Positions 1 through 64,000 of a DNA stretch of 64,000 bases are shown here, one piece after another (positions within the stretch are counted from its first letter, which is position 1; each line of letters begins with the position of its first letter). Below the pieces are notes generated by a model, which was not told the DNA's origin, did not search any database, and saw only the letters and a program-made list of their open reading frames with translations. The DNA comes from Chaetoceros tenuissimus. Taxonomy: Eukaryota; Bacillariophyta; Thalassiosirophyceae; Chaetocerotales; Chaetocerotaceae. The translations under genes were made by a program, and so were the position numbers. The stretch is from contig BLLK01000058.1 of the NCBI GenBank assembly GCA_021927905.1, forward strand, positions 434,001-498,000. The letters run 5' to 3'.

Positions 1-1918
1 TTGGCAATCGTAGCTGAAAGAGTATTGGAATCTTTGGCTGATGTGTCTGCAAAATTGGATGCAAAGACTCTTTCACTGGTTATGAATGCATTCATTACGT
101 GTGGTCAGCCTGAAAGAGCATTAGAGGCTTTTGAAGCCGCAGTAGGATTGAAAGCAGATGGATCGGCTGGAAAACCACAATCAAAAATCATTGGAAAGAA
201 GGCAAAAAATAGAATTACTTCTTCCTTGAATGGACTTAATTTGTACACTGCTACTGATGTTATTCGTGCGCATGCAGCACTTGGTAACAGCCCAAATGCA
301 AGAAGAGTCTTAGCAGCGATGGAAGGATCTTATGCTACTATTGATAGCTTACAATCGCACTATTGGGGTGATGATTTGAAACCTGATACAAAGTGTTTCA
401 ATACTGTTCTTGCTGCTATTGCAAACGCAGAAGAAATAATCATAGCAGAAGAGATGTTTGAAAACATGGCTTCTTCTTCATTGAAAAAGAATCTAGTAAC
501 ATACAACACCATGATAAGCGCATACGCTAGATGTGGACGACGCGAAGACGCCTTTGCTATGTTCAAAACTATGAAAAAAGCTGGACTGAAACCAGACAAA
601 GTGACTGTTACTTCGCTGATAAAGGCTGTAATAAACGATGGTGACTTTGATACTGCAAGAAATTTGTTGAAAGATATGAAGAAGGCAAAGATCAAAGCAG
701 ATGTTGTGACTTATAATACAGTAATTCGTGCCCTATGTGAGTCATCTAGATGGTTCGAAGCAAAGGAGCTGGTGGCAGAAATGGAGGCCAGCGGTGTTAA
801 TCCTGATAGCAAAACTTACGGACTTTTGATGAATGGATTATTGAAACTGAAAAAGCCTGGACCGTGCCTAACTCTTTTTGAGTCGGCATGTGCAGACCAG
901 AGAACAGCAGCGTTGATGGAAAACGTGCAACTGTATACAACAGCTATAACAGCTGCTGCTTCACTTGGGGATTCTGAGCGTGCATTTGAACTTATTTCAA
1001 GGATGAATTTCGCTGGTGTGAAACCAAATATGAAGACATTGACTGCTTTGATGAGCGCTTGTGTTTCAGATAACAAATTTACAAACGCGTTAGATGTTTA
1101 CAAAAAGATGAGTACTCCTGATGGCCATGCAAACACACTTGCATTGAAAGCATATTGTGGACTACGAGACTACTCATCAGCATTTGACTTACTAGTTGGA
1201 AAAGAATCACAATTTACGGGCAAGCAAAGCATAATATCTTACAACTACATCATTGGAAGTGCCCTAAATCAGAAAGACTTCGACACGGCTACGGTTGCAA
1301 TGGTACGTATTTGAATCCTGGTAAAATCCTTTACACTTTTTCTATGACCAAACTAAAAGCAATTTCCCAATTTACCTTCAGACAACTTTACTGCAAAAAG
1401 GTTTTATTCCTTCCAAGAAAACCTATGACATAATATTCAACACGCTTGGTTTATTTCAAAAGAATTCAGTAGCTAAAGACTCGACTGCTGAAAAAGATAA
1501 CTCTACGTTTAAATTCCTTCTGAAAGTTCTCGATCTTCTTGAGAGTAGAAAATTAAATCTGACTGGTCATCTTTATGCCGGTATTCTTGCTGAAGCAGGT
1601 AGATTAGGTGGTATGGAGAAAAAAATAGCCTCTTACATAGTTGAAGCTAAATCAGATGACACAATAAGAAGAGTCCATGTAGATGACTCAGAAACATTGG
1701 GATCTCAAAGACTACAATCGTCATGGTCGGATCTATTGGAAAATTATGCAGAAGTGAAACATATGCTAGATAATATAGATTTACCTCGTGTGAGAGTCCA
1801 AATTAATGAGCGTGAAATTAGGCAAGTTCTTTTTGCTGAGAGAGGAGTAACATACAATAAACGCCAGACAAAAGGAAAGAATCGTCGTCAGTCGTCGCGA
1901 CAAAAGACTTTGAGGTAA
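1..1918 (+). CDS. Pentatricopeptide repeat (PPR) protein, 5' end cut by window
   Basis: P-class PPR proteins bind organellar RNA and act in processing, stability or translation. The reading frame is open from base 1 with no ATG, so the N-terminus lies outside the window. Exon 1 is 1-1302, a phase-0 intron with GTACGT donor and TTCAG acceptor is 1303-1381 (79 nt), and exon 2 is 1382-1918, about 613 residues visible. At least eight helical repeats can be seen, with typical starts such as NLVTYNTMISAYARCGRRED, DVVTYNTVIRALCESSRW and NPDSKTYGLLMNGLLKL. The C-terminus is basic (KGKNRRQSSRQK). A GTAATG donor-like site overlaps the stop codon at 1915, so splicing into the FKBP-like stretch downstream cannot be excluded. 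The organelle target cannot be read because the presequence is missing. Confidence 0.88.
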
Positions 1919-2010
1919 TGATAAAAAGGAAATGTAGAAAGCTAATAATAATGAATCAATTTTCAACGACTGGAGACTGATAAATGTGACCATAATCTTC
2001 ACTTTTTCAA

Positions 2011-2400
2011 ATGCAATTTGCTGGAAAAGATGGATCGAGAGCAGTGCATACGGGATCTAATGTTGGTGCTGAATTGACGATTCGGTGTAAATCTTTGGGT
2101 AATGTAGTTCATTTTTCTACAAAGGAAGGTACAGATTTTAATGAACTGGCTTGGGTAGTAGGTGATGGGGATCTGCCTTTTGCTATGAAAGAAGGTATGA
2201 TTGGTATGAAATTGAATGCTGCTAGAAAGATTGAAGTACCTTCGAGACTAGTGTTTACAACGAGGAATGCGGAACAATTGCCTGAACCAAAAAATGATGA
2301 GTCTGATGATGCAAATGCAAATAAAAATAGAGTGATTGCTTTGCAAGACATGAAGGATATGGGTTTCTTGGAAAAGGAGCGCATTCGTGATTATTCTCGT
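2011..2400 (+). pseudogene. FKBP-type peptidyl-prolyl isomerase-like fragment
   Basis: The translation from 2011 contains the core pattern of an FKBP fold: GSRAVHTGSNVGAELTIRC, then WVVGDGDLPFAMKEGMIGMK and RKIEVPSRLVF. This matches the family pattern of a hydrophobic strand, the (I/V)xG(x)LPxAxEEGMxGMK turn and a (R)xIxVPS strand. The fragment has no natural N-terminus: an in-frame stop lies at 1993-1995, and no good acceptor AG lies just upstream. The frame then runs into the broken F-box gene. It could be a remnant exon of the preceding PPR gene (an acceptor AG at 2038-2039 would be in phase with the donor at 1915) or a decayed separate gene. Activity is unlikely in this form. Confidence 0.5.
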
Positions 2401-2402
2401 AG

Positions 2403-4073
2403 AAAGAGCAGAGCCTCCTTGAATTTTGTGACTGTGTTAGACTACCGAAAATGTTTGATTTCCTTTGTAGCTGTGATCCTTATGCATTACTCCTTAGTTT
2501 CTGGAAAGATAAGCCCTTTATCACTTACATTAAATGGAGAGTTGAAAAAGGCTCCCTCTGGGATGTCTCGAAAGTGGCTGTGTACTTCGAGGCTGGATTC
2601 GGTACTGGCCAGAAATTGGAGGGTTGCTCTTCCTAAAGAACGCTGAAGGGACTTCAGTAATAGATGATGCATTTGAGATTTATGGAGAGGAAACAATAAT
2701 AGAAGTTCTTCAAAACATTCTGTCAAAAATAAGGGAATTTCCAATTCTACATCACGTTTTCGTCAAGTCTCCAAAGTACAAAGATCTATTTCAGAGAAAA
2801 TTTTCCTGGGCATATGGTCTTCAAGATCATAGTGGACGCACACTATATCAATCTATCCTTGCATCTGGTACTGCTGAGATGAAAGCTATTCTTTCGGATA
2901 TGGTTCTATGTGTGGAGACATACAACTCCGAGAGAAGGATCCAATCACAGCATTATATCCTTTTGCTGCGGTGGCTAAAGACTTGCCACTTTGCTTTTTA
3001 AGTTGTTACGCCACAATCCTTCAGTGTTAGATGAGGAATCACGATATTTACTTTCTCAGAAAAAGAGGAAGAGACTCAACTTTGTTAGTGACAACTACGA
3101 GGAATCTCTTTCAGGTATGGCATTGAAGCTAGTAGTTCAGTGCTTACGTCCTGATGATGTCTTGAGTTGTGTCCAGACATGCAAAGAGTGGAATGCAAGT
3201 ATCGATGATAATATATGGGCAGGAATAGCACGAAGAATCAATCCTACGTCGTGTCAAGCTATTGAGAATGTAGGTATGGGAAATTTAAGCTACAAAAATA
3301 TGGTGATGGCTTTTGTTCGAAAAGAATTGCCTTTGTGGAAGGTACCCGAGATGCCGAAATCTTTGAAAGCAGAAGATGTCATCATTGTTGTCGAGATTAG
3401 ACAGGGTTCGGAAAACAGCGAGAGGAACTTACTTGGATCTTATTCATGCCTTTTATCCAATCTCCATGGAGCAAAGAATATGAAACTGCAATTTCGAAAT
3501 TGTTCAGAGACTGGGGCTCATTTTGTAATACCAACGGATGACTGACATCCGAGAAGAGGTACTCCAAGAAATAAATTCCTTTAGAAAAGGTTTCTGCAGC
3601 AATTTTGTACCAATGTATGCTTTTCATAGACTTGAATTGAAAACATTTCTCATGCAAAAGAGCACTGGGAGGTCAATTGTGCTTCATGATTTTGCTCCTG
3701 TTGGAAAGTACTTCAGAGAAGGAATCCCTGGACGCACAATAGAAGGCAGACGATTCTGTCAGTCCGTAGATTATTTCCCTGGGATTCCACGCACACATGA
3801 AAAGGTTGTAAAACGAGAGAACTTTAGCGAATTCAATAGTTTCATCCACGATGGAAAAAGATACTCTTCTTAATAAGTTTTGGTTTAACTTTGGCTGTTG
3901 TGCCACGACTTAAAAGAGGAACAGATAATCTGGAACCACCAAAGACCGTGAAACAATTACTTTCACGACCTCTAGAATACATGGTTGTCAGTGATAGTAT
4001 TGAGTTGGAGTTCAGTGGATTTGATAATGACAAGGAGCTAATGTCTTTTTTGAGAAGATTGCCATGGCGTTAA
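2403..4073 (+). pseudogene. F-box protein of the DPxTxxYPF repeat family, broken by frameshifts
   Basis: Coding similarity runs through the segment but switches frame at least four times: near 2630, 2970-3000, 3540 and 3880. Pieces in order are a leucine-rich start (LPKMFDFLCSCDPYALL), a helical part (DAFEIYGEETIIEVL; HHVFVKSPKYKDLFQRKF), the family signature REKDPITALYPFAAVAKD (about 2920-2980) joined to FKLLRHNPSVLDEE in another frame, an F-box-like helix pair (LRPDDVLSCVQTCKEWN, about 3150), and a C-terminal region ending LMSFLRRLPWR at 4073. None of the joins looks like an intron with good GT-AG sites. Members of this expanded diatom family usually read as single continuous proteins, so this copy looks decayed; assembly error cannot be excluded. 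A second broken member lies at 62.2-63.3 kb. Confidence 0.6.
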
Positions 4074-5213
4074 AATAATGCTGTTTTGATACATTTTGAA
4101 CTATTTTTAAGCCCCAAGGAGAGCATGAAAAAAGAATTTATACGTAAATCTAATTTTAACAGCACATCTCTGGATGAAAGGCTGTAAGGTATAGTACGAG
4201 AGACTACTTCTTTACATAGCAATTTTTATGTGTAATTATAGCCTCTTTCAATCTATTTTGATAATAGTATGTAATGGAACCCTGTGATGTTAGGTGATTC
4301 GATTATTCTTTCTTTGCTCGATGAAATAAAGAGTACACAGTACCTATGAATGAATTCTTTTCAATTCAAATTCAAGGGAAGGACTTTTCTTGAAATTCTA
4401 GTTGCGTTGTTGAACCAATCCTCCGATACCGAGTTTGACTGAGATGAAGGAGTTTACACGATTTCATTTTATTTGTACGAAAGAATACAATGAGATCGCC
4501 AATATTGAGTCCTAAATTTGATCATATTTTTTCTGCATCATTAGATACCCCATTCGCTATGTCGACAGTGTATATAATTGTAAGTCTGCATCAGAGACAT
4601 TGAGGTACTAGGCACGAACATGATTATTGAGATAGTGAGTAGACCAGCCTCAAGTAGACTTATGGTGTTCTGCTTGGAAATAGGAGATTTCTTGCTATTT
4701 TTTGCCTCGATGGGATGCACAAGCCGCGCCAGTTCAATTAAGCGTAATACAGGAGAGTAGATTTGCTCCTATTATCAGTATTATTAAAAGTGAAAAGTTG
4801 GAGATACTATTGTTGATTTGTGGGTAAACGAGGCTCATGACTTTATTTGAATTACGATGTTGGTGAAATGCAAACCAACAACTCTCACAAATGAAAAGAG
4901 TTTATAATTTCAGTAAAGTTCCATAGATTATGCACTTTCTTTATAGAAGTCCATGCTGACTTGTCAAAAAGTATATATTGAAACGCAAATCAGTGCAATA
5001 GCATAGTATTTCCTGTGCGTATGCTATGCAGTACACAAATAAAATTCTTTGGTTGCAACAGAGGTTCACTAGCATATCTGAAATAATTGTGAAAACATCA
5101 CGCAGTAGCGAAACTGAGAAGAATCCTAAAAATCTAATTCTTTTTATGGATAGTTTTAACTGCGCTAATTTTCTATAGGAAGCAGGCAGGCTTTTCACCT
5201 TCAACTTTCATGT
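4074..5213. other. Intergenic, no gene recognised
   Basis: AT-rich sequence between the end of the broken F-box gene and the 3' end of the minus-strand surface-protein gene. Short open frames here (for example 4941-5204 on the minus strand) show no family features or good start context. I see no RNA gene. Confidence 0.6.
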
Positions 5214-8200
5214 CTAAACAGCAAGAAATAAAGCCAGAAGACAAAGTAAAATCGTCGTGATCGAGGTCGTCAAGCTTTCTGCTCCAGAGTGGTACTGCTG
5301 TTCGGCAAGTTTCACCAATTCTGAAGCTAATTGATGTGCATGTCCTGTTGAATTATGATCATGATCTTTGTTGAAGTAGATAGCCATAGTGCTATTAATG
5401 ACATCTATACATTCGACATCAGAAAAAGTGATGTTCCGTGCTCCTTCAATTTCTAAATCGTCTTCGATAATAATGGAATAGCAGTAGATGAAAGTTTTCA
5501 TAGCTTCTTCGATTCCCATGATGATAATGTATGAAAGCATATCATCGTATACATCATCGGTCACGTGTATAATTTGTTCATTTCTTAGGTCAAAGGTATG
5601 CAGTAGAATTTCAGTGAGTTTCGAGTAATAGATTTCAAGTCCCTCAACCTTCACAGCATCAACGCAACCTAAAGCGCTTGAAACATTTTTCCATTCAGAT
5701 AAAAATGGGACCATGGATAATCCCTCAAAAGTAACAGTATCACCAGCATCGTTTGTCAAGGTCAAATTTTCTGCTTCATAACATGTTTCAATTACACCAG
5801 AAATTTCGTGGTCGATGAATTCCATCCACTCTGAAGTGCGGTCGTAGGTCCTTGCCTCAAACATTTGCCAACTGTGATTACTAGAGTTTGAAGTAAAACT
5901 ATTGAAGTAACCATAAAATCTTCTTTCTGTATGATTCTCGTTGTCCTCAATCCATTCTATCTCAATGCTTTGATATTCAGCATCCCCTGGATCTCCTCCT
6001 ATCATATAATTGATGGCGCTAGCCATTGTCACTGGCAACTGACCTTTTTCTTGGAACTCAAAGCGTTGAGCTTTTAAGAGATAGTGCTCCGTAGCCCAAA
6101 ATACACTGCTGTAATTACCGTACTGATTGCATGGTGAACCAAGATCGAGTTTTTCACATGGAGAAGGAGAATAGTCATCATCGTAATCTGGATAATAGGG
6201 ATCCTCAATCTGCAAAAATGCAGACGTAGAAATAATCAAGTCCTCAGAGTCACTGCGGAAAACAATACGATACTCATATTTCCCACCTTTTTCGACAGCG
6301 GTATCCACAAATGATGAATAAAAAGGACTGAGGTCGGAAAGCCATGTCCATTTGTTAGACTCATGAATTTTTCGTCTCTCAACAATTGTTCTACGTGCAC
6401 CTTCGACTTTATGAGTCCCGTCCCAGTAAAGGCGCACGGCATCATATTCAGGTATGACACTTGCTTCTAGTATCAGAGGATCCAGTAATGTCCTGTCAAC
6501 AGTGGTTGCGTGTAAAATGTTTGACCAGTCAGATTTGCTGACTTCATTGACCCCCCTCACTCTATAATAATAAGTTGTATCATAATCGAGATCTACATCG
6601 TGGAAAAGAGTATCGTAGATATTCGAGACCCACATGTAATACATGTTGCCGAGAACATTTTCCCAACCTCCAAAAGGATTGAAGCTCCTTTCAAGTTCAT
6701 AATAGTCTACACCTTCCAAAGGGTTCCACCAAACAATTACTTCAGGTAAAGAAGGCGAAGTCGCAGTTTTGACGAGGATAGGAGAGTCATGAAGTTGTGG
6801 GACCTTTGGCCATGTTGTTACGTACAACGATTCAGTAAAATTCGACCGACCAAATTCATTCAGAGCTAGAACTTTATACTCGATTGTAGTGTTTCCGGAT
6901 AAATCTTGATGTATATAGAAAGTTTCATTTGTTTTGATAACTGTGACATTGTTGTTCAAATAGATCCGAAGCCTATACTCTGCAGCATTCTCCACATAGC
7001 CCCAGTAAATGTAGGTTTCATTATGAGCTGTAGCAAATCCTCTAATAAAGTCTGGTGAACGAGGGGCAGAAAGTCTAATATTCACAATGTTGGAGGGAAG
7101 AGAAATTTCATTTCCCTTGTGTACATAAACTTGATAATCATAGGTAACCCATACATTCAGCTGGGAGTAATCAGTGAAAGAAGTTACATTGGCTGTTGTA
7201 TTCCCGACAAGAATCCAATCTTCTTTCCAATCCTGCCAATCTTCTCTTCGATATATTGAGTATTTATCTGCCCCACTTACTGGATTCCAATACAAAACAA
7301 TGCCATTAGATGAACTAATAACATTAACAGAGGTACTACAGATACCATCCCCAAAATGAACAGTCTCCCAGTAACCATAATCATATCCGGTATGAACTAG
7401 CATTCCATCGTACCAGAGAGAATAGTTCTTGCCAAAATAATCTGTATTGTGTGAGACTTCTTGATGTATATTTGATACAACCGTCAAACTCAACTTAATA
7501 TATCCCTCGGAATACAAGCCGACATAGACCCACTTCCAGTTTCAACACTAGCATAAGAAAGACCGCAGCCAGCATTAATTTGCCATTTCATTTCATCGTT
7601 ATCATCATTACCTCCAATTGAAACGTTGCCAATAGTAATGTTTATATTTGTTTCATTGGAAGCACATCTGAAATTTGCAGAAGGTGCTGATGATGGAGAG
7701 ATATTATCGGTATGATTTCTACAATTATCTTCACCGAATAAAAACCGTTTGCCCACATCAATAGTTTCGTTGAAATGAATAAATTTGTTATCATACAATA
7801 GCGTGAAGTTACCAGGTCCACTCAATGCCTCAATCATAAAAAGATATTTGCTTCTCGGAACACATGTAACGCTGCTTGTTTTGTTGGCAATAAAAGTAAA
7901 ATCATCACAGTCATCATATAAAATCCATTCTGCTTCAAAGTTTTCAATTAGGGTAACATTGAGAAGAACTTCAGTTCCTGTGCAATCTGATGGCTGGTGC
8001 TCAATAGGAGGTGATGTAATTTGGTACGAAGGCGGACCAGAATGTGGATGCAATGTGTAGTTTGATTCCAAGTTTGTTGGAGTCCCAGATGAAACTATTG
8101 GAGAAGGCGTCACTGAAGGAACAAATGTATTTGACGGCTGCTTAGAAGGAGCTGGTGTGATTTGGTACGAAGGCGGACCAGAATGTGGATACAATGTGTA

Positions 8201-10192
8201 GTTTGATTCCAAGTTTGTTGGAGTCCCAGATGAAACTATTGGAGAAGGCGCCGCTGAAGGTGATAGGGTATATCTTGTTTCAGGTTCATATATTGTTTGA
8301 AGTGATTCTTCGAAGACAAGAAACAATGGCGATCCATTCACTGCAGAATTTAAAGCAATTACATAACGACCATTACTGGTCTGAAGGAGAGCTTTCACAT
8401 TATAGTTCCTATCGATTCTAGTTGTCATCAGAAGTGCGATATCATTACTCCATTTTTCTAGAGTACCGAACCCCTCCTCGGAAGATCTCAAAATAAGTAA
8501 ACCATTTTCAGAGGATATTCCTTCATCAAAACTTGAGGGCAATGTGAAATTTAGACGCTCAAAAGTATCTGCATCATAAAACTGCCCAGAACCGAGCAGT
8601 ACATAATTTGCGTGAGGATGGATAAGTATTGGATGCATGTACCTTGAATCTTGGAGACCTGATTTCATTTTTTCTCCTAGTTCTCCATTGGAATTGATTT
8701 GTATCCAGCTCATATCACCAGGATCAAAATCATTCCTGAAATAATATATTCTTTGAGTTGAATTATTCCAGACATAATCCAAGGACGACTCTCCTCTTTC
8801 AGAAGAGATTAGATTCCCACCGGAGTCAAAGGTGTAAAATACTGTAAATAAATTCTCAGAGGTCACGGCAAACAAATATTGTCCTGCAGTCACAAGCCCA
8901 GTTGGAGAAGCAGGTAATGTGGCAAACGGCTCTTCTAAATCGTCTTTGATCTTCATAATCAGTCTAGTCTCCTCGTAGACGGTGTAAATAGTACCAGTCT
9001 GTTGGGAATAAGCAACGTATTGTGGAGATCCGAACAAATGGATTGTAGAACCGTAGTTGTAGCTGTTAGCATCCCAGCGAAAGATAGCCTCGTGTTCTTT
9101 ACTTAAGAAGTGAAGAACATCATTTGGACCAACAAAAGAATCATCTGGTGACCAAGTTAAATTGGCTGGATCCAAATCTCGAGCAATTGGCTCAGGACTT
9201 ATGAAGTCTGCAATTGAGATGACCTCAACTTCAATACCATTTGTACTGTTATCATTAGATCTAAAGATAGAAACTGTCGAAATGACATTATTTGCCATGA
9301 TATTTAGTACAGCTCCATGTGAAACATCACTCTCTGCAACCAAAATTGGCAACAAAGTTGTATCATTGAATAATGTGAACTTGTGTTCCGAGTGAACGGC
9401 AATTGGCAAACCATCAATCCAATCTATGTCAATGATAAAATCTGGGAGAGCAAACGAACTTAAATAGGATAGAGTGAGGGCATCAAACACGATTCCTGCC
9501 TCGTCCACCACTCTACGATTTGCAGGAAACACCCACACTTTCTCTGCATCAGAGAAATCTTGGTAATAAGTGCTCTCCTCATAAGAAAGCAATGTACCAT
9601 TATCACTATATGTCCAGAATGCAATATCAGATGAACTAATTCCGCTGGTTTTTCCATAAATTCTATTATTTTGCTTCGAAATCGAAGCTCCATACAAATG
9701 CCTTGCATACCACTGTAAATTCGATGCAGAATCAATGACCTGAGAAGAGTTCCTATCTACAATCGTCAAATTGGCATCCATGCCATTAATTCCTTTCCCT
9801 AAAAGAAGCAACAAATCGTCGTCGGTAAAGATTGTATCAATCGTTCCACCAGCAGGAATATCCAAAATGGCTTGAAAGGAGCCTTTTTCCAAGTTATATT
9901 TGAGGACAGTCGCCTCATAAGCAACATACATCATGTCATCTTGACTAACATGGAATGCTTTTGGATTTCCAAAAATATAAGTTGCGTTACTAAAGTAAAA
10001 AGAATCAAACCAAGTTTGGTTTGTAGTGTTGTATCGCTCTAAATGAGCAGGAGAACTGGAAAAAAAGAAGGCAACATCATCTTTTCTTTGAAAAGAATCC
10101 CAACTGCCTTTATTATGAACTGTTGGATGCTGGGTATTACCCTGAGGAAAGGTGAGTTGCAAGTAGCAATAAGAGGGTCGTCAACGCTCGCA
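5214..10192 (-). CDS. Secreted multidomain protein with fibronectin III repeats, probable GPI anchor; one frameshift
   Basis: An ATG at 10192 opens a signal peptide (MRALTTLLLLLATHLSSG). A 37-nt GT-AG stretch (10140-10104) would splice it in frame to the long body that begins WDSFQRKDDVAFFFSS. The N-terminal half (about 10100-8280) has repeated short beta-strand units with many N-glycosylation sequons and looks like a beta-propeller. A Pro/Ser/Thr linker follows with a duplicated 47-residue unit. Then come cysteine-containing segments (about 8010-7510) and three to four fibronectin III modules (about 7350-6180; for example VIVWWNPLEGVDYYELERS with YYYRVRGVNE). The C-terminus ends in a hydrophobic tail (TTILLCLLALFLAV) after small residues, as in GPI-anchor signals. 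Near 7510 the frame shifts by one base inside CIPR-GYIKLSL; one missing base restores continuity. Likely a cell-surface adhesion or wall protein. Confidence 0.75.
8020..8252 (-). repeat. Two-copy 141-bp in-frame tandem repeat in Pro/Ser linker
   Basis: About 90 bases starting at 8021 recur at 8162 with very few changes, a period of 141 bp or 47 residues. Each copy encodes SSGTPTNLESNYTL-x-PHSG followed by PPSYQIT. It lengthens the linker between the propeller-like half and the cysteine-rich part of the surface protein. Confidence 0.85.
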
Positions 10193-10653
10193 TGTTTTGA
10201 TTGAAAATACTAATTGGAATGGTTGATATTCATAGTATTAACTAAGATATATACTATGCGTGTAACAAAAAAGATACACTTTTTAAAAAGAAAAGATTTT
10301 GAGAATCCAATGTCACGAAACGGGAAAGAAAAAAAGGGGAAAGGGAAAGAAAAATTAGCACTAGCATAGGACTACGCTGGAAGTTCATTGTTTCATAGAT
10401 ACGTCATTGTATGCAGTAACATGAACTTTGTTTTTTGTTTGAACTCTCTTGTTCTGTTAATGATTTATATTTATATTATCAGGACTTGCAGCTGAAATAG
10501 AACACACCTGACAGGTTTCAGCAGTTTGTTTTAGTTATTACGTGTCGTAAGACCGCTGCTCTTCGTAAAATTTTCACCATTTGGGCAGACTTGACTTTCA
10601 CATTGGAATCTACCTACCTTCTTGGTTCAACGCCATCATTACTTTTTTCAATC
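10193..10653. promoter_or_regulatory. Shared upstream region of two divergent genes
   Basis: The 461 bases separate the start of the minus-strand surface protein (10192) from the proteasome-like gene (10654). The region must hold both promoters. I see AT-rich tracts and a purine-rich run near 10320-10350 but no motif I can name. Confidence 0.5.
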
Positions 10654-11469
10654 ATGGCCATCAATAATTGCATGATGTACATATCGTACTATTTTCCTGT
10701 ACTAATTCTCCTTTTACTATCAGAAACACCAAATGCTCAACAGCAGCAAGATCCTACAACGTTGAATGGAGGGTCTATCATGGCCATGTCTGGGGAGAAC
10801 TGTGTTGCTATAGCCGTAGACAAACGCTTTGGCTCTGGACCTCAAATGATCCACGTCAAACCACGTACTGTTTTATGCCCAAACTCTCAAGTCATGGTAG
10901 GGTTAGTAGGGTTAGAAGGTGATGTTCAAACTCTAGCACATGAACTCTCAACGCATATTGATGAAAAAGTTTCAAGGTATTCAGGATTTGATTTCAGTGG
11001 AAACATGGGGTTGGAGGTTAGAAAGAAAATAAGCCCCAAAAGTACAAGCATTTTGCTAAGCCACTTATTATACAGTAAACGAAACAGTCCATATTATGTT
11101 GAGCCTATTGTTGCTGGTTTGGAACTCGTAACACAAAGTAAACAAGAAAAAGACGAAGGTGATGGTGGAAGTCTGGAGAACGAAAGGATAAAAAGATATG
11201 TTCCATTCTTGTGTGCTCAGGACTTAATTGGTGCTCAGAGTAAATCGAATGCTTTTGTATGTTCTGGTGCAGCATCGAAATCTTTATATGGCTGTGCAGA
11301 AGCTCTATGGCGACCTAATCTCAAGCCAGATGAATTACTGCAGATATGCGGAAGAGCTTTTGTGAGTGCACTTGAGAGAGATTGCCTTAGTGGATATGGT
11401 GCAGTCATATACTTGATGGAGGGCGGTAAAGGTATCACTCAATATGACGTATCTTGTAGGAATGACTGA
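10654..11469 (+). CDS. PSMB3: 20S proteasome beta-3 type subunit with N-terminal secretory leader
   Basis: The body matches the non-catalytic beta-3 subunit of the 20S core: NGGSIMAMSGENCVAIAVDK near the start, SPYYVEPIVAGLELVT in the middle, and AQDLIGAQSKSNAFVCSGAA followed by YGCAEALWRPNLKPDELL. The catalytic Thr is absent, as is normal for beta-3. The oddity is the N-terminus. The first in-frame ATGs upstream of the conserved NGG start (10654 and shortly after) give a hydrophobic stretch, YYFPVLILLLLSETPNAQQQ, that looks like a signal peptide with a cleavage site after PNA. No other ATG lies between it and the conserved part. With no Phe after the site, the family rule for bipartite presequences would point to the ER or periplastid compartment rather than the stroma. 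A short charged insertion (SKQEKDEGDGG) lies before the last third. 271 residues. Confidence 0.87.
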   Translation: MAINNCMMYISYYFPVLILLLLSETPNAQQQQDPTTLNGGSIMAMSGENCVAIAVDKRFGSGPQMIHVKPRTVLCPNSQVMVGLVGLEGDVQTLAHELSTHIDEKVSRYSGFDFSGNMGLEVRKKISPKSTSILLSHLLYSKRNSPYYVEPIVAGLELVTQSKQEKDEGDGGSLENERIKRYVPFLCAQDLIGAQSKSNAFVCSGAASKSLYGCAEALWRPNLKPDELLQICGRAFVSALERDCLSGYGAVIYLMEGGKGITQYDVSCRND

Positions 11470-11797
11470 ATAGATATTGCTTGAAATGATTATGTACAGA
11501 CATAGTGTAACTAGAGTAAAGACTAAAGATCTGCATTGACCATGATGAATCCCTTGCGAAAGATTCCATGACAATTTCGAAGAAAAGTCTTAGAAACCAA
11601 GAATATTCTCATAACTTAGGGTCTTAAAATCTATTACAGTGTATTAGTGTGGTATTTTGAAACTACGTAACCCTATCTAATCTTGCCAAAAAGTCTTCCC
11701 ATAAATGATCCATTTGTGTGCTTGACTTTTGGGATTTTGAAGTCACAAATTCCACTACCCTCATGGTAACATTTTATTCATTTCAATAATAAAGAAT
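11470..11797. other. Short convergent intergenic region
   Basis: It lies between the 3' ends of the proteasome-like gene and the thioredoxin gene. AT-rich, with possible polyadenylation signals for both strands. Nothing else seen. Confidence 0.5.
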
Positions 11798-12353
11798 CTA
11801 TTTCAATTCTGCAACCTTTGCTCTCAAGATTTGCTCAGAAGCTCCAGAAAATTCATGTACCTTGTCTCCACCCTTGTAGAACTGGAATGTAGGCATAGCA
11901 CTGATTCCACATGCAGAAGCAACATCATCCGCCTCATCAACGTCTACCTTTACAAAAACAACATCTGGATTTTCTTCTGCCATCTCTTCAAAAATTGGTG
12001 CAATCTTTTGAAGAGAAGAAAATGGTTGTTAAAAAAGAGATGGAAGGTCATGCATGCGAAGATACAAACTAAAGAACACCGTTGGATGTTCTATGGAAGA
12101 AGACCGACATTTCACTTAAAATAGGCACAAACGAACAAACAAAGCAGCGTTACTTTCTTACCATTCTACATGGTGGACACCTTCAAATATAAGGAAGAGA
12201 AGTAATGATTGTTAGAAGAATGGTTTCATCAACGGTTCAAACGAACAGTCCACTGAGAACTTACCAAGAAGCTGTGAAATCAATCACGATGAGTTTAGTC
12301 TCGTTCCCAACGAGCATGTCAAAGTCAGCCTTATTCTTGAGGTATTGAACCAT
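11798..12353 (-). CDS. Cytosolic-type thioredoxin with three exons, WCPPC active site
   Basis: Thioredoxins reduce protein disulfides with a CxxC dithiol. Three exons join without frame problems: 12353-12265 (MVQYLKNKADFDMLVG to DFTAS plus two bases), a 19-nt exon 12180-12162, and 12004-11798. The 19-nt exon alone supplies WCPPCRM, the redox centre. Exon 3 gives IAPIFEEMAEENPDVVFVKV, then the cis-Pro motif ISAMPTFQFYKGG and the C-terminal helix. All introns have GTAAG donors and AG acceptors. The product is 104 residues, the normal length, with no presequence, so cytosolic (h-like). The usual CGPC is CPPC here, a variant known in some thioredoxins h. The gene is convergent with the proteasome-like gene. 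Confidence 0.93.
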
Positions 12354-12944
12354 TTTTGTATTTGATTTGTATTGTATGAAGTCTATTGGATTAATTTATA
12401 ATGGAACAACAAGTTGTGTCTGATAGATATGATTTTTCAAGAGCCATAGACCCATGATTTTTCTGATGGCGTTCCTTGATGTTCTCAGAAGACGGATAAG
12501 AATAGCTAGGCACAATGCTACATAGAAGCTGCAATCATGTAGTAGTAGACGCGACTCCCTCGACTCCTCTGCTGAATAAAAAGGAAATACTCATAGTTCT
12601 GTAGAAAACAGCTGTTCAAATACACACGAATACCTTACGGTAGGTAGTTTCATTTTCTAGTAAGGTCCAGTTTGGTAAAGACTTGAGACTAGATATTATC
12701 AATATTACAATATGTAATAAGATAAAAAGGATCCAACAAAAAAAAGGGTCTATAATAGAAACGAAAGGGCAAGGAAGAGTAAGGTTGGACAAGGAAAAAT
12801 ATTTTTCATTTCTTTCCAAATCCACCCTCTCATGAGTACAACATGCTATGCATAACATTGGTCACTATGTACAAAAATTGAATTATTAATTATTATTAGA
12901 AAAAGTCGTATTGCTTTTGTCAAACTAAGCATTTGACATCATCG
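12354..12944. other. Upstream of thioredoxin / downstream of giant gene
   Basis: 591 bases with the thioredoxin promoter at the left and the 3' end of the giant minus-strand gene at the right. I see no further gene or repeat. Confidence 0.5.
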
Positions 12945-13817
12945 TTATAGCAACTCTCCATATAGGAATGTTACGTTGGATACTTTTGATACTGTGTTGT
13001 CTTGATTACTTTGGAAAAAGGTCATGTAGTTCCATTTTTCCTTCACAATTAGTTTTCCTAGAGGAATATCAATTTTCCTGGAAGTTGCCAATGCTTCACT
13101 ATCAAATACTTCAATGTCATGGAACCGCAATCCAACGTATTCATCATTTCCTCGAATTCTCATCTTACTCGCTTTCGTAAAAGGGATTTGATGATCTATT
13201 TTCTCTGAAAAGTTTTCCTTGAAAATGACTTGGAATTCATTTTCAAGATCATCGCCCGTAAAGATAACAGTGAATTCAGACATCTCCTTCGGTTTGTAAA
13301 TAACAAATTGTCGAATCAATTTTGTTTCGCCAAATTCGATTTCAATCCAATTTATTTCTTCCGCTAATGATTCAAAGCTCGTGTCTATATTTCCATCGAT
13401 TGCCTTTGAACAATCATTGGTTGGCGCAGAAGCAGAGCTTGAACATTTCCGGCCTAGCGCAACATTATACCGGGCAGACTTTGGTATGTATCGCTCAACT
13501 TTTGAATCGCTACCGAAAGGCTCACCTTTCCAAGTTGGTTCGTCTATATTCGAAAAATTAATACAGAAGGAGTCTGATGAATAGATATCCGCATTTTGTG
13601 AGAGACACAAGGCAACATATTGCTTGACAGAAGTCACCTCAAAGCTCATTTTACAATATATAATGTCTATAAAATATGTTTTTGAAAAGCGATATGTATG
13701 CTGAGTTGTGCCATGCATATATAAAGACCTTTCGTTTACTAATGTTCCTCCGTACTCCTCTTCTGGTTTTCTTATTAGGTGAAGGGACGCATAGAAGGGC
13801 TTATTTGATGTTGCAAG
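12945..13817 (-). other. Terminal exon: unnamed beta module with an inserted discoidin domain
   Basis: The module starts GGTLVNERSLYMHGTTQHTY, runs to DSFCINFSN, is interrupted by a discoidin-like domain (NVALGRKCSSSASAPTNDCS, KAIDGNIDTSFES, IEIEFGETKLIRQFVIYK; about 13465-13095), then resumes KIDIPLGKLIVKEKWNYMTF to the stop. The insertion point matches that in the exon at 17485-18471. No membrane anchor or GPI tail follows. Confidence 0.75.
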
Positions 13818-16800
13818 CTGATGCACAATAGTAAGTGCCTTTCAATAAGAGCGGAGCAAAACATGAGTAAATTGGGATAGTAGAAAGGCAATGATTCAGC
13901 AATACTTACATTTGAACACTTTGCATCACTATGAATTCTTGGTTCTATAAAACATTTATTTGATGATCCACTGTAGCATTTTATGCATGAATCAAATTCA
14001 GTGATGAACTTCCCACCATTGGAGGACATAAATCCATCTAAACATTCACAGGTTGCCGGGGCATTATTATTGCGAACGATAGTTCTGACTGGTTTTGAAT
14101 TCTCATCTCGACAAAGTCCGTTTTCTACCAACAATGATTCCACTGGTGCTTGGTGGAATTCTAACGATTTTATCAAAGTAAATTCTCTCCTTTCGTTGCT
14201 TGATCTTCCATAATTTGTTTGCCTAAACTGGATAAATTTAATTCCAATTTTCCGATCTATCAACTCCTCTCCAAGGTCGAAACCTAAAAATTCTTCAGTT
14301 CCAAACTTCAAATCAAAACACAGCGTAGGACATGTATTAATTATGCTGCTGTCTTGTGAAGGTAAAATACATACTTCTGATTGTATGCTTTGTCTAGAGG
14401 CGCCTACAATATGTAGACTGGTGAATTTCGTCACGTTTACAATGTTGGATAATTCGTAAGTGCTGATGACATTATCGAATAATTTCAGGGAATTATCCGG
14501 CTCCACAATTTCACCTCCTTGACCACTACTGCTTTTACGTGATGCAATTATTGGATTTGCGGTCGTCTCATGAGACATTACATTTAAGCTGCCAGATGAC
14601 TTACACATGTAATCTACACAGTAACCAGACGTGCATTCACTGAAGTGATCACATGCCTGAAAATCAAAATTTTCCATGGCATTTTTGACGCATTTATCAT
14701 ACTTATCTATGATTTTGCCATGGTTTGATGAAACATAACCTTCTCTACAAGCACAAAAATTTTGTGAATCCACTTCAATTTCCAATGAGTTTTCATCAAA
14801 ATCATTGCAGTTATTCTCTTCGATTTCTTTAATTCCTTGTTTCATGATGTTGAAACTGTCAACAATCAAGTGTGCTCGATTCCTATTCCTAGACGGTAAC
14901 TCTGTTTGAACGATGTACAGATATTCAATACTTCCATAGCGGTAGTTAAAGACTTCGCCTATCGAAATTGAAACGTTTTGGGACTCAAATGAAAGAATTT
15001 CTTTGCATCTTGTCTCGTACCATTCAGGTCTAATCAATGCTTCGTCTCTATTTTCGTAGAAGCAAATCTCCAATTTACCAGGATGTGAAATGTTCTCCAT
15101 CTGAAACTGAAGTATAGAGTATCTATCAAAAGCTATTGCTTCCTCGAACTTGTAGAATTTGCGTAAAGTACCATGGAGTGAAAGTTTCTCTGTGGAAGAG
15201 TCCATACTTACTCCTCCTCTTCCAACAATGATCTCGTCTGCGTATAAATCGTCTACAACTAGACTAGCATTAACTTTTTCTACCCCTTCACTTTCTGTTT
15301 GGATTGAAAATTCGAAATTCTATTCATTGCAGGTTGATTAGTGGCAGTGTAGCATTTATTTCTGCAAAAATTAAAGCAAAAATACTACTTACATTTGCTT
15401 TACACATTGAATTTTCACATATTCCTTGATCACATTCATCATCAGTTTCGCACTCATCTCCCTCAAAGAAGCATTTATTTGATCGGATGCATAGAATGCA
15501 TTGATCCATTTCGGACTGAATTCTTCCACCGTTGGACGACACGTAACCTAACTCGCACTCACAGGTGTCTCCCCCTTCATTAATGACTGCATGAGGGTCG
15601 ACGCATTTACCATTAACTATATGTTTCGGAATTCGATCTTGTTCAAATATAAGGTTTCTTAGTGTGAAAGGGACATCAAGATCACTCTCAGATTTCATCT
15701 CTTGCCAAAATCCGATATACTTGATGAAACAAGTTTTGTATTCGATCGCTTCTCCAACTTCTATCTCAACTATTCCATCACTATCACCAAATTGTATACA
15801 ACTTGAAGGTGAAAAATCAATCATCTCTTCTAGGTCCTCAAAGAGACAAATAGATAATTCTGCTTTATTGCTTTGTATAGTTGCTCTGAGCTTTGTAAAT
15901 CTATTGACCTCAAAGGACTCCGATAACTCAAACAATCTAAAAGTTGTTCTCATTATTTCGATTTGTGAGTTATCTACTATAAAAACTCCACCATCATTGT
16001 GCTCAATTGTAGTGTAATTATCAGATGAAAGGAGAGTCTTGAAGATAATTTCAGATGTTGAATCATCTCCATCAATGGATATTGTAAAGTTGGCCTAAAT
16101 TTTGATGAGTATAGCTCAGTATTAAAAGAGAAACGTCATAATATACACTTACCCTACTGGAACATTTATCAAAAGCGCAAATTTTACTTTTGCACTGTCC
16201 ATTGTTAGAACACAAATCACCATCAAGTAAGGATGTCAATGATATTGGCTCAGAGGATGGCAAAGAGGAAGGTAGTTCCGTAATAACAGGAGATTCTGTG
16301 GGACTCAATGTTGTTGGAAAAGAAGAAGGAGAGAACGACAAAGTTGGTGTATTAGTAGGGGGGAAGGAGATTGTTGGCCTCGCACTTGGAGATTTCGATG
16401 TAGTTGGATGTGTTGTGGGTGTCGCAGTTGGTCTTTGTCCACAACCTGCATCCTCTGGACAAAGTTCGCAACGATCATCAACGTCTATGAGAAATTGTCC
16501 TCCCGTCGGATTTGATGATCTGAAACCGGACATGCACCTACATTGAGCATCAAACATATTTCCATTTGTTCCAACTGACAGCGCATTATCTTTGCAATTT
16601 TTCTGGTACTGTTCATCAAAGTGGTATGAGACAAGAAGAGACAATATTTTGTACTGTTTCTATTCAAATAGAGACTTACCTGGAATGAAGTAAAATCTCC
16701 TTTTTCATCAACTACGTCTATCCGACCCGTTTGTTCGTTAATGGCGACACCACCTAGTCCCAACTTTCGTGTTTCTTCCAAACCGTATGCGATTTCGTCC

Positions 16801-19800
16801 AATTGCTTCCAAGATGATTCGCTGTTTCTGTAAAGTGTAATTGCACCAACCTTGTTGTCTTCATCATTCATAGCTTTAGGCGCAGTGACAGCAAGTGTGT
16901 TACCGCTATTGGAAAGGGCAACTTTCCATCCAAAAGTTTCCATTTTTTTGTTGGTAATTTTTTTCTGTGGAATGAAAGTTCCTTTGCTGCTTATATTGTA
17001 CGTGTACACAGCGTTTTCATTAGGGCTACCAATCACAGCCATCATAGAATCCTGTGTTATATCTACTCCGTTACCGAAACCTAACATCCAGACACGAGTA
17101 TCCAATACACGTGGTCCTATCTGACTAGAAAAGTCAACTAGTTTGACAATACCAACCTGCCCTCCCGATTCAAAACCTATGATTGCAATACCGTTATCAG
17201 ATATAGCCATACTCCTCACAGCTGCATTTTTCTCTGTGTATTCCAAGGCATTCTTCTGTTTACCATCTACCAAAACAACTACTGTGTCCGCTCGACTTTT
17301 GACCGCGATATACTCCTTACCTGCAGAGTTTGTTCTGAATTCAGCACCCTGTACATTGATTTTCTCCGAAGTTTCAATCAGCAACATTTCTTTAGATTGC
17401 TTTTTCATGAAACCAGATGTGAAGAAATATTAGGATTTATTTGCCAATATGAATTTTCAGTTTCTAGCAATTAAAATCTCTTACCTGAGCTTCTACGATG
17501 ATTGCTGGTTCATAAATGGTAATTTCATCGATCCTCACATACGCCATTTCAGGATTTTCGTTATCCTGTAGGAACCCGATTCTATTCACTTTCATCTCTT
17601 CATTGAAAGTAAATATTTCACCAATTGGTAAATCGAAGTCATATTTGAAACCAAAGACTTGGACCTCTGCTAAACACAAGATGCGAGGAGAATTCCCAGT
17701 AAGGGTTATTCTTAGCTTTTGACCTTCAACTTTTTCAGGTAAGGTAATTTCAATTTTTTTTGCATCACCAGATTCACCAGGCATAAATTGTTCCTGAACA
17801 GCCTTATCCTGTGAGTCATAAATTGTCACTTTAAAGTCAGATAGCGAATCGTCGTATTTATCCATTCTTTTGAAGATGACCAAGTTTCGTATCAAAACAA
17901 CACCCCCAAAATCGACTTGCCACCATGGCTGTGATTCTAATTTGGTCTCGGTAACAGTATTCAAATTTATAGCATCAATGGACAGCGTCTGATCCCCTAT
18001 CCTTCCATCTACTGCCAGAGAAGATATTGATTGCTTTTCAGTACTGGACTGAGAAGTTTTTTTCCCTAACGCAAAATTCTGGAGATTTCCTTTGAGAGAT
18101 TCGTGCTTAAAATTCACAAGGACATCATTCACATTAACTTCGAGTGACTGCTGGAAAAGTCCTACACAAGTGACGGCAGCGTCCTTAAAGGATTTCACAT
18201 GCTGTTCGTAGACACATAGTCCAACATTAATCTTTGATGTCAGCGGCATGAGATTTGTCAAAGTAAACTTGATTTTTGTATTCTTTGTCACCGAATAACC
18301 TTCTTTCATCTCAAAAGAAACCCGGGCGGTTCCGTGCAAATTCAAAATGTTTTCAGGGTTAATAATTACTCCTCCAGCACGTTCTGACTCTCCTGGCCAG
18401 GTTTTTGCACTAATCAGATTCATTAACACTTCTGTATTTTTTTTGTAGTCAGCATAAGTGATAGACAAAGGCTACAGAACAGGAATGTGAGGAAAAAATA
18501 TATGATATAGAAAGCTGGAAAAACAATGGACATACCTTCGACTTGCAGCCATAATCAGCAATGCAAGTAGCCTGTTCAAAAAAGCATTCTCTATCGGCTC
18601 TACAAATCCCACCTTCAAATAAAGCACGATCCATCGTCGGATATGAAGATGGAGCCTGAGACATTGTCGGTTTATCGGAAGGAACACCTGTCGGAGATTG
18701 GGAAGGATTTGAAGATGGCATTGAAGATGGATTTCCAGTAGGTTTATAGGATGGAAGCGAAGATAATGTTGGAGATGCAGTTGGAATGCCTGTGGGAGGA
18801 TGAGAAATAGAAGGAGAATTTGAAGTAAATTCATCAAATGTAGGTCTATTTGTTGGTTTCGAACTCGGCACCTGAGAAAGACTTGGCGTAGGTGATGGTC
18901 GTTTTGTTGGACGGTCACTTGGTAATGAGGATGGACTATCGGAAGGTTGCTGCGAAAAAGCTCGAGAAGGTTTTGACGACGGCATTAGACTAGGCAAATC
19001 TGATGGACGCAAACTTGGTTTCTCGGATTTTACCCAAGTTGGCAATTCACTTGGATCCATGGATGGCTCGATAGTTGGTAATTCACTTGGTTCAAGCGAA
19101 GGGGTGGTACTTGGTACATTAGAAGGAAGGCTGGAGGGATCTAAAGAAGGAAAAAATGAAGGTGATACACTCGGTAAGTCACTATGAAGAATCGAGGGTC
19201 CTGAAGATGGAAGTATACTTGGTTGGGACGATGGCACAAGACTAGGTTCGTGCGACGGAGCCAATGATGGAAGAAGAGAAGGCTGCAAGGAAGGGAGACG
19301 ACTTGTCTCTAATGATGGTAGCAATGAGGGCTTTAGAGATGGAAAAAGTGAAGGTTCTGAAGACGGAACAAGACTTGGCAAGCTGGAAGGTACTGAAGAC
19401 GGTCTGATGGATGGAATATCGCTAGGTACATCTTTGTTGAAGTGAAGGACAGAAGATCATTGGTTTGCGTTTTTACAAGAGAGTTACATTCATATCACGT
19501 ATCATTCATACATAACTTACCAGAAGGCAACGAAGACGGCAAACTCGACGGAATCATGGAAGGCTCAGTCGAAGGCAGGCGGCTTGGCCCATTAGACGGA
19601 AGCAAAGAAGGCTCGCTTGACGGAAGTGAAGATGGTTGATCAGATGGTACGTCTGACGGAATATCTGATGGCATCGATGACGGAAGTGAAGATGGTTGAT
19701 CAGATGGTACGTCTGACGGAATATCTGATGGCATCGATGACGGAAGTGAAGATGGTTGATCAGATGGTACGTCTGACGGAATATCTGATGGCATCGATGA

Positions 19801-22800
19801 CGGAACAGAACTTGGTTGATCAGATGGTACGTCTGACGGAATATCTGATGGCATCGATGACGGAACAGAACTTGGTTGATCAGATGGTACGTCTGACGGA
19901 ATATCTGATGGCAGCGATGACGGAACAGAACTTGGTTGATCAGATGGTACGTCTGACGGAATATCTGATGGCATCGATGACGGAACAGAACTTGGTTGAT
20001 CAGATGGTACGTCTGACGGAATATCTGATGGCATCGATGACGGAAGTGAAGATGGTTGATCAGATGGTACGTCTGACGGAATATCTGATGGAACAGAACT
20101 TGCAAAGTTGAAGGTTCTTCTGAAAAATGTTGAATTTCAACCACTGTTATGCCATACAGTTCCAAGTTTTGATTAAGATCGTTCAATGCATCTTCCATAT
20201 TTTTTGTTACGGTCAATGAATCAGGTAAGGCCACTGTCTCATTATTGTCAACAACGACATCAATCACTATGTGTACTTGATAATAATAATTGATCTCCTA
20301 ATATTCGTCTTTGAGTATTCTGGGAGGAAGAACAATCATCGTTTGTGACACTTGTTGATAATTCAAGAATGCTGTCTGTAAATTCTCCATTCAATCAACA
20401 TATTTCAATTGATTATTAAAAACATTTTTCTCATCTTCTTCAAGTCTCCATTAGTTGAATTGAAACATTTGCTTGAACATACTGTACAAACAACTGTTGT
20501 TGGGTCTTAACTTTGGTCCTGTTGGATTCTCAGATGGCATTAAAAGAAACAGATGGTTTGCAAAGAAGGCTCTAATGTGTTGATGGTGTAGAACTTGGTG
20601 ATGTAGATGGTTGCAGTGAGGGGATGATCAGACATACTAGGCTCGAAAGACAAGCTTGGTACTACTGAGGGAAGTTGAGATTTGCTAGGCTGAGATGATG
20701 GGAAAGAGCTTGGTAAAGTAGATGGAGTTAATGAAGGTTGGCTTGGAAGGAAGTTTGCTAGGTTGAGATGATGGCGTAAGAGACGGAAACTTGAAGGTTG
20801 TGTGGAAGGAAGTTTGCTGGGAAGCAAACTTGGCTGGTCTGAAGGTACATCAGATGGAATAGAAGTGAACTTGGTTGATCAGATGGTACGTCTGACGGAA
20901 TATCTGATGGCATCGATGACGGAAGCACACTTGGCTGATCAGATGGTACGTCTGACGGAATATCTGATGGCATCGATGACGGAAGCACACTTGGTTGATC
21001 AGATGGTACGTCTGACGGAATATCTGATGGCATCGATGACGGAAGTGAACTTGGTTGATCAGATGGTACGTCTGACGGAATATCTGATGGCATCGATGAC
21101 GGAAGCACACTTGGCTGATCAGATGGTACGTCTGACGGAATATCTGATGGCATCGATGACGGAAGCACACTTGGTTGATCAGATGGTACGTCTGACGGAA
21201 TATCTGATGGCATCGATGACGGAAGTGAACTTGGTTGATCAGATGGTACGTCTGACGGAATATCTGATGGCATCGATGACGGAAGCACACTTGGCTGATC
21301 AGATGGTACGTCTGACGGAATATCTGATGGCATCGATGACGGAAGCACACTTGGTTGATCAGATGGTACGTCTGACGGAATATCTGATGGCATCGATGAC
21401 GGAAGTGAACTTGGTTGATCAGATGGTACGTCTGACGGAATATCTGATGGCATCGATGACGGAAGCACACTTGGCTGATCAGATGGTACGTCTGACGGAA
21501 TATCTGATGGCATCGATGACGGAAGTGAAGATGGTTGATCAGATGGTACGTCTGACGGAATATCTGATGGCATCGATGACGGAACAGAACTTGGTTGATC
21601 AGATGGTACGTCTGACGGAATATCTGATGGCATCGATGACGGAAGTGAAGATGGTTGATCAGATGGTACGTCTGACGGAATATCTGATGGCATCGATGAC
21701 GGAAGTGAAGATGGTTGATCAGATGGTACGTCTGACGGAATATCTGATGGCATCGATGACGGAAGTGAAGATGGTTGATCAGAAGGTACGTCTGACGGAA
21801 AATCTGATGGCATCGATGACGGAACAGAACTTGGTTGATCAGATGGTACGTCTGACGGAATATCTGATGGCATCGATGACGGAAGCAAAGATGGTTGATC
21901 AGATGGTACGTCTGACGGAATATCTGATGGCATCGATGACGGAAGTGAAGATGGTTGATCAGATGGTACGTCTGACGGAATATCTGATGGTATCGATGAC
22001 GGAAGTGAAGATGGTTGATCAGATGGTACGTCTGACGGAATATCTGATGGCATCGATGACGGAAGTGAAGATGGTTGATCCAGATGGTGATCTGACGGAA
22101 TATCTGATGGCATCGATGACGGAACAAGAACTTAGTTGATCAGATGGTACGTCTGACTGGAATATCTGATGGCATCGATGACGGAAGTGAAGATGGTTTG
22201 ATCCAGATGGGTACGTCTGACGGAATATCTGATAGCATCGATGACGGAACAGAACTTGGTTGATCAGATGGTACGTCTGACGGAATATCTGATGGCATCG
22301 ATGACGGAACTGGGGCTTAAGTTGATACGTCCAGATGGTACGTCTGACGGAATGTCTGATGGCATCGATGACGGAACAGAACTTGGTTGATCAGATGGTA
22401 CGTCTGACGGAATATCTGATGGCATCGATGACGGAACAGAACTTGGTTGATCAGATGGTACGTCTGACGGAATATCTGATGGCATCGATGACGGAGCAGA
22501 ACTTGGTTGATCAGATGGTACGTCTGACGGAATATCTGATGGCATCGATGACGGAACAGAACTTGGTTGATCTGATGGTACGTCTGACGGAATATCTGAT
22601 GGCATCGATGACGGAACAGAACTTGGTTGATCTGATGGTACGTCTGACGGAATATCTGATGGCATCGATGACGGAAGTGAACTTGGTTGATCAGATGGTA
22701 CGTCTGACGGAATATCTGATGGCATCGATGACGGAAGTGAACTTGGTTGATCAGATGGTACGTCTGACGGAATATCTGATGGCATCGATGACGGAAGTGA

Positions 22801-25800
22801 AGATGGTTGATCAGATGGTACGTCTGACGGAATATCTGATGGCATCGATGACGGAACAGAACTTGGTTGATCAGATGGTACGTCTGACGGAATATCTGAT
22901 GGCATCGATGACGGAAGTGAAGATGGTTGATCAGATGGTACGTCTGACGGAATATCTGATGGCATCGATGACGGAAGTGAAGATGGTTGATCAGATGGTA
23001 CGTCTGACGGAATATCTGATGGCATCGATGACGGAAGTGAAGATGGTTGATCAGATGGTACGTCTGACGGAATATCTGATGGCATCGATGACGGAAGTGA
23101 AGATGGTTGATCAGATGGTACGTCTGACGGAATATCTGATGGCATCGATGACGGAACAGAACTTGGTTGATCAGATGGTACGTCTGACGGAATATCTGAT
23201 GGCATCGATGACGGAAGTGAACTTGGTTGATCAGATGGTACGTCTGACGGAATATCTGATGGCATCGATGACGGAGCAGAACTTGGTTGATCAGATGGTA
23301 CGTCTGACGGAATATCTGATGGCATCGATGACGAACAGAGGCAGTTGATCCAGATGGTGATCTGAATATCTGATGGCATCGATGACGGAAGTGAACTTGG
23401 TTGATCAGATGGTACGGCTGACGGAATATCTGATGGCATCGATGACAGAACAGAACTTAGTTGATCAGATGGTACGTCTGACGGAATATCTGATGGCATC
23501 GATGACGGAACAGAGCTTGGTTGATCCAGATGGTACGTCACAGGCGGGTATCACATTAGCGTGATGAAAGGAAGTGAAGATGGTTGATCAGATGGGCGTC
23601 TGACGGAATATCTGATGGCATCGATGACGGAAGTGAAGATGGGATTTGATCCCAGGTGTGCGTCTGACGGAATATCTGTTAATCGATGACGGGAAGTAGA
23701 ATGAAGTTGATCAGATGGTACGCGTCTGACGGAATATCTGATGGCATCGATGACGGAAGTGATGAAGGTTGATCAGATGGTACGTCTGACGGAATATCTG
23801 ATGGCATCGATGACGGAAGCAAACTTGGTTGATCAGATGGTACGTCTGACGGAGTATCTGATGGCATCGATGACGGAAGCAAACTTGGTTGATCAGATGG
23901 AATGTCGCTCGGAATATCTGATGGCATCGATGACGGAAGCAAACTTGGTTGATCAGATGGTACGTCTGACGGAATATCTGATGGCATCGATGACGGAAGT
24001 GAAGATGGTTGATCAGATGGAACATCGCTCGGAATATCTGATGGCATCGATGACGGAAGCAAACTTGGTTGATCAGATGGTACGTCTGACGGAATATCTG
24101 ATGGCATCGATAACGGAAGTGAAGATGGTTGATCAGATGGTACGTCTGACGGAATATCTGATGGCATCGATGACGGAAGCAAACTTGGTTGATCAGATGG
24201 AATGTCGCTCGGAATATCTGATGGCATCGATGACGGAAGCAAACTTGGTTGATCAGATGGAATGTCGCCCGGAATATCTGATGGCATCGATGACGGAAGC
24301 AAACTTGGTTGATCAGATGGAATGTCTGTCGGAATATCTGATGGCATCGATGACGGAAGCAAACTTGGTTGATCAGATGGAATGTCGCTCGGAATATCTG
24401 ATGGCATCGATGACGGAAGCAAACTTGGTTGATCAGATGGAATGTCGCTCGGAATATCTGATGGCATCGATGACGGAAGCAAACTTGGTTGTGCAGATGG
24501 AATGTCGCTCGGAATATCTGATGGCATCGATGACGGAAGCAAACTTGGTTGAGCAGATGGTACGTCTGACGGAATATCTGATGGCATCGATGACGGAAGC
24601 AAACTTGGTTGATCAGATGGTACGTCTGACGGAATATCTGATGGCATCGATGACGGAAGCAAACTTGGTTGATCAGATGGAATGTCTCTCGGAATATCTG
24701 ATGGCATCGATGACGGAAGCAAACTTGGTTGATCAGATGGAATGTCTGACGGAATATCTGATGGCATCGATGACGGAAGCAAACTTGGTTGATCAGATGG
24801 AATGTCGCTCGGAATATCTGATGGTTCATTTGATGGTAATGTAGAAGGTTGTTGAGAAGGCATCGATGAAGGCTGACTCGAAGGCATTGAACTTGGTACA
24901 CTTGGTTGATCAGATGGAATGTCGCTCGGAATATCTGATGGCATCGATGACGGAGGCGCAAACTTAGTTGATCAGATGGTACGTCTGACGGAATATCTGA
25001 TGGCATCGATGACGGAAGTGTAGATGGTTGATCAGATGGTACGTCTGACGGAATATCTGATGGCATCGATGACGGAAGTGTAGATGGTTGATCAGATGGT
25101 ACGTCTGACGGAATATCTGATGGCATCGATGACGGAAGCAAACTTGGTTGATCAGATGGTACGTCTGACGGAATATTTGATGGTACAGATGACGGAAGCA
25201 AACTTGGTTGATCAGATGGAATGTCGCTCGGAATATCTGATGGCATCGATGACGGGACAGAACTTGGTTGATCAGATGGTACGTCTGACGGAATATCTGA
25301 CGGAATATCTGATGGCATCGATGACGGAAGCAAACTTGGTTGATCCGATGGTACGTCTGACGGAATATCTGATGGCATCGTTGACGGAAGCAAACTTGGT
25401 TGATCAGATGGTACGTCTGACGGAATATCTGATGGCATCGATGACGGAAGCAAACTTGGTTGATCAGATGGTACGTCTGACGGAATATCTGATGGCATCG
25501 ATGACGGAAGCAAACTTGGTTGATCAGATGGAATTTCGCTCGGAATATCTGATGGCATCGATGACGGAAGCAAACTTGGTTGATCAGATGGTACGTCTGA
25601 CGGAATATCTGATGGCATCGATGACGGAAGCAAACTTGGTTGATCAGATGGTACGTCTGACGGAATATCTGATGGCATCGATGACGGAAGCAAAGTATCC
25701 ATAACAAGCGCTGTAGCTGACGGCAAAGAAGATGGAGCAATGGACAGAGATGGCTGGATACTCGGTAGAAGCGACGGTGCAGTCGATGGTATTTCTGATG

Positions 25801-28800
25801 CTTGCTTTGATGGTTGAGTACTTGGTAGAAGTGACGGTTCAGCACTGATCATGGCTGATGGTCCCGACGACGGCTGACTAGACGGATTGTCGCTCGGAAT
25901 GCTACTTGGTTGACTAGAAGGCTGTAAACTAGGTGATGAAGTTGGGAATGAAGTGGAAGGTTGATCCGACGGAAGCAACGATGGAGATGAGGATGGTACT
26001 TCTGATTCTTGTCTAGACGGGAAAGAGCTTGGTACCATGGATGGAATCGTACTAGGTAAAAGCGACGGCAAATCACTGGGTGATATACTTGGTAACATAG
26101 AAGGAAACATCTCTGAATCATCAAACCAAAGCTGATCAATGCCATTATGCCGACATGAGCTAACTCTAACCAAAATATTACTGCTTTCGTTAGGGTTTGC
26201 GTCCAAACACCATGACCCGACTCTAGATGAGAACATCCCAGCAACATAATTCCATAGCATGTAAGGATTGTTCTCACACCCGACGAGTTTCACTTGCGAG
26301 GAGGTATCTGACACACGCGATAAACACCGACTCCCTAAATTACCTCCTACAACGGTGATTCTTCCATCATCATGTAGCTTGAAGTCTTGTCTCGACGACG
26401 ACTCTGTGCCTGTAATACAATCAGCAAGAATCACATTACCAGAGCCATCATAGTCCATGCACTTGCCAGCATATCCAGACAAGTGGATACCTTGCATAAC
26501 AAGCGCTGTAGCTGACGGCAAAGAAGATGGAACAATGGACAGAGATGGCTGGATACTCGGTAGAAGCGACGGTGCAGTCGATGGTATTTCTGATGCTTGC
26601 TTTGATGGTTGAGTACTTGGTAGAAGTGACGGTTCAGCACTGATCATGGCTGATGGTCCCGACGACGGCTGACTAGACGGATTGTCGCTCGGAATGGTAC
26701 TTGGTTGACTAGAAGGCTGTAAACTAGGTGATGAAGTTGGGAATGAAGTGGAAGGTTGATCCGACGGAAGCAACGATGGAGATGAGGATGGTACTTCTGA
26801 TTCTTGTCTAGACGGGAAAGAGCTTGGTACCATGGATGGAATCGTACTAGGTAAAAGCGACGGCAAATCACTGGGTGATATACTTGGTAACATAGAAGGA
26901 AACATCTCTGAATCATCAAACCAAAGCTGATCAATGCCATTATGCCGACATGAGCTAACTCTAACCAAAATATTACTGCTTTCGTTAGGGTTTGCGTCCA
27001 AACACCATGACCCGACTCTAGATGAGAACATCCCAGCAACATAATTCCATAGCATGTAAGGATTGTTCTCACACCCGACGAGTTTCACTTGCGAGGAGGT
27101 ATCTGACACACGCGATAAACACCGACTCCCTAAATTACCTCCTACAACGGTGATTCTTCCATCATCATGTAGCTTGAAGTCTTGTCTCGACGACGACTCT
27201 GTGCCTGTAATACAATCAGCAAGAATCACATTACCAGAGCCATCATAGTCCATGCACTTGCCAGCATATCCAGACAAGTGGATACCTTGCATAACAAGCG
27301 CTGTAGCTGACGGCAAAGAAGATGGAACAATGGACAGAGATGGCTGGATACTCGGTAGAAGCGACGGTGCAGTCGATGGTATTTCTGATGCTTGCTTTGA
27401 TGGTTGACGGTTCAGCACTGTTCATGGCTGATGGTCCCGACGACGGCTGACTAGACGGAACATCGCTCGGAATGCTACTTGGCTGAGTACTTGGCAGAAG
27501 TGACGGTTCAGCACTGATCATGGCTGATGGTCCCGACGACGGCTGACTTGACGGATTGTCGCTCGGAATGGTACTTGGTTGACTAGAAGGCTGTAAACTA
27601 GGTGATGAAGTTGGGAACGAAGTGGAAGGCTGATCCGACGGAAGCAACGATGGAGATGTGGATGGTGCTTCTGATTCTTGTCTTGACGGGAAAGAGCTTG
27701 GTACCATGGATGGAATCGTACTAGGTAAAAGCGACGGCAAATCTGATGCTTGCTTTGATGGTTGAGTACTTGGTAGAAGTGACGGTTCAGCACTGATCAT
27801 AGCTGATGGTCCCGACGACGGCTGACTAGACGGAACATCGCTCGGAATGCTACTTGCCTGAGTACTTGGCAGAAGTGACGGTTCAGCACTGTTCATGGCT
27901 GATGGTCCCGACGACGGCTGACTAGACGGAACATCGCTCGGAATGCTACTTGGCTGAGTACTTGGCAGAAGTGACGGTTCAGCACTGATCATGGCTGATG
28001 GTCCCGACGACGGCTGACTTGACGGATTGTCGCTCGGAATGGTACTTGGTTGACTAGAAGGCTGTAAACTAGGTGATGAAGTTGGGAACGAAGTGGAAGG
28101 CTGATCCGACGGAAGCAACGATGGAGATGTGGATGGTGCTTCTGATTCTTGTCTTGACGGGAAAGAGCTTGGTAGTGATGATGGAGATATGGATGGCTGG
28201 GAAGATGGTTCAGAAGAGGGCGATTCAGATGGCAGTAAACTTGGTAACATGGATGGAGTCAAAGAAGGCAAAGTAGAGGGTGATAAGCTAGGTGCTGACG
28301 ACGGAAAATTGCTGGGGAGAATAGACGGTGTCTCTGACGGAATTAGAGAAGGAAAATCGCTTGGTGAAATACTTGGTAACAAGGATGGAAACATTTCTGA
28401 ATCATCAAACCATAATTGATTTGTACCATCATAATCACACGTCTCCACCATGACTGGAAGGTTAATATTCGAATTGTCAGTATTCAAACACCATGAACCA
28501 ATGCGGGATGAGAATACACCACCTTCAAAATCCCATAACATGTAAGGATTGTTCTCACACGTGACGAGCTTCACATGTAGATTGCCATCTGACACACGAG
28601 ACAAACACTTATTTCCGTGTACACCTCCCGCAACAGTCAATCTTCCATCTTCGTATAGTTTGAAGTCTTGCTGTTGTGAATTTGCATCACATGCGGCAAG
28701 CACTACGTTTCCATTTGCATCATAGTCCATACACTTGTCAGCATATCCATTTATGTGTATGCCTTTGAAAAGTGCAGCTGTTTGAGGTACGACCATTTTA

Positions 28801-30686
28801 CAAAACGGTCTTTCCCCGAACAAAAATGACGATGGTTGTTCTATAAATCCATCTGCCAATAGTTTAGATGACCAACCGCCATCTTTACTACTATCAACTT
28901 CAATGCAAAGTGTGTAATGCAACTCCCCAACTAAAGGTATTGCATCGATTGAAATTCTAGTTCCAGTCGAAGTGAATGTGTGAATACTCGGACGTAAAAA
29001 GATTCCATTTTGACCTCCACAAATACTAGTCTCAATATTATTTAGTGTGTCGGCTCTATCACTCCAAATAGGACTAGTATTACTGGCACCTGAAACTACA
29101 GAGTACGTCAGAGAACTGTCATCAGAAAAGGCGGAAACATAAGATGCTCCTGCTACACAAATTGCATGGATTAATTCAGTTTCTGTCGGAGGAAACATGA
29201 AACCATTTTGATAAGGGAATGGGAACTCAATTGCTTCTATTTCCACCTCTGCAAGATTCAGAGTCTTATCATTACCAATCAATTCTATCTTTACTTCATC
29301 TCCAACCGTCATTGATGACATGGGGACATACGTGACCAAGGCTGCAGTTGACGCAGTGTCTTGATGCACAAATACTTCAACATTGTTTCGTAACACGGAT
29401 AACTTAAAGTTGTTCAGCCTTGACGCAAGACCTTCGCCACGATTATATACCACAAGTCTCGAAATTGTGTATTCTCTTGCCAACTTTACCTTCCACCATG
29501 GATTGGCCTGTGTACTCGTATGTGTTACCGAACCATTATCATATCGGGGTGATATGTTTCCATCAATGGCTCGAGAGGCATCCCCACTGTAAGCAGTGGA
29601 TGATTGAGAAGCCAAAGCATTTTTTGTACTCAACGCAACATTTGAACCATAATCTAAGGCTTCCACTACAACCTCCGCAAGATTGATAGTCCTATCACTA
29701 CCACTGAGCTCAATCCTCACTTTATCTCCAACAATCAATGAAGTCAATGGAATATACGTTACCAAAGCTGCAGTCGATACAGTATCGGTATACTCAAAGA
29801 CAGCAAGATTGTTTTGTTTCACTGATAACTTAAAGTTGTTCAGTCTGGAGGATTCTTCATTTTCAGCTCGGTTGTATACAATAATTCTGGAGATAGTGTA
29901 TTCTCTCGGCAACTGTACCTCCCACCATGGATTGGCCTGTGTACTCGTATGTGTTACAGAACCATTGAAATAAAATGGTGATGAATTACCATCAATTGCA
30001 CGAGAAGCATCCCCACTGTGAGCAGTGGATGATTGAGAGGCTGTGGCTCCATTCATACTCAACGCAACATTTGAACTGTACAATGCTTCTATAACAACCT
30101 CTGCAAGACTTAGAACCCTATTTGCACCACTAAGTTCAATCCTCACTTTATCTCCAATCAAAAATGCTGTGATTGGAATGGAAGTTACCAAAGCTGCAGT
30201 CGATGCAGTATCGGTATACTCAAAGACATTCTCATCGTTTCGTATCAGGGATAACTTAAAGTTGTTCAGCCTATATTGAATATTATCAGCTCGATTGTAT
30301 ACAATAATCCTGGAGATAGTATATTCTCTCGGCAACTGTACCTCCCACCACGGATCAGTCTCTTCATTCGTATGTGTTACAGAACCATTATCAAAACTGG
30401 GTGATGAACGACCATCAATTGCTAGAGAAGCATCCCCACTGTGAGCAGTGGATGATTGAGAGGCTGTGGCTCCCTGCGTTCTCAAAGCAACATTAAAGCC
30501 ATAACTTGACGTAGCTGATAATCGCCTAGCAATGTCTATGGATGAATCCTTGAAAGAAATTGAAGCTTCAGCAATAACCGACAAGACTACCAAACAAAAT
30601 AAGTAGAGAAAGAGCATGTGATTTCTTCCTCGGATGTTCGTGTGGAGACCCAGTACGGCTTCACAGGTTGCAGCAGCAGATTTCAT
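12945..30686 (-). CDS. Giant modular extracellular protein: discoidin, ricin, Pro-Ser repeats, FG-GAP and EGF-like modules
   Basis: Start at 30686 (MKSAAATCEAVLG) or 30617; the latter begins a classical signal peptide, MLFLYLFCLVVLSVIAEA. Domains in order: three discoidin (F5/8C) domains, an uncharacterised segment, a ricin-type trefoil, Pro-Ser blocks with two duplicated trefoils, about 87 copies of a 20-residue Pro-Ser repeat, then seven well-defined 3' exons ending at 12945 (stop after YGELL). Exons: 19521 and upstream; 19431-18536; 18471-17485; 17399-16680; 16608-16153; 16094-15393; 15319-13910; 13817-12945. Introns are 58-92 nt, all phase 0 except the first (phase 1). About 5,700 residues if unbroken. 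Frame breaks occur near 27405 (17-bp deletion), 24950, 23560-23700, 22080-22330 and 20100-20800. They fall in repeats, so this is either a decaying gene or an assembly with repeat errors. Likely a cell-surface or mucilage adhesin; the continuity is my inference. Confidence 0.7.
13910..15319 (-). other. Exon: two unnamed beta modules with EGF-like modules
   Basis: 470 residues, phase 0 on both sides. Module copy one starts GGVSMDSSTEKLSLHGTLRK (about 15230) and ends SFNIMKQG. EGF-like CACREGYVSSNHGKI follows with a cysteine module. Copy two starts GGEIVEPDNSLKLFDNVIST (about 14510) and ends SLEFHQ, followed by CECLDGFMSSNGGKFITEFD and a final cysteine pair ending CSN. Confidence 0.72.
15393..16094 (-). 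other. Exon: unnamed beta module, EGF-like module, cysteine module
   Basis: 234 residues, phase 0 on both sides. The unnamed module spans GGVFIVDNSQIEIMRTTFRL through VEIEVGEAI and IKYIGFWQ to LIFEQ. An EGF-like segment follows (CECELGYVSSNGGRIQSEMD), then CETDDECDQGICENSMCKAN. Confidence 0.72.
16153..16608 (-). other. Exon: EGF-like module, Thr/Pro stalk, cysteine module
   Basis: 152 residues, phase 0 on both sides. It opens with an EGF-like segment (QCRCMSGFRSSNPTGGQF, then CELCPEDAGCGQ), followed by a Thr/Pro/Ser stalk and a short cysteine module (CSNNGQCKSKICAFDKCSSR). Confidence 0.75.
16680..17399 (-). other. Exon: FG-GAP / propeller-like domain
   Basis: 240 residues, phase 0 on both sides. 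Repeated blade-like units: VRSMAISDNGIAIIGFESGG, DITQDSMMAVIGSPNENAVY and VALSNSGNTLAVTAPKAMND followed by GAITLYRNSESSWKQL. This matches the ADGNTVAVGA...VRVYEW style propellers found in diatom surface proteins. Confidence 0.75.
17485..18471 (-). other. Exon: unnamed beta module with an inserted discoidin domain
   Basis: The module starts at GGVIINPENILNLHGTARVS (about 18375) and runs to CVGLFQQSLEVNVND. A discoidin domain follows (NFALGKKTSQSST, AVDG, PWWQVDFGGVVLIRNLVIFK, LAEVQVFG; about 18085-17655). The module then resumes with DLPIGEIFTFNEEMKVNRIG and FLQDNENPEMAYVRIDEITI. Phase-0 boundaries on both sides. Confidence 0.75.
18536..19431 (-). other. Exon: irregular Pro-Ser stalk and cysteine module
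   Basis: Part of the giant gene. It encodes about 45 irregular PSxxPS units (LPSLVPSSEPSLFPSLKPS and similar), then a cysteine module RADRECFFEQATCIADYGCK, and ends at a phase-0 donor after CKSK. Unlike the arrays, these units have diverged strongly from each other, so this stalk is older. Confidence 0.8.
19612..20095 (-). repeat. 60-bp Pro-Ser repeat array A, 8 copies
   Basis: Eight consecutive units of PSDIPSDVPSDQPSSxPSSM, three of the gaagtgaagatgg version, four of the gaacagaacttgg version and one more of the first. It then passes into irregular Pro-Ser sequence and the donor site at 19520. Confidence 0.93.
20096..20860 (-). other. Non-repeat segment between arrays A and B, frame repeatedly broken
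   Basis: The minus strand holds protein-like pieces in shifting frames: NPTGPK and VKTQQQLFVQYVQANVSIQL (about 20510-20440), TNGEFTDSILELSTSVTNDD and RRILGDQLLL (about 20390-20285), and IDVVVDNNETVALPDSLTVT with NLELYGITVVEIQHFSEEPS (20265-20105). Pro-Ser pieces at 20570-20830 also change frame several times. It looks like a globular domain I do not recognise that has lost frame, or a badly corrected assembly segment. Confidence 0.5.
20870..23640 (-). repeat. 60-bp Pro-Ser repeat array B, about 46 copies
   Basis: Same 20-residue unit, PSDIPSDVPSDQPSSxPSSM, with x mostly L or V. Units are nearly identical over long runs. From about 22080 to 22330 and from 23330 to 23700, units carry one- and two-base insertions or deletions (for example a doubled c in ttgatccagatgg), which shift frame. 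Elsewhere, between 22335 and 23330 and between 20870 and 22080, the Pro-Ser frame is clean. Confidence 0.93.
20881..21480 (-). repeat. 180-bp higher-order repeat within array B
   Basis: The 6-base variable tail of the 60-bp unit cycles in threes: gcacac then ggctg, gcacac then ggttg, gtgaac then ggttg. The triplet repeats three full times plus one unit. This shows that expansion here copied three units at a time. Confidence 0.88.
23700..25695 (-). repeat. 60-bp Pro-Ser repeat array C, about 33 copies
   Basis: The unit encodes LLPSSMPSDIPSDVPSDQPS. This array is dominated by the SLLPSS version (cggaagcaaacttgg) and by DIPSDQ variants (gaatgtcgctcgg), unlike arrays A and B, so it has homogenised separately. 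A break in register occurs near 24835-24960, where units with SSMPSSQPSSMPSQQPS replace the standard one. An in-frame 12-base duplication lies near 25290. Confidence 0.92.
25705..27294 (-). repeat. Perfect-period 795-bp tandem duplication with a ricin-type domain
   Basis: Units are 25705-26499 and 26500-27294, and a third partial unit starts at 27295. The same landmark (caagcgctgtagctgacgg) recurs at 25705, 26500 and 27295, exactly 795 bp apart. 795 is 265 codons, so frame is kept. Each unit encodes one trefoil plus a Pro-Ser block. Differences are very few (for example ggaatgctac versus ggaatggtac), which points to a very recent duplication or conversion. The third partial unit lacks 17 bases near 27405, which breaks frame. 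Confidence 0.93.
27295..28385 (-). repeat. Pro-Ser (PSxxPS) block with internal 120-180 bp duplications
   Basis: It encodes strings such as SLLPSTQPS, IPSDVPSSQPSSGPSAM and SPSLLPSDQPSTSFPTSSPS. The segment with SSGPSAM, SAEPSLLPSTQ recurs four times between 27410 and 28020, and the QESEAPSTSPSLLPSDQ segment recurs at about 27660 and 28130. Pro-Ser spacers of this kind are common in diatom surface proteins and are probably O-glycosylated stalks. Confidence 0.8.
28385..28790 (-). other. Ricin-type beta-trefoil lectin domain, ancestral copy
   Basis: The frame reads GIHINGYADKCMDYDANGNV, then DFKLYEDGRLTVAGG, GNKCLSRVSDG, NPYMLWDFEGGVFSSRIGSW and CDYDGTNQLWFDDSEMFPS. The three repeats with Q-x-W-like ends (QQDF, YMLW, NQLWF) and paired Cys (KCMDY, KCLSR, SWCLN) mark a ricin B-type trefoil, a sugar-binding fold. 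Two diverged, almost identical copies occur at 26900-27290 and 26105-26495. Confidence 0.85.
29230..30520 (-). other. Three tandem discoidin (F5/8 type C) domains
   Basis: Three copies of about 140 residues, each starting NVALxxxxATASQSSTAHSG, then DASxAIDG, VTHT, PWWEVQLPREYTISRI and VYNR, and ending (S)LAEVVxEA. These are the fucolectin/discoidin-like hallmarks: an AIDG calcium-type loop, a WW pair and a conserved NFKLS strand. Copies lie at about 30500-30080, 30070-29650 and 29650-29235. They are close in DNA sequence, so they arose by recent tandem duplication. Such domains bind carbohydrate or lipid at the cell surface. Confidence 0.9.
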
Positions 30687-30940
30687 TTTCAAATCTTTCA
30701 GTATCTGGTAGCTGGAAAAGTTGAAAGTCTTTTGAGATGATGGTATTTTTCCTACTACGAAGGAGAAAAAAATATGAGACATGTAGTACTGCTAGATGGT
30801 CTATGGTATGTCATGGTATTTTTGCAATTTGTGTATTTGCTCTTCATGAAAGACAGATGTTCAAGGATCAAGAAGTAGGGCTTGCACAACATTATCAATT
30901 CAATAGTCAGCACTTATACCGTAAATCATCTCATTCTCAT

Positions 30941-31046
30941 CTCTAGAAACACATCTAGCTAGGGTATTTTATCTCAACATCTCAGACACTAGTCTCTAGA
31001 AACACATCTAGCTAGGGTATTTTATCTCAACATCTCAGACACTAGT
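30941..31046. repeat. 53-bp tandem direct repeat, two copies
   Basis: The unit starting ctctagaaacacatctagct at 30941 is repeated exactly from 30994 to 31046. It lies about 260-360 bases upstream of the giant gene's start and might influence its promoter, but that is a guess. Confidence 0.95.
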
Positions 31047-31299
31047 ACTTTGAAACTCACCTGTTCTTGCAGTTCGGATGAGTGTTATCCGTAATATTAT
31101 TTTCAATTTCCGTTTCAGATACTTGACAGATATAAACTACCTATCTTTTGATGGAATAATTCTACTAGTTTGTTATAGTTGTTGAGATTAATAATAACCT
31201 CTTGCCTTTTGCAAGATCAAACAAAGGATGTTGGAGAGGGATAGGGATGAGGAAAACCTTCTAAAACTGTACGTTTGACGGAGGTAAAGGCTATTTTTT

Positions 31300-32400
31300 T
31301 TTCCGCGCTGCGTACAATTTTGTTCCAACGCACGTTCTGGAACTACTACGTGAAAATCGTCACATATATCCCCCGTACGCAAAAGTGGGTCGGTACCGAC
31401 CCACTTCCGCAAAAAGTGGGTCGGTGCCGACCCACTTCTTTTCTACGACGTTTTCTACGTGAGAAACATACCACAGCCACTTCATATATAACAACTTACT
31501 TTTTTACATGCTTCTAGGAATTACATACACATGAACATGTTTTCTTATATTATATAGCTCAGTAATGTAATGTCTGATTCTACTGAACTTCACTTTATTT
31601 ATGAGATAAGTACGTATTTTACCCGCCAAAATCGGACAAAAAGCCAAAAATAGCCACTTTCAGGGTCTCAAATAAATTCTAAAAAAAATCGCCAGTATAA
31701 GATGACAACCGTTTTGATCTTTTAATATCAAAAAGAAGCTTATCACATGCAATATCAATCGATTCTAATAGTATATGTATGTTTAATTTCAAATGAAATT
31801 TGAGGATATATACAGATTTCTCCTCATAGGTTATTGATCTCAGCCAATCAGATTGCTCTATTTGGTCAAAGATACGACTCAATTAGGTAAAAAGTTGTCT
31901 TTGTGCACCTCCCTTTCTTCGTTTTAGTCATGTAGAGAGGTATTATTAGTGTAATCTATGTCTTGTATACACTTATTCTCGAGATAATATGGCTTGAATG
32001 GAGTCTCCATAAGATTTTTAGATGAGAAATATGGGCCGCAAAGTCTCATATTTCTTTGTTTTTGAAGGTTTTAGCACCTTCTGAAAGTACTCTAAATTGT
32101 CAAACAGAGAAATTAGCGTGTGCAGACATTTTCTATATACACATCAGATTCATGCTATAATACCGCTTTATTGATGTAGGTAAATGAAAATGTTTTTATA
32201 TGAGTACATTGTTCATTTGACCTCTGTGGTATGTTTCGCACGTAGAAAACGTCGTAGACTGGAACTGGGTCGGTTCCGACCCACTTTTGCTAAAAAACCC
32301 GCGAAATACGTACGAGGGACATACATCGTATGCTTGCTACTTGCGTGGAAGGAGATGTTCCGTTTTTTCTTGTCCGAAAATTTGCTAGTACGTACATAGT
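31300..32400. mobile_element. Candidate non-autonomous inverted-repeat element with GTGGGTCGG palindromes
   Basis: The 36 bases at 31441-31476 are repeated in inverted orientation at 32224-32259 with two mismatches. Outside each arm lie copies of a 24-base palindrome (agtgggtcggtaccgaccca core): 31383-31406, 31414-31437 and 32263-32286. Outside these, looser inverted similarity continues (cccccgtacg against cgtacgaggg). The interior has no coding frame. The layout fits a MITE or fold-back element; I could not fix the outer ends or a target-site duplication. Confidence 0.5.
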
Positions 32401-32703
32401 CGAACTTTTTATCCCTCGTGCATACCTTGCGTATGTGTTAGTAGGTAATGATTGTTACACCAATATTTTCATATTATTTCTAATAAATACAAATTGCTTT
32501 TACCCCCGATCATTACTGGTATTCCTTCCTTTTCTTCTATTTATTTCAATAAGATTTTTTTAAATCATAAATAGAACTATATGAATATATTTTGCACGCA
32601 CTTTTCAGTTAAGTAAAAATAATTCTGTAATTTTGATTGTGATTTCTTTTTTCATAGTGACATGTATCGTATTGACTTCAGTAATGATGGTATATTTAGC
32701 ATC

Positions 32704-33627
32704 TTATGTAATACGAGCAGATTCTCCAACCAAGGTATCAAACTCTTTATCGTAATGACCGCTATCAGTAGGAGGTAACTCTACCAAATCCAAATATGTA
32801 TCCAAAATTTCCAATGCAGCAGCGTAATGTCCAATCGCTTCTTTATCAAAAGTCTTTGGCTTCTTTGCCTTTACACTTTTTTCCATTGCATCAATCTCTT
32901 TGAAAAATGCCTTTGCAGCTCTTACTGTTGGTAGATTATCTGGTGCCTTTTGCTGATTAATACGAAACGCATTTCCAAGAAGGTACATAGATGCCTTCAT
33001 GTCATTCCAACGCGAGTCTCTAATCTCAGTACCTTTACATTGTCCATCCTTTTTGGTACACTGTCCGTTGATATCCTTACGCTTAGCTGGAACTACAACT
33101 ACACCATTAACATCAAAGAAAAGTTGGATTTGTGGGTCATTCATGTCTCCCTTGACAACTGCTGGTCCCAAGTCGAGGAACTCATGTACCGCTTGTTGGA
33201 CACGACCGTAGTAACGTCTGTTTATATAGTTTAATTTTGAAAATGAATGAGTTTTTTGAAAAGATTTACAGCAATCATCGGTTTGTGTATATTTAGGAAG
33301 TAAGAAGTTAGTTTCACTTGTTGTGAAACAAAAAGAAAGAGAAAGATAACACATGTAACACCTGACTGACCTTTTTGCAATAGGAATGGTGGTGTACTTT
33401 CCCGCAGTAGCTCCACCTGAAGCATTAGCAGTTTCAGGATTCGCCGTCATTACACCCATAAGTCCTAGTGCAGCTGCAGATGACACCGAAAAGAATTGAC
33501 GACGTGTATCTACTTCATTTGATTGTGTGCTCATAAGTGCAGTAGAAGTCTGCATATTGTTGGACGGGTTCATCACGAACCCTTGGCTCAGAGCCATTAC
33601 AGAGAGAAGGATACTTGACTTGAACAT
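32704..33627 (-). CDS. Thylakoid lumen protein, PsbQ/Psb31-like extrinsic PSII candidate
   Basis: Start ATG at 33627. The product has a three-part presequence: a signal peptide with plastid cleavage site (SVMALSQG before FVMNP), a short transit region, then a twin-arginine thylakoid signal (RRQFFSVSSAAALGLMGVM, cleavage near ANA). Two exons, 33627-33371 and 33217-32704, meet in KRRYYGRVQQAVHEFLDLGP; the intron is 33218-33370. The mature part of about 185 residues is helical (helices with KASMYLLGNAFRINQQ and AKAFFKEIDAMEKSVK, then IGHYAAALEILDTYLDLVEL), in keeping with the four-helix bundle of PsbQ-like lumen proteins that support the oxygen-evolving complex. Tat import is also typical of PsbQ. 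Which extrinsic subunit it is, I cannot say. 256 residues. Confidence 0.72.
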   Translation of the reverse strand: MFKSSILLSVMALSQGFVMNPSNNMQTSTALMSTQSNEVDTRRQFFSVSSAAALGLMGVMTANPETANASGGATAGKYTTIPIAKRSVRCYMCYLSLSFCFTTSETNFLLPKYTQTDDCCKSFQKTHSFSKLNYINRRYYGRVQQAVHEFLDLGPAVVKGDMNDPQIQLFFDVNGVVVVPAKRKDINGQCTKKDGQCKGTEIRDSRWNDMKASMYLLGNAFRINQQKAPDNLPTVRAAKAFFKEIDAMEKSVKAKKPKTFDKEAIGHYAAALEILDTYLDLVELPPTDSGHYDKEFDTLVGESARIT

Positions 33628-33805
33628 TTTTGAAGTCAATCTTACGATGTATGTTCTATTAGATGAACAACAATAACCTTCATGTAGAATGATTCAGGCT
33701 CAGTTTTGTTGTTGTTTGTTGGATTTTTTAAAAGCTTTCTCGTTTGATGCCGTCATCACAAAAACAGAAAAGAAGGGGAAAGAAAGAAAAAGAGTCGCCA
33801 ACAAG

Positions 33806-36201
33806 GGGGCTTCGGGAATCCTCGTTTCGACGGGCTTACGGGAAAAATCTCAAAAATATGGCAGAAAAATGGAAAAATTCGATGCATCCCAATGTTTTCA
33901 TATATTGCTGTATTGATGAGAACAATTCAATCTTTTCATGAATAGACTCATATATTATTTTACAAAGTAAAAAGCCCATAGAACCAATGAATATATCAGC
34001 ATACAAGTGTACATATTGCATCGATCGGAATCCGCATTTGAGACCTTTTTTCGAGAAATAATGTATTCATACTTCTGTAATTCATAATGCAATGCTTCTA
34101 TTTCTTACACTGTAGAAACATTCATATTTCTTCAATAAGATCAACACGCATATGAATATACGGTGGCGCCTTCTCTCAAATTAAACACCACAATAGTAAT
34201 CAGAGTAATCGACGAGCACTTGGAATTTCCCTATCTTCATTTTTGTTTTCTATGTCTGTCCCATTCGAGATTTTCTAGCTTTGGCCTTTACCTTAATCAT
34301 GGCACTTTGTAATGGATTCTGCGCTTGGTTTGATGTTCAGAATATCAATCAATAACAAAATCACCCACCGTGTTAATTCATTCCACCTTATCTGAGTGGT
34401 TTCTTTCACGACATCGTCGAAAGCAAGAAACTACGACTTCCTGCTCATCCATCATTGCATAGTTTGCATATCTGATCAAAGTTATACTTTATCACCATCT
34501 CATTTATCGGCATTTCTTGCTTATTGCAGCGTAGCAGTACAAGCAAGACCATCAATTTAGCTACTCCTGAGTTTGACCTTCTCTCTGATGATTGAGCGAA
34601 CATCTAGCCTGACCAAGTGTGTTTCTTTGCTAATGGTGAATTTGAAATAGATTTAATTCGTTTTGTTTTGTATTTAATTGTCATCTATTATTGAAGGAAG
34701 ACAACGAAAGGGATGTTGCTTGTTGTTACAAGAAGCAATGTGAAAGAGTACGTAGGTACAACAAGACTATACCAGTAAACAGAAGTTATTCTTGCAAGAG
34801 GGCTTGTATGTACCAAAGTGAGGGCATAAAAGAAAGCGTAAAAGAAAAGAAATGATATGGACTGAAAACAAATGAAAACAAAACAAAACAAATGAAAACA
34901 AAACAAAACAAAACAAATGAAAACAAAACAAAACAAATGAAAACAAATGAAATGGAACAAAAAGGAACAAATGGAATTGGGCGAAAACCAAGTACGTACG
35001 TACTGGTATGGAAAATGGAACAAAATGGAACGAAGTGGAACAAAAACAAATGAAAACAAATCAAATCAAATGAAAACAAAACAAATGAAAACAAAACAAA
35101 ACAAAACAAAACAAAACAAAACAAAACAAATGAAAACAAAACAAAACAATCAAATGACTCAAAAATCCAAAAAAGAAAATCTAAAATGGTCAAACCAGAA
35201 ATTGAAATGATATAATAAGTAGTAAGTATGTAAAAGAGTAAATCTGCACAACGACGGTGAACTGCAATCTACACGTACTGAAACTGTTTTGATTCCAGAT
35301 GGTGTGTACAATACAGTACTGTCTCTACAAGTAGTACTTTCTCTATATTACTGAGAAATGAATACAATAAGAGAGAGTACAGGGAGCAGTTAAAAGACAA
35401 CATAAAGAAAGTCAAGCACTGGTCACATATAGTTAGTACATGATTGCTTCCTCAACATTCCTGTTTGAAAACTTGGATCTGAGTATGATTGGTGGTTGGT
35501 TTAAAAGATGAGATTGTGTCATGTAAGTATGAATTTCTTTTTACAGAGCTTTAGAAGGACGCAACATGTACGCAACGAAAAGGAATAAGTCCATGTATTG
35601 TATATATGGTACATTCACAACACAAACGCAACAAGAATCGTAACTGTTGCAGACAAGATTAAATCTCTATCTTTGCAAAGCATCATCAAGTTGGAGCAAA
35701 TGTTTGTCCCTTTAAAAAATTGTTCTTAGTCTTCATAAATAAAGTGATGGACCATCGTACCAGACATGAAGATAGGGAAATTCCAAGTGCTCGTCGATTA
35801 CTCTGATTACTATTGTGGTGTTTAATTTGAGAGAAGGCGCCACCTGTATATTCCTATGCGTGTTGATCTTATTGAAGAAATATGAATGTTTCTACAGTGT
35901 AAGAAATAGAAGTATTGCATTATGAATTACAGAAGTATGAATACATTATTTCTCGAAAAAAGGTCTCAAATGCGGATTCCGATCGATGCAATATGTACAC
36001 TTGTATGCTGATATATTCATTGGTTCTATGGGCTTTTTACTTTGTAAAATAATATATGAGTCTATTCATGAAAAGATTGAATTGTTCTCATCAATACAGC
36101 AATATATGAAAACATTGGGATGCATCGAATTTTTCCATTTTTCTGCCATATTTTTGAGATTTTTCCCGTAAGCCCGTCGAAACGAGGATTCCCGAAGCCC
36201 C
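33806..36201. mobile_element. 2.4-kb fold-back element with 435-bp terminal inverted repeats
   Basis: Left arm 33806-34240 and right arm 35766-36201 are inverted copies. Over the part compared they differ only by about three changes, roughly 99 percent identity. The arms begin ggggcttcgggaatcctcg. The 1.5-kb interior has no coding frame and contains a low-complexity tract. No obvious target-site duplication: flanks are gccaacaag on the left and aaatctaag on the right. This fits a non-autonomous DNA transposon or fold-back element; the near identity of the arms points to recent origin or gene conversion. It sits between two divergent nuclear genes for plastid proteins. Confidence 0.65.
34860..35150. 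repeat. AAAAC / ATGAAAAC microsatellite
   Basis: Runs of acaaa and caaatgaaaa units, interspersed with aaatggaac units near 34950-35050, inside the loop of the fold-back element. Confidence 0.9.
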
Positions 36202-36339
36202 AAATCTAAGTTGAAGTTCATCTGATGTGCGTGAGGATGAAGAGATCTTCCAACTTCCAACATCCATTCAACGAAAAGCAAATAGTATTTCCTACTTCTT
36301 CATAATACATCTTATACTCTATCAATCAAAGGATTAATC

Positions 36340-37121
36340 ATGAAGCTTTCAGCTGTCACCATCATTTCTGCAATTGCTTCGGCAAGTGCATTTACCGTTC
36401 TTCCAAATGCAGTAAGACCTGCAGCTTCCAACCACAGAATGTACTTCGCAGATGATACTACTGAAACTACAGAGAAGAAGAGTACAAACACCATCTATGA
36501 TAGACTTGGATTCGCAGAAGATGAAATTGCTATCGGGGTAAAGCCATCTGAAGTTTTACAATGGCTTGGAAAGTAAGTGAATGAAACATCAAAAAAAAAC
36601 TGACTTTGCTCAAAATTCTTCTATTTTCCATTTGTTTTCAAGGAATCACTAACGAATGTATCTATGCTAACATCTAAAGCCGTGATGATATCATTGCAAA
36701 ATTTCAAAAAGACAACAAGGGAATGGAGGAAGAGAAAATCCAAGAAGAAGTAACAAAGTTTATGATGGATAGAGAAATGGTGGAATCATTCATTGCATTC
36801 GAGAAGAGAAAGGCCGACCCAAGAAATCTCAAGGCAGAAGCAGAAGCAAATTTATCAGATCCATCAACATGGGGTGTTTATGCAGTATGGATTGCAGGTG
36901 GAGCTGGTTTTGCATATGTGAAAAATGTGATTGTAGAACCAAAATATGCTAGTGGAGAATGGGAAGAAATTCACATTACATTACCAGGGGCGGAGAAGTT
37001 TGCACAAGCTGCTGCTGACAAGGCTGCAGCAGAAGCAGCAGCTTCGATTCCAGTTGAAGCTGTTAGTTCTGCTGTAGATACTGTTTCGACAGTTGTGGAT
37101 GCTGCCTCTTCTGCAATCTAA
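36340..37121 (+). CDS. Plastid-targeted single-span membrane protein of unknown function
   Basis: Exons 36340-36572 and 36680-37121 join in WLGNRDDIIAKFQ; the intron is 107 nt with GTAAGT donor. 224 residues. The N-terminus MKLSAVTIISAIASASAFTV is a bipartite plastid presequence with an ASAF cleavage motif. The mature part starts with a short acidic stretch, has two charged helical segments (MEEEKIQEEVTKFMMDREMV and ESFIAFEKRKADPRN), one likely membrane helix (GVYAVWIAGGAGFAYVKNVI), and ends in an Ala-rich tail. I do not recognise the family. One membrane span in a plastid protein of this size would fit a thylakoid complex subunit or assembly factor, but that is inference. It is divergent from the PSII-like gene across the fold-back element. 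Confidence 0.82.
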
Positions 37122-37400
37122 TTTGTATTTTATTTTTACAAGAGTATGAAGTAAAACATGTAAAATCTATTGCTATGGGAGAATTTGTTTATGCACTATA
37201 TGTTGAATGTATGTAGATGATATCCTTCTTTTCAAATGTAACATTTGTTGACTAACCAGCAAAATTAACAATCTACGTATGTTGAAAACGCGATTCGAAC
37301 AATATGATAACTTGGCATTTGATCTTATTTTTACTGTTACATATTACAACTTCTTTCAGCCGATAGTCTAGGCAAACACACATTTGATTCATTTTTATTT

Positions 37401-38128
37401 CTAATACAACTGGGCCACACCAGCACCTTCCGTCACTCCTTCTTCTTTCATCGCCTCTTCTGCTTTCATCGCTTCTTCTTCAGCTTTCATCGCTTCAATC
37501 TTTTCTTCAGGTAATGGCAACAACAGATCCAAACTATTGAAAGTAAAATTATAAACAGACGTTGTTAAGTTGAAAACTGCCACAGGAGTCCATTCTCCAT
37601 TTCTATTGAAGTAAGGCAAAAAATATGTTAGTTTTTACACAGGAGACCAAGTAGCTGCCTTCTATTTCTATGAAGTGAAGTTCCTTACCTTTTATCCAAC
37701 GCTACCATGGTGGTGAGTACAAGCTGTGGAATATTTTCTAAAAACATCTCAAGTCCTAGAAAGAAATTGATTCTATCCATTAAAAACTTTTTTGCTTTGC
37801 TTGGATTCTTTGCGCAACTAGGGAAACTGTTTGCCAGTACTGATATCACAGTGAGTGTTGTCATGACTGCGGATATGATACAGAAGACCAAAAGTGGAGT
37901 CTCATATTCATCAAGTTTCGCATCACCATTTTTAGTCAAAATGTAGAAGGCCCAATCTCCAACAAAGTCGGCAACTGTAGTCAGAATCTTCTTGGTTGCA
38001 GGAACAACATTTCGACGAAATTGACGCCATCTTTTCTTCTCATCTTCAAGGTCAAGCAGTTCATCCATGAAGCCTTTGTCGTCTGAAACATTAGTGACAA
38101 ATGTAACTTTCTTGTTTAGTTTACTCAT
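37401..38128 (-). CDS. Small membrane protein, XK-like, paralogue A
   Basis: Exons 38128-37689 and 37602-37401 (intron 37603-37688) join in LDKRNGEWTPVAVFNLTTS. 213 residues. The N-terminus is hydrophilic (TFVTNVSDDKGFMDELLDLE). The core has membrane helices around FVGDWAFYILTKN and LLVFCIISAVMTTLTVISVL, a reentrant or third helix (RINFFLGLEMFLENIPQLVL) and an amphipathic end, and the tail is Glu/Ala/Met-rich with repeated KAEEAMK. The (E)xxPQLVL segment next to a large aromatic loop is reminiscent of XK-related membrane proteins, a weak resemblance. Its tandem paralogue follows at 38523-39119. Confidence 0.8.
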
Positions 38129-38522
38129 AGTTGATGAATAGATCTGATCAAAGTAATAAGATAAGCAACAATTTCATTTAGTTAGGGTATTTGTAATTTC
38201 TATTTAGCTGTGATATCTGTTTGTTGTTTGTGTTTGCGAGCATCGCACCCGTAGTTGTCAAAAGCAATGTAGGTATACGTATGTAAGTACGTAGGTTGTG
38301 CTACGGTATGCGTTGAAGTCAAAATTTGGAAAAGACATAACATGACAAAATAGGCTATTTTTGCACCTTTACCACCCTCTACTTCTCAATGAAATTGTGG
38401 TCACAAAAAGCACATAATAAAATCATTTCATGAATCTGCAATCTTTAACATTAACATTATAATAACTGGAGCTCCATAGAAATCTTCGTAGAACATGCAC
38501 ATAATGCCCAAGATTTCAAGTT
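38129..38522. other. Intergenic between tandem paralogues
   Basis: 394 bases, AT-rich; promoter of paralogue A and 3' end of paralogue B. Contains gtacgta-type runs near 38275-38300. No gene seen. Confidence 0.5.
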
Positions 38523-39119
38523 TTATGCTTTCTTTGCAGCTTTTGCAGCTTCAATAGTTTCTTCTGGCAAAGGCATTAACATATCAAGAATGTTAAACGT
38601 AAAATTAAATGCAGACGTAGTAAGATTGAATATGGATACCGGTGTCCAGACCCCTCCACGCTTTTGTAATGCCACCATGGTAGTAAGAATCATTTGAGGA
38701 ATATCTTCTAGAAACATTTCCAAACCGAGAAGATAATTGATCCTTTTGAGGCATTTCTTTTTGTATAAAGATTCATTCTTTGCAAAACATGGAAAATTGT
38801 TCATGATTGTAGAAATCATTGCCAATCCTCCAAAAACTGATGCTATTACACAAAAAATCCATAACGGTCTTTCGAATTCGTCGAGTATGTTCTCTCCATT
38901 TTTTGTTCTGTAGTAAAAATACCAATCGCCAACTAAATCAGACCCTGATGAGAGTAAACTTTTGATCACAGGAACCCAAGCTCTACGAAATGCTCGTGAT
39001 CTTCTCTTTGCCTCTTCGACTTCGTGGTCAATGAAGTCATCAACAGCATAGTACACATCTGAAATCATATTTCTCTCTTGAGATTCAATTAAGTCCTCCT
39101 TTCCTTCTCTCTTCGCCAT
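38523..39119 (-). CDS. Small membrane protein, XK-like, paralogue B
   Basis: Single exon, start ATG at 39119, 198 residues. Same architecture as paralogue A: DLVGDWYFYYRTKNGENILD, a helix PLWIFCVIASVFGGLAMIST, LGLEMFLEDIPQMILTTMVA and WTPVSIFNLTTSAFNFTFNI. The intron found in paralogue A after (D/Q)KR is absent here, so one of the two has lost or gained it since duplication. Function unknown. Confidence 0.8.
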   Translation of the reverse strand: MAKREGKEDLIESQERNMISDVYYAVDDFIDHEVEEAKRRSRAFRRAWVPVIKSLLSSGSDLVGDWYFYYRTKNGENILDEFERPLWIFCVIASVFGGLAMISTIMNNFPCFAKNESLYKKKCLKRINYLLGLEMFLEDIPQMILTTMVALQKRGGVWTPVSIFNLTTSAFNFTFNILDMLMPLPEETIEAAKAAKKA

Positions 39120-39453
39120 TTTTTGCACTATTTCTTTTTATGATGATTCCCTTTACTACGTCTTATTCCTCTAACAAATTGTAAATTATAACATACCAGG
39201 GTAGTACTGCTGTTGTTGTTTTGTTGATGTTGCAAAATATGTCTTTGTTTCTCGCTGAAAATTAGTCAATCAGAGTCATTTAGCTAACTCCTCTTCTAGT
39301 CCCAAGTCGATAGAGATAAATGTGCAGCCAATAATACTTTTGCCCTCATTATTCCTTTCTTTTGAAATAGCGAAAAAACACTATCTTCTTTGATTAAAAC
39401 AATAATCAAGTCCAAACGAAGATAAGAAGCCTTACACATGTTCTAATTTCAAC
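39120..39453. promoter_or_regulatory. Bidirectional promoter region
   Basis: 334 bases between two divergent start codons (39119 and 39454). No motif recognised. Confidence 0.45.
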
Positions 39454-42400
39454 ATGAATACTTTATCTACAAGGAATAGTCGCGGAGGCAAAAAATGTGC
39501 AATAGAATATAAAATGATATCTATGGAAATAGATGACACGAGGCAAGAATGCATTGGAGCTGAGTCATCTTTCGAACAAGTAGATGTCAATAAAAGGCGG
39601 TCTAAACTTATGGAAGAATGGAAGAACACATGTATAAAGTGGGGTTTTGTAGTCGTGCGTCAACAACTATTTGAACATTTTGCATGCAATGAGTTGGACG
39701 AAAACAATGCGAATTCGGCCAGGAATGCTGATTTGGTAAATGCAAACTCCAACAGTAGGCCTGAATATCAAGATGTAGACTTGACATCAACATCTTCTTC
39801 AAAAACAGTGTACCCAGTGGTGAAGCTCGTGGATAGGACATTCAAACAAATCTCAGATCGACTTGTTGTTAGTCAAATTATTCCTGGCTCTGTTTCAGAT
39901 AAAGCTGGATTAAAGGTTGGAGATGTCATTCATACAGTTTATGGCATTGAAAACCCTACACTGAGTCTAATATTCGGTATAATGAGAGATAGTAATCGTT
40001 TCATGTTTAAAATTGAACGAGAAGTAGAGACGAGTACCATAGATAAGAAACCACGTCAAAGGAGGTTAGACATAGGCGGTTCTGTTACCTTGGATAATAG
40101 CACTGTTACACAGGAGACAAAAGATTTAACAGATGAATTAGATCCATCACTATTAGAAATAAATCAGCAAGAATTAAGTCACATTCGAGATACTGATAAT
40201 CGATCTAGGCATCTTCCCCCGAATGATAGTCAGGAGAATGGCGATGTGTCCATGGGTTCACCTGCTCAAAGCCCACAAAATCTTGTAGAAGAGGCTTTTA
40301 TTGACAATTCTTCTCAGAAGGGATGTACAATATCATCTAAGAGCGCATCTAATCAAAGAGATGAAAAGAAGCAAACCGAAACTAGAACATTGAACCCAAT
40401 TGAGAAAAATGTCTTCATGGAATCGTCAAGCAATCACAAGAAAATTGCCAGTACAAAAGAAAATACTGAGGTTAAACGCGTTGAGACATCGAAAAAGAAT
40501 GAAAAATCCAGACCACATGAAGCAAAGAGAGACAAGAAAGATCCTCCCAAAAATAGTGAGAACACTGAGTCTCGACAAGGACATCATCCAAATGAAAGTC
40601 TCGCAATGAAGCCCGAGCCAAATGATAACATTGAGCTCAAAGATAAAAATGTAGACTGTGGTGACGAAGAAGAAATGTTTTTGAATACAATCCGAGAGAG
40701 TATCGAAAAGAATGATTATGAAGTAGCAGGTAATAGTATAGCACGTGGAAAAAGGAAAAACAATGATAAAGACGATTCCAGCTCCGAAAAGAAAGAAAAA
40801 AAGAAGAAGCAAAAGAAGAATACAACGATACAACATGATACCTCTTCTTTTGTGGAAGGCACTTGTATTGATGCCGAGGGTAATGCTGACTCCGCAAATG
40901 ACCAAGAAATACAATTGCACACAATCAGCACAAATCAAAGTAAAATTTCTGACCATGTTGAGATAGATATGCTTCCACCTGATGTGCCTGATCTTAACGA
41001 AAAGGAAAGGAAAAAAGCAAAGTGGATGGCTAGAGATATTGGCATCATAGGAACAACAAGGAAATGGAGTATTTCGAGCAACGAGTGTGGAAGAAAGAAT
41101 AGTATCTCGAGCTTTGAAGATAAGACCGATGAAAATACCGATGATGTAACCAATACGTCTTCCAAGTCAAAGCGACGGGATAGGTCAATATTAGCGTCTT
41201 CAATGGGGACTAGTACAAGCAAAACCCCTGGTGAAAAACTGAAGAGACTTTATCCCGATTCATCTGGCTTTGGAAAGAACATACTCAAATGGAAACCTCC
41301 TAACTTAGTAGTAGAAGGGTCGACCGTGCGTTTTAAAGATTGCGTTGAACTATCATCGAAGGAGGATCTCCCGACCATTCCTCTATCTTTTCAAAGTACA
41401 AGCGACTTGAGAAATAATACGGTTCCGCATATTCTCGACGAAGGTATACATTCCATCCGACAAGAGTTTCGAACAAACTCAGATAGGAAGGGCTTTTGGA
41501 CAAGAGATGTTTTCAAAATGACCCTACGGCATTGCATCCAAGTCGATCGCATATCTATCCAGCCAGATAATTGTCCCTCCTTGCGTACATATGAGTTTGC
41601 TTTCCAAGTAGATACGACAAGTAGTAAAAAATTACAGCGCAACCTTGGTGAACTTTTCGCAATTCATTCACCTCATTGGGAACACAAGACATGCCTAGGA
41701 ATGATTGGCTCTAGTCCTATCAGTACAAACTTTCTTTCAGATCAAATGATTGATGATAATGACAATTTTGATCTTTTCAAGCTTTGGATATGTGTGAGCG
41801 ATGAAGATGTACCGGGAAGTGGTTGGTTACCAAAAAGCGATATGCCCTCCCAGTTTTCAATCGGGTCAACAGTGCAAACTTATTATGTATTGAATGTGGG
41901 GACTTGTATAGATATGATGAGGCAATATGAGGCAGTTAAAAGCTTGTCGCATATTAAACCTAATCTTCTCCGTGCTCTCTTGACCTACAATGAAGGGGAG
42001 GAACCTAAAAAAGGTAAAATTATCGAGGAACTTCCAAAAGTAGAGGTTCCAAAACCAAGATCATTGACAAATGAGATTTGGGATCATTTGAAAAAGACTA
42101 CAAATAAATACCAACTCGCAGCTATCCGAATGATCATGTCTGGGAAAGCAAAAGAGAATATTGCGCTCTTACAAGGTACGTAGGTATGTAAGTTATCATG
42201 TTTGTCTAATGCTTATTATCATTTTGTAACACAAAGTTTTGCTGTTTTAGGACCTCCAGGGACTGGTAAGACAAGTACAATTGTAGCATTAGTGAGTGCT
42301 TTGTTGAATGGCAATGCTCCTATTCACGGAAAGCAAACAGCTGGAACAAAAATCCATGTGGGTCAGAGTCTCCGTAGTTCAAAAAGTGAGACAATTACAC

Positions 42401-43872
42401 ATGATACAAACGTAACAAAAAGGATTTTGGTTTGTGCACCCTCAAACCAGGCAGTTGATGAACTTGCATATAAAATACATTTGCAATCTATTGGTAGTAA
42501 TGGAAAGAGTGGATCTTTCAACATTACAAGATTCGGTATCTGTCCGGGTGAGGATAGGCATGATGGTAGAGGAAAACGGTCTAAACATTCTTCCAAGACT
42601 CTTCATAGTAGTGCCAGAGACCAGTACCTCATATCAATTAATATGGATGTAAATGTATCTGAAGTAGCTACAGGTAAAGATACACATGACTTCAGACATA
42701 GTGGTGATTTCCAACAGAGCAAAAAACGCTCATCGAGTCGTAATTCACGCCATATAAATTTTGGTGAAGAAAGGCAGAAGATCCTATCGAAATGTCATGT
42801 TGTTTGCACGACTTTGAGTGGAGCTGGATCAAAAGCTTTCATTGACGCTGTTGCTAGAGATGAATTTCCGGACTCAGAATTTGATGCAATTATCATTGAT
42901 GAAGCATGTCAAGGTTCGGAGGTGTCGACTCTGATTCCATTCAAGTTTAATCCAAACCTAGTGGTATTAGTTGGAGATCCGAAACAGCTACCAGTAATGA
43001 AGTTCTCCCAAGATTCCTCAAGGTGTCGTGCAGACCGCTCTTTGTTTGACAGACTTTATGAAAACGGCTGGCCTATTAATATGTTGCGAATTCAGTATAG
43101 AATGCATGAATCCATCGTCAGTTTTCCATCGAAGACATTTTACAAAAACAATCTTATTACTGCAAAGGAGGTATTGACTCGAAAACCAGCTCCTTGGCAC
43201 AGTCATCATATGTTTCCTCCACACTTGCTTTTTGATGTGGATAATGGAGTCATGAATCGTAGTAGAGAAGGAGGTATCAGTAATAATGCAGAAGCCAACT
43301 TTGTTGTCAAAATTCTCGAAAGATTTTCTCAAGAATTCAGAGAATTGAAAAACTTGAGCTTTGGAATTATTACGTTCTACAACGATCAAGTTACCAAGAT
43401 AAAAAAGATCATGAACAGAAACTATATCATCAATTGGATGAAATACAATAACATTTCGATTCAAGTATCAACTGTAGATGGATTTCAGGGATCAGAGAAG
43501 GATATAATCATTTTATCATGTGTTCGAAGCAAATATGATAGTAATACTACAAAGAACAACAAGAGCGTGGGCTTTCTGAACGACTTTCGTCGAGTAAATG
43601 TTGCCTTGACAAGAGCGAAATACTCACTTTGGGCAGTAGCGCACTACGAAATGCTCAACAAAGATCCATTATGGAGTTCACTGATCCACGATGCCTACGA
43701 GCGTAATCTTATCTGCCACTCATCTGATCTTGATCGACATACATCAGGTAGACCTATCAAGCCAGAGCAGCAACATGGACAAAATTCAAAGCACAAAAGA
43801 CGGAAAAGAAAACAGAAGAAGAAAAAATCTCAAGAAAAAAGTAGTGGAAGCAAACCCAAGAAAGAGGAATGA
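39454..43872 (+). CDS. Sen1/senataxin-type SF1B helicase with an N-terminal PDZ domain
   Basis: Exons 39454-42175 and 42251-43872; the 75-nt intron splits the Walker A loop (LLQG / GPPGTGKT). About 1,447 residues. N-terminal region: a PDZ-like domain (about residues 115-190; RLVVSQIIPGSVSDKAGLKV then GDVIHTV). Then a long charged linker with a Lys/Glu run, and the C-terminal helicase: Walker A GPPGTGKT, Ia CAPSNQAVDELAYKI, II IIIDEACQGSEVSTLIPF, III VVLVGDPKQLPVM, IV RIQYRMHESIVSFPS, V VDGFQGSEKDIIILSC, VI VNVALTRAKYSLW. DEACQ and the motif IV wording fit Sen1/senataxin better than Upf1. These helicases unwind RNA-DNA hybrids and act in transcription termination. The C-terminus is strongly basic (KRRKRKQKKKK), a likely nuclear signal. 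All key motifs are intact. Confidence 0.9.
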
Positions 43873-45528
43873 ACTATTGTTGGCAGTTGGATTTAATATT
43901 CTTTTAGAACTATAAACTATTAGTTTAGGTAGGGTAGCATAAAATTTCAAAAAGTTTCGTTCGATCTGGTAAGGATATTTCTACTGCTACTGACTGTAGT
44001 GCTAAGAAAAAGAGGAAAAAGTAATATTGTAGTGTATAAATACTCTGTACTATATGTTGATAAATATAAGTCATAATTTTTGAAAATGAAATGAAAGCAT
44101 TACTTTTTATTTCTTATTGACCCTCATTCAAAGCTTCGGCTACTGTCTTTCACTGACCTCATTCTCGATAGCAACATGCATAGCTTACATTCATAGCTTC
44201 GACGACAATTTGTTCAGAAAATATCACTTCACCCTCATTCAAAGCTTCGACTACTGTCTTTCACTGACCTCATTCTCGATAGCAACATTCATAGCTTCGG
44301 CTACAGTTTGTTCAGAAAATATCACTTCACTCTCATTCAAAGCTCCGGCTAAAGTCCTCACACTGAGTTCACTCTTGATAGTAACATTCATAGCTTTGAC
44401 TACAATTTATTCAGAACCAATCACTTTCGGTCTTACACTGACCTCATTCTCGATAGCAACATTCATAGCTTCGACGACAATTTGTTCAGAAAATATCACT
44501 TCACTCTCATTCAAAGCTTCGTTCAAGCTTCCCCAGTTGATACTGCTTCACCAAGCTTTCCCAGTCAATACTGCTTCATCATTCGTTCAAGCTTTGCCAG
44601 TCCATGCTGCTTGGCAAGTCAATTCGATTCATGGTACTATGGATTATTCCAAGTCTCAAGCGAATGAAGCAAACTCAAAAGTAGGGAAGAACAGCTATTT
44701 CATTTCGTGATAATGAAGAACCTGACCTGTATAAAGGCATCCGATATTGTAATCTAAAATCGGTCAATCACATTCCAAACATGCCAGCCTTCACAGTAAA
44801 TGTCGAATATGGCTACAATAGGAATAGACTTGTATTGATCTCCAAGTGCAGTTTATCTAATTTCTTTCCCATAAAAATATTTCCACTAGCCACAATAACC
44901 ATTGCATACCTAACTTCATATTTGGCGGAAGAGTCTTAGCTCCATGGTACATTAGAGATCTGGTGACAATGTTCATTTCTATTCTTATAAACATCTTTAG
45001 CACCTATATATAGTCTTTCAATACTCTATTTGCAATCAATCAAAGAATCGAATCAACTCTTTCCAAGCACCACGGAAGAACTGTGTACTAGGTGTCAGAT
45101 CGATAGATCATATGTAAGAGTGAGAGAAGAGGAAGTGGGAAGTTACTGATGCTGCCGTAGTCAATGTTGATAGCTCATGACTTCTTTATTTCTTTGTGAT
45201 AAGGTAATATTATGTAGGATGTGATAGTTGTTGATGTAGATATCTACAACAGCAGTGATAGTAATACCTAGTGGAAGATTTCTTTTTTGTAAGTGCTCAC
45301 AATCGCCAAAAAGTATGATACGAATAGAAGTACATACGTGCAAAACAAGACTCAAACATTCTTTGACCATTTTCACACGAGCACGACTTAATCAGCGATG
45401 CAATCCATCTTCAGCGATAATAAGCACGAGAAAAGAGAGACGAAACCACACCTGCTTCTACTACTATGCGAACACCCACATAGTTCGATTCATTCATTTG
45501 TTAAAAAAGACAAAGGAAATTTTTCAAG
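43873..45528. other. Intergenic with a degenerate minisatellite
   Basis: 1.66 kb. Apart from the minisatellite at 44117-44530 I see no gene. An open frame through the minisatellite (44117-44710) is a by-product of the repeat. Confidence 0.6.
44117..44530. repeat. Degenerate ~105-bp minisatellite, about four copies
   Basis: The unit runs from cattcaaagcttcggctac through ctgacctcattctcgatagc to ttgttcagaaaatatcactt. Two good copies at 44117-44330, one diverged copy, and one partial copy ending near 44520. Confidence 0.8.
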
Positions 45529-46425
45529 ATGATGAAACAAAACTACCAGAGTAAACCTATAAGTAGAAGCGTAGATAAGAGCAAAGGTAACAAAGAGGAT
45601 ACGAGTGCAATTTATGGAGAGATCTCTAACGACTTGAAGGATCTACAGAAATGCTTCAAAAAAGGCCTTGCAACTTTCTCAGTTTCCCAGTCCATGGATG
45701 GTATTTACGATATTGATATTTCACCTTATAGCACGTTTGATGAGGGGGATCTGACAGATTTCACCACTGCTAGCGAGAGGAAAGAAAGAAACAAGCAGAC
45801 AAAAAATAAACAAAAAGTAAAAAGTTTCTTGATCCAAAAGGAGACCGACGAAGTTGAAGCAGTTCTGAAAGAAGGAAGTAATAAACTTGAGCGAGCTATG
45901 ACCAAGCGCAAGATCAAAAGGACAACCCCCAAAAAGTCTATTCTGAAAGAGAGCGTTGCACTGAAACATCACCTCATGAACATGATGCCAGACTCCACAA
46001 TTGCAGGAACAGTTCTACCAAAGCCATTTGAGTTAAGTAATGCACCTGAATTTACTAGAACTGACAGTAATGAAAGTAGTAGCGTGTATACATCCGAATT
46101 TTCCGCCAGTAGTCGTGGGACTTTTGATAGCGAGGAAAGTCAAGAGAACGATGCTAACCGTTTGAACATCCAGACCAACAGTTATTTGAGCGCACCATAC
46201 TATGCTCGTAGTCTCTTGGATGACGACGTGGATTCAAAGTCAGGAAAAATCAAGGGATTATTTCAAGGTAGAAAGAAGGATAAAGTCAAATGTTCACTTT
46301 ACTTGTCTGCAAGTGAGGATGTAGAATCAGTTTTGAAGACAGGTAATAAATTTCAAAGAGCCTTGGAGAAGCGTAGAATGAAAAAAAATGCAAGCCCTAT
46401 TCCAAAGTGTATTGGTAGAGCATGA
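45529..46425 (+). CDS. Unknown basic protein with an internal repeat
   Basis: 298 residues, start at ATG 45529 in a good AT-rich context. I do not recognise the family. Two related segments are visible. The first (residues about 95-140) reads EVEAVLKEGSNKLERAMTKR with downstream PKKSI. The second (about 255-298) reads DVESVLKTGNKFQRALEKRR with downstream PKCI. The shared pattern is KVKxxL(6-7)VExVLKxGxxxxxRAxxKRxxK(6-8)PKxxI. The middle is Ser/Asp/Glu-rich and probably disordered. A cytosolic or nuclear regulatory protein is possible; no signal peptide or membrane span. Confidence 0.7.
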   Translation: MMKQNYQSKPISRSVDKSKGNKEDTSAIYGEISNDLKDLQKCFKKGLATFSVSQSMDGIYDIDISPYSTFDEGDLTDFTTASERKERNKQTKNKQKVKSFLIQKETDEVEAVLKEGSNKLERAMTKRKIKRTTPKKSILKESVALKHHLMNMMPDSTIAGTVLPKPFELSNAPEFTRTDSNESSSVYTSEFSASSRGTFDSEESQENDANRLNIQTNSYLSAPYYARSLLDDDVDSKSGKIKGLFQGRKKDKVKCSLYLSASEDVESVLKTGNKFQRALEKRRMKKNASPIPKCIGRA

Positions 46426-46526
46426 ACTCAAAACATGAAATCTTAGGAATAATAATTGATAATGTAATATCTAGTAAATTACATAATATATGATGATAAA
46501 AGACTGAAGAAAACTAACCACAATTC

Positions 46527-48461
46527 CTAGTAGAGGTAACCAAATATGACTCTCTTCAGTAATGCAGCATCCACGATGGTTTTGAAGCCATTGTCTTGAT
46601 TTTGAGCCTGCCAGACTTGCTTTACTTTGGAGTGTAGAAGTTTCAAATCATTGTGTTGAAAACAAGTTTTCACTGCAGTTATCTTTCCCCGTGGGTTTGG
46701 CCTTGTATTGGTGACAATCATTTTGTTTAGTTTCAATTCTCGTTCACCAAAATTCAATGGATTCGAAGAATAGAGCGAAAAAATTGGCATCCAATCTTTG
46801 CATTTTTGAGAATTCTTTCCAATTTCTGGTGCAAGTTTCGTAATCTCAATTTCAACTGCGCTCGAACTGCTTGGACTGAACCCAAAATTTGTTAGTGCTA
46901 ATGACAGAAGAGGTTTATTGATGACCTCCGATGTAGGTATGGCAGATGACTCCAAACATATGTGCAACCAGATCGCAAGAAAAATTCTAGCTAAACCTTT
47001 GCCCCGAAACTTTTCATCGACTTTCATTCCCAGAATAGAGCTTACAAAGTTAAAATGTTGGTTAGCTTCTCCTTCATCATTTATGGACCCATTTATTGTT
47101 GAATTTTCCAGCCTATTGCGTATCAACAAAAAACCTAGCTTTTCTCCAGTTGTAGTGTAATACACCAAGGTCAAACCATGTAACACTGGATTCTTATGCT
47201 GTTGAATCCCAAAGACAATAGAGCTATCTGGAATATCACAAGAAACAGAAGGTAGATGCAATTCTCCAAGTTTATACCAAGTCTTTTTGATTTCATTCCT
47301 TTTTTCTAATTTTTCTAGATCTTCAATGTACCTAGGCGTCAACACTCGACTTCGTTTCATTTGATTTACTTGCAGATTTATTGGTGAGTTTATATCCTTC
47401 CTTTGTTTATGAATTTGTTCCAGTCTATTACGGACATCCAAGACGTGGTCCCACTCATTTTCTTTTGAAAGTATTCTAATCAAGGTATGATACGCTCCTT
47501 CCGAGCAAAGTTTCTCATCATCACTTACAGCAACATCATGATCTTCCATTTCTTGCCAAATCTTTAAAGTCAGTTCAGTTCTACCTTCAAACTTTGTATT
47601 GGCAATAGAAGAGAGTATGTGATTGTAGACAACCTTGTCTGGATCAATATTTTGCTGGCGCATTCGATCTAATATTTGCATAGCATCTTTTGGACACTTG
47701 GATTTAATACTCCCTGTTAAAGCAGTCAGATATGCCATTCGATCTGGGGAAGGTAAATTGAAGCTATATTCTTTTGTATCATCTAAATTATCACCAGTGC
47801 CAAGTCTGCACACTATGGATGCATTACTTTCCATTTGATCCAATAGTTCTACAATACAATCCATCTGTTTGCATTTTCCAAATGCTGCTAGAGCTGTATG
47901 ATAAATATCCAATGAAGGACGACATCGCGTATGGAAAGGCATGTCATCATGTATGATTTGCTTAATAGATGAAACTGAACTTTCATCTTGGGTTTGATCA
48001 GAAATCATGTTGAGAATAGATTTGTACACTGCAGTGAGGTAATGAGTTGAAATTTGTTTCTTTTCATGACTTTGAATCGTCGCATTTAGCAAGGTATAAG
48101 CAGTATCATATTCTTGAGCTTTAGATAGGATGTGAATAACCATCGAGATAGGTTTCGTATCAACAGAATGTTTCGATGAATGTCTTGATATGGAGCGGTT
48201 TGCATCTTCAGTCAGTAAAAATGGCTGATAGGAGTAGAGGATATCCAGAGCTGATGAAAAATCGTCTCCACATTTTCTTATCCGTTTCAGAACCTGCTTT
48301 GGATGTGTAACACATGCCACTCTTTCTTCATGCGCTACTTTATTGAATAAAGATCTACCAGATTCGACTGCTTTCACTGCAAAAGAGTACGAAAGAAGAA
48401 AGCAATCGCTGACGACGATACAAATCAGTAGTGCAGATGACAAAGCTCTTCCAAGCCTCAT
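46527..48461 (-). CDS. Plastid-type PPR protein fused to a GNAT acetyltransferase domain
   Basis: Single exon, 644 residues, start ATG at 48461. The N-terminus is a secretory signal with a plastid-type site (LLICIVVSDCFLLSYS before FAVK), so a plastid address is likely. Residues about 60-400 hold PPR-like helix pairs: SLDIYHTALAAFGKCKQMDC, RMAYLTALTGSIKSKCPKDA and PDKVVYNHILSSIANTKFEG. The last 200 residues look like a GNAT fold: a beta strand KLGFLLIRN, motif A SILGMKVDEKFRGKGLARIF with the acetyl-CoA loop RGKGLA, and LSLALTNFGFSPSSSS as motif B. PPR proteins bind organellar RNA; GNATs acetylate amines. Whether the domains act together is unknown. It may acetylate plastid ribosomal or RNA-bound proteins. 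Confidence 0.82.
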   Translation of the reverse strand: MRLGRALSSALLICIVVSDCFLLSYSFAVKAVESGRSLFNKVAHEERVACVTHPKQVLKRIRKCGDDFSSALDILYSYQPFLLTEDANRSISRHSSKHSVDTKPISMVIHILSKAQEYDTAYTLLNATIQSHEKKQISTHYLTAVYKSILNMISDQTQDESSVSSIKQIIHDDMPFHTRCRPSLDIYHTALAAFGKCKQMDCIVELLDQMESNASIVCRLGTGDNLDDTKEYSFNLPSPDRMAYLTALTGSIKSKCPKDAMQILDRMRQQNIDPDKVVYNHILSSIANTKFEGRTELTLKIWQEMEDHDVAVSDDEKLCSEGAYHTLIRILSKENEWDHVLDVRNRLEQIHKQRKDINSPINLQVNQMKRSRVLTPRYIEDLEKLEKRNEIKKTWYKLGELHLPSVSCDIPDSSIVFGIQQHKNPVLHGLTLVYYTTTGEKLGFLLIRNRLENSTINGSINDEGEANQHFNFVSSILGMKVDEKFRGKGLARIFLAIWLHICLESSAIPTSEVINKPLLSLALTNFGFSPSSSSAVEIEITKLAPEIGKNSQKCKDWMPIFSLYSSNPLNFGERELKLNKMIVTNTRPNPRGKITAVKTCFQHNDLKLLHSKVKQVWQAQNQDNGFKTIVDAALLKRVIFGYLY

Positions 48462-48972
48462 AAGATGGTCTATGTTTTGGGTTTTGTGATAGCAAGAGAA
48501 TTGATCAGTTCAAGCAAAGCAGCATCTTTTAGTATTCAATTACGTTTTGGTGTTGTTCAAGTGTTCAAGTAAGGTGCAAGTGTATAGGAGCCGTACGTAC
48601 TAATCTGAACTTGTCACTTCATTTGTAATCCCATAAAAATAGCACTTAGATTCTACCAAATTTCTTCCATGTGTCCTAGTACGCTAATTTTATGGAAAAA
48701 GGAAAAAGATCTTCAATTTTCCTTCATACGTTAAGTACTACTATTTCAGAAGAGAAATAATAATCAAAAGCCTTTCTCATTAAATTTAACATGAACGAAA
48801 CGATGCATATTTTCAATATCCATTTCTGACAAAGGATTGTGAGGTATGGAAACTGTAGTTTTATCAAAAGAGAACAGTATCTTACTATCATTTCTTAGTT
48901 TATTCAAAAGTTTGTTTTACTTTTCAGGAGGGAATAATAATTTTACATATTCGGATTTCATTTCATTTATAT
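48462..48972. other. Intergenic
   Basis: 511 bases between the start of the PPR-GNAT gene and the 3' end of the first DDYGYVF-family gene. AT-rich; no gene seen. Confidence 0.5.
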
Positions 48973-49962
48973 TCATGGTGTTGATTCTAAGATATTAGAT
49001 AGCTCGTTTCTTTCATGAATACTTGTATCCAAATTTGGGCAAATGAAAAATGGATGAGTTTTGCTTGTACCAACATTGTTCATTGCCCCAAAATTATAAT
49101 CTTCTCGCAATTGGGATGGCGATAACGAACGATTTGCATGAGATGGGGCATCTAATACAAAGTCAAAATCAACTCCGTCTATATCGTCTCCTAGGCTACC
49201 TACAGATCCGTCTTCTTCGAAAACATAACCATAATCATCTATTGACTCGGATGGATCTGAATGGAGCAAAGACCTCAAAGATATTTGACTCTTCGTTCTA
49301 GCTCTTGGCAGACTGAAGTCTGTATTTATTTCTAGTATACTGACAGGAGGTTCTAGCTCAATCTTGTTATTTGTACATTCTATTGACTGACTAGTACGGA
49401 TACCTTCATCAGTTTGGGACGAGATCGATGGCGAGATGGAGTTTCTCCTCACCACTTCTATCTGAAAGGAGAGTTTGGAGTCCGAGCTTACCTTCCTCAC
49501 TCGGTTCTGATCCTCAAGCGATATACCAATGAAATCATTAGGAAGAGATGAAGACATATTTATACATGTAGTTTGTGGCTGTGGGGGATTCTCTGCTTTT
49601 GGCTGATTGCTTCGTTCAACTTGTGCTGGCGATTCCGAATTATCATCGGAAGTGTGAAGGCCTGATCTGATATCGTACTTGCCTTCATCTTTATCCATGA
49701 TTGAAAACTCAGAGGTTGTACGCACACTCCCAATCATATTCTTTGTTGAAACTTTTATTTTTACTTCTTCCATCCGAGAAGAGGTATTGCAAGAATTACT
49801 GGTGAAATTTTGTGAAGATGAAAACTTATGTGAAATTTCTCCTTGTAGTTTCCAAGTTTCACAAGGGGCTGTTGACCATGAGTTACTTGCCACTGTATCT
49901 TTACAGCACTTCGCCCGAGATGATTCACCTTCCTTTGAGGAGGACGAAGTCTGTGGTTTCAT
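48973..49962 (-). CDS. DDYGYVF-family protein, copy 1 (function unknown)
   Basis: 329 residues. I chose the ATG at 49962 because the product then begins MKPQ, exactly as the third copy does. Ser/Thr-rich and probably disordered, with several S/T-P-type sites (RNSISPSIS). The conserved C-terminal block reads SLRSLLHSDPSESIDDYGYV then FEEDGSVGSLGDD and DFDFVLDAPS. It lacks the SSPGSSFTPI block of the other two copies. No known domain. Acidic motif plus disorder would fit a protein-interaction or phospho-regulated factor, but this is inference. Confidence 0.75.
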   Translation of the reverse strand: MKPQTSSSSKEGESSRAKCCKDTVASNSWSTAPCETWKLQGEISHKFSSSQNFTSNSCNTSSRMEEVKIKVSTKNMIGSVRTTSEFSIMDKDEGKYDIRSGLHTSDDNSESPAQVERSNQPKAENPPQPQTTCINMSSSLPNDFIGISLEDQNRVRKVSSDSKLSFQIEVVRRNSISPSISSQTDEGIRTSQSIECTNNKIELEPPVSILEINTDFSLPRARTKSQISLRSLLHSDPSESIDDYGYVFEEDGSVGSLGDDIDGVDFDFVLDAPSHANRSLSPSQLREDYNFGAMNNVGTSKTHPFFICPNLDTSIHERNELSNILESTP

Positions 49963-50582
49963 GGCGATGCAAATACGTAGTAGAACCACTACAATTGATG
50001 AACTGTCGTCTGGCTAGCACTCTGAAGAAGAGTTTCCTTATACCGACGGTTATAAAAACAGAGTCCAAAGCCAATATCAATATCAATACTAATAAATGTG
50101 TGAACAGAACTGCTATTGTAAAGCTGACGGTGACTATGTATCAAGAAAGGATATGTAAAGTTGTCCCCTCGTGCCTTTTCATTCTTCCTTTCGACAATCG
50201 GCAATAATTGTGTTGCAACTTCTCATTGGTTTATTTTTAAGCAGGAATGACTGGCGGGATACGTGAATGAAAATAAATAGCTTTTTCAATGACGTGTGAG
50301 CCCTAAAAATGACGTAGCTCTGTTTAAAATAATAATTTAGCCGAGGATAAATGACTCCAAGAAAGAAAAATAAGAAAAATTCATGAGTCCCGTTGAATCG
50401 AATCTTAATTTCGAAAATAATGGCACCATACCAAACCATACTGCTTTTATTAATTTTATTCTATATACATATATATTCATATTAAGCTACGAATTCATCC
50501 CTCTTCAAATTAAAACATCTATCTGTACAATCAACGGACACAACTATAAACATAAGGTAACAATTAAGGGTGGCTCTTGCGA
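49963..50582. other. Intergenic between copies 1 and 2 of the DDYGYVF family
   Basis: 620 bases, AT-rich; promoter of copy 1. No gene seen. Confidence 0.5.
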
Positions 50583-51878
50583 TCAAAACTGTCTTGATTT
50601 CAGTAAAGGTGGCTCTGTTGGACGTTGGTTATTTATCGGGGGTGTTATCATATCTTCTCGAATAGTTTGTTCCACATGCTGGTCTAGCTTTTCCGTACAC
50701 ATTATGTCAGGTCTAAAGTTCGGCAGGTAAGTATCAACTTCTTTACCAGTAGCAGATACGACATTATCTCCAGATGGAAATGAAAGGTGTTCACTAACTT
50801 TGCCGTCTCCCTGATTAGAGCTCGTATTTATCTGTTGAGATTTCGCTGTAGTAGTAGGAAAGGCAATGGATTTCGAAACCTCTCTGTTTGTAACACTCAG
50901 GGGGGATTCTTCATTCTTTACAAACTTCATTCTTTTGGCAAGTCCCGAATTTTGAGTGAATGTAGATGGGTCAGATAGGAAAAAGCCATCATCATGAGAG
51001 TGGTTGTCAATGGGTTCGACAGTAACATCATCGAAAACGTATTCATAGTCGTCTATGCATTCATTTGGGCCATGACAGAGCAATGATCTATACGAGTCGC
51101 TAACAGATCTGCCTGCCTCCGAAATATCTACACATGAAACAGGAGGCTTTGGGCTTCTATCTTGTTCGTCGACTGGCGGACTATCCCAATGTACAAAGCA
51201 TGAGTTTTCAGAGGATGGAGGATTTTGTCTGAACCTGGGAGAGATCAACCAGCCTGGCTTAGGGGTACCGAGAGTAGAATCTTCATCGTTTCGAGGCGAT
51301 AAACTTATCTTTGGCAAGCCTAAACTCTCTCTAGGAGCTAGAACCAATGGCATAAATTCCGTTCGAGACATGGAGGTAGAAGAGGAGATTACCTGCTCGT
51401 TGAAAATTCTCAATGTTGTATGCTTTCCACTGTTTGGAGTGGAACTTGAAATGAGACTAACACTGCGGACTCTCTCGGTTGCATCAGGAGTATTGCCAGT
51501 TGACGCGGAGTATGATGGTTTGCTTTTTTTTGGTGTTCTGTTTATTGGAGTAAAAGAAGAACCTGGTGAAGAAATAAGAGTAAGACCTCGCATGCTATTT
51601 TGTATTTGTGAAGATATTGGAGATTCAGGTGGTGGAGGTAGCTTAGAAGGGTTCACACTGGTAGGCTCAAATTCATGCATCTCTGCCTTGTTACAGTATA
51701 CTTTTCTGCTGTTTAGTTCGTCTGGAAATTGTAGTTCTCCACTTTTCAGTGATGAAAAGATATGGATATCAGTAGGACATTGAATGGCACCATTTGCTTG
51801 TAACTCCTCAGCTGGAAAGCACTTGCGTTTTCTGCCATTGCCCTTGAGACTGCCTGAAGCCTTTAATGTAAAAGGCAT
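50583..51878 (-). CDS. DDYGYVF-family protein, copy 2 (function unknown)
   Basis: 431 residues, start ATG at 51878. Basic N-terminus (NGRKRKCFP), possible nuclear signal. Conserved blocks in order: SSQIQNSMRGLTLISSPGSS then FTPINRTPKK; LAPRESLGLPKISLSPRN; SDSYRSLLCHGPNECIDDYE then YVFDDVTVEPIDNHSHDDGF and FLSDPS. Shares all three blocks with copy 3. Several S/T-P-(R/K) sites suggest proline-directed kinases. The C-terminal 120 residues are not shared. Confidence 0.75.
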   Translation of the reverse strand: MPFTLKASGSLKGNGRKRKCFPAEELQANGAIQCPTDIHIFSSLKSGELQFPDELNSRKVYCNKAEMHEFEPTSVNPSKLPPPPESPISSQIQNSMRGLTLISSPGSSFTPINRTPKKSKPSYSASTGNTPDATERVRSVSLISSSTPNSGKHTTLRIFNEQVISSSTSMSRTEFMPLVLAPRESLGLPKISLSPRNDEDSTLGTPKPGWLISPRFRQNPPSSENSCFVHWDSPPVDEQDRSPKPPVSCVDISEAGRSVSDSYRSLLCHGPNECIDDYEYVFDDVTVEPIDNHSHDDGFFLSDPSTFTQNSGLAKRMKFVKNEESPLSVTNREVSKSIAFPTTTAKSQQINTSSNQGDGKVSEHLSFPSGDNVVSATGKEVDTYLPNFRPDIMCTEKLDQHVEQTIREDMITPPINNQRPTEPPLLKSRQF

Positions 51879-52347
51879 AGTAAATAGAGAAATAGTAGAA
51901 GCAATAACTCCTCTCCTATCTTTTGCTGTAGGAGAAGAGAAGATTTACAGAAGAAAAAAAAAGACATACCCAATCCAAGAACTTTTCCCTTTCTGCTCAT
52001 CCAAACCTGGAAAGAACAAATCTGATGAGGGAAACGTCACTTCAAAAAGAGTTCTCTTTTTCATATTTCAATATAATTTAGACCAATGACATCTATCAAA
52101 CATCAAAAACGACTTGAAAATCTTTTTCGAGGAGTACGTAGTAGTAGTATTAGGATACGTACATCATTCTTACGTAAGAAGGAATTATTCTACGTATTCA
52201 ATTAAACATTCAATTCTTTTATTTGAAACAAGTTTGTGTACAAACGCCACCAGGATTGCTTCAAGGTATATATTCAATAAGAGGAAATTGCCGATGGTAC
52301 AAAAATCTCAATCTAATAATATGAAGTGATCTTGCAGTCATTTTCTA
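51879..52347. other. Intergenic between copies 2 and 3 of the DDYGYVF family
   Basis: 469 bases, AT-rich, promoter of copy 2. No gene seen. Confidence 0.5.
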
Positions 52348-53409
52348 TCAACTTTCTTCTATGAATTCTATCCCAAGTAAACTATTTGAACTTTGATGAC
52401 TCAAGAGATGTGATGGATCCATTGAGCTGTCATTCTTGGCGCAATTACGAGTAGAGTTAAGATTTCCGAAGGAAGGCATTGGAAATTGTCGCGCTTTTTT
52501 ATTCATCTCGAAATCACTGTTGGCCGCATCTGGCACACATAGAAAGAACTCATCATTACCATCATCACTAAGAGATTCAACTGAGATATCATCAAATACA
52601 TATCCATAATCATCGACAATCTCATTTTGGTTTGTATCAAGTAGAGATTGATAAGCTTTGTTCGACTTTGTAGCAAACCCCGAACTTGAAAAGTTGAGAA
52701 ATTCAATTGGAGGTCGAGGTGAAGTTTTATTCTTTCCATATCTTGCTCTTATTGAAGAATAGTTTGAGTCGAAAGGAGATAGAATTGCTTCGGATGATCG
52801 GACTGTATGTTTGGAGCGCGGTGTCAAAGTAACTTTCGGCAAGCTCAACTCTTCCAGAGGAGCTATGGATAAGAATTTCTGGCTTGGGGGAAGAGAGATA
52901 CTATTTCGAGAGAGAAAGTCATGAGAAGGCTGCAATATAGCTACTGCAGTCTTCTTGTGTGAAATTTGAATCGAGGAGGATCTCGCTTCATTTTTTGTCA
53001 TTGGTGAAGAAGGACTGGTTTGAGATACTCTCCTTGGAATCGGGGTGAAGGATGACCCTGGAGACTGCAGGGATAGGCCATGCAGCTTGTGAATGCCAGT
53101 ACTCATGGGTGATGACGGGTAGAGCTGACTTTGTGGAGTAATTGAATTAAGGTTTGCGGAATCGTTGTTTGCACACGGAGTATTTTTATCTTCGTAGGGT
53201 TTCAAGTTGATTGATTGAACCGGCTCTTTCAAACTAGTAGTCTTCCAGGTACTACACGACGAAGTAGAAGAAGGCAAGAGACTATTACAGTGAACTTCTG
53301 AATCTACTACATTAGGAACCTCTTCGGATTTATCTGTAGTAATACTTTTACGTTTCCTATCCATTCTTTTTTGTTTATATGTAAGGACTGATGGTATTTG
53401 TGGCTTCAT
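52348..53409 (-). CDS. DDYGYVF-family protein, copy 3 (function unknown)
   Basis: 353 residues. ATG at 53409 gives MKPQIPSVLTYKQKRMDRKR, a basic start like copy 1 (MKPQ) and copy 2 (RKRK). Conserved blocks: GIHKLHGLSLQSPGSSFTPI; LAPLE-type block SIAPLEELSLPKVTLTPRS; KAYQSLLDTNQNEIVDDYGY then VFDDISVESLSDDGNDEFFL and CVPDA. Head-to-tail with the two other copies on the same strand, so the trio arose by tandem duplication and then diverged quickly. Confidence 0.75.
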   Translation of the reverse strand: MKPQIPSVLTYKQKRMDRKRKSITTDKSEEVPNVVDSEVHCNSLLPSSTSSCSTWKTTSLKEPVQSINLKPYEDKNTPCANNDSANLNSITPQSQLYPSSPMSTGIHKLHGLSLQSPGSSFTPIPRRVSQTSPSSPMTKNEARSSSIQISHKKTAVAILQPSHDFLSRNSISLPPSQKFLSIAPLEELSLPKVTLTPRSKHTVRSSEAILSPFDSNYSSIRARYGKNKTSPRPPIEFLNFSSSGFATKSNKAYQSLLDTNQNEIVDDYGYVFDDISVESLSDDGNDEFFLCVPDAANSDFEMNKKARQFPMPSFGNLNSTRNCAKNDSSMDPSHLLSHQSSNSLLGIEFIEES

Positions 53410-54664
53410 TACTCTGTTCTTCAAAAGAGACTTATTACAGTGAAATAGCTAGAGGAGCGATCCCTTTTGTATTGAAGGGCAAGAATACAGAGAGGCAAAA
53501 GAGTCTTAAGAGTAACTCTTGGTAGTTAAGGTTCTCTAAGGAAATAGTAACACTGAAAATAAGATTTTGTATTATGGTGTAGAACATATTAATATGCCTG
53601 AAAAGCAAGAGGCTTCTCGCCTCTCGATCTTCTCATGCTTCTCGCACCAAAGGCTTCTCACCTGTTGACATTTGACATCGAAATTATCAAATCAGGCCAT
53701 ACATTTATCAAATCAGGCCATACATTTGTCATTATTCAAGATAGAACACACAGAACAACAGCTTGTAATGCTTCAGGAAAACATCAATCAACATCTGCGA
53801 AAACAGAATAAGCAGACTACTAGCAGATGGTGAGATGAATAAGAATCAAGCTCTCTGAATACCAAAATCAGGCTAATCCAGCAAATGCATTCAAGGCTTC
53901 GGGTCATAAATGGAAGTACTAGTCTACTACGTTGAACGTGTCAAAGTAGAGAATGAAACAAGTAGGAACATCTACTACAAGCGATACAAGCCTGTTTTTC
54001 TACATACTCCAACAAATACAACTCACGTACGTATATTTCATGGTACTGGAAGACGGAACAACACCGAAGAAACACCGAAGGAAGGGGTGATTGTCGAAGA
54101 GGGTCGGTCTTCTCTAGGTTCTCATTTCGGCTTTATAGTGAAATGTGAATTTACATACAAGATTGTGCTGCACTTTCCATCATAATCAACCGAATTTCCT
54201 TTTATAATTTTTCAATATGCTAATCGCTTTTACTTCTAGACAATCCAGATAAAGTCTTTCTCTACTCTACGCTTGATCAACATGCACTACCCTAGAGAAG
54301 AAAAAGTGGGAATGGAAAGAAGGGCAAGAACGAGAACAAAGGAAAAAGGAAAACATTGTTTCTCTGCTGTTTTTGCGCCACAAGACTTCAAATGTCAATT
54401 TCACAATAAGCGATCTTTTTGCCAATAAAATCCATGAAGCACCTTTAAAATGAAAATCAAAGCATTGCTTGAAGTTATATTCATTACAAACTAGAATAAA
54501 ATGGAGAGAGTGATTGATCAGAGGTCGCAAAGACAAAAGTAACATGATGGTGAAAAGTTAGTAGGGATGGTGAAAGATTCAATGAGTGAAGAACAATTTA
54601 AGTCGTGGATCACCATATCGATTTTTTCAAAAGATCTCATTTATTCTAAAAGCTACATAAAAAA
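53410..54664. other. Intergenic with a short tandem repeat
   Basis: 1.25 kb between divergent genes. Contains a two-copy 21-bp direct repeat at 53685-53726 (tatcaaatcaggccatacatt). Small open frames (53910-54185) have no family features. No RNA gene seen. Confidence 0.6.
53685..53726. repeat. 21-bp tandem direct repeat, two copies
   Basis: tatcaaatcaggccatacatt occurs twice in a row. Function unknown. Confidence 0.95.
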
Positions 54665-55228
54665 ATGGACAAGTCTACTATTTACCATCCGTCTCTATGT
54701 CCTCTTATTGAAGTAAATGATAGAATGTCTGAAGTTAATGTTATTCCGTACAGAAATCACTTTGGATCAAAATCAATGGAGAAGAAAATGCCTAGCAGTT
54801 GTTTCTTATCTAAAAGAGTGTCAAAAAGAAAGCATAATTACATTGAAAATAGGGTACGATTCGGTATTGTACAGATCCATTTTCACGAGGTGACTCTTGG
54901 CGATAGTCCAGTCGTTCGCGAAGGACCTCCTTTGCAACTCAGTGAAAGGTGTTCAGGCGTATCTTATGCATCCGTCACACAGTTTGAAAGAAAGAAAATG
55001 CAAAGTCGACCAAGACAAAAGTCAGAACTTATTATTAGTCCAAAGGATAGATTCCAAATGTTGAAAGCGGCAAAAATTCCAGTTCGAGACATTGCTAACG
55101 TTGTTGGAGAAATACGTAGAATTCAGAAAGAGAACTATGATCGCATGATCCAAGAAACTTATTCAATGAATACCAAGATGGTATGCCAACCAATTTATTG
55201 TGGAGATGGAGTCTATGAAGAAATCTAG
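54665..55228 (+). CDS. Stramenopile LGDSP/GPPL family protein
   Basis: 187 residues. Conserved centre: NRVRFGIVQIHFHEVTLGDS, PVVREGPPLQLSE, then a basic part ERKKMQSRPRQKSELIISPK and a helix with RFQMLKAAKIPVRDIANVVG. I recognise this as the widespread diatom/oomycete pattern (V)RF..V.I...e..LGD(N/S)P.V..G(P/A)P(I/L).L followed by an R-rich helix; no function is known to me. It is not secreted by sequence. Divergent from copy 3 of the DDYGYVF family and convergent with SLY1. Confidence 0.8.
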   Translation: MDKSTIYHPSLCPLIEVNDRMSEVNVIPYRNHFGSKSMEKKMPSSCFLSKRVSKRKHNYIENRVRFGIVQIHFHEVTLGDSPVVREGPPLQLSERCSGVSYASVTQFERKKMQSRPRQKSELIISPKDRFQMLKAAKIPVRDIANVVGEIRRIQKENYDRMIQETYSMNTKMVCQPIYCGDGVYEEI

Positions 55229-55309
55229 ACTAATGTATGTTTCAATATGTTAAATGTCATTATGTATTAGAAATAGTAAAGTACTATTTCTTTTTATCTA
55301 TAATAAAAA

Positions 55310-57325
55310 TTAAGAAAGCTTTCCTAACTGGCCCAAGAATTCACACGGACTAACAAGTTCCGTACTTCCATATGTTACATTTCTCCTTTCGTTTGCAATC
55401 ATTTGTAAGTTCTGGTATTCAGAGTAACATCCACCTCCAATGACAAATGTTATGACTTCACGATATGGCGCTCTAGTCATGTTTCTCAAAAGCTTGACAT
55501 CTACATCACCCTTAATCTTTGGATCGAGATACAAGTATTCGTCGTCTTCTGTGTTTGGTTTCATTTCACACAAGTTTTCAACTACTCTAGTGGAATGATG
55601 CTTAACGATCTTTCCAAGCATGGAGCTAACCTTTTCCGTAGCCTTTGCCAAAAGCCCTGATGCTTGGTTGGTCGCGCGAGACATGAAACTTGAAAGAAGG
55701 TCTGAAGAAGTACCACCCTTTGACACATAATCATCACCGACAGCATCAGAAAGACTTGGGATCATTTGCATCGACCTTAGATTCTTCAAATATGCAACAG
55801 CCTTCAGACCTTTATCCAATTTCCCTCTATCTTCTTTCGTCAGTGTCCCATGTCCACCACTGGATGAATTCTTTCCACCCTGCTTTTCATTCACACTAAG
55901 ACCTTTGCTTTCCAAAGACTCAGCCATTTTCTCAGAGACCATAGTAATGTCACTTCCAGGAACAGTAGTTGCCAAACAGAAAACAATCAATAGACGGATT
56001 TTATCTTCAACATTACCCTTGGAAGGATCGGTCACCAAAGACAATACTTCTGCTTTCGCCTTTGCAGAATCGTTTTTGTATTGTCCCGAAGCTAATGCAG
56101 CTTCTAATTCAAAAAATTGGGGAACATCTCTTGCTGCAACTTCGTTCATTACTGCCTGCAGAATAGATGTATGCATCTCAAGTTGCTTCTTCTGCTCCAA
56201 CAATTTTGGTAAGGAGTCAACTGCACTAGCAAGCTCAGATGCACCACTTACTGCATTTGGATCGCCTGAAGGAGGATCTGATTCTCCCCCTGTCTTGCTA
56301 CGAATGGCCATTTCTCGTGAAGTCACGTCTTGTAATTCAGTTCCATTCGCTTCAATTGCTTCTGGAAAAGGCTGAAACTTGTGCTTACTGTAAAATGGAT
56401 CCAAATCAGCATCCAAGTCAAACTTTTTCAGTTGCGCTCTTCTTCCACCCTCCGGATTCATGGTGAATTCGACTCGATTTGCATTATGGGTTAGCAAATC
56501 ATCAATCAATGCTTGGTACGTCGAACTGTGCTGAATCGGAGTAATCAGATCCATGTTTCTATCCAATATCACCAAAAGTGGCTTTGACCCATGATATCCA
56601 TGACTACTACTAGGGTGCTCCGCTATAAGTTGATTCAATTTTCTAGCCACCATTTCTGGAGCACCATTTCTCGCACATCGAATAATTGGTACACTGCCCA
56701 TTGTCCCCATAACGGACAAAAGTCCATATGCTATGTCATTCATGTATTGTTCCATAGCATGATCAGTCACTCCACTGCCATTTATCATTGCATACGAGTC
56801 CTTTTTATTACTCAATGAAAAAAGACATTGTTCCATACAGACGAAATCAAGATACTGATCATGCAAACTAGCAATCATATCGAGACATCCATTTTGTACC
56901 ATGAGCTTTCCAAATTCTTCCATTAGAGAACGATCTAACTTCGAGACGAAATTAATGTGTACCTTGGAATAAAGTCGTTTACTACAATCTGAAGCAATGA
57001 TTTGTAAGTTAGCACGAGTTGGTTCGACAAAGTATACAGCTGGTACATCGGGAATCGCTTCTCTGTCGGTGGAAATGAGTAGATGAAGCGTGACTCCTCG
57101 ACTACGCAATTGTGAAACTGATAGAAGAGGGGAGATGATGGAGCGACATGGTGCATCATAGATGAGAATTTTCCATTGATTGTAGGATGTTCCAGCGGGT
57201 GCATCGTTGTAGTTATAGACTCCATCGGAAGATACAGTTGGGGTCTTCGTGGTGTCATTGAGGGAGAGCATCCGATGGATGGCATTTAGCTGACTAGTCT
57301 TGAGGCTGTGCGTTTCGCTCGACAT
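55310..57325 (-). CDS. SLY1: SLY1 (SCFD1), Sec1/Munc18 protein of ER-Golgi traffic
   Basis: 671 residues, single exon. Sly1 binds the SNARE Sed5/syntaxin-5 and promotes fusion of ER-derived vesicles with the Golgi. Diagnostic segments: NQWKILIYDAPCRSIISPLL, SRGVTLHLLISTDREAIPDV then PAVYFVEPTRANLQIIASDC; LDQYLDF-type block SLHDQYLDFVCMEQCLFSLS; PLLVILDRNMDLITPIQHSS then TYQALIDDLL; and the C-terminal REVITFVIGGGCYSEYQNL with ELVSPCEFLGQL. Full length for the family. The 3' end is 81 bases from the preceding convergent gene. Confidence 0.96.
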   Translation of the reverse strand: MSSETHSLKTSQLNAIHRMLSLNDTTKTPTVSSDGVYNYNDAPAGTSYNQWKILIYDAPCRSIISPLLSVSQLRSRGVTLHLLISTDREAIPDVPAVYFVEPTRANLQIIASDCSKRLYSKVHINFVSKLDRSLMEEFGKLMVQNGCLDMIASLHDQYLDFVCMEQCLFSLSNKKDSYAMINGSGVTDHAMEQYMNDIAYGLLSVMGTMGSVPIIRCARNGAPEMVARKLNQLIAEHPSSSHGYHGSKPLLVILDRNMDLITPIQHSSTYQALIDDLLTHNANRVEFTMNPEGGRRAQLKKFDLDADLDPFYSKHKFQPFPEAIEANGTELQDVTSREMAIRSKTGGESDPPSGDPNAVSGASELASAVDSLPKLLEQKKQLEMHTSILQAVMNEVAARDVPQFFELEAALASGQYKNDSAKAKAEVLSLVTDPSKGNVEDKIRLLIVFCLATTVPGSDITMVSEKMAESLESKGLSVNEKQGGKNSSSGGHGTLTKEDRGKLDKGLKAVAYLKNLRSMQMIPSLSDAVGDDYVSKGGTSSDLLSSFMSRATNQASGLLAKATEKVSSMLGKIVKHHSTRVVENLCEMKPNTEDDEYLYLDPKIKGDVDVKLLRNMTRAPYREVITFVIGGGCYSEYQNLQMIANERRNVTYGSTELVSPCEFLGQLGKLS

Positions 57326-58224
57326 TACTGCGGTTGACTATGTTGAAATGAGTTTCAGAGATTTGTGTACCGGGTAATACAGTTTTGTGACGACGCAGGG
57401 TAAGGTAGTAATTGCCTTCTTGGAAAAGAAAGATCGTGCAGTGTGTAAGGTACTTTTTAGTGTTGTTCTGTGAACTCTCTTGTCGTTGTCGCTTCACGAC
57501 GGCAGTTGAAACAAATTTGTCTAGGTACCTAGCCATTGTAAATGTAACCTTTTCACACGCCAATCTTTCTATTTTAAGCACAATACAAATTGCTTCAATG
57601 CAATATTAGAAAGAGATATATAGAGAAAGATAGGGTAGAAGTGATACAATGGCAAATGAAGGTTGAAAGAAGTAAGGTAGGTACTTGTGCGACAATAAAT
57701 GCAAAAGATGAAATTATAAAAATAATTTACATGGAGCTACATGCATAAGCGAAAGTTCTCGTGGCCGAGTAATGAAGATGATGTTGATTATGGATATTGG
57801 TAAAAGGAGTCAAATTGTGTGCAATAAATGAATTTCTACCTTGTATGTAGAGGAAATGTGAAAAAGTGAGAGATTTTCACTGCTATGTCATTGTCTGCCG
57901 TAAAATAGTACTTTTCAGTCATACATAAGTATATCAAAAATGAAATCAGCGTGAAAATCTGGGTAGGAAAGAGTACCATAAAGTATGTTCGACTTGGTTT
58001 TCAACATCTGAAAAAAACGAACGAAAAAGGGTCAATGATATCACTTACAAAATGACGTGTCTAAAAAATATAAGAAATACTTAGCGAGTGATGATGTTGA
58101 TATTGATACAAGAAGAGAGACATATGATACACCTCCTATCAATAATAATAAAAGCAGGGTTGAAAGTTATAACGTTAAGAATAGTATTTATAATATTTTA
58201 TTGACGACAGTTTCTCAACAACAA
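57326..58224. other. Intergenic upstream of SLY1
   Basis: About 0.9 kb. AT-rich, no coding frame. The start of a tRNA-like A box (gtggccgagtaatg) near 57762 has no matching arms. Confidence 0.55.
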
Positions 58225-58303
58225 GATGTCGTGGCCGAGTGGTCTAAGGCGCTGGATTTAGGCTCCAGTCTTCGTTGGCGTGGGTTCGAATCCCATCGAC
58301 ATC
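58225..58303 (+). tRNA. tRNA-Leu (anticodon UAG)
   Basis: Folds as a cloverleaf. Acceptor stem GATGTCG (58225-58231) pairs with CGACATC (58297-58303). The D arm carries the A box GTGGCCGAGTGG. The anticodon stem CTGGA / TCCAG encloses TTTAGGC with anticodon TAG. There is an 11-base variable arm, as in class II tRNAs, and a T arm with GGGTTCGAATCCC. A run of T (cttttcttttt) follows from about 58307 as Pol III terminator. Reads CUA codons. Confidence 0.95.
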
Positions 58304-59355
58304 AAGCTTTTCTTTTTCCTTCTTTTGCTTTTTTCTACTTGAAATGATCAATGGTAGTCAATAGCAGAAACAACGGAGACCTGTGGGCTTGTACTTCATG
58401 AGTTGTGATGCTTTTCTTTTGACCTGTTGGCTTTCATCCTCACTCCTTTTTCAAGCCCACAAGATTCTATTTGCTTTCTTATATATCTATTGTCATGTTT
58501 GCAGAATTGTCTTTATTCCATTCAGCATTGGTCATAGAATTTGTAAGAGCAAACTTCCGGAGGTCATCATATGAGTCCCATCTTTATAACCTTGACATGT
58601 TTATCTCATCTTTGGAAGTGCCAGTCATTCCTTTGCCTCATGCTGCAACCCTACCTAAATGCCCCTCACTTTGGCTCTTGCTTTTTTGTTTGCTGAATAC
58701 CTTGACCAAACAAAAGGACTGCAAGAAATACTGTACGTACGTATGTTCTTCATATGCGATTTTTTTGTTCTTGGATTTACGCATTTTTCCAAGCCTGCGT
58801 ACAACATTATGTTATTCTTTATCTAATGTCGTCTTTTTCTGTATTGCATTATTTTCATTTCGCAAGGAAAGAGAAAAAAAAAAATTGAGTCCCGCCTGAC
58901 CGACGTCTGGTGAGTAGGACGTTAGTAGGCGGACCTGACAAAACCGACAAAAGAAAAGACGCTCCATCACTTTTTCAATTTTTTTAATCATTCTATTTCA
59001 GTGACTGATAGAACCTGTTTCTTGCATCATTACTGTATCTCAATTACTGCATTGATAGATTTTAATCCAATCCGAAAAGAACGGTTGGCATTCAAAGTCT
59101 TGAAAAAAAGTTACAGTGGAAAAAGGTAATTTCGTGAAATCGTCATTTCGAATTCAATACAATCCCTAACCTACACCCAACTTTTGAAACAGGAGTTTCT
59201 TATTCGAATCTACACAAGAGCATTCGTTGCTTCACTTGTCACACTAGCACTCTTCATCCAAGTGATTTCAAGTGCATTCATTTCGTTTGACTTGATTCTT
59301 CCAAAGAGAACTACTGTACAGCATTACAATCACTCTCCCTCCATCAATCATCAAT
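58304..59355. other. Intergenic between tRNA-Leu and the ankyrin-like gene
   Basis: 1.05 kb. T-rich strand on the left; open frames at 58383-58899 are low in protein character. A GC-richer stretch lies at 58885-58945. No gene recognised. Confidence 0.55.
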
Positions 59356-61257
59356 ATGAGCTCCAATATTGTTTCAAAGAATGATAGAAAGCGCAATCAC
59401 TCTGGAAAGACATCAACACCATTGAAACCTTTGAACACAAACTCCATGTCGAAAACTCTGTATGTCAATCTTGGAGAAGAGGAACTATCCGCTTCCCTTG
59501 AAGATCTTCAAAATGAAAGCGACGTCATGAATGTCATTTTTAGTTTCATTCCGGGCAGCTTCGTTACTATTGGTTGTGTTTCGAAACAGTTCTATAGTGA
59601 TTACTCAACTCGCGGGATTAACAAAAGTACAGCTTTCAATTCTGCTGATTCACTTCTAAAGATTGGGCGAAATAGAAGGACAACAGTTGATGCTGTATCA
59701 ATCGATGTCAAACTTACCGAATACTGTTTTATAAACAATGCACCGGAAGAGTTCATGCTCAAAGTATGCCAGAGTGCTGCAATGAAGGGAAGAACAGATA
59801 TTCTAGAATGCGCTGTTTCATTTGGGGTTAACTTCTCTCGAGTGATTTGGGATTACACTTTGCTTTGGAAGAATGAAAGTTTGATTTTTAAGTTGGTGGA
59901 GGAAGGCAATCTTGAAATGCTACAATACTTTGACAGCAAATTTTCTGGTTTCGATGTGGACGACTGGAGAGCAGTTAATTTTAGAGCAACACTTTACGGC
60001 CAAATACACATAATGAAATGGTACTTTCTAGAAAAGGCTCATCTCATAGAAGACATTGATTACAGGACCTACATCCATTCTACAATTGAAGCGTACGAAG
60101 CGTATGAAGATGTTCTGGAAGGCGTGGAAGCTCCTAGAGTGACTGAGGAGCTATGCCGGATAGCAGCTGAAAATGGTAACATTCAAGTGTTGGCATATTG
60201 CCAAAGAAACCATCCCCAGTTTGAAACTTTGTTATGGCAGTGCCAGCGTAACTGTAGTGGAGGGTTGTGTAACTCTTCAATGACCAACAAAGATAAAGAA
60301 CAGGCTCTCAATACCTTGAAATGGCTTCGTCGGTATGGCTGCCCTTGGGGTATGAATTTTTGCAGTTATGTTGCTCGTTTTGATAATCTTGAAGCATTGA
60401 AATTGGCTAGGAATGAAGCTTGTCCTTGGGACCAAGATACAATTCGATATGCTGTTGAAAGGGGAAACATTCCTATAATTGAATACTGTTTACAGAATAA
60501 ATGCCCTATGACTGCGGAAGTTTGCAGTTCTGCAATGTCTATCGCAAATCATAGCGTAGCCCTCGAAGTATTGAAGTTACTGCGAAAACATTCATGCCCA
60601 TGGAATGAGACTACCTGTACTAGGGCTATTTCGGGAGGTCATTTTGAAGCAATGTTGTGGGCAATGCGCAATGGTTGTCCTTGGACAATTGACACGTTTA
60701 CTTTACTTGTAGAAGAAGGTAACGTATCGGTTATAGAAGAGGTGCTTCAATACGAAGTACTGCATGGATCAGTGATCATACACACTGCTGGAATAGTAGA
60801 GATGGCTCCAGCGGTTGTTGGAGCAATCGACAAAAGAATTTTTCAAGAAGAATCAAATGATCATCATATTATTGACAAGTTGAAACTCCTACATAAATAT
60901 GGATACAAGTGGAATGAAAACATATGCGCAGAAGCTGCAGCACAAGGTCGACTTCGAGTCTTGCAATTTTTGCAATATTTAGGGTGTCCGATGGATACCA
61001 AAACATGTACTTGTGCAGTTCAAGCTGGAAACATTGAGATTCTAAAGTATGCACATGAGGTTGCGGGGTGCTGTCTGAGCAAGGAAGCATATGCATTTTG
61101 TTTCGGCTGGCTTGGTCTTGACACCAAATATGATAGCATTCCAACAAGAGTACGAGATTCTCATGTGAAAATTCTGAAATATCTGGAAGAAAATGAATGC
61201 CCAAGACCAGCTAAGAGTGAATGGAATATTCAGGAGACAATTTACTTCTCAGACTGA
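59356..61257 (+). CDS. Ankyrin-like GCPW-repeat protein with F-box-like N-terminus
   Basis: 633 residues, single exon, ATG at 59356. An F-box-like segment DVMNVIFSFIPGSFVTIGCV then SKQFYSDYS lies at residues 55-85. From residue 130 on, helix-pair repeats follow, with a strong unit later on: LNTLKWLRRYGCPWGMNFCS, LKLARNEACPWDQDTIRYAV, LKLLRKHSCPWNETTCTRAI and AMLWAMRNGCPWTIDTFTLL. The motif (L)xWLRxxGCPWxxxTCxxA is a divergent ankyrin repeat common in algae and some protists. Likely a protein-interaction scaffold, perhaps ubiquitin-ligase linked if the F-box is real. No frame breaks. Confidence 0.82.
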   Translation: MSSNIVSKNDRKRNHSGKTSTPLKPLNTNSMSKTLYVNLGEEELSASLEDLQNESDVMNVIFSFIPGSFVTIGCVSKQFYSDYSTRGINKSTAFNSADSLLKIGRNRRTTVDAVSIDVKLTEYCFINNAPEEFMLKVCQSAAMKGRTDILECAVSFGVNFSRVIWDYTLLWKNESLIFKLVEEGNLEMLQYFDSKFSGFDVDDWRAVNFRATLYGQIHIMKWYFLEKAHLIEDIDYRTYIHSTIEAYEAYEDVLEGVEAPRVTEELCRIAAENGNIQVLAYCQRNHPQFETLLWQCQRNCSGGLCNSSMTNKDKEQALNTLKWLRRYGCPWGMNFCSYVARFDNLEALKLARNEACPWDQDTIRYAVERGNIPIIEYCLQNKCPMTAEVCSSAMSIANHSVALEVLKLLRKHSCPWNETTCTRAISGGHFEAMLWAMRNGCPWTIDTFTLLVEEGNVSVIEEVLQYEVLHGSVIIHTAGIVEMAPAVVGAIDKRIFQEESNDHHIIDKLKLLHKYGYKWNENICAEAAAQGRLRVLQFLQYLGCPMDTKTCTCAVQAGNIEILKYAHEVAGCCLSKEAYAFCFGWLGLDTKYDSIPTRVRDSHVKILKYLEENECPRPAKSEWNIQETIYFSD

Positions 61258-62229
61258 TCAAGAGAGAAATGAGTGGCATTAGAACGTATTTGAAATTTGC
61301 ATAATATCACCAATTGAACCTGCAAATTCAAATGGCTGTTCACTTTTTTACAGCATATTAATATACTGCACCTATGGATAGACATGTACAAATTCTACGG
61401 TAAATAAAAAGGAATTTTTATTGTGATTTTAATAGCACGCTCTTTAAAAAAGAGCTATACTGATTACGAATCTTCCAGTCACTTCTAAGTGGCTTTGGAC
61501 AATCATTTTCGACAAGGTACTAAAATGTTTCACTGAATCCACATAAAGTCTCCAATGCTCGGGAAACTTACTGCTACGCCAGAGTTGCTCCATGTTTCTA
61601 TTTGGCTATGAAGTCCGAGTAAAAAGAAAAATTACGTGAGTAAGGCTTTTGGAGGCTTGTGTACCAACGAGAGCATTTCCCATCATGCATTCTGCTCATA
61701 TTGGTAGTTGATTTCTCATTTTCTAACCTGTTCATAGGTCATAAGACCATCCCTCAAAAATTTATGTATAGATCGCATATAATTGTGAACTATTTTCTTC
61801 GTTCATGCGAGGTGCTTTGTAGTTTTCAATGACATGTGAATGATGATTTTCCTAGATAAGTTCCCCATCATGGTAGAATAGTCCATAAACTTTTACGATT
61901 GTTAGTTTTAGCTAAGCACATCATGATTCGTAAACTGTAAATCTTGCTTACCAAAGAGTTGCCTTTCACTATTGAGAGATGTTTGGAATCTTTGCAAAGC
62001 TGAAAAGACTACATTAATATTATCTTTACTACTTATCTATTATACAAAATGAAAACCGTAGACTTGCTGACAAAATGCATGGTATATGGATGGTACAATA
62101 GGATTCAAATTCATCGAGCGATGCTCATTTTTATACGTCTTTGATACTTCTACTCTCTGTATGCCCACGCACCAAAACTGGTTTTACCTGATTGGGCTAT
62201 GATTGTTTGTTGCATCTCAATCACGAAGC
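61258..62229. other. Intergenic
   Basis: 0.97 kb, AT-rich, between the 3' ends of the ankyrin-like gene and of the broken repeat-family gene. Nothing recognised. Confidence 0.55.
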
Positions 62230-63300
62230 TCAACTGTTGTTGTATCGCTTTCTTTTCAATGTTATTGGTTCCTCCCTTTGACCTGCTCTTGACTCCTTGC
62301 AGTTGACAAGTGCAGTAGGATGCTTAAAGAGCACTTTATAAATACACCCAACAGAGCCTTGTGTGGCAACTGTCATGAAGGGGAGAAGACCTGTGACTGG
62401 ATCGTTTGTTTCTAGCTCCACTAAAGAAATAAGACCTGTTCTAGGTCTTCCATACAAAGGTATTGAAGTCACTTGTTCAGGGCAATATTCAAAAAGAGCT
62501 TGATGGTAGCTTCGTCCATCCTCATCCAATAAATCGCGTAAATATAAAGGGATATATTCAAAGGTAAATAACGTGTTCCCTACATCAGAACGCTTGCATA
62601 TTTGGTGCAGAAGTGGGACAGAGATTGGACAGATGACCCTTTCGAGAGTTTTTTTGGAAAGGATATCGCATGTCGATACACCTCAGCACGATCTTGTTCT
62701 GAATAATCTCCATAGAAAAGTAGTCCACTTTCATCTGGAAACAGCTGAAACGATACCCTAAGGAAAACTTCCACAGAATCAAAGTTTTCTTCATAACAAT
62801 GATGGTGAAGTAGCGTCTTGTCTGCCACTCTTGAGGTCTTCAATGCTTCTTTGTGCCATCTTGCGAGACACTCAAATCTTTCTTTGCATGTTTTATTGCA
62901 GGAGAAAGCAAGCAAATTAGTATTCTTGATATCTTCTTTTGTAATGAAGCCTTGCTTACAGAAGTGATCAATGGTATTCGCAACTGATTTATCAAGGGTC
63001 ACTGCTTCAGAAGAACCAGGAGCTTCAAATTCAATAGAAGTCGAAACCAAATATTGTAAAACATTTTGATTAGTATTCCTGGCCGCTGGATAATTGCACA
63101 AATATCCGGTACAGGAAACTGTAACAAATAAGTGTATGTACTTTGCATAGGACATGAAATGGTGCTTTCGTCGATTGGTCTAATGCTGTAGGAACCATAT
63201 CAATCAGCTTTTTGACAACTTCGACAGGAGGTTGACTCGTATGAAGACGAGTGAGTGCATTTGCAACCTAACAGCAACTAAGTCCTCCACTACTAGTTCG
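62230..63300 (-). pseudogene. NPPxEVV / DPxTxxxPF repeat-family gene, broken
   Basis: Reading leftwards on the minus strand, protein pieces belong to one diatom family. About 63270-63180 gives SQPPVEVVKKLIDMVPTAL. Then 63110-62580 gives TNQNVLQYLVSTSIEFEAPG, KEALKTSRVADKTLLHHHCY and VEVFLRVSFQLFPDESGLLF. After a frame change near 62560-62590 comes 62530-62230 with EYCPEQVTSIPLYGRPRTGL, ETNDPVTGLLPFMTVATQGS and YKVLFKHPTALV. At least two frame changes and an in-frame stop near 63270 break it. NPPLEVV-type units and the DPxTxxxPF signature are shared with the broken gene at 2403-4073. An expressed version would be a cytosolic repeat scaffold of unknown role. Confidence 0.6.
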
Positions 63301-64000
63301 CGTGAACCAAAAGTGACTGTATCCAAGGTTCAAAGGTCGAGAAGTCATGACCGGTCGTGTAAGTGCATCTCATTAATGTGAATCAAAGCTTTCAGCTTTT
63401 GCAAGAAATTCTCTGCCTTTTCGATTCGCTGAAGAAAGCTATCTGAATTTGTCTGTTCGAGTCTTGATATGAGTTAGAATACTTCGAAAGGATTGAGCCG
63501 TCGTTTGTGACTTTGTATAAACCTTCGTGCATTTCAGCCGTCACTGGAGCCGTCGTTTGTGACTTTGTAAAACCTTCGTTCGTTTGAGCCGTCTCTCGAT
63601 CCATTTTTCTGTTTTTTGAAAGCTTATAATTTTTCAACACCTACAGACCACACATTCTGTATTTTTTTATCAATGTCTGTATTATTACAAACTTCCTCCT
63701 TCACGGTTTTTGAGTAAAAGTGCTATGATGTATTGAAGCGCAATGAATTGAACAGAGTTTCCTTCCGATGTCTTTCTATAGACCTTCTCAATGAAGCATC
63801 TTCAATAAAAATTCGTGCATGAATTGCTGGTCCCGCTGGAGTAGAGGAAAGTTGGTGAAAGAAGAGTAAACCAAATTATCATCTTCACGTTCTTTTGTAT
63901 CAAGTGATGTGAGACGAAAACAAAATAATCTTAGTAGATCATGTGATGGTTTCTTGCTCATTTTACCCTACCACTATTATTGACCAACTCTGTATCCAAC
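63301..64000. other. Right window end, no supported gene
   Basis: About 0.7 kb. Apart from the short direct repeat and an 82-codon minus-strand frame without family features, nothing is recognised. A further upstream exon of the broken repeat-family gene could lie here but I cannot see one. Confidence 0.5.
63495..63578. repeat. Imperfect 52-bp-period direct repeat
   Basis: gagccgtcgtttgtgacttt begins at 63495 and again at 63547, each followed by gta and aaccttcgt, with a shorter echo (gagccgtct) at 63586. A minus-strand open frame through it (63392-63640) has no other support. Confidence 0.85.

Follow-up and report, generated by a model that had tools for sequence, protein, structure and literature searches.

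The window analysed here, a stretch of 64,000 nucleotides from the diatom Chaetoceros tenuissimus, contains a giant gene on the minus strand whose tail is made up of seven exons, A to G, with phase-0 introns between them (splice sites taken from the sequence). Exon B (18471-17485) encodes the first of five modules, M1. Its host N-terminal part lies at 18079-18471, as read from exon phase and translation, with the Gly-Gly pair at 18375. There follow a discoidin domain of 145 aa (17644-18078; PF22633, E = 1.5e-10; PF00754, E = 7.3e-8) and the host C-terminal part (17485-17643), which carries the blocks DLPIGEIF, IGFLQD and ITIYE in this order. Exon C (17399-16680) encodes beta-propeller-like repeats of the FG-GAP type (PF14312, E = 2.5e-5), and exon D an EGF-like, Cys-rich piece, recognized by eye in the translation, together with a Pro/Ser-rich linker (16153-16608; no Pfam match over cut-off). 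Exon E holds the uninterrupted module M2 (16094-15615), after which the translation shows a further Cys-rich linker, EGF-like by eye (15393-15614). Two more uninterrupted modules, M3 (15319-14816, also recovered in the own-genome search) and M4 (about 14560-14123, the weakest match of the five), are encoded by exon F, and M4 is again followed by a linker that by eye is EGF-like and Cys-rich (13910-14122). Exon G (13838-12945) encodes M5 up to the terminal stop codon: a host N-terminal part (13470-13838), a discoidin domain of 130 aa (13080-13469; PF00754, E = 8.7e-7) and the host C-terminal part with the stop codon (12945-13079).

An upstream frame at 30791-27243 on the same strand probably forms the 5′ part of this gene, as judged from the sequence. 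Pfam and a discoidin profile identified three tandem, free-standing discoidins, a ricin-type trefoil and Pro/Ser (PT) repeats in it, and its start resembles a signal peptide by eye. Discoidin, ricin trefoil and PT repeats together give the gene a secreted context. About 80 copies (20868-25694) and another eight copies (19618-20091) of a 60-base repeat coding for Pro/Ser sequence of the PSxxPSD type lie in the window and presumably belong to the same gene. Beyond the tail, a long open frame with a Pro/Ser-rich part (7490-10180, minus strand) had no Pfam match at E 0.001; it is adjoined by a proteasome subunit gene (10501-11469, plus strand). The 41-Mb genome as a whole yields 11 matches to the silicon transporter family PF03842 (best E 2e-211), a family that passed its cut-off in none of 14 control genomes; together with the Pro/Ser-repeat genes, this is what one would expect of a diatom.

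The original prediction had described five copies of one unnamed module at this locus, and all five were recovered at their places. Each starts with Gly-Gly and has the first Cys, a block of the (I/L/V)GE type and an invariant Gln. Pfam likewise bore out that discoidin domains are present in M1 and M5 only and missing from M2-M4. In M1 the insert scored 42.0 bits against PF22633 (cut-off 27.8) and 33.0 bits against PF00754 (cut-off 28.2), while the M5 insert reached 29.6 bits for PF00754 and, with 26.2 bits, stayed under the cut-off of 27.8 for PF22633. The inserted domain is thus a member of the F5/8 type C (discoidin) family over the Pfam cut-off, differing from a usual member in being anchored at both ends in another domain; the gene also has discoidins that stand free. 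The insert was said to sit at the same point in both copies, between the Cys of the host and the IGE block. The point is indeed shared; more precisely, the insert starts about 30 residues past the second Cys of the host in both copies. The host part of all five copies is without a named Pfam or NCBIfam family, as had been proposed: Pfam gave no match on the host parts of the window modules, and when the tail module was used as a query, sequence searches of Pfam, NCBIfam and the PDB returned nothing.

Eight more genes of the genome, L093 and L009 to L015, have the same tail, and all nine tail genes carry a discoidin in M1 and M5 and none in M2-M4. In a tree of the host domains, each of the five positions formed its own group across the eight genes used, with support of 90 to 100. 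The tail with its five modules therefore probably predates the multiplication of the genes. In the own-genome search, the FG-GAP-type exon (17399-16680) was found again next to the tail of the eight further genes, at 32-47% identity. Four weaker partial matches to this exon were found elsewhere in the genome.

Several lines of evidence support that the discoidin of M1 and M5 is nested inside one host domain. A profile built from M2-M4 only, of eight paralogs, matched all 16 M1/M5 proteins (E 6e-20 to 4e-7). In 14 of these 16 a second piece was matched past the discoidin, weak when taken alone (E 7e-4 to 4.5). A second profile, made from 34 host copies found elsewhere in the genome and no tail copy, matched 40 of 40 tail modules at 14.1 to 57.3 bits when the discoidin had been cut from M1/M5 beforehand; the best of 1000 shuffles scored 8.3 bits, compared to a narrowest real score of 14.1. 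For the window copies the scores were 48.2 (M1), 33.5 (M5), 30.1 (M3), 28.9 (M2) and 14.1 bits (M4), with only the N-terminal part of M2 and M4 covered. Left uncut, M1 matched profile positions 2-79 before the discoidin and 98-128 after it, and M5 positions 3-91 before and 91-133 after. In silico removal of the discoidin raised the best single-domain score from 27.3 to 47.1 bits for M1 and from 14.0 to 32.3 bits for M5. In M1 the discoidin borders were the best among all cut positions tried; in M5 some cuts placed 6 to 39 residues earlier scored slightly higher (best 33.8). In addition, L094, a nested copy from another gene, matched window M1 across host, discoidin and host again (E 4.7e-15). 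The idea of one module interrupted by a discoidin is thus upheld by sequence profiles that span the discoidin as a single domain. The superposition of the host halves in structure models, which the original prediction had also called for, was not obtained; the model of window M1 was poor (mean pLDDT 59.9), and Foldseek returned scattered, low-quality matches with it. Since this model was poor and its alignment included bacterial rows, its strand order is no independent evidence.

These data bear directly on two other readings of the flanks. They might be two unrelated short domains that are adjacent by accident, in keeping with C-terminal pieces that are weak on their own and an M1 model too poor to reveal one fold. 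We consider this scarcely credible, because the flanks match consecutive parts of the uninterrupted-copy profile in 14 of 16 cases and because the scores of both M1 and M5 of the window rise by some 18 to 20 bits once the discoidin is removed. Alternatively, the host could be a diverged discoidin, that is, a discoidin duplicated into itself. The discoidin fold is a beta sandwich, like that of the host, and discoidin repeats are frequent in the gene. At sequence level this is disfavoured, and we regard it as very improbable: an hhalign comparison of the tail, other diatom and bacterial host profiles with discoidin yielded P values of 0.23 to 0.51 over 1 to 28 columns, whereas the other diatom hosts matched a bacterial domain at P 9e-27 in the same comparison.

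This bacterial domain gives the host its relatives. Bacterial and archaeal genomes were searched with the consensus of a similar-looking bacterial pattern (GNxW .. GEIHGIGFDND .. LYGTQ .. IPVGQ .. SxFxNI), which returned 77 loci (L016-L092) whose titles name Planctomycetota, Bacteroidota, Alpha- and Gammaproteobacteria, Cyanobacteria, Chloroflexi and others. A very good structure model was obtained for the bacterial domain, which shows a beta-sandwich jelly roll with the fold of carbohydrate-binding modules. Among named modules of beta-sandwich fold, CBM29, CBM30, CBM86, CBM4 and CBM11 are the closest. The family itself is unnamed in Pfam and NCBIfam: 60 bacterial members compared with these libraries gave scattered weak matches and no name, three of the 60 matched CBM30 (best E 3e-4), and a profile search of the PDB reached E 0.085 to 1wmx. 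For 24 uninterrupted tail members, no CBM model was among the matches at E<=1.

A comparison of these 24 uninterrupted tail copies with the bacterial domain by hhalign (P 5e-4, probability 30%) is no more than suggestive of a direct link. After removal of the discoidin, the bacterial profile scored 11 of the 40 tail copies higher than any of 1000 shuffles (maximum 6.3 bits), led by M5 of L012 with 24.4 bits, and the other 29 scored 6.9 bits or less. The window copies ranged from chance to marginal (M1 9.9, M5 6.1, M2-M4 below 0 bits), so that the link to bacteria runs through intermediates. The bridge is formed by further copies in the same genome, in frames found by the bacterial profile at 16 to 81 bits. 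Against 902 open frames of the genome, this profile detected copies without an insert, the best of them at 59.8 bits. It also matched some copies in two pieces, as in L094 (66.8 bits; positions 16-101 and 112-159), where the pieces lie about 150 residues apart. At the profile level, hhalign connected the other diatom copies to bacteria at P 9e-27 and M2-M4 to the other diatom copies at 1.4e-17. As far as sequence homology goes, these comparisons establish the tail module as a strongly diverged eukaryotic offshoot of a jelly-roll domain found widely among secreted proteins of bacteria; it is homologous throughout and has the conserved blocks in the same order. In M1 and M5 the discoidin interrupts the host at a point that corresponds to the interval between strands 5 and 6 of the bacterial model. 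Compared to the original prediction, the new elements are that the module has relatives, in a widespread unnamed bacterial domain of carbohydrate-binding-module fold, and that this genome contains the host with 0, 1 or 2 inserts.

We scanned 17 bacterial host proteins for their domain neighbours. Ten contained protease domains of secreted type (M12B, S8 or trypsin-type) and others carried cadherin-like, RTX, RHS or fn3 repeats, so that the scanned set consists mostly of proteases and adhesin-like proteins. BNR repeats of the sialidase type occur in L021, and L018 has a beta helix of the CEMIP type. At E 1e-5, none of the 17 showed a glycoside hydrolase family; carbohydrate binding by the host is thus unsupported by its neighbours.

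For the host tree and for residue counts, we used 12 of 18 uninterrupted non-tail, 11 of 15 one-insert, all 11 two-insert, 40 of 45 tail (leaving aside L093) and 26 of 77 bacterial copies. A cysteine pair was common to the 74 diatom rows without exception and absent from the 26 bacterial rows, and therefore marks the whole diatom branch, which forms one side of the split against bacteria in the host tree (support 98). For the presence of this pair, a second alignment gave 80 of 81 and, respectively, 66 of 72 among the covering rows. The two cysteines probably form a disulfide. The conserved bacterial residues are largely retained in the 34 non-tail diatom rows, with the Asn of GNxW in 31, its Trp and the His in 33 each, the first Asp of FDND in 25 and the two Asps of the later DxD motif in 25 and 20; the Gln of YGTQ is kept in 12 and the Gly and Ile of GEIHGIG in none. 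Among the 40 tail rows the Asn occurs in seven, the Trp in four (all of them M5), the His and the first FDND Asp in none and the later DxD Asps in 10 and 4, M1 keeping the first of these two in 8 of 8 rows. M1-M5 are accordingly homologues of the bacterial GNxW/FDND domain rather than demonstrated equivalents in function.

In this genome the same host exists uninterrupted, with one insert and with two inserts. Own-genome searches scored the best candidates only, and every copy count is a lower bound. Outside the tails there are at least 18 uninterrupted copies (12 fully read and six more as unbroken profile matches) and at least 15 with one discoidin in the same loop (11 fully read, four more by profile). 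Another 11 copies have two inserts, the further one comprising 106-120 residues (559 in L115) and lying between the next two strands. This second insert bears a weak likeness to discoidin (no more than 19.4 bits): nine of the 11 scored above the best of 550 shuffles (5.9 bits) and two did not. A second gene family carries two inserts in its first host copies, namely in L097 (928-2286, minus strand) and in the first copies of L095, L096, L098, L099, L100, L101, L116, L117 and L118; here a discoidin follows strand 5 and the second insert lies in the next loop. The 559 residues of L115 (862-3543, plus strand) stand in an open frame and include a long Pro/Ser-rich stretch, and an unspliced intron is possible. 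In the uninterrupted copies of L105, L110 and L112 an apparent intron breaks the frame directly ahead of the GGTEFDHW-type block, near the discoidin site of other copies. L119 (G000:C44:1011857-1012636) is nested and has an in-frame TAG within its matched region; it may be a decaying gene or contain an intron.

No split host was found among 122 host matches in the 77 bacterial frames. We also searched bacteria with a nested diatom query (host 1-86, discoidin 87-234, host 235-277), which was matched by 29 of 50 bacterial genomes holding the host. The matches listed covered either the first host part or the discoidin, and none of those listed for the 50 genomes joined the host core to a discoidin. 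A few listed matches began 8 to 14 residues ahead of the discoidin, and another, which contains three stop codons, spanned 79-255. Discoidins in tandem just before the host were present in two of the 77 bacterial frames, L061 and, weakly, L059. In L061 (523-3963, plus strand), a Saprospiraceae protein, two tandem discoidins directly precede the host, an arrangement that possibly pictures the state before insertion. Searches of viral contigs returned no relative of either the uninterrupted or the nested copy.

The discoidin may have been inserted once, after the host had entered the lineage, and then been kept, duplicated and, in some copies, lost, or several independent insertions may have hit the same permissive host loop. 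The host tree speaks for repeated events: nested hosts as one clade were rejected (p-AU 0.0156), which means that a single gain requires several losses, and the insert state changes at least six times on this tree. A second loop of the same host also received an insert, and the branch separating nested from free discoidins has weak support (39/65). The discoidins themselves point the other way. Among 38 nested and 24 free discoidins, one nested clade was not rejected (p-AU 0.367), and the nested ones stood apart from 22 of the 24 free ones of the same genome, two free discoidins falling on the nested side. The M1 and M5 discoidins are sisters (95/82), and within the tails the M1 and M5 hosts were not rejected as a clade against M2-M4 (p 0.456). 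We therefore judge independent insertions to be possible if somewhat unlikely; one insertion followed by several losses is the simplest joint reading and the most likely. As to function, the loss of conserved residues from the tail copies and the protease- and adhesin-type neighbours of the bacterial domain lead us to propose that the tail hosts are scaffolds. They might instead still bind glycan or metal with a changed specificity, the discoidin being a second site of a bivalent lectin module. The bacterial member has the fold of a carbohydrate-binding module and all 8 M1 rows retain the leading Asp of the later DxD motif, which fits such binding, but the Trp, the His and FDND are gone from nearly all tail copies and the relatives sit mostly in proteases and adhesin-like proteins (17 scanned). 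Binding by the tail hosts thus seems rather unlikely to us.

The best overall explanation, which we hold to be probable, is that the module is a diverged bacterial-type jelly roll with a nested discoidin, inserted most likely once, and that the tail host serves as a scaffold in a giant secreted adhesin or matrix protein. Such a protein would consist of tandem discoidins, a ricin trefoil and a Pro/Ser stalk, followed by the tail. Having lost most of the conserved Trp, His and Asp while keeping the core and the cysteine pair, the tail hosts are probably stiff, disulfide-stapled scaffolds. Gripped at both ends, the discoidin would be presented in a fixed orientation beyond the long Pro/Ser stalk, and the discoidins, rather than the host scaffold, would bind glycans or surfaces. 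The wider history that we envisage is about evenly poised between right and wrong: a bacterial-type extracellular domain may have entered a diatom ancestor, gained a lineage-specific disulfide and taken up a discoidin at one loop, with a sub-branch acquiring a second discoidin-like domain at the next. The composite could then have become the building block of a large secreted lectin-like family, in whose tail copies the binding site of the host would have decayed so that they now mount the discoidin only.

The module represents a domain family that is named in neither Pfam nor NCBIfam and that has members in a diatom as well as in several phyla of bacteria. The occurrence of the same host with zero, one and two inserts in one genome makes steps of domain insertion directly comparable. 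As the end module of giant Pro/Ser-rich proteins, which are candidates for surface adhesion, it should allow glycan binding to be tested on small constructs. In the open-access literature searched, including passages of PMC8027222, PMC5124317, PMC11960938 and PMC13114784, we found no description of the nested module. Similarly expanded discoidin-bearing gene families exist in discoidin-enriched diatom clusters such as clust_77 of Cyclotella cryptica (85 genes; PMC5124317), for which the passage on them names neither a nested arrangement nor a host domain. According to a survey of 48,551 insertion events, inserts are usually smaller than their hosts (median 115 versus 199 residues; PMC13114784), whereas the inserts of 145 aa in M1 and 130 aa in M5 are about equal to the host core.
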